From a virus: 23,510 nt of DNA. Position numbers and translations under genes: made by a program. Positions 1 to 23,510 of the stretch are shown here, one piece after another. The first letter of the stretch is position 1; every line of letters begins with the position of its first letter. Where the stretch lies: positions 1 through 23,510 of IMG/VR virus record IMGVR_UViG_3300033148_009115. One strand, given 5' to 3'. Under the pieces are notes generated by a model that made no database searches, was not told the origin of the DNA, and was given only the letters and a program-made list of their open reading frames with translations.

Positions 1-35
1 GCTTCACTGGTCAGAAATAATTCACGATCTGTCAT
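1..35 (-). CDS. Start of an edge-cut gene, product unknown
   Basis: Only the first 11 codons lie in the window, reading MTDRELFLTSE. The start is convincing because GGAGG (plus-strand positions 42-46) lies 7 bases upstream of the ATG. The gene runs off the left edge on the minus strand, so no function can be assigned. The 180 bases upstream hold a hairpin and two copies of an ATGTATTTTA motif, suggesting that this gene begins its own transcription unit. Confidence 0.6.
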   Translation of the reverse strand, partial: MTDRELFLTSE

Positions 36-52
36 TTTAATTCCTCCATGAT

Positions 53-62
53 TAAAATACAT
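53..62 (-). promoter_or_regulatory. Recurrent ATGTATTTTA motif, possible promoter element
   Basis: Read on the minus strand, ATGTATTTTA lies just upstream of the GGAGG site of the edge-cut gene. Identical 10-mers occur at 180-189 and 5029-5038, and the related ACGTATTTA occurs at 5013-5021 and 9632-9640 upstream of other minus-strand starts. It differs from the T4 late promoter consensus TATAAATA. Treating it as a promoter is inference from recurrence and position only. Confidence 0.25.
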
Positions 63-91
63 CCGCTTATCGCAATATAGATATAAAATGA

Positions 92-123
92 GGGCCACTC
101 TCGCCGGATATCAAGAGTGGCCC
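92..123 (-). terminator. Intergenic hairpin, likely terminator
   Basis: There is a perfect 10-bp stem, GGGCCACTCT (92-101) pairing with AGAGTGGCCC (114-123), with a 12-base loop. It lies between the end of the gene at 216 and the next start at 35, as expected for a minus-strand terminator. The U-tract is poor (CTCATTTTAT follows), so it may instead be a processing or mRNA-stability hairpin. Confidence 0.5.
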
Positions 124-215
124 CCTAGCAACGTTTTATGCGATTCTCCAGAATCACATTTTGTCGATCCTTCTGTCTCTAAAATACATTTGACCGATTC
201 AATCCGTGTCGCGAA

Positions 216-674
216 TTACCCTTTTAAAGCAAAATAAATCTGCCTTTTGGGACCATTCCTTTCCTCAAGATCATCCATATGCATATTACATTCATGCCAT
301 TTATCAAAAGGCACCCAATATTCATCGACAGTAGACCATACGGGTTCCAATTCTGACCTGATCTTTGATCGGCCCCCACTCTGGGATATGTCCACTTTTG
401 ATAGAATAGTAAAAACAAGTTTACCACACCCCATTTGGTATACAATATAGATAAAAGGACATGGCGAATAGATAATATCATTAATATGGATACGCAGTCC
501 TTTTTTATCCCAATTTTTAGCATCTTCCCAACTACTATTACACGATTTATAAACAAAGGCACCAAATCCGTTTGTCACATGATGCGGAGAATTTTGATTT
601 CCAGTATCTTTAGGTTTCAAGAGCCTTTTTAGCAAAGCTTGTGAACGTTGCCTAATTTTTAATCTATTCTTCAT
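216..674 (-). CDS. Hypothetical phage protein (152 aa)
   Basis: I do not recognise this protein. The chosen start is the ATG at 674 (MKNRLKIRQRSQ), which overlaps the end of the upstream gene by 11 bases; starting further upstream at 704 would overlap that gene more. The N-terminus is strongly basic and may be a short nucleic-acid- or membrane-binding tail. The middle has aromatic and Cys-containing beta-like stretches (VYKSCNSSWEDAKNWDKKG, then SPCPFIYIVYQMGCGKLVF). The last third is mixed charged sequence (WVPFDKWHECNMHMDDLEE). A second open frame at 224-565 is a shadow. It appears co-transcribed and translationally coupled with the gene ending at 664. Confidence 0.55.
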   Translation of the reverse strand: MKNRLKIRQRSQALLKRLLKPKDTGNQNSPHHVTNGFGAFVYKSCNSSWEDAKNWDKKGLRIHINDIIYSPCPFIYIVYQMGCGKLVFTILSKVDISQSGGRSKIRSELEPVWSTVDEYWVPFDKWHECNMHMDDLEERNGPKRQIYFALKG

Positions 675-1338
675 CTTCCACCAATTCTTCAAACAAGTTA
701 TCAATTATTTGTGTGGAGATATCGCAAGATGGTCTGATATTCACTGCTCCGACCATATGAATCATATCGGAGTCAATATCTTCAAGATTTTCTGCATCCT
801 TAGTATCAACAAAACCAATCTGAGTCGGGTTTTTAACAAATCCTTTAATTTTGTTGTATGTATCGCCTTTTGGGCAAATAACACTAAGAGGAGAAAATAT
901 CACTTGAAAATCATTATCATCCACAGCATCTTCATGATATATCAAACGGGCTAGTTTCCAACGACGAATCGATTCATCGATATTTGGAATCAATGCGATA
1001 GCATAACCTTCTGGCCTATCATCAAAATACAAATCAAATCGTTTCGCAATCTGATCTTCTGACCATTTGGTAAGATGATCGGCTATTTCTTTAGCCCTAT
1101 CCATTATAAATATTGGTACTGCCGATTCAACATCTGTTTCTTCGTCAAGAGGATAATGCAACCAGATAACACCTTTTGCTCTACCAGAATGTTCAGAGCT
1201 AATCCGGTCATAAATATCACTCATTGCATCCAAATCATTAGCATCAACAGTCTCACCGGGGGTTAGATTGTCAACATTAACAAGCGGAAAATAAGAGATA
1301 AGCATCTTTTTAATAGTCATAATCTTTTTAGTGGTCAT
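664..1338 (-). CDS. Hypothetical acidic phage protein (224 aa)
   Basis: No family was recognised. The frame opens with a TTG at 1353, but the ATG at 1338 (MTTKKIMTIKK) is more likely; ATGs at 1320 and 1306 are further alternatives because none has a clear Shine-Dalgarno site. The protein is soluble-looking and acidic, with no membrane segment or signal peptide. It has a DANDLDAMSDIYDRI stretch, a WLHYPLDEETDVESAVPIF segment and an acidic tail ending LVEDEE. A CTGTATTTA element lies at 1369-1377 just upstream. Its stop codon overlaps the start of the downstream gene. Confidence 0.6.
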   Translation of the reverse strand: MTTKKIMTIKKMLISYFPLVNVDNLTPGETVDANDLDAMSDIYDRISSEHSGRAKGVIWLHYPLDEETDVESAVPIFIMDRAKEIADHLTKWSEDQIAKRFDLYFDDRPEGYAIALIPNIDESIRRWKLARLIYHEDAVDDNDFQVIFSPLSVICPKGDTYNKIKGFVKNPTQIGFVDTKDAENLEDIDSDMIHMVGAVNIRPSCDISTQIIDNLFEELVEDEE

Positions 1339-1382
1339 GATGTTTTGTTGCAAAGATCATCCACCAATTAAATACAGGAAAA

Positions 1383-1808
1383 TTATTTTTTGATTTCTTT
1401 CCAATCACAATTTATTTTTCGATATTCTATCTGTTCCGCATGACAATAACGTTTTAATATTCTTTCAATCTCTGATTCAGTTGGTGTGTAATATTCGATA
1501 CCATGATTAGGAACTCCTAAAATCATCAGAGCTTGTGTAAGCTCAGGCGGCTTCATAAATATCGAAATATGCCCTAGATCAAATATCTTGGCAATAGCGT
1601 AGATATGATCCACTGTAAACCTACGGACCCCAACAGCATGGATTTCCTCCAAAATACCAACAACAAAGTCAAAATCCGAATCATCTATAGTCTCCTTTTC
1701 CTCTGAAACAGAATTCGGACTAGAGAATACCTTTCTAACTTTCTTACGTAAATTCTCATCGAATCCACCACGGATCACATGTAAATAAGCTTCAGTAGTT
1801 GGTTTCAT
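1383..1808 (-). CDS. Hypothetical phage protein (141 aa)
   Basis: No family was recognised. The start ATG at 1808 is preceded by AAGG at a spacing of about 10 bases. The protein has a basic N-terminal part (NLRKKVRKVF), an acidic linker (SEEKETIDDSDFDF), then an apparently helical region (VDHIYAIAKIFDLG) and a C-terminal helix with Cys and His (ERILKRYCHAEQIEYRKI). It lies 12 bases downstream of the tandem paralogue pair and 29 bases before the small intergenic region at 1339-1382. Confidence 0.6.
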   Translation of the reverse strand: MKPTTEAYLHVIRGGFDENLRKKVRKVFSSPNSVSEEKETIDDSDFDFVVGILEEIHAVGVRRFTVDHIYAIAKIFDLGHISIFMKPPELTQALMILGVPNHGIEYYTPTESEIERILKRYCHAEQIEYRKINCDWKEIKK

Positions 1809-1820
1809 CTTAATTTTACC

Positions 1821-2135
1821 TTAAAGAGACCCAATGTTAGTGATAATAGCAGAACAGTATGTACCATTATTCATACGAAATTTTTTCGCTATCCACGGCT
1901 GAAAGATAGGGTAAATATGGGATTGATATAACCCATCATATCTACCCATATCATACTCAAACTTAATCAATATGTCGCCATTGATAGTCAATGCATTGGC
2001 AGGAAATTCTAACAAAACAATATCAGATTTAGGATCTTCAATACCGACATCAGACAACCAAAATTTAGTATTTACCGCTGCGTAAGAATACTTACAATTT
2101 GTTATTTCAACCACAACAAAAGGAAGTACAAACAT
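1821..2135 (-). CDS. Hypothetical protein, downstream member of a tandem paralogue pair (104 aa)
   Basis: The function is unknown. It is clearly homologous to the gene immediately upstream (2136-2435). Both begin with LPFVVV, then share WLSD-GIEDPKSDI-LLEF, a FEY-G-Y-GLYQ segment, and the ending YCSA-IT-I-SL. The start ATG at 2135 directly follows the TAG stop of the upstream copy with no gap, so translation is likely coupled. No membrane or signal segment stands out beyond the short hydrophobic start (MFVLPFVVV). It may be a small beta-rich structural or accessory protein, but that is a guess. Confidence 0.65.
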   Translation of the reverse strand: MFVLPFVVVEITNCKYSYAAVNTKFWLSDVGIEDPKSDIVLLEFPANALTINGDILIKFEYDMGRYDGLYQSHIYPIFQPWIAKKFRMNNGTYCSAIITNIGSL

Positions 2136-2435
2136 CTAAAGAGACCGGATATGAGTAATGACAGCAGAACAATATGCGTCATCGTGCCAAAGCAATCGTG
2201 TGCTAATTGGATAAATCTGATACAATCCAGCATACTTACCAAGGTTATATTCAAATTCAACTTCAGCATCACAAAACAAACGTGGATAGCCAAAACAAAG
2301 AGCGGTATCCCGAAACTCTAATAAAATAATATCAGATTTAGGGTCTTCGATCCCAATATCAGATAACCAAATTTTATTAGAGTTTATCGTGCTAGTCACC
2401 GTAGCATTAACCACAACAAAAGGAAGTGCAAACAA
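2136..2435 (-). CDS. Hypothetical protein, upstream member of a tandem paralogue pair (about 99 aa)
   Basis: This is a paralogue of the gene at 1821-2135, sharing GIEDPKSDI and the YCSA-IT-I-SL ending. The start is set by alignment with that copy: its ATG corresponds here to a TTG at 2435 (reading LFALPFVVVNATV). A GCGGAG lies about 10 bases upstream. The open frame continues to 2570, but that extension is antisense to a plus-strand gene that begins with a good ribosome-binding site at 2435, so I treat it as non-coding. A non-ATG start, or loss of the original start by rearrangement, is the oddity. Confidence 0.55.
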   Translation of the reverse strand: MFALPFVVVNATVTSTINSNKIWLSDIGIEDPKSDIILLEFRDTALCFGYPRLFCDAEVEFEYNLGKYAGLYQIYPISTRLLWHDDAYCSAVITHIRSL

Positions 2436-2816
2436 TGGACCAAAACTCCGCAACAAACAGCAAATACAAACCAAAATATCAATGGGTAGCCGTTTATAAA
2501 GACGGATCCATACTTCAACAATACGCTGAAAACATAGAAAACTAACACAGGCGTAACAAAATTCATACAACGTCTAAAGCCTGGGCAACAATTCATTTAT
2601 CGTGCTCGTACAGTAATGCGACCAGGCATAGGAGTTCTCGAAAAAATCCATGTAATCGGATGGCGAGAAAAAGAGAGCGAACAAATCGCATTTGTATTTG
2701 AAAACGGCTTGGTCGAAATAGGCGAATTCATCGACCCACACAGTGAAGAATTCGCAGACCGCCCATGGTATTACCCAATCCAATTAAAAGATCATGATTT
2801 CATTCAAGTAGAATAG
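2435..2816 (+). pseudogene. Broken plus-strand phage gene with +1 frame change
   Basis: An ATG at 2435 with AGGAAG 8 bases upstream opens a 36-codon frame containing YQWVAVYKDGSILQQY, and ends at TAA 2543-2545. The +1 frame is open from 2538 and continues with KFIQRLKPGQQFIYRART, then VIGWREKESEQIAFVFENG and RPWYYPIQLKDHDF, to 2816. Together the two parts read like a common small phage protein family with the pattern WVAIYKDG...PG..LIYRRR...HI.GW...F..E.G. The junction lies between 2538 and 2545 (GAAAACTA). It could be a mutation, a non-triplet deletion, an assembly error or programmed +1 frameshifting at the UAA. Family recognition is from memory and no function is known. Confidence 0.6.
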
Positions 2817-3919
2817 AATACCTGTTTAGATTGTGGGCAAAGAACTGGCTTCCCGGTTTCTTCGTATATTATCTTAGCCTGTCGTGGATCAGACTCAATC
2901 ATCATAGAACAATTAGACTCAGCAAATGGTTTTGCCTTATGCTCGACCACAACCCTTTGAGGGGCTATACCACCTTCGCCCATTCTTTCAGCCACATGAT
3001 CGAATGGACACATTACTATTTTATCGTATGATATACCATTCACCCTAAGCCATTCTTCACAAATAGAACGCCATTTCTCCAATCTTAATGTAATAATAAG
3101 AGGAATTTTACGCAAAGTTGGGTGCATATGCGTAACCGGAGCACTCCGAAGATAATCCAAATATTGTTTCAAAAGCTCTCCCTCATCAGCATCCGGCATT
3201 GATGGGTCAGGACAAAGAATCCCATCAAAATCAAATGCGATACCTCCTTTAAACCTCATATCATCACATTCGCCGGATACCATCCCATTATTGAATAAAT
3301 TCCATTCGAAAAGATGAGGGCTCTCTAATTCAATCACATAATGATCAACGATATGACTCTTATCAGGTCTAGCATAAACAGATGTGAATATCGCATGACC
3401 AATTAAATCTTTAGCCAAATTCATCGTATTTCCCTGATACACCGAATCATCAACGACAAAATATGAACCACTGGTCTCAATTTTTTCAAACCACATTCTA
3501 CCGCCAACACCAACTTTTTTGAGTCCATTTTGGACATCTAATTCATATAACGGTTTACTCATCATCGTAGCGATTGCTGCTGCGGCCATCATTCCTGATC
3601 TTGGAACACCTACAATACCAGTACAATCATACGGCACATGCTTACATAATTTTAATGCGTCTTCAATCATTTGAGAAGTTGATATATATTGCCAATTAGA
3701 ACTACTAAATACCAATTTTGGTTCTTTCTGATATTCTTTTCTTTCAGCACAAGAATCACATATTTCGACATTTGTACATTTCAAATCGTCGTCATGAATA
3801 GTACATAAATCATTACTCACATCTGGGTTATGACAACCCAAAACATATGATACCCCTGTTTTATTAACAAGCGTAAATGGTTGTGAACCACGATATAAAC
3901 AAGGAAATTCGATGGACAT
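2804..3919 (-). CDS. Phosphoribosyltransferase-like / HAD-like fusion protein with Cys-rich N-terminus (371 aa)
   Basis: Three regions are visible. Residues 1-60 hold cysteines 7, 29, 39, 48, 54 and 57 (ending CTNVEICDSC), a likely metal-binding module. Residues about 75-200 look like a type I phosphoribosyltransferase: IVGVPRSGM near 102-110 and a PRPP-loop-like FVVDDSVYQGNTM at 154-166. Residues 226-371 look like a HAD-type domain, with FDFDGILC giving the DxD at 230/232. Such enzymes could handle a nucleotide or sugar phosphate, but the substrate is unknown. The start at 3919 overlaps the divergent methyltransferase start by 8 bases; GGAG lies about 11 bases upstream. The 3' end overlaps the broken plus-strand gene by 13 bases. 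Confidence 0.75.
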   Translation of the reverse strand: MSIEFPCLYRGSQPFTLVNKTGVSYVLGCHNPDVSNDLCTIHDDDLKCTNVEICDSCAERKEYQKEPKLVFSSSNWQYISTSQMIEDALKLCKHVPYDCTGIVGVPRSGMMAAAAIATMMSKPLYELDVQNGLKKVGVGGRMWFEKIETSGSYFVVDDSVYQGNTMNLAKDLIGHAIFTSVYARPDKSHIVDHYVIELESPHLFEWNLFNNGMVSGECDDMRFKGGIAFDFDGILCPDPSMPDADEGELLKQYLDYLRSAPVTHMHPTLRKIPLIITLRLEKWRSICEEWLRVNGISYDKIVMCPFDHVAERMGEGGIAPQRVVVEHKAKPFAESNCSMMIESDPRQAKIIYEETGKPVLCPQSKQVFYST

Positions 3920-4535
3920 TTCTACTTTAACTCCTGAACAATTGCAAGAACACGTCGTAAAAGCAGCAGAAGAAATACCTGGATGGGCTTGGCCACACGA
4001 ATTACATCAATTATTTCAAATAGCTCAAAATTCACGATGCCATGTCGAAATAGGATCATATTGTGGGAAAAGTCTATGGGCATTTGCCCACGGGATGCCG
4101 CAAGGATCTACAATACATACTATAGACAAAATTTGGCTTCCGCATGGTCTTAGAAATAATCTCGGTCATCTGATCTATGAAAACCCCGACGATGAATGGG
4201 TAGTCGATCAGATCAATTTAACGATAAAATATTTAAGGAAACAAAGACCAGACCTTTTTATTGAATTTCACCGAAATTGGTCAAAATCAATTGCATTAGA
4301 ATTTGCTGAGAAAGGAATCAAAGCAGATACTATTTATTTAGATGGGTGCCATGCTTCAGAACATATAGAAGCCGATATCCTACATTGGCTGCCATTAGTT
4401 AATAAAGGTGGGATAATTTTCGGACATGATTATTATCCGATGGAGCAAGGCGTAGTTGATACAGTAAACAAAATCTTCAACGATAAATTTTATATCGTTG
4501 AAGATACCCGTATATGGGTCCACGAAGTGCCTTAA
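3912..4535 (+). CDS. Class I SAM-dependent methyltransferase-like protein (207 aa)
   Basis: The layout fits the Methyltransf_24-type family often linked to glycan genes. The SAM-binding motif I is VEIGSYCGKS at 45-54, followed by an acidic strand end at TIDK 70-73. The motif IADTIYLDGCHASEHI (about 136-151) matches the family's YIDGxH motif, and GGIIFGHDYY at 166-175 matches the G(D/H)DY signature. The acceptor is unknown; sugars are common in relatives. AAGGAA sits about 5 bases before the ATG. It is one of few plus-strand genes, starting head-to-head with the PRTase-HAD gene, and its 3' end overlaps the convergent repeat-protein gene by 4 bases. Confidence 0.8.
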   Translation: MDISTLTPEQLQEHVVKAAEEIPGWAWPHELHQLFQIAQNSRCHVEIGSYCGKSLWAFAHGMPQGSTIHTIDKIWLPHGLRNNLGHLIYENPDDEWVVDQINLTIKYLRKQRPDLFIEFHRNWSKSIALEFAEKGIKADTIYLDGCHASEHIEADILHWLPLVNKGGIIFGHDYYPMEQGVVDTVNKIFNDKFYIVEDTRIWVHEVP

Positions 4536-4990
4536 TTTGGCAACAGTCTAAACTTCGGCTTTGCTTTCTTAATATCGACGGTCGGAACTGGTGCTTCAAT
4601 CTTCTTAGGTTTAATATCGACGATCGGAACTGGTACTTCAATCTTCTTAGGTTTAATATCGACGGTCGGAACTGGTGCCTCAATCTTCTTAGGTTTAATA
4701 TCGACGGTCGGATTAATAGCCAGAACGGGTTTGGTTTTAATTAATTTTGGCTTTTCTGGCTTATCACTCTTTTTTTCAATTAGTTCAGGTGGGTCTGGTT
4801 TTTCAGTAGATTCTGTCGGTCTTTCAGCAGGTGCAGCTGGTCTCTCAGCAGATGCAGCTGGTCTCTCAGTGGTCGTAACACGAGAACGATTATATCTCGT
4901 TCGCCGCCTTGATCTCATATTGCTAAAAATTCCACCATGCGCTTCTGATACTAAACACAAGACTAAAACGATCAACATAAGTTTTTTCAT
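4532..4990 (-). CDS. Secreted or periplasmic low-complexity repeat protein (152 aa)
   Basis: The protein starts with a classic Sec signal peptide (MKKLMLIVLVLCLVSEAHG, cleavage likely after AHG). A basic stretch follows (RSRRRTRYNRSR), then ERPAA/ERPTE/EKP repeats. The C-terminal third consists of 14-residue tandem repeats of the type PTVDIKPKKIEAPV, three full copies plus partial ones. The Pro/Lys/Glu-rich mature chain is probably extended and unfolded, as in TonB-like linkers or cell-wall spacers. There is no lipobox or enzymatic domain. CAGGAG lies upstream of the ATG. The upstream neighbour is the radical SAM gene, 47 bases away. Confidence 0.7.
   Translation of the reverse strand: MKKLMLIVLVLCLVSEAHGGIFSNMRSRRRTRYNRSRVTTTERPAASAERPAAPAERPTESTEKPDPPELIEKKSDKPEKPKLIKTKPVLAINPTVDIKPKKIEAPVPTVDIKPKKIEVPVPIVDIKPKKIEAPVPTVDIKKAKPKFRLLPN
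4571..4711 (-). repeat. 42-bp tandem repeat within the secreted protein gene
   Basis: The plus-strand sequence AATATCGACGGTCGG recurs at 4571, 4613 (with one change), 4655 and 4697, an exact period of 42 bases. Each unit encodes 14 residues of the type PTVDIKPKKIEAPV. Near-identity of the units suggests recent slippage or unequal recombination; copy number may vary between relatives. Confidence 0.9.
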
Positions 4991-5012
4991 GATATCTCCT
5001 GAGAAAATGCTC

Positions 5013-5038
5013 TAAATACGTTATTTTATAAAATACAT
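5013..5038 (-). promoter_or_regulatory. Two recurrent GTATTT motifs upstream of the secreted protein gene
   Basis: On the minus strand ATGTATTTTA (5038-5029) overlaps the stop of the radical SAM gene, and ACGTATTTA (5021-5013) lies 22 bases before the ATG at 4990. The first is identical to elements at 53-62 and 180-189; the second to one at 9632-9640. Position just upstream of a start suggests a phage-specific promoter, but this is unproven. Confidence 0.25.
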
Positions 5039-6120
5039 CATGGCAATATAAAATCTTTTTCATAACGATGAACTGTTACCTTTTCATCATGAAAAATAGG
5101 ATCTTTTAATTGCTCAATCAATTTATAACGTAATGGATGATTAGGATCGAATACATTTTGAGCTTTATATGCTTTTTCAGACATATACGATCGCTGAAGT
5201 TGCACAAACATGATATGCTTACCACCTCTCTCAAGCATATCATATGCAAATTGCGCCATTTCGTGAACATTATCAGCACGAATAACAAAATTCATCTGAA
5301 AAATATCCATTCTTAAAGAATTTATAAATTCAATACCATCAATCAATTGGTCCCATTTTGCTGGCGCTCTTACTTGTTCATATGTCTCTTTTGTAGCAGC
5401 ATCTATAGATAACCATATATATTTAATATTATTATGAGCAGGTGATATTTTATCCCATCCTTTTTTAATTAATATCCCGTTAGTGATAAGGGATATTTCA
5501 ATATTTGGGTAATCAAACCAATTAAAACCCTGCATAAAACGAATATGTCGCTTTGAAGCAAATAATTCGCCAGCACTTAAAATATCAATATTTTTCAAAC
5601 CAGGAGCGAAATCACGCATCACACGCCACAACAAATCATCTTTTTCTCGTTCGTTTTGATCTACCATTATGGCTTTAGCCCTGCATGACCAACAACTTAA
5701 ATTACATACAAAAGAATCCGCAATATAAAGTGACGATGGGCCACGTTTCATTTCAACAGCAGCATCATCAGGCAATTTATCAAAATCACCTGTACGACAA
5801 AACGCAAATTTAGGAACATCGAATTTTGATTCTGTCTTTTTATGATAAATAGGGCACTTTTGACAAGCCCTATAATCATCATCTAAAATTCTGCGTCGTA
5901 ACAAGACTATTGATTTATTATTCCACAATTCCATTGGCGTAGATGTAAAACGATTATGTGGAGTCCCATACTTATGAGAATCAAGCCAATTGGGGCAACA
6001 CGTAGTAATCCACCCATTGTGCAAGAACATAACTTCAAACGGCCAATTGCAGCCAGTGTCAGAATAACTTTTGTTGCCGTTTAGTCGACTCGGCATTATC
6101 GGTAGAGATGTTTGATCCAT
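5038..6120 (-). CDS. Radical SAM enzyme with N-terminal SPASM-like cysteine cluster (360 aa)
   Basis: The radical SAM 4Fe-4S motif CxxxCxxC is present as CNLSCWSC (C139, C143, C146). Beta-alpha barrel features follow: NIDILSAGELFA, EISLITNG and YIWLSIDAATKETYEQVR. Before the barrel, residues 24-89 form a SPASM-like segment: GCNWPFEVMFLHNGWITTCC (C24, C41, C42), then an LWNN-R-R stretch and CQKCP (C86, C89). SPASM domains normally follow the radical SAM domain and bind auxiliary clusters, so this arrangement is permuted. Such enzymes modify peptides or sugars; the substrate is unknown. The start at 6120 has GGAAAG upstream and overlaps the preceding gene by 62 bases. Confidence 0.85.
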   Translation of the reverse strand: MDQTSLPIMPSRLNGNKSYSDTGCNWPFEVMFLHNGWITTCCPNWLDSHKYGTPHNRFTSTPMELWNNKSIVLLRRRILDDDYRACQKCPIYHKKTESKFDVPKFAFCRTGDFDKLPDDAAVEMKRGPSSLYIADSFVCNLSCWSCRAKAIMVDQNEREKDDLLWRVMRDFAPGLKNIDILSAGELFASKRHIRFMQGFNWFDYPNIEISLITNGILIKKGWDKISPAHNNIKYIWLSIDAATKETYEQVRAPAKWDQLIDGIEFINSLRMDIFQMNFVIRADNVHEMAQFAYDMLERGGKHIMFVQLQRSYMSEKAYKAQNVFDPNHPLRYKLIEQLKDPIFHDEKVTVHRYEKDFILP

Positions 6121-6331
6121 TTTTCACTTTCCGGGAATCAAATCGTCGTAAATTACTTACTAATCTACCTATATTTCTACGATGACTAGTCAAAAGTTGT
6201 TTTAACACAGCATCATCATATATCACATATTCCCATTCATCACCATTAGGAAATCTTATATAAACAGCAGCAGGGCTATACATAACCCGAAGAATACGAA
6301 ATTCATCTTTTTTAATTCCTTCAAGTTTCAT
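6059..6331 (-). CDS. Small hypothetical protein, weakly KTSC-like (90 aa)
   Basis: Residues 12-50 (ILRVMYSPAAVYIRFPNGDEWEYVIYDDAV) resemble the short beta-strand pattern of KTSC-type domains, in which a strand pair is followed by a tyrosine-rich segment and a helix. The match is by eye and weak. The C-terminal 35 residues are polar and basic and overlap the radical SAM gene in another frame. The ATG shares a base with the TAA stop of the upstream gene (TAATG), so translation is probably coupled. Confidence 0.55.
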   Translation of the reverse strand: MKLEGIKKDEFRILRVMYSPAAVYIRFPNGDEWEYVIYDDAVLKQLLTSHRRNIGRLVSNLRRFDSRKVKNGSNISTDNAESTKRQQKLF

Positions 6332-6525
6332 TAAGTAGCCGCTGATTTCTTATTAATTTGATTTGCTATCGCGGCGGTGCCAGCACCAGCAAGATAACCA
6401 AGAACCCCACCGCCAGACCCGCGCCAAAAATCATCGGCAGATGGATTATTAGCAGTTACCATCATAAAACCCGTTACGCAGGTAGTAACTACAACAGCCA
6501 CAACACAATATTGCCACCATTTCAT
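6331..6525 (-). CDS. Small membrane protein (64 aa)
   Basis: The start ATG at 6525 is fixed by GGAGG 8 bases upstream; an earlier ATG at 6540 lacks one and precedes that site. Residues 3-24 form one hydrophobic segment (WWQYCVVAVVVTTCVTGFMMV). A Gly/Ala-rich stretch follows (GSGGGVLGYLAGAGTAAIA) that could be a second, weaker membrane helix. Small hydrophobic phage proteins may be holin-like, antiholin-like or superinfection-related, but no lysis gene is nearby, so no function is claimed. It is part of the overlapping minus-strand chain. Confidence 0.6.
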   Translation of the reverse strand: MKWWQYCVVAVVVTTCVTGFMMVTANNPSADDFWRGSGGGVLGYLAGAGTAAIANQINKKSAAT

Positions 6526-6552
6526 GATTTTATCCTCCATTCCATTTTTGAA

Positions 6553-7023
6553 TCAAACAACCTTTTTATACACATTAAGATAATTACCAGCATCGATCGG
6601 ACCATCATATCCAGATAAATGCCCCAAATATCTACCGTTAACTTCATCGCCATCACCAAAAGTGAAAATATACTTAGCACCGGTTGATATAAGCCTTCGG
6701 CACCAATTCTCAGAAGAATGCTGAGTAGAAATTATGAAAATACCAGGTTCATACATCCTATGATACGGTTGCGAAGGAGAATAAATCATATGTAGCACAA
6801 CTATATCATATGATTTATTCTCCGCTAAGAAATCACGACCATCATTCAAATCAATAAAATCATCATCACGATTATCATGATAAAGAAGTTTATGAGCACC
6901 GTCAGTTTCAGAATAAAACCAACTAAATACTGATTCCATATGCCATTGATCGTTTGCGCCCCATGTGCCAGGACCCATCCCAACATGGGCAATTTTAGTT
7001 TTATTAATCTGATTTAATTTCAT
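6553..7023 (-). CDS. Hypothetical protein, possible Rossmann-like fold (156 aa)
   Basis: The N-terminus KIAHVGMGPGTWGANDQWHME has a beta-strand followed by a Gly-rich turn. YDIVVLHMIYS, GIFIISTQHSSENW and KYIFTFGDGDEV look like later strands of an alpha/beta fold. This resembles a methyltransferase or nucleotide-binding scaffold in layout, but no diagnostic motif is complete, so the function is unknown. The ATG overlaps the upstream TGA stop as ATGA (7020-7023), indicating translational coupling. Confidence 0.6.
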   Translation of the reverse strand: MKLNQINKTKIAHVGMGPGTWGANDQWHMESVFSWFYSETDGAHKLLYHDNRDDDFIDLNDGRDFLAENKSYDIVVLHMIYSPSQPYHRMYEPGIFIISTQHSSENWCRRLISTGAKYIFTFGDGDEVNGRYLGHLSGYDGPIDAGNYLNVYKKVV

Positions 7024-7733
7024 AAATTATTTTTGTGTGTCGATTCTATGGTCAAAGTTTGTGGTGCACTATCCATATCCAATAATTCCTGCAATTTTTG
7101 ACCACCAAGTCGATTAACCGTAGAAACAAAAGCGGCGTCAATCTCACCTTTTGCTTCACTCACTGTCTTATCACATGCTTCGTCAAAACACTCTTGAGCA
7201 AATGGGACATTACAAGCCAACTCTTGAATAGCCCTATTCAGACATTCTGATAAATTTATTATATCAGATTTTTTAATAGCTCCAGGTTCCAATAATTTAT
7301 CCAATTGTTTAGTTGCTGATTGTAAATCTGCGGTTACTTTCTGCATATCACTCTTAAATTCGTCTTGAACCTCTTGCCGTTGATGTCGCTCAGGACATTC
7401 CGGCATCATTTCACCATCGGCATGATGCAAAGTACATGGAACCCCTGATCCGATATTCATAGTGGTAATAAGTTCAGCAAATTGCGTCGAAGATAATTTG
7501 ACTGAAATCAGTGGGCTCGAATCAGCAAAATACCAATCAGTATTTATATTTCGACCCCGGCGACCACGAAAAATTCGTAATTCAACATGATTTTGATGTG
7601 ATATCGATGATCCAAAAAGATTATCGTGACCACCAGATATTCGGGAAAAACTAATCATCCCATAAGAAGGATGTTTTTCAACAGTTTCTCCATCAGATTT
7701 TAATTCAATTGTTGGGTCAACTTTTTTACGCAT
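7020..7733 (-). CDS. Conserved phage hypothetical protein (237 aa)
   Basis: The N-terminal half reads HPSYGMISFSRISGG, LFGSSISHQNHVELRIFR, NTDWYFADSSPLISVKLSSTQFAELITTMNIGSGVPCTL. I recall this pattern as a recurring phage protein of unknown function (HPSFGM...LFGSSI...DWY...QFAE.IT.MN.G.GVP). Residues about 115-160 are probably coiled coil (EVQDEFKSDMQKVTADLQSA). The start has AGGAA about 8 bases upstream. It is followed by an ATGA overlap with the next gene. Recognition is from memory; no biochemical role is known to me. Confidence 0.65.
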   Translation of the reverse strand: MRKKVDPTIELKSDGETVEKHPSYGMISFSRISGGHDNLFGSSISHQNHVELRIFRGRRGRNINTDWYFADSSPLISVKLSSTQFAELITTMNIGSGVPCTLHHADGEMMPECPERHQRQEVQDEFKSDMQKVTADLQSATKQLDKLLEPGAIKKSDIINLSECLNRAIQELACNVPFAQECFDEACDKTVSEAKGEIDAAFVSTVNRLGGQKLQELLDMDSAPQTLTIESTHKNNL

Positions 7734-7743
7734 TTGACTATTC

Positions 7744-7977
7744 CTATTTATCCAATGGTGGGGATGATATTTCTAAAAGATCTTCTAACCATGAAATATT
7801 GTATTGAATTGTGCTACCAGCCATTTTCTTATGGTGAGCTGTTATATATCTATCAATACCATAACGCAATCGTCTAATTTCTGCTCGATATTTTTTAACA
7901 CGACCAGAAACCAATCTTCTACCACACTCAGAACAAAACTTGCCTTCACGCACCCGATCACAACATCTAATTCTCAT
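7744..7977 (-). CDS. Small zinc-ribbon protein (77 aa)
   Basis: The first 20 residues hold two cysteine pairs, CC at 5-6 and CSEC at 16-19, followed by GRRLVSGR: a typical short zinc ribbon. The rest is basic and probably helical (RVKKYRAEIRRLRYGIDRYI), suggesting nucleic-acid or protein binding. GGAG lies 8 bases before the ATG. It is the first gene after the hairpin at 8039-8067 and sits 10 bases before the 237-residue gene, so it probably leads the transcription unit running down to 6059 or further. Confidence 0.65.
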   Translation of the reverse strand: MRIRCCDRVREGKFCSECGRRLVSGRVKKYRAEIRRLRYGIDRYITAHHKKMAGSTIQYNISWLEDLLEISSPPLDK

Positions 7978-8038
7978 AATACATTCTCCAATAAGAATCC
8001 CGCAAATTTATTGCAACATCTGTTAATAAGTTAATACG

Positions 8039-8067
8039 GCAAGAGCCCGGAAGTACCGGGCTCTTGC
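8039..8067 (-). terminator. Strong intergenic hairpin, likely terminator
   Basis: There is a perfect 12-bp stem, GCAAGAGCCCGG (8039-8050) pairing with CCGGGCTCTTGC (8056-8067), with loop AAGTA. It separates the gene ending at 8108 from the one starting at 7977. The stem is GC-rich but lacks a U-tract on either strand (CGTATTAAC follows on the minus strand), so termination may be inefficient or the hairpin may protect mRNA ends. Confidence 0.6.
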
Positions 8068-8107
8068 AAATTGGGGTTTCTACGCTGCTCGGCGAATAGA
8101 CACCCAA

Positions 8108-8491
8108 TTATTTCATTGATTTGTATATATTAGAAGTATTGACAAAATCATCCTTCCAATCCCAATCATCCATGACATAGCAAGCAAATTCATCTGATTT
8201 GATCACAACTTCAGTATCAACACACATTTCCAGCATTGTGATAACTTGATCATAATCCTTCTCATGATTTTCAGGGACCGCAAGAGAAAAAGAAACACAA
8301 CCCAAACGAAGCAAATCCTTGCTACCAAGTTTTGCAATTCGTTTTTTAAGGCGTTCTATACCTTTTTGCAATTCAATTTTAGCGGATTCCCTATAACCCC
8401 CCGCCGCTTCTTCATATTCAACAATATGCTTCTCACGATTCGCTTTGATTTTATCAAGAAGCTCAGCGACTTTGACTTTAGTTTCTCTCAT
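8108..8491 (-). CDS. Hypothetical, partly coiled-coil protein (127 aa)
   Basis: The start is set at the ATG at 8491 (MRETKVKVAELLDKI), preceded by GAGAGG. An in-frame ATG at 8521 lies inside a duplicated segment derived from the upstream gene and is less likely. The N-terminal 60 residues are charged and heptad-like (VAELLDKIKANREKHIVEYEEAA, then KIELQKGIERLKKRIAKL), predicting a coiled coil. The C-terminal part (LGCVSFSLAVPENHEKDYDQVITMLEMC) looks globular. No family was recognised. It is followed by the hairpin at 8039-8067. Confidence 0.6.
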   Translation of the reverse strand: MRETKVKVAELLDKIKANREKHIVEYEEAAGGYRESAKIELQKGIERLKKRIAKLGSKDLLRLGCVSFSLAVPENHEKDYDQVITMLEMCVDTEVVIKSDEFACYVMDDWDWKDDFVNTSNIYKSMK

Positions 8492-8508
8492 TTTCGTTTT
8501 ACCTCTCA

Positions 8509-8676
8509 GTACAGCTCTCATTATCTATGCTCCGAAGAACCTGTGTTGCTCTATCTGCAACACTCTAATTCTTTACGACCCCAAATCCGATTTTTTCAAG
8601 TACAGCTCTCATTATCTATGCTCCGAAGAATGTGTTGCCCTATTTGTAACTCTAATTCTTTACGACCCCATGCTGC
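8509..8676 (-). repeat. Direct repeat of the 3' end of the 159-residue gene
   Basis: Two copies of a roughly 75-base segment start at about 8509 and 8599. Both contain GTACAGCTCTCATTATCTAT, CTCCGAAGAA and CTCTAATTCTTTACGACCCC. The right copy encodes the last residues of the upstream gene (WGRKELELQIGQHI...). The left copy keeps WGRKELE in frame after the stop, then is disrupted. The left copy also has a 7-bp hairpin (8543-8549 with 8557-8563) that is imperfect in the other. Confidence 0.85.
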
Positions 8677-9075
8677 CTCCAAATCCTGTATGTGATCAGC
8701 ATGCACTTTTAACAATACAGTCCAATGAGGATTGAAAGAAGTATCAGTATTTATCTGCTGAATCTCAACATTGCTAACAACAGGTGCTAAATCTAACTCA
8801 GAAGAACCAATAGCATATCTCAATACATATTGCGAAGTATCTTCCAAATACCTACAATTTAATATAAATAAATCATCGGTCATTTTGACGAAATCGACCA
8901 TATCATCCAACGAAAATATTTTCGCTATACATGTTCGAACAGTCAAAGACCGGTCTAAAAATGACGGACCAGGAGCATCTTGCCAATCTAAATCACGAAA
9001 ATCACAAAAATCACGAAGATCAATCGTGTTAACACAACTTTTAACTTCCTGTAAATCCTTATCCAATATTCCCAT
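8596..9075 (-). CDS. Hypothetical phage protein (159 aa)
   Basis: No family was recognised. The N-terminal segment has DLRDFCDFRDLDWQDAPGPSFLD, the middle contains ILNCRYLEDTSQYVLRYAIG, and the C-terminal part includes HWTVLLKVHADHIQDLEAAW. The composition suggests a mixed alpha/beta soluble protein without membrane segments. The start overlaps the preceding gene by 17 bases. Its 3' end has been copied into the intergenic region just downstream, the clearest sign of recent rearrangement here. Confidence 0.6.
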   Translation of the reverse strand: MGILDKDLQEVKSCVNTIDLRDFCDFRDLDWQDAPGPSFLDRSLTVRTCIAKIFSLDDMVDFVKMTDDLFILNCRYLEDTSQYVLRYAIGSSELDLAPVVSNVEIQQINTDTSFNPHWTVLLKVHADHIQDLEAAWGRKELELQIGQHILRSIDNESCT

Positions 9076-9598
9076 CGGATTCCTTTAATTGGTCAGCGAC
9101 ATAACTGCCCTTTTCGGCTTTACCCATATTAAATTTGTCAAAAACAAATTCATGGACTTCATGCATGACTAGATTATGTCGCCCAATTATTACCGCATCA
9201 TCAACTGCTTGTGGTTTACGGAGACGATAAATCGGACGAGACTGATCATCTTCTTTCGGTTCATCTGATTTATCTACACTTTTAACAATCCGTTCTAATT
9301 GACAATCAATAACAACTTCCCTTTGTCTTATGTCCAGGATGCTCCATGCATCCTTATTTATCCCAATAATTATATCATGGGGGCGCAGTTCACGATACTT
9401 ATCCGCAGATTTAGATATATCAGCAAGCCAAATAAATCCATCAGGATCTTGTTTAATATTGTATCGCCACATCAATACAAATGAAATACCATCGATGCCC
9501 TTATCACCGCCGTGATACTGAGCAATCAAATCTTGCACAAAATCATAAAGACAAGGATCATCAATCAATTTCCAATTAACTGGTTTCGGCTTCGGCAT
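9059..9598 (-). CDS. Phage metallopeptidase-like protein lacking the HExxH residues (179 aa)
   Basis: The layout matches the putative phage metallopeptidase domain family (PhageMetallopep, from memory): DPCLYDFVQDLIAQYH near the start, FIWLADISKSADKYRELRPHDIIIGINKDAW (55-85), then RQREVVIDCQLERI and RPIYRLRKPQ. In active relatives the central motif is DHELCH and the later one RLRKHD. Here they read DCQLER (98-103) and RLRKPQ (124-130), so all three expected metal ligands and the catalytic Glu are replaced. I infer a non-catalytic descendant, perhaps a binding or structural protein. The start has AAGGAGCG upstream. HEVHE at 146-150 is not a proper HExxH. Confidence 0.65.
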   Translation of the reverse strand: MPKPKPVNWKLIDDPCLYDFVQDLIAQYHGGDKGIDGISFVLMWRYNIKQDPDGFIWLADISKSADKYRELRPHDIIIGINKDAWSILDIRQREVVIDCQLERIVKSVDKSDEPKEDDQSRPIYRLRKPQAVDDAVIIGRHNLVMHEVHEFVFDKFNMGKAEKGSYVADQLKESDGNIG

Positions 9599-9631
9599 TC
9601 TTCGCTCCTTTAGATTGTTATTGTTACTTAA

Positions 9632-9640
9632 TAAATACGT
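9632..9640 (-). promoter_or_regulatory. ACGTATTTA motif, possible promoter element
   Basis: On the minus strand ACGTATTTA lies 33 bases before the ATG at 9598 and is identical to the element at 5013-5021. It occupies the only sizeable gap in this stretch, between the genes ending at 9674 and starting at 9598. Its role is inferred only from recurrence. Confidence 0.2.
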
Positions 9641-9673
9641 AAAGAGCCCAGGTAAAAACCCAGGCCCCCATAC

Positions 9674-10153
9674 TCATCTCAATAAAGCCGCAACTTTATC
9701 ATAATATTTTCCCAATTCTATTTTATTATCAACAAGAAATTCAATAAACTTTGGTACTGGTATTATAGGAATATTAGTATCAAAAGTCATATCGTCAAAC
9801 CAGTACTCCCAATCAGGCCATTCTTGTTTTAACTGTTCCCAAAGTTCTTGATGTTCCCCAAAATCAACGATCATTTCAGAATCGAAAACTAACTGATGCT
9901 CCCATTCGATTTCTTCATCGTAACCATCATCATCAGCAAATTCTTCAGTATCATCAAGCTTATCGTAAGGATTAGCCTCAAAAATTGTAACCCTATCACC
10001 ACATTCAAGCAAATACCTATCCCCATCAAGAGTAATAAAACTATCTTCTGAAATAATTTTATCACCATCTGCTAAAAAAAGCAAACCAGGGCTAACCTCA
10101 ATAGATTGGCCATCAATGTACAAAATTGATTTTTCGGTTATTCTTTTTGACAT
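9674..10153 (-). CDS. Hypothetical acidic protein, full-length member of a recent duplication (159 aa)
   Basis: The function is unknown. The first ~75 residues (KRITEKSILYIDGQSIEVSP, then DRYLLECGDRVTI and ANPYDKLDDTEEF) are nearly identical to the upstream gene at 10162-10470. After a short acidic linker (DDDGYDEE) it has a unique C-terminal domain rich in Trp (EWEHQLVF, LWEQLKQEWPDWEYWFDD). The start at 10153 (MSKRITEK) is chosen to match the paralogue's MPKRITEK; an ATG two codons upstream is possible. The intact C-terminus suggests this is the functional copy. Confidence 0.65.
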   Translation of the reverse strand: MSKRITEKSILYIDGQSIEVSPGLLFLADGDKIISEDSFITLDGDRYLLECGDRVTIFEANPYDKLDDTEEFADDDGYDEEIEWEHQLVFDSEMIVDFGEHQELWEQLKQEWPDWEYWFDDMTFDTNIPIIPVPKFIEFLVDNKIELGKYYDKVAALLR

Positions 10154-10161
10154 TTGCATAG

Positions 10162-10470
10162 TTATTCTTCATCATATCCATCGTCATCGTCATCATCATC
10201 GTCATCATCATCGTCATCATAGCCATCATCATCGTCGTAACCATCATCATCTTCAAATTCTTCAGTATCATCAAGCTTATCGTAAGGATTAGCCTCAGAA
10301 ATTGTGACCCTATCGCCACATTCAAGCAAATACCTATCCCCGTCAAGAGTGATAAAACTATCTTCTGAAATAATTTTATCACCATTTGCTGAAAAAAACA
10401 AACCAGGGCCAACCTCTACAGATCGGCCACCAATGTATAAAATTGATTTTTCGGTTATTCTTTTTGGCAT
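10162..10470 (-). CDS. Truncated duplicate ending in a poly-Asp tract (102 aa)
   Basis: This is a recent partial duplicate of the gene at 9674-10153. The N-terminal ~75 residues align without gaps (GDKIISEDSFITLDGDRYLL is identical), then the sequence runs into DDGYDDDDGY and a run of about 13 Asp, ending GYDEE. The C-terminal Trp-rich domain is missing. AGGA lies 7 bases before the ATG. It overlaps the upstream DUF5131 gene by 16 bases. It may be a decaying copy or a new acidic DNA-mimic-like protein; the sequence alone cannot decide. Confidence 0.6.
   Translation of the reverse strand: MPKRITEKSILYIGGRSVEVGPGLFFSANGDKIISEDSFITLDGDRYLLECGDRVTISEANPYDKLDDTEEFEDDDGYDDDDGYDDDDDDDDDDDDDGYDEE
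10166..10253 (-). repeat. Asp-codon trinucleotide repeat (GAT/GAC)
   Basis: The plus strand shows repeated CATCGTCATCATCATCG units, that is GAT/GAC codons on the coding strand, interrupted twice by Gly-Tyr codons. The array encodes most of the C-terminus of the truncated duplicate. Triplet expansion from the DDDGYDEE linker seen in the sister gene is the simplest origin. Length is likely variable and is prone to assembly collapse. Confidence 0.85.
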
Positions 10471-11336
10471 TTCATAATCCTATATGTGTCTGGATACTGA
10501 TCCCATTGTGCTCCATCTATCATCCAACCGGCTTCCTTACGACCAACCAATTTCATTGGTTGACCACCATTATTGGTCAAACTAATAGAACCAAGAGTAT
10601 TCACCCATATTTTTGCATCGATACCCGTAGATAATCCCCAAGAACCCCATTGGTGAAATTGAAACGAAATATCAGCAGCAATACACTGATCACGTACCTT
10701 ACGAACCCAATCCGGATGCATCGGCCTAGCATGTATGCCAGTCTCGCCACCAACAATCACAAAGTCCAGATACGAAATATATTCCGACAAATCAACAGGA
10801 CCAAGCAAAGGCTTCAAACTCACATTCCGATACTTACAATGGATATCCTTCAAGAAGACTAAACGGCTATCCACCAAAGCTTGGTTCTCGGCAGAAATCC
10901 CAAGCCATAAATTATCAGGAAACACCACTTGATCCTGACGATCAACCAAGACACGCGGACGCTTCGTCAAAGCAAAAAAGGTACTATCAGGGTGTTCCTC
11001 AATCACTCCCAAAATCCTTTTAAGATATTCTACAGATATTGCCTCATGAAAAAGATCAGATCTACCACACACAAACACCTGAGAACAAACAGAAAAACAT
11101 TTCTTTAACTCATCCGGCTGTAATTTAATAACCCCATTAAACGTTCTCTCGCTAATATTCTCAGGAAACGCTGGATTATTTTGCGTTATATTATGGATAA
11201 CAGTAAGAGAATCACCTAAACCCCTAGCACTGCCACAGCGAATACACGCAGGAGAACACGGTGTACAACCTATAACCGGTTCCCAAAAAATCATCTTAAT
11301 CCAACGTCTTCCCTCACGCTTACTTAATAATTTCAT
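10455..11336 (-). CDS. Phage Gp37/Gp68 (DUF5131) family protein (293 aa)
   Basis: The family is recognisable from WEPVIGCTPCSPACIRCGSA near residue 18 (the relatives' WNPVTGCTKVSPGCDNCYA), FFALTKRPRVL, LWLGISAENQ, and IVGGETGIHARPMHPDWVRK, ending FQFHQWGSWG. The Cys cluster C24/C27/C31/C34 suggests an iron-sulfur or zinc site; the family has been likened to radical SAM folds, but no reaction is established to my knowledge. The start at 11336 is supported by AAGGG upstream and an ATGA overlap with the preceding gene. A later ATG (MIFWEP) is less likely. Confidence 0.85.
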   Translation of the reverse strand: MKLLSKREGRRWIKMIFWEPVIGCTPCSPACIRCGSARGLGDSLTVIHNITQNNPAFPENISERTFNGVIKLQPDELKKCFSVCSQVFVCGRSDLFHEAISVEYLKRILGVIEEHPDSTFFALTKRPRVLVDRQDQVVFPDNLWLGISAENQALVDSRLVFLKDIHCKYRNVSLKPLLGPVDLSEYISYLDFVIVGGETGIHARPMHPDWVRKVRDQCIAADISFQFHQWGSWGLSTGIDAKIWVNTLGSISLTNNGGQPMKLVGRKEAGWMIDGAQWDQYPDTYRIMKCQKE

Positions 11337-11788
11337 TTAGCAACCCTTGCAAGCCAAGTTTTTCTCTCGGTGAATAGTTCCCGATCATCTGAAGTATAAG
11401 AAGTCCTAATTCTCAAAAAATCACGATCATAAATATTCTTCTTTCTTTTCTTCGGATAATTAGCATGCATCTCTTTGATCAAAAGAAGAACCGGAGGTTT
11501 AGCTATTGCCAGAGGGCATCCGTTAATGATTATAATAGGACTACAAACATGAGCAGCGATGATAGGAAATAAACCATTGCATTTATTAGCTATTGTTATA
11601 TCTACAGGATATCCCTCATAAATAGTATGATACATTTCCCTAGTCTTTGAACAATCAGGAAAATACTCTAATGCCTTTCGGACCGCATAAATATCAATAT
11701 CTTTGGGCGACCTACTATCTTTATACCAATAATTAGTAGCAAATGAGCCAACTATTATACCAAGGCATTTTGATTTAATTTGCTTCAT
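11333..11788 (-). CDS. Nucleotidyltransferase-like protein (151 aa)
   Basis: Residues 9-33 contain IIVGSFATNYWY and SPKDIDIYAV, matching the GS-x-A...DxD signature of the polymerase-beta-like nucleotidyltransferase superfamily. A third acidic position may be the D in GYPVDITIA. The C-terminus is basic (NYPKKRKKNIYDRDFLRI). The start at 11788 (MKQIKSKCLG) overlaps the upstream gene by 14 bases; the frame continues further upstream but only antisense to good sense. It may transfer a nucleotide to a sugar, protein or antibiotic-like target; lying directly after a NeuA-like gene makes a sugar-related role plausible, but this is unproven. Confidence 0.65.
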   Translation of the reverse strand: MKQIKSKCLGIIVGSFATNYWYKDSRSPKDIDIYAVRKALEYFPDCSKTREMYHTIYEGYPVDITIANKCNGLFPIIAAHVCSPIIIINGCPLAIAKPPVLLLIKEMHANYPKKRKKNIYDRDFLRIRTSYTSDDRELFTERKTWLARVAK

Positions 11789-12416
11789 TTCGCGAATAAT
11801 ACCATTGAGCAAGTTCAAAATCTTCTTTATTATCAATATCAACAGATGGAGGTGGCTGTATAAATACTTGCGGAATTCTTCCTATCGGATATTTAGCCTC
11901 TCTGGCTACCTTACCGTCAATAATAAAGCATGACCAATCCAATTGAACATATTTCGGTAAATACTCACTAGTTCGGTGAAAATAGCCATACTGAAAATTC
12001 AGCGGACGACCCATTTCATCAGTCAAAAAATGCCTATAGATCGAACCAGAAAAAATCGAATCATACTTCTCCCTATTCCATGCCGCCAAGATCTCCTTAT
12101 AATAATTAAAAAGAGGAGTCGTCCCATATGTTAACATTACAGCATCATCATCCACAATCTCAGAAAACCAAAAACGAACAGCAAATTCAAAACCCGATCT
12201 ATTAATATCACCATCATCAAGCCACCCAAGACCAAAAGCATCAGAAATCCCTTTCCCCAATGGCCCATCACCCACCACAACAATTTGTGATCGCTCAAAA
12301 TGCTTCAAAAGCTGATGTATTTTAATCTCTTCAATATTTTTACCATCGTAAAATTCCTTAAAATTCTTGCCAGGAAATCTTAACGAATGATCTTTAACTG
12401 GCATAATTATTTTCAT
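11775..12416 (-). CDS. NeuA-like CMP-nonulosonate cytidylyltransferase (213 aa)
   Basis: The N-terminus IIMPVKDHSLRFPGKNFKEF matches the nucleotide-binding start of acylneuraminate cytidylyltransferases (IPAR..S.R.PGKN). Later motifs are MLTYGTTPLF near 94-103 (family TSPL) and SVDIDNKEDFELAQW near the end (family DIDT.EDL..A). Relatives transfer CMP from CTP to sialic, legionaminic, pseudaminic or KDO-type sugars. The protein is slightly short and the Lys/Arg pattern in motif 1 deviates. It starts divergently from the GT29-like gene inside a shared inverted repeat and has no Shine-Dalgarno site, unlike most neighbours. Confidence 0.7.
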   Translation of the reverse strand: MKIIMPVKDHSLRFPGKNFKEFYDGKNIEEIKIHQLLKHFERSQIVVVGDGPLGKGISDAFGLGWLDDGDINRSGFEFAVRFWFSEIVDDDAVMLTYGTTPLFNYYKEILAAWNREKYDSIFSGSIYRHFLTDEMGRPLNFQYGYFHRTSEYLPKYVQLDWSCFIIDGKVAREAKYPIGRIPQVFIQPPPSVDIDNKEDFELAQWYYSRNEAN

Positions 12417-12452
12417 AATTTATTTACTTAAAATATAAATTATGAAAATAAT
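12406..12452. repeat. Perfect 18-bp inverted repeat containing two divergent start codons
   Basis: ATTATTTTCATAATTTAT (12406-12423) is the exact reverse complement of ATAAATTATGAAAATAAT (12435-12452), separated by 11 AT-rich bases. Each arm includes the ATG of one gene (12416 minus, 12442 plus), so both proteins begin MKII. Both 5' leaders would be very short or leaderless. It may act as operator, bidirectional promoter or recombination scar. Confidence 0.9.
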
Positions 12453-13101
12453 CGTAATAGGTAATGGGAAAAAACTGCCGCAACAACAAGATATGTCGCA
12501 AGAAATTAATTCTTACGACATAGTTTGCAGATTAAATAAATGTACATTCTACCATGAAGAATGGACAGGAACAAAAACAGATATATTAATAACTAGATCC
12601 GCAACCGACGTATATGCAATAAATGAAATACTAAATGGTAGCATACCATTAGAAGTCATTAAACAAACAAAAAAGTTAATAATAATCGGATTCACACCAC
12701 ATGATACATTTAAAACAGGACTCGAACCGTATTTAAAACAATACCCACCATTACAAAATATTGAACACGAATTCATCCCATATGATACCTGGCATGAAAG
12801 CATTAAAAAAATAATAAAAATACCCGCAGAAAAACACCCAACAATAGGAATAGTAGCATTAGATATATTATCAAAACATTATCCAAATGATGAAATCGCA
12901 ATAGCAGGATTCAGCTACCAAAATTTCTTTCAAGGAGCACATATGTGGAGCGAAGAACAACGATGGGTCCTCACACATCTAAAAATCAAAAACATAGGAG
13001 AAATATCAGAAAAAGTAAAAAAGAAAATTGGCATATCAAGATTCAAAATCGTATCAACAAAATTAAAAATTAACACGCCGCCAAGCCCCGCAACACAATG
13101 A
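12442..13101 (+). CDS. GT29-like sialyltransferase (219 aa)
   Basis: Sialyl motifs are visible. Motif L is VIGNGKKLPQQQ (5-16), INSYDIVCRLNK (22-33) and GTKTDILITR (43-52). Motif S is HPTIGIVALDIL (132-143) with IAIAGFSYQ (152-160). Motif VS is HMWSEEQRW (167-175), with the expected His and downstream Glu. Such enzymes transfer sialic acid from CMP-sialic acid. The paired NeuA-like gene supports this; the acceptor is unknown. The gene is strikingly A-rich on its coding strand and has no Shine-Dalgarno site. There is no signal peptide or membrane anchor, so it should act in the cytoplasm. Confidence 0.75.
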   Translation: MKIIVIGNGKKLPQQQDMSQEINSYDIVCRLNKCTFYHEEWTGTKTDILITRSATDVYAINEILNGSIPLEVIKQTKKLIIIGFTPHDTFKTGLEPYLKQYPPLQNIEHEFIPYDTWHESIKKIIKIPAEKHPTIGIVALDILSKHYPNDEIAIAGFSYQNFFQGAHMWSEEQRWVLTHLKIKNIGEISEKVKKKIGISRFKIVSTKLKINTPPSPATQ

Positions 13102-13102
13102 T

Positions 13103-13381
13103 ATGATGAAATACAAAGAAATAACCGACAGCATTCATAAAATATATGATGAAGGAGACGAAGATAGACCAAGATTCGCCGAAGTGTCCTCATATATGTA
13201 TAATATACCGATATGGAACTTACTATTATTTTATATCAGCACATTTAGAGACGAATTAGGAGAAGATTATCGATTATGCGTCAAATGGGGACTATTCCCC
13301 TATTTCTTAATATGGCGACTATATAGAAAGAGATTCAAAAATCAACTCTCAGATTTCCTAAACTATCTTGGAATCTTATAA
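13103..13381 (+). CDS. Hypothetical aromatic-rich protein (92 aa)
   Basis: No family was recognised. It begins one base after the GT29-like stop; the second ATG, at 13106, is an alternative. Residues 28-50 (EVSSYMYNIPIWNLLLFYIS) and the region VKWGLFPYFLIWRLYRKRF are aromatic and hydrophobic with basic borders, suggesting peripheral membrane contact. Composition is as A-rich as the GT29-like gene, so the two probably arrived together. The 3' end overlaps the convergent gene by 19 bases. Confidence 0.55.
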   Translation: MMKYKEITDSIHKIYDEGDEDRPRFAEVSSYMYNIPIWNLLLFYISTFRDELGEDYRLCVKWGLFPYFLIWRLYRKRFKNQLSDFLNYLGIL

Positions 13382-13809
13382 ACAATAAAACCATAACTTT
13401 CAGCAATCATTTTCAATCGCTTCTGCATCGGCGTAAAAGACTCAAAATTGACATCCTCTGATATCATATTAGCAACAATCTCAACGCTCTCGTATCTTCC
13501 TCGTCTTCCTCGTCTTCCTCCTCTTCCTCCGCCCCCAAAATCCACACCCAAATCTCTACCTTTGAGAATTGATCCGCTAATCAAGAATTGAACAGCTTCC
13601 TCCTTAGAACTAGCACCTGCATGCCATGCTGAAGTATCACCATCTATTATCCGTTGCAAATTTCTGATCGTACGCATCTTATCAATAGTCTTTTTCCCTT
13701 GTTTTAATTCATCTGAATACTGCATCGCAGCAGTATCCGGATCTGTCATACACAAATCCATATAACGTTGATACCTATCATCATCTTTTTTAGCAAATTT
13801 TCTCGGCAT
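13363..13809 (-). CDS. Hypothetical protein with Gly/Arg-rich linker (148 aa)
   Basis: No family was recognised. The N-terminal half is helical and charged (KFAKKDDDRYQRYMDLC, then DELKQGKKTIDKMRTIRNLQ). A GGGGRGGRRGRRGR linker at about 92-105 may bind nucleic acid. The C-terminal part (FESFTPMQKRLKMIAESYGFIVYKI) looks folded. AAAGGA lies 7 bases before the ATG. It sits between the Stealth gene upstream and the convergent plus-strand pair. Confidence 0.6.
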   Translation of the reverse strand: MPRKFAKKDDDRYQRYMDLCMTDPDTAAMQYSDELKQGKKTIDKMRTIRNLQRIIDGDTSAWHAGASSKEEAVQFLISGSILKGRDLGVDFGGGGRGGRRGRRGRYESVEIVANMISEDVNFESFTPMQKRLKMIAESYGFIVYKIPR

Positions 13810-13842
13810 GGTTTGATCCTTTTAAATTAATTATAGATTATT

Positions 13843-14790
13843 TTATATTTGATTTTTATCAAATTTAGCCACAAATTCAGAAAAGAGCCTCTGACTATCC
13901 TTAGTGATTATAGAATTTATGCAGAAAAAATGAGGTTTCTCCTGTATGATCTCATTTAACCACGCCTCTCTGTTTTCATCTCCTGTTGCTATCAATGTTG
14001 TCTCAATATTTGACATCGGCTTAAATTTAAGATACCCCATCAAAACACCAATATACTGTGTCAATAAGATAAAATGAATTGTATTAGTTGGTGGTGTCCT
14101 AGTCCTAGTCCTAACACTCTTTTCTAATTCTTTTCTAAAAAATTCCCATGCTAACTCACAACAACTTTTCCTTATCGTAACAACCTGATGTATAGGCAAC
14201 TTCTCAAGTATTACTCCAAACTTCTTTTCAACACACCTCATAGTGTTATTAATCACTATAGCTTGATCTATTTCTTCTCTTAGAGCCTTAATAAATTTTT
14301 CACATTTATGTTCTAAATATGCAATCGGCTGCTTATTCTCAACAATCAGTCTTCTTTCTATATGACGTCCTATAAATGTATCATCATTCAGATACATAAA
14401 GCATTCTGATAAATCCGGGATCTTATACAAATAAGCTTCAATACTAGCTGATTTAAAAGTCGGTCTAATACACTCATCACTTAATATCTCAGAATGATCA
14501 ACAATCGTAATCTGAGAATCATCCTCACACCAAGAAATCCTCTGATCATCTGTAACTATAAAAATACGATTAATAAAAGGACAAAATCTCTTCAAAGTTC
14601 TTATCGAAAATCGAAGCTCTCCCGAATCAGAATACCTTGCCTTCGGAATACTCTTCCCCTGATATTTTTCATACTTATTCCTCCACTTCTCATCATGTGG
14701 ACTAACATATGTATAAACCGCATCGATAGTTTCATCTACTAAATAATTATCTTCATACCCTCTCAGTTTTTGCATAAAAATTTTAAGCAT
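13843..14790 (-). CDS. Stealth-family sugar-phosphate transferase (315 aa)
   Basis: Stealth conserved regions are clear. CR1 is TIDAVYTYVSPHDEKW (21-36; family DAVYTWVD). CR2 runs from GELRFSIRTLKRFCP (57-71) through RIFIVTDDQ, ITIVDHSEIL and PTFKSASIEAYLYKIPDLSE to FMYLNDDTFIG (131-141). A CR3-like part follows with TIRKSCCELAWEFF and a long loop to YIGVLMGYLKF. These enzymes transfer hexose-1-phosphate from nucleotide sugars to glycans. The start is the ATG at 14790; a TTG at 14799 is possible. With the NeuA/GT29 pair it suggests surface-glycan modification by the phage. Confidence 0.8.
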   Translation of the reverse strand: MLKIFMQKLRGYEDNYLVDETIDAVYTYVSPHDEKWRNKYEKYQGKSIPKARYSDSGELRFSIRTLKRFCPFINRIFIVTDDQRISWCEDDSQITIVDHSEILSDECIRPTFKSASIEAYLYKIPDLSECFMYLNDDTFIGRHIERRLIVENKQPIAYLEHKCEKFIKALREEIDQAIVINNTMRCVEKKFGVILEKLPIHQVVTIRKSCCELAWEFFRKELEKSVRTRTRTPPTNTIHFILLTQYIGVLMGYLKFKPMSNIETTLIATGDENREAWLNEIIQEKPHFFCINSIITKDSQRLFSEFVAKFDKNQI

Positions 14791-14874
14791 GATCACCAAA
14801 CATCGATAGAATTATCATGCTAAGTCCAGTCACCATTAGTTTCTCTAGCCCATCCCCAAGTTTTCATAGCTTCT

Positions 14875-15438
14875 TTAGCTAAACGGAAAACTCTCAATAG
14901 AATGACGAACCTTCTCACCAATATTATCAGAATAGTATGACACCTCATTCCGAGATATCAACAAATCCTCAAGATCATCCGTATCCCAAGACACCAACTG
15001 CCTAACCTGATCCTCAATGTTATGCTCCAGACTAACAACCCAATTCAAACTAGTACCAGTATTAGGAAATGCGCGTACAATCAACGCTAAATCACGCGGA
15101 AGAGGTTGTTCATCACCAATATCCCAAGGACGATTCACAATATTAACCAACTCATACCTGCATAGTATATTAACAACCCATTCTCTGCTTTCGGATTGCT
15201 GTATTTGACCAACATCGTGTTTTGGAATATAAACCAAATATTGCATCATCTGCAATGAATCATCCATGACATCTCTAGTATATTTAGATTGTGACCAAAT
15301 CTTACTATCTGAAGTTGCCCAAGGCAATACAGAGCCAGGAATAACCATACCAGTCCTAGCAGGCCAATCCCCAGGTGTCACAATTTTAGTGGTGACAACC
15401 TCATCGCTTCCTTGACCACTTATCTCTTCAAGCTTCAT
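14875..15438 (-). CDS. Hypothetical phage protein (187 aa)
   Basis: No family was recognised. It begins MKLEEISGQGSDEVV, has a Trp/Pro-rich region (GDWPARTGMVIPGSVLPWA), a central MQYLVYIPKHDVGQIQQSE and an acidic segment near the end (WDTDDLEDLLISRNEV). There is no clear Shine-Dalgarno site. It is the first gene after the capsid terminator. Just past its stop, the +1 frame stays open to 14820 and reads LAKEAMKTWGWARETNGDWT, so the C-terminus may be frameshifted. Confidence 0.55.
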   Translation of the reverse strand: MKLEEISGQGSDEVVTTKIVTPGDWPARTGMVIPGSVLPWATSDSKIWSQSKYTRDVMDDSLQMMQYLVYIPKHDVGQIQQSESREWVVNILCRYELVNIVNRPWDIGDEQPLPRDLALIVRAFPNTGTSLNWVVSLEHNIEDQVRQLVSWDTDDLEDLLISRNEVSYYSDNIGEKVRHSIESFPFS

Positions 15439-15491
15439 ATTCTATATTTGAACATACAAAAAGGCCCCAGATTGGGCTGCCAATACATGAA

Positions 15492-15522
15492 AAAAGCCCG
15501 GAATTAATTATTCCGGGCTTTT
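15492..15522 (-). terminator. Rho-independent terminator after the capsid gene
   Basis: There is a perfect 12-bp stem, AAAAGCCCGGAA (15492-15503) pairing with TTCCGGGCTTTT (15511-15522), with loop TTAATTA. On the minus strand it ends in a run of six T residues, 28 bases past the major capsid stop. The A-rich flank on the other side would also make it work for plus-strand transcripts. It closes the head-gene transcription unit. Confidence 0.9.
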
Positions 15523-15549
15523 ATTGTATTATCCCATCTGCCGGGGGTT

Positions 15550-17169
15550 TTACAAATTACTTACATTAATGGTGGCATAATATAAGCCACCATCTTCGAT
15601 GAGTTTCTTGCCGTATCGGCACATGATGCCCTTGTTGGGCGTGAAGGAGTTTGGATCCAACACTGTGGGCGTGCTTAGCAGCGGAATGTACGGGGCGTAA
15701 AAGTAACCAGCGTCGAGCACGCTCGAACCTTTGAATCCCATCAATATTTTACAGTTCGGGAAGAGAGGATCTTTGTAGATCTTCATCTTGCCTTGAATTG
15801 TGCCGATGTTCATGATTCCGATATCAACGCCTTCGGTTGTGAAGGCGTCGCTCGCTCGGAAGTCGTTCAATTGCTCGAACTTCGAGCAAATGTCAGCACT
15901 CATGACCATCCAGTTAGCTGGACCACGCAAGGTCGTCCGATGGATGATGTTTGCCACTTCGAGGACTTTGTACATCAAGGCGATGTTTCGGTCAGTGAAG
16001 TTGACGGATGCTCCAGCGGCGGTTGCGAAGTTATGGTCAGCTCGGATTGCGGCTGCGATGATCAGGTCGTTGATGATTTCACGATCGATTTCGGCAACCA
16101 TTTCATCGGCCATGAGGTCGGTGAGGGTTGATTCGGCGTCGATGTTGTGAACTGCTTTCAAGTCCTGAGCAGCTTCGAGGCTCCAGGAGGTCTTGAGCTT
16201 TCTGGTGATGGCGGCGACTGAGTCGCTGTCGATGCTCAAGGTAACTTCTGGCTGGAATGGGTTGGCTTCCAGGTCGTATTCGTAGTTCACTCGGGAGATG
16301 GCCCCTGCTGGGAATTCACCACCGGAGAGTGTTACTTGGATTTGGCCGGTACTGTGGCTGAATTCGGTGGCACCTGTCGTGGTGCTATCGACTACCAGGG
16401 TATCGGTGAGGGAGGTGCAGTCGCCAATCAGGATGACGTCTGGTGCTCCATCTGAGTCGAAACTGACTCGGAGGCAGGGTACTGCGTCGTCGCAGTTAGG
16501 ACTGGCATCTGCTTCGCTTTCGAAGACTTCGACGGTTACTGTTCCGGCGAGCACTGGGCGATGAGCTAGTGTTCCGGAGATGACTGTTCCACCTGTGATG
16601 GTGGCGTCTTCACCGCGTACTTCTTGCGAGCTGTAGTACGGGTCGAGTGCCCATCCGTTTTGTCGTGAGAACACTTGTGAGGTGTTCTGACGCATGATTT
16701 GCGTTCCAGCGGTTGTTTGACCCTTGGTGAGGGCGTAACGATACCTGATATAGAAGATCAGGCTGGCTGGCTGACTCATCGGTTGTACGCCGACGAGGTT
16801 ATCTGCAATCAGTTTTGGATAGGATTTGCGGATCAGTGGGAGGGCAAATCGTGTGAAGTCGGCGATGTTGGCTGTGGTCGTCTGGTCTTCCAGGATGATC
16901 GACCTATTTTCTGGATTCCAGGCGTTATACTGGTTTTCCAGGATTGCGGCCATGAGGCCGAATTTTTGCTGCGGTACTTCGCGGCATTTGCCTAGGACTG
17001 GGGACCATTTTCGCACGAGCTGGTTTTTCTTAGCTTCGTGGATAACTGATGCTTTGTGAAGATCAGTTTCTTCGGTGATTGGTCGGCGTCCTCTGGTTTG
17101 GCGGCCTTCTACGAGTTGTTGTCGGCGACCAGTTCTGGCAAAGCGGGATTTTTGTCTTGTTGGTAGCAT
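15550..17169 (-). CDS. Major capsid protein, T4 gp23-like (539 aa)
   Basis: This is the main shell protein of the head. Length is close to T4 gp23 (521 aa). Recognisable stretches are LPLIRKSYPKLIADNLVGVQ with PMSQPASLIFYIRYRY (the gp23 VGVQPM.GP.G.IF motif), MVMSADICSKFEQL, the DPLFPNCKILMGFKGSS segment and the C-terminal KGIMCRYGKKLIEDGG. The region 200-320 contains an Ig- or insertion-like stretch rich in Thr/Asp/Ser. The basic N-terminus (RQKSRFARTGRRQQL) is probably trimmed by the prohead protease. GGAG lies 6 bases before the ATG. GC content is visibly higher than in the accessory genes. Confidence 0.92.
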   Translation of the reverse strand: MLPTRQKSRFARTGRRQQLVEGRQTRGRRPITEETDLHKASVIHEAKKNQLVRKWSPVLGKCREVPQQKFGLMAAILENQYNAWNPENRSIILEDQTTTANIADFTRFALPLIRKSYPKLIADNLVGVQPMSQPASLIFYIRYRYALTKGQTTAGTQIMRQNTSQVFSRQNGWALDPYYSSQEVRGEDATITGGTVISGTLAHRPVLAGTVTVEVFESEADASPNCDDAVPCLRVSFDSDGAPDVILIGDCTSLTDTLVVDSTTTGATEFSHSTGQIQVTLSGGEFPAGAISRVNYEYDLEANPFQPEVTLSIDSDSVAAITRKLKTSWSLEAAQDLKAVHNIDAESTLTDLMADEMVAEIDREIINDLIIAAAIRADHNFATAAGASVNFTDRNIALMYKVLEVANIIHRTTLRGPANWMVMSADICSKFEQLNDFRASDAFTTEGVDIGIMNIGTIQGKMKIYKDPLFPNCKILMGFKGSSVLDAGYFYAPYIPLLSTPTVLDPNSFTPNKGIMCRYGKKLIEDGGLYYATINVSNL

Positions 17170-17203
17170 TATAAACTCCAGGATTGGAAAAAGTCAGTTT
17201 TGG

Positions 17204-17920
17204 TTAAATCAAGTCTTCGTCCATTGTGTGGGCGATGTCGGCGACTCCAAAACCTGATCCAGTGCCGGTTACGTGTGACTGCTTGGATTTGGTTGGGATG
17301 CGTCGGTCTTGACTTTCAACTAGTGTCGGCCTCGTTGATACTGGGACGGATTTTCTCTGTCTTTTAGTATCTAGCCGTTGCTTCCTTGTTTTTCTTTTTG
17401 GCCTCTTGCCTTCGCTGAGTGTTCCTCGTTCTTTGAACTTGGTGTTCTCGGTAACGAGTTGTCGGTTCTTTTTGAGAGCCTTCTCAGCGATTGCTGTCTG
17501 CCGGTTGGCAGTTTCAACGGCTCTTTGACGTTGCTCGACCGCAAGCTTGAGCTTTTTCTCCAACCCGGCTGTAGCTTTACCGTTTTGCCCCCCAGAAAGT
17601 CTAACCCCTTCGAGCGATGCTCGAATATTGGTCAACTTGGCTAGAGCGTCGGATTCGCTAATGGCCGCTTGTTTGGCGAGATGTGCTTCGATTGCAGCTC
17701 CCTTGGTCTCGCAGAAGATTTGCACACGGCGTGCCAGTTCTCTCTTGTGAGTTTCTGTCTCGTCAATGCAGACTTGTTTGACTTGACTCACTTTCTGAGC
17801 GTATTCCTTTTCGAATTGCTCGCGAAGAGTCGATTGATATTTGGTGAGGGATTCAGCAATTTGGGTTGCCAATTCCGCACTAACTCCTGCTTTTGCAAGC
17901 AGCTTTTTGATCTTATCCAT
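17204..17920 (-). CDS. Prohead scaffold protein, T4 gp22-like (238 aa)
   Basis: It is assigned from position between protease and capsid genes and from its composition. The protein is almost entirely predicted helix/coiled coil (LTKYQSTLREQFEKEYAQKV through KLKLAVEQRQRAVETANRQT), with no globular domain. A basic Arg/Lys-rich stretch (KRPKRKTRKQRLDTKRQRK) precedes an acidic C-terminus ending HTMDEDLI. Scaffolds of this class form the prohead core and are degraded during maturation. GAGGAG is 5 bases before the ATG. It shares the higher GC of the capsid gene. Confidence 0.8.
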   Translation of the reverse strand: MDKIKKLLAKAGVSAELATQIAESLTKYQSTLREQFEKEYAQKVSQVKQVCIDETETHKRELARRVQIFCETKGAAIEAHLAKQAAISESDALAKLTNIRASLEGVRLSGGQNGKATAGLEKKLKLAVEQRQRAVETANRQTAIAEKALKKNRQLVTENTKFKERGTLSEGKRPKRKTRKQRLDTKRQRKSVPVSTRPTLVESQDRRIPTKSKQSHVTGTGSGFGVADIAHTMDEDLI

Positions 17921-17977
17921 TGTAACTCCTCACGATTGCCGTGTTATATTTATTTTTGCGTAAAACTTAATTCCTGA

Positions 17978-18697
17978 TCACTTTAAGTTAAAGAAACTAT
18001 TAATTTCCTTAACTAACATCTTTTCGTATGTTACTTTCGAAAATTTCGGACGAGATTTCTGCATCGGTCTAATCCTTCTATTCAGACCTTCCTGAATATT
18101 AAGAATAGCACCATTAACAGAAGGTTCAGCAACAGCATCCCAAGTGACAAAAGAATATCCTGGCATAACTCTATGGACTTCATGTCCATCGTGTTCTGTG
18201 ACTTCCATATCGCCAACACCACGCGAGGATATTCCAACTCGGACTTTATGTTCGAAAAGACCTCTCAAACAGGCTCCGCAAGGTAAATTATGAAGCACTT
18301 CTGCCTCACCATAAACCTTACGACCATCCATCCAAATTTTGGTAATAAGATGACTTACACGATCTAAGTGGATTTTAGCATCCGCTGGGTGATCGAATTC
18401 ACCCATAACAGCTCGTCCACCGATTTCTTCTTGGATTTGACCAACAGCTGGCCCCAATACATCACTTGTAGGATAGTACCTACCATTTGCGTTTTCGCGA
18501 TCACCCATCTGAAACAGACCAGTTACACGAAGAATTGGTTGTTCTTTACCATCTTTCCCTTCGATAATCGCATTTTTTGTTTCGATTATCTCAAAGGGAA
18601 AAGTATCCTGAAGAAGCCTGAGACCGGTCGGAATCTGACCAGTTTCAGCAATAAGTCCTCTATTAATATAAGATTTATTCACTCTGCTTGGAAGCAT
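17978..18697 (-). CDS. Prohead core protease, T4 gp21-like (239 aa)
   Basis: This is the serine protease that cleaves core and shell proteins on head maturation. Signature stretches are ENANGRYYPTSDVL, GGRAVMGEFDHPAD with the catalytic His (H103), LITKIWMDGRKVYGEAEVL, and KVRVGISSRGVGD with the nucleophile Ser (S157/158). Late Asp/Glu positions such as VTWDAVAEPS complete the fold. The start is the ATG at 18697, with GGAG 6 bases upstream; an earlier ATG at 18763 lies inside the preceding gene. Length is similar to T4 gp21 (212 aa). Confidence 0.9.
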   Translation of the reverse strand: MLPSRVNKSYINRGLIAETGQIPTGLRLLQDTFPFEIIETKNAIIEGKDGKEQPILRVTGLFQMGDRENANGRYYPTSDVLGPAVGQIQEEIGGRAVMGEFDHPADAKIHLDRVSHLITKIWMDGRKVYGEAEVLHNLPCGACLRGLFEHKVRVGISSRGVGDMEVTEHDGHEVHRVMPGYSFVTWDAVAEPSVNGAILNIQEGLNRRIRPMQKSRPKFSKVTYEKMLVKEINSFFNLK

Positions 18698-18710
18698 AAC
18701 CTTCTCCAAA

Positions 18711-21700
18711 TTATTTCTGTGACATTTTCTTAGCAGTTGGTGGTTTTGTGCCTGAACCATCATCCGTTTTCAGATCAGGACCAATGCTGTCAAGATTGTC
18801 ATCAGTCTTTTTAGTTAGCTTATGCTCAGGTTGATCCCTCATATTATCCTTAACATGCTTCGTATATTTTGAAGATGATGGTTCCGTAAGGTCCTTATCT
18901 TCAAAATGAGGTTCTTCATCATCCTGTTGTGGTTGCTGTGGGGCACCTTGTTGTGGTTGCTGTGGGGCACCTTGTTGTGGTTGTTGTGGAGCACCTTGTT
19001 GTGGTTGCTGTGCTCCTCCTTCGAAATCGGGCATTTCCTCGCCGCCCATTTCTTCGCCGCCCATTTCCTCGCCGCCCATTTCCTCGCCGCCCATTTCCTC
19101 GCCGCCCATTTCATCATCCATGCCTCCGGCTACAGCGTCGACCGGTTCCATCCCTTCGCCATCCATGCCCATTTCATCATCCATGCCCATTTCATCATCC
19201 ATGCCCATTTCATCATCCATGCCCATTTCACCGTTTTCTCCAACATCAACATCGTCAGAGACTTCGACAGAAATTCCACCATCGGGCGAGGTAGTGATCG
19301 TAGCAACGGCTTCACGTAATGCGCTATCTTCAGAATCCGAAATCGGACGAAGTTGCTCAGCGTGTTCGGCTAACCATCGCACAAATTTTTTCGGATTACC
19401 ATCATTAGACATTTTGGCAGCGGCGAAAGCGTCTTCATATAATTGTTCAGGAAGTGGGATTTCAACGCTACCATCAGAGCTGAGGATTACTGGCCTCATA
19501 TTTTCGTTGGCACCACCATGGTCGAAAATAAACTCGACATCACCAAGGGCACCACCCATTGCGTCTTCTTGAGTTTCGCCCCATTGAATCGACTCATTCT
19601 TGAGTTCTTTCGGAGCGTAAGAAGTTTTACGGAAACCACGGCCACGAATTCTTGGGCCTTTAAATTGATCTTCGGCTACTTCTTCGTCTTCGTCATCTTC
19701 TTCGTCGTCGTCGTCTTCCCAAGGTTTTGTGCTTTTTGTATTCTCAGTATCTCCATCCTTCTTTATCTTGTCAAAATCAAAGGATTCGCTAAACAATGTC
19801 ATTGCCTGGCTCATAGCGGCACCCATCCGACCATCAGGTATCCGAAGCCCAGTCGCCTTAATACTAGCTTCTGCTAAGGATTCCAAATTGCGGGCAAGAC
19901 CTTCTCCAACCAATTTGTGTTCCCTGGCCAGATTAGCCATGATATTCACAATTCGTTGAAGTTCGGTATGGTCGCTAATAACAGGAGCACCATAATTCAT
20001 CATAGATTCGGAAGGTCCAGCCACCGCATTCTTTATAGCATACGGATCAGTGCTCTCCATGCAATCCTCTTCTTCATCTTCACAACCGGCATTATCGTCG
20101 TCTTCCTCATCCTTCATTTCATAATGTTTCGGACGAGATTCTCTAACGGTTTTACCTCTTTTTCGTGTTCCTTCAAGACCCAATCCCTCATCGCCACCAG
20201 CTCCACCAAGCAATGCAGCAAGTTCATCTTGCCCACCACCTGCACCACCCAAGTCCTCTTCTTCACCTCCAAGACCTAATTCCTCTTCGGGAAGTTCTGG
20301 TTCTGCTTCCGGTTCTGGGAGTAATTCTTCTTCCTCACCTCCACCGCTGCTGCTACCACCAATTTGGATCAATGGTGAATTAATATTGATTACTGGAGCA
20401 CCACCTTCGGCTTCAGCTCCGCCCATCGGATCAGCTTCAAGATCGTCAAGCATACCTGCTTCACTATCACCACCTGGCATTTGATCAAAATCGCCTAGGG
20501 TCTCAGTAGCTGCTAATTCTTCTTGAATCGTTGCAATAAGATCTTCTGCTTCGTAAATTGCAGCATCATCCAAATTACGACCCTTCAGACGAACAATCAA
20601 ACTATCCAATTTACTAGATAGATCATGAGATTCTCTGATTTTCGGTGTTTTGTTTTTCAAAACTTCCAGAGTTGTAGCCAATGCTTCAGCGGCTACTTCT
20701 CTATTAGAAATTGCTTCGAAAATTAATTCGAGGAATTTATCATAGGCTGCTTCGAAATTCTTCGATTCAGATAGAATATGCACATTTTCCGCTAAAGTAG
20801 CGTGTTCAGCACGGCGAGCAATATTCTTCCATTCATCCAGGATTTTTCTACGGTTTACACGTAGATTGGTACGATGGAATAAAGTAGCCGAATCATCGCA
20901 TAATTGTTGATTAAATACTGCATTCGCTGCAAGAGCATTTTCAACTACTATTTGGGTTTTAGAACGCGATAGAAGAGTAAATTCTTCCATCTCATCTAAG
21001 AATGGAGTAATGCTGGCAACTGCTTCTTCGATTTTACCTTCAGCGATAAAATTAGCAATCCCAACAATTCGTTTTTGAAAGCCTTCAGACCAATATGCAT
21101 TTTCAGCTACATTGAGCATTTTCTTCGCGACGAGTTTTCTGGCGGCCCATTTTGTAACTGGCAATTTGATCGGTGCACCATCGTTGAATCTGGCCGATAC
21201 AACCTGACCATTTTCAACCAGCACTTGATCTCGTAGACCTTCAACAATGGCACCAATAAGGCGACCACGTACGTCTTCAGTTAATGATAAATCTGTCGCG
21301 ACTTGTACTCGACGTACAATATTATCCTTGCCTTTAACAAGACCAGAATATGGGACAGATCGACCGGAGAATTTGTGGCTCTTCATTTTATTGAAGGACG
21401 ACAACATTCCACGTTGATTATTTTCTTCGATCGCTCCAACTAATTTCAGGCATGCTTCACCGAAGATGTGTTGTTTTTCACCTTCTTTTATTTGGATCTG
21501 TCGAATATTTTCGATAGACACATTACCTGAGGATGTTGAATGCTTTGCAACATAAAAAATGTTGCTATCGACATCTTCAATAAACAAATCATTGGCTCTG
21601 AGGGCTGCCAGTCGCCAATTTTTACCACCTTTACGACCCATATCCCGGACGCGACCTTCAAAAAAGGCCACTTTTGCTTGAGCCGAATTGTTTAAAGCCC

Positions 21701-21761
21701 CCAGAAATTTTCGACTATCCATGGTAATAGGGGTAGTCGTTGTTTTCTGATTTGAAGCCAT
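18711..21761 (-). CDS. Large acidic prohead-associated protein (1016 aa)
   Basis: It lies between portal and protease genes, where T4 has small acidic core proteins (gp67/gp68). Residues 1-420 are mostly helical (KFLGALNNSAQAKVAFFEGR, then long helices to TIQEELAATET). Residues 430-560 are extremely acidic Gly/Glu/Asp-rich with a conserved-looking APVININSPLIQIG. A second helical part (ISDHTELQRIVNIMANLARE) is followed by EDDDDEEDDEDEE, then tandem MGMDDE, MGGEE and GAPQQPQQ repeats, and a polar tail ending AKKMSQK. GGGAG lies 8 bases before the ATG. I infer a structural core or internal head protein that is probably cut by the protease; no enzymatic domain is visible. Confidence 0.8.
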   Translation of the reverse strand: MASNQKTTTTPITMDSRKFLGALNNSAQAKVAFFEGRVRDMGRKGGKNWRLAALRANDLFIEDVDSNIFYVAKHSTSSGNVSIENIRQIQIKEGEKQHIFGEACLKLVGAIEENNQRGMLSSFNKMKSHKFSGRSVPYSGLVKGKDNIVRRVQVATDLSLTEDVRGRLIGAIVEGLRDQVLVENGQVVSARFNDGAPIKLPVTKWAARKLVAKKMLNVAENAYWSEGFQKRIVGIANFIAEGKIEEAVASITPFLDEMEEFTLLSRSKTQIVVENALAANAVFNQQLCDDSATLFHRTNLRVNRRKILDEWKNIARRAEHATLAENVHILSESKNFEAAYDKFLELIFEAISNREVAAEALATTLEVLKNKTPKIRESHDLSSKLDSLIVRLKGRNLDDAAIYEAEDLIATIQEELAATETLGDFDQMPGGDSEAGMLDDLEADPMGGAEAEGGAPVININSPLIQIGGSSSGGGEEEELLPEPEAEPELPEEELGLGGEEEDLGGAGGGQDELAALLGGAGGDEGLGLEGTRKRGKTVRESRPKHYEMKDEEDDDNAGCEDEEEDCMESTDPYAIKNAVAGPSESMMNYGAPVISDHTELQRIVNIMANLAREHKLVGEGLARNLESLAEASIKATGLRIPDGRMGAAMSQAMTLFSESFDFDKIKKDGDTENTKSTKPWEDDDDEEDDEDEEVAEDQFKGPRIRGRGFRKTSYAPKELKNESIQWGETQEDAMGGALGDVEFIFDHGGANENMRPVILSSDGSVEIPLPEQLYEDAFAAAKMSNDGNPKKFVRWLAEHAEQLRPISDSEDSALREAVATITTSPDGGISVEVSDDVDVGENGEMGMDDEMGMDDEMGMDDEMGMDGEGMEPVDAVAGGMDDEMGGEEMGGEEMGGEEMGGEEMGGEEMPDFEGGAQQPQQGAPQQPQQGAPQQPQQGAPQQPQQDDEEPHFEDKDLTEPSSSKYTKHVKDNMRDQPEHKLTKKTDDNLDSIGPDLKTDDGSGTKPPTAKKMSQK
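18924..19019 (-). repeat. 24-bp tandem repeat encoding GAPQQPQQ
   Basis: Four units with period 24 on the plus strand share GTTGTGGTTG and GGGGCACC, starting at about 18924, 18948, 18972 and 18996. They encode GAPQQPQQ in the acidic head protein. Near-identical units imply recent expansion. Confidence 0.9.
19032..19110 (-). repeat. 15-bp tandem repeat encoding MGGEE
   Basis: Five near-identical units, CATTTCCTCGCCGCC on the plus strand, begin at about 19032 with a period of 15. They encode repeated MGGEE in the large acidic protein, continuing the array of short acidic repeats. Confidence 0.9.
19165..19230 (-). repeat. 18-bp tandem repeat encoding MGMDDE
   Basis: Units ATGCCCATTTCATCATCC at 19165, 19183 and 19201, plus a partial fourth, have period 18. 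They encode MGMDDE repeats in the large acidic protein. Confidence 0.9.
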
Positions 21762-21829
21762 TCTTGATACTCCCTCGGAAACGTATAAGCTAGCTAAAGT
21801 GTATGCTATGGGTAATTTTGATTGAGCAA

Positions 21830-23510
21830 CTATAGATTGCTCACTGTTGTCGTTGGAAGATCGCTTTCAGTAATCTCATCAGATACCTCTATCGATCCTT
21901 CAGAACCAGCAGTGATCACATTATAAACCTCCTCGATAGTCTGATCACGTTCATCTTCATCAATAGACCATTCTACCAGCACACCTTTATCATGATTTGG
22001 ATTATAAATCTCACCAGCTATATTAGAACTAGGCGAAGTTTTGCTAAGCCCATCAAATTCTTTATTCTCCAACAAATTAGAATAACCACTGGCAAACTCT
22101 CTTGGATCGGGATCAGTAGATTTACCTAATCTATCAGCCCATTTACGAACATAAGCCATGGTTTCAGTTATATTCCTATTTTTCTTCATTTGCTTAAGTA
22201 AACGCTTCTCAGCATTCCTATCATATCCTTCAATTGGCAAACTCTCTTCCTCAGCAGCAGGCTCTAAACCTTCTCCTCCATCCTCACCATCAACATCGAG
22301 CCCATCATCCCCTTCTAAATCCTCACCATCAGCCATTTCTGGATCCATATCTAAACCACCACCAGGCATCCCTCCACCACCAGAACCACCCTGACCTTCT
22401 TCGCCTTCCATTTCTTTCAATTCTTCGATTTCATCCGGAGACAAATCAGTAAAATGTGTAACAATCCATTCTTTTGGAAACCAACCAAGATCCTTAAGGT
22501 CAGCCATAACACCAACCCTAGTTTGCCATGTCTCTATACGATATAATTCTTCCATCGCTGAAGTAGCAGTAAGAGCTATTTCAAAACCCTTCAAATCCTC
22601 AACACTATATCCCTTTAACGCTAAATGAATAATAGCTACCTTCGTAAGGCCAGTCGAAACTTCTCTTTGAACCCACTGCACTGCTTTAGCAAATTCAGAA
22701 TGCGATTGAGATAATGATTTCTCACTCGCTTCACCAGAACCCTCACCAATCCCAACTCTAGCAAACGGGATCTTAGTTGGTGCTATCATTTTCTTCTTGA
22801 AGTATTCAATATCAGCTATTTGATCAAGATTCTCAGCACCAGGCAACACATCTACATCAGGACCAGTACCATCAGGTCTCCGAGGTAAAAAGAAATCATC
22901 TTCCTGAATAAGAGGAGAATATCTCTCATCAAAAGTACCTGTCGTTGGATTATAAAACCTCTGTCTCTTAAAATTCCTAGCAATCATTTGCATATATTCA
23001 GGAACTTCTTTTGGTGGAATAAGTCCAACAGGAATCGTGAATTTACGTTTCTCAGGGGCACGAGTAATTCTATAAATCAAAGCTGCGTCTTCCATCAATC
23101 GCAACTGTTTAAATGCTTTCCTACCACCATCGATTATACTTCGTCCATACGGATGATAAATATTTTCAAAACTCGTTAACCGCAGATGCATTACCTGCCA
23201 AGGATGCATAAATTGTGGTTCAGGGTAAAGTGCATCCTGATAAAAGAATCCGACAAGATCTCCAAACCTAGTCTCGATCCTGGTAAAATTATAAACATTC
23301 ATAAAACGTACCGACGCCACACCATCACGAGACGTCGTCGGTTGAACTTCAAACGGTAAATCGCCATATTTGCATAAATATCTAATAGATGGGCGACAAT
23401 AATTATCCCAAAGAAGAGTGTCAAAGAATAAATCTTCCAACTCTTTCTTTAGTCGCCGATTCCTAGCCCTAATAACTAATGTATGCTTACGCTCTGGATC
23501 GACCAAACTA
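21830..23510 (-). CDS. Portal vertex protein, T4 gp20-like, N-terminus cut by the window edge
   Basis: The portal (head-to-tail connector, DNA entry) is identified from RAPEKRKFTIPVGLIPPKEV, FDERYSPLIQEDDFFLPRRP and DVDVLPGAENLDQIADIEYFKKKM, which match T4 gp20 RAVYRI.VG..PK, FWLPRREG, LPGG.NLG.I.DI.YF..K. The frame runs off the right edge, so about the first 100 residues are missing. After the core there is a Gly/Met/Asp-rich acidic linker (GQGGSGGGGMPGGG, then GEDLEGDDGLDVDGEDGG) and an extra C-terminal domain (ITETMAYVRKWADRLGK to the end). This makes the protein longer than gp20. It starts the head operon. Confidence 0.92.
   Translation of the reverse strand, partial: SLVDPERKHTLVIRARNRRLKKELEDLFFDTLLWDNYCRPSIRYLCKYGDLPFEVQPTTSRDGVASVRFMNVYNFTRIETRFGDLVGFFYQDALYPEPQFMHPWQVMHLRLTSFENIYHPYGRSIIDGGRKAFKQLRLMEDAALIYRITRAPEKRKFTIPVGLIPPKEVPEYMQMIARNFKRQRFYNPTTGTFDERYSPLIQEDDFFLPRRPDGTGPDVDVLPGAENLDQIADIEYFKKKMIAPTKIPFARVGIGEGSGEASEKSLSQSHSEFAKAVQWVQREVSTGLTKVAIIHLALKGYSVEDLKGFEIALTATSAMEELYRIETWQTRVGVMADLKDLGWFPKEWIVTHFTDLSPDEIEELKEMEGEEGQGGSGGGGMPGGGLDMDPEMADGEDLEGDDGLDVDGEDGGEGLEPAAEEESLPIEGYDRNAEKRLLKQMKKNRNITETMAYVRKWADRLGKSTDPDPREFASGYSNLLENKEFDGLSKTSPSSNIAGEIYNPNHDKGVLVEWSIDEDERDQTIEEVYNVITAGSEGSIEVSDEITESDLPTTTVSNL

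Follow-up and report, generated by a model that had tools for sequence, protein, structure and literature searches.

The window, an entire 23.5-kb viral contig of IMG/VR (23,510 nucleotides), encodes a 1016-residue protein, here called P0001. It is a member of a family of multi-domain proteins of ~1000 residues that are carried by huge T4-like phages and had not been annotated before. P0001 is probably, at a likelihood of about 0.7, an enlarged prohead-core (inner scaffold) protein that is processed by the prohead protease and forms the positional counterpart of T4 gp67/gp68.

Gene Call and Genomic Context

P0001 is encoded in a single 1016-codon frame on the minus strand, with an ATG start and an SD sequence located approximately 11 nt upstream (Table 1). 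The product has a computed pI of 4.47, a molecular mass of 110.7 kDa and a D+E content of 20%. Genes are ordered portal, P0001, protease, scaffold and major capsid protein (MCP), and the ORF, its start, its SD and the profiles of its neighbours all agree with the original prediction of a single 1016-residue gene between portal and protease. The slot holds no separate gp67 or gp68 genes, because only 68 nt separate the portal stop from the P0001 start and only 13 nt the P0001 stop from the protease start. P0001 does not occupy the gp22 slot either; the interval between protease and MCP is taken by a separate 238-aa gene, for which no significant or usable profile match to gp22 was obtained. Close to its C-terminus the portal has a stretch that is acidic and rich in Gly, Glu and Asp (window 21830-22400; EGEEGQGGSGGGGMPGGGLDMDPEMADGEDLEGDDG), as do the portals of relatives.

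Table 1. Features of the P0001 locus in window coordinates; a slash marks a cleavage position.
Feature	Position	Strand	Basis and remarks
Portal gp20	21830..23509	-	Portal_T4 7e-63; phrog_213; runs past window edge
P0001, 1016 aa	18711..21761	-	ATG and SD GAGGGAG; ~40 intact homologues in same slot
Conserved N-terminal domain, residues 13-430	20472..21725	-	Conservation; AF2 mean pLDDT 72, pTM 0.38
gp67-like helical hairpin, residues 95-130	21372..21479	-	hhalign against gp67 alignment; AF2 helices 95-112, 116-128
Conserved linear motif APVININSPLIQIGGSS, residues 455-471	20349..20399	-	Family conservation; within acidic linker
Candidate site VRE/S, residue 541	20139..20147	-	Glu 93%; [LIVMF] at P3 in 100% of those
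Candidate site xxE/S, residue 569	20055..20063	-	Glu 96%; P3 hydrophobic 81%
Helical domain, residues 589-670	19752..19997	-	AF2, four helices, pLDDT ~90
Candidate site VAE/DQ, residue 697	19671..19679	-	Glu 100%; [LIVMF] at P3 100%
Alpha/beta domain, residues 723-836	19254..19595	-	AF2 pLDDT ~92 over 724-813
MGMDDE repeat, 18 bp x 3.9	19160..19230	-	TRF; not conserved among relatives
MGGEE repeat, 15 bp x 5.4	19032..19112	-	TRF; not conserved among relatives
QQGAPQQP repeat, 24 bp x 3.7	18925..19012	-	TRF; not conserved among relatives
Conserved C-terminal tail, residues 954-1016, ends DDGSGTKPPTAK	18714..18902	-	Family conservation
Prohead protease gp21	17978..18697	-	Peptidase_S77 6.7e-19; start MLPSR, SD GGAGAAGG; conserved IAE/TG near N-terminus
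Scaffold gene at gp22 position, 238 aa	17204..17920	-	Position; conserved L-x-E/SQD
Major capsid protein gp23	15550..17169	-	Gp23 7.5e-79; predicted cleavage site ILE/DQ

The portals of relatives carry an intein-like insertion after '(Y)ADEA' (locus L047, 1942-5121; L012, 3236-5809; L002, 1706-2797), which extends from C-LTGDTHIP... to ...VHN/S in L047 and from C-VAGDTLIS... to ...MHN/C in L012 and apparently occupies the same site in two clades of huge phages. The portal frame of the window begins at the contig edge (23504-23509) with the Ser that directly follows the intein junction of these relatives, and the contig therefore ends at an intein border. Over-long ORFs encoding portals in L009 (2811-7571; 1586 aa) and L079 (861-4643; 1260 aa) and a terminase in L010 (1863-5144; 1093 aa) probably represent further inteins; the protease ORF of L009 is also long, at 651 aa.

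Distribution of the P0001 Family

Three scans of IMG/VR contigs identified P0001 relatives at ~45 loci. Every complete locus (~40 checked) contains one intact ORF of ~970-1138 aa between portal and protease, with the L026 homologue reading 920 aa by virtue of a later start in the ORF call. Homologues divided into two or more genes, the observation that would speak against the original prediction, were found at none of these ~40 loci. Contigs encoding a homologue measure 408,349 bp (L017), 355,825 bp (L190) and 231,672 bp (L185), with others of 178 and 177 kb; the lineage therefore has jumbo genomes. These lengths are lower bounds on genome size. The GTDB genome contigs searched contained no P0001 relative and therefore provide no clue to the host.

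Searches of Pfam and PHROGs with P0001 returned sub-threshold or low-complexity matches only, the family profile had no match in a sequence search of the PDB, and tblastn of P0001 against the 50,697 phage records of a cultured-phage collection gave no match. Foldseek and VIA-align searches with both AlphaFold2 (AF2) models produced no credible structural match (best PDB Z scores of 6.0 and 5.1, within the noise of the tool), a result that is not evidence for a new fold; one match was found in BFVD, a 751-aa protein of an uncultured phage (A0A6J5QSB8, E 2e-4). P0001 represents a new family, of which three or more conserved modules lack known relatives in the libraries searched.

Domain Organization

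The anatomy of P0001 was derived from conservation within the family and two AF2 models. The N-terminal domain is predicted with moderate confidence to consist of a beta meander (residues 49-92), a helical hairpin (95-128) and then mainly helices, and apart from this N-terminus the alpha/beta domain is the most widely conserved part of the protein. The 63-residue C-terminal tail has diverged in the most distant relatives. The original prediction of two helical regions was roughly right in extent (1-420 and 589-670) and overlooked the alpha/beta domain between residues 723 and 836, as well as the conserved motifs at 455-471 and 954-1016.

Three linkers separate the conserved parts (431-588, 671-722 and the repeat-rich 837-953), all of them acidic, with net charges of -23 over residues 431-540, -13 over 541-588, -8 over 671-722 and -36 over 837-953. 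Residues 1-430 are neutral and the acidity of P0001 is confined to its linkers. The 17-residue motif at 455-471 is near-invariant and stands isolated within a disordered acidic linker, where it looks like a binding peptide.

The three different short tandem repeats that had been read from the sequence were all recovered as TRF arrays, and all fall between residues ~841 and 950. Strain-level variation in such repeats is seen between loci L007 and L008, which are identical over 8 kb upstream and whose homologues differ by one substitution and one three-residue repeat unit, the length difference being one MEG unit at residue ~853 of the homologue. Because these near-identical phages differ by one unit, the repeats resemble spacers prone to slippage more than functional units. 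Further short tandem repeats are present in the same phage at window positions 4569-4737 (a 42-bp repeat within an ORF of 152 aa whose start resembles a signal peptide) and 10169-10255 (a CATCATCGT array), and repeat-rich ORFs are therefore not peculiar to the core gene. In another T4-like lineage, the gene just upstream of the protease encodes an acidic protein of 282 aa that also carries the MDDEMG-type repeat (L011, 2725-3573). This protein was considered as a relative on the basis of its repeat and rejected, as it is unrelated to P0001 and its hairpin has no match to gp67; the shared repeat is an apparent convergence.

Candidate Protease Cleavage Sites

In T4, the prohead protease gp21 cleaves after L/I-X-E (PMC9026906). 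In the phages of the P0001 family this rule also fits the protease itself (IAE/TG), the scaffold (LxE/SQD) and the MCP, where the hydrophobic P3 residue of ILE/DQ is kept in 18 of 18 distinct sequences. Within P0001, three candidate sites at residues 541, 569 and 697 are located in low-confidence linkers that border the AF2 domains. In the family alignment, positions P2 and P4 are almost never hydrophobic at these three Glu residues, and the restriction of hydrophobicity to P3 therefore indicates a motif and not a buried segment. Site 569 reads CME in the window phage, with a P3 Cys that is off the rule, and L/I-x-E in most relatives; L190 has lost site 541, and L191 has lost site 697. [LI]-x-E motifs are common, and sites within the folded N-terminal domain of P0001 match the rule equally well. 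These patterns suggest that P0001 may be cleaved by the gp21-type protease at its linker sites.

Relationship to T4 gp67 and gp68

The slot between portal and protease in T4 encodes gp67 (PIP; PHROG 1064), an acidic protein of 80 aa, and gp68 (PHROG 1049), a basic protein of 141 aa, such that the expectation of only small acidic proteins at this position holds for gp67 and not for gp68. Among cultured T4-like phages of several families, the slot holds small proteins: gp67 and gp68 are found in T4, KVP40, RB43, Acj61, Aes012, CC2 and others, and small hypothetical proteins occupy the slot in cyanophages, Ackermannviridae and Maribacter phage Colly_1. The T4-like Stenotrophomonas phage RAS14 (319 kb) has three small ORFs at this position, one with a gp67-like start.

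Similarly to P0001, gp67 is encoded directly downstream of the portal and combines acidic low-complexity sequence with a helical hairpin, gp67 residues 3-26 corresponding to ~106-130 of P0001; in T4 it is a protease substrate. It differs in its length of 80 aa against 1016 aa and in the absence of three further conserved regions of P0001. T4 gp68 shares the slot and adjoins the protease gene, but is small and basic and had no match to P0001 in profile comparison.

A gp67 profile was built from ten gp67-position proteins, and its hairpin aligns at residues ~107-130 of the P0001 family and at the equivalent place in the family of uncultured phage LR756511, described below. Column shuffles reached the gp67 score in 1 of 200 trials for the P0001 family, 0 of 200 for the LR756511 family and 0 of 300 with a wider alignment, although column shuffling ignores helix periodicity and is a lenient null for helices. 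Individual hhalign probabilities were 2.7-7% (3.7% with the wider alignment), far under ordinary significance. When the ORFs of the P0001 loci were searched with an HMM of the hairpin only, the P0001 homologues took ranks 1, 2, 4 and 5, in register, with no E-value below 0.5. Each of these tests is weak singly and it is their common register that gives them value; homology of P0001 to gp67, judged from these profiles, is supported but weak. Single-sequence comparison of P0001 with gp67 and gp68 gave meaningless alignments and was discarded, the hairpin emerging from family profiles only.

P0001 shares the gp67/gp68-type position, a gene between gp20 and gp21, resembles these proteins in motif content, and at 1016 aa (~970-1138 aa in relatives) lies outside the gp67/gp68-type size of about 50-170 aa. 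It was not filed as gp67 because of this size and because homology is only suggested. The earlier proposal of a fused core protein is best supported in its core part, by position, acidic linkers, conserved protease-type sites and the gp67-like hairpin. A plain fusion of gp67 and gp68 is not what was found, as only one hairpin is gp67-like, gp68 has no match and the greater part of the chain has no known counterpart.

A Related Protein in a Second Clade of Huge Phages

The nearest MCP outside the P0001 family, at 38% identity, is that of LR756511, a 595-kb uncultured phage whose accession is not discussed in the literature searched. In LR756511 and ~55 distinct relatives, on contigs of up to 532 kb, the gene immediately ahead of the protease encodes a protein of 570-700 aa. 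When an HMM of P0001 residues 1-432 was run blind on 1302 ORFs from loci of this clade, the first 30 places were all taken by this ~600-aa protein, always via residues ~40-135, and the reverse search agrees. Comparison of the two family profiles with hhalign gave a P of 0.00091, a score reached by 0 of 100 column shuffles, and the P became 0.00035 once four more distant relatives were included. The two proteins share their slot, large size, and beta meander and hairpin (residues ~40-135), whereas the LR756511-clade protein lacks the acidic repeats and C-terminal domains of P0001 and has a basic stretch at 140-190 and a conserved C-terminal half of its own. Unlike P0001, this protein scores against gp68 (HMMER 8.9e-6, in a basic region; 0 of 200 shuffles by hhalign). 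In part of this clade a glycosyltransferase-like gene is located between portal and core protein (L012, 6607-7881; equivalents in L051-L060).

Proposed Role and Alternatives

As an enlarged core protein, P0001 would have arisen in this lineage by the addition of domains and acidic linkers to the gp67/gp68 counterpart, and would co-assemble with the gp22-like scaffold, the protease and the portal inside the growing prohead, its disordered acidic linkers spacing the folded modules. The gp21-type protease would then cut the linkers at the [LI]-x-E-type sites 541, 569 and 697, releasing modules and acidic peptides that may be expelled or kept in the head, and this processing would make room for DNA before packing. 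We infer the presence of P0001 in the prohead, its cleavage and the fate of its fragments from the features described above.

An unlikely alternative is that P0001 is an ejection protein of the head interior: many copies would be packaged, the protease would trim them, and they would enter the host together with the DNA, where the folded domains would act. Parallels are found in the T4 IPs and Alt and in the inner-body proteins of phiKZ, the latter being cleaved at S/A-x-E and packaged as an inner body. T4 IPI-III and Alt carry a short N-terminal capsid-targeting peptide that is removed after L/I-x-E; in P0001 no conserved site of this kind was found ahead of the first domain, which begins at residue 13. 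Its conserved folded domains (1-430, 589-670 and 723-836) are bigger than a throw-away scaffold requires and the candidate protease sites fall between them, both in keeping with ejection, as is the finding that T4 internal proteins are also core components (PMC9026906, PMC9958956). However, the gene occupies the gp67/gp68 slot rather than an IP-gene position, the conserved N-terminal module of P0001 includes the gp67-like hairpin, and no enzymatic motif was found in the protein.

It is more doubtful still that the main role of P0001 is that of a ruler setting the larger head of this lineage, attractive as a part in head size would be. The family has so far been found on large-genome contigs (408, 356, 232, 178 and 177 kb), with a related form in the clade reaching 595 kb, and head size in T4 is likely influenced by gp22, gp67 and gp68 (PMC9026906); however, lineage and genome size are confounded here. 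With its 319-kb genome, RAS14 has small ORFs only in the slot, and a giant core protein is therefore no general need of large heads or jumbo T4-like phages. A strict ruler would not be expected to allow the free variation in linker and repeat length, which extends even to near-identical phages, and T4 head length is altered mainly by mutations in gp23 (PMC9958956). It might also be argued, since most of its chain has no detectable relative of known function, that P0001 is a structural protein with no connection to the core, associated with the portal or otherwise, and sits in the slot by chance. This is highly improbable given the conserved slot, the conserved protease-type sites and the shared hairpin.

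With P0001 taken as a core protein, a more speculative and rather doubtful extension is that a gp67-like hairpin was expanded separately in two huge T4-like phage clades, giving giant core polyproteins of modular build from which the prohead protease would free folded proteins, an elaboration that might have shaped enlarged heads or packaged protein cargo. For annotators, the family gives a name to an otherwise hypothetical 1000-aa head gene. P0001 connects the core proteins of T4, which are small and evolve fast, with large proteins that lack annotation in uncultured huge phages. For the questions of how genomes of 400 to 600 kb are attained in T4-type phages and how head size is set, its family offers a defined head-cluster candidate with predicted cut sites and domains.
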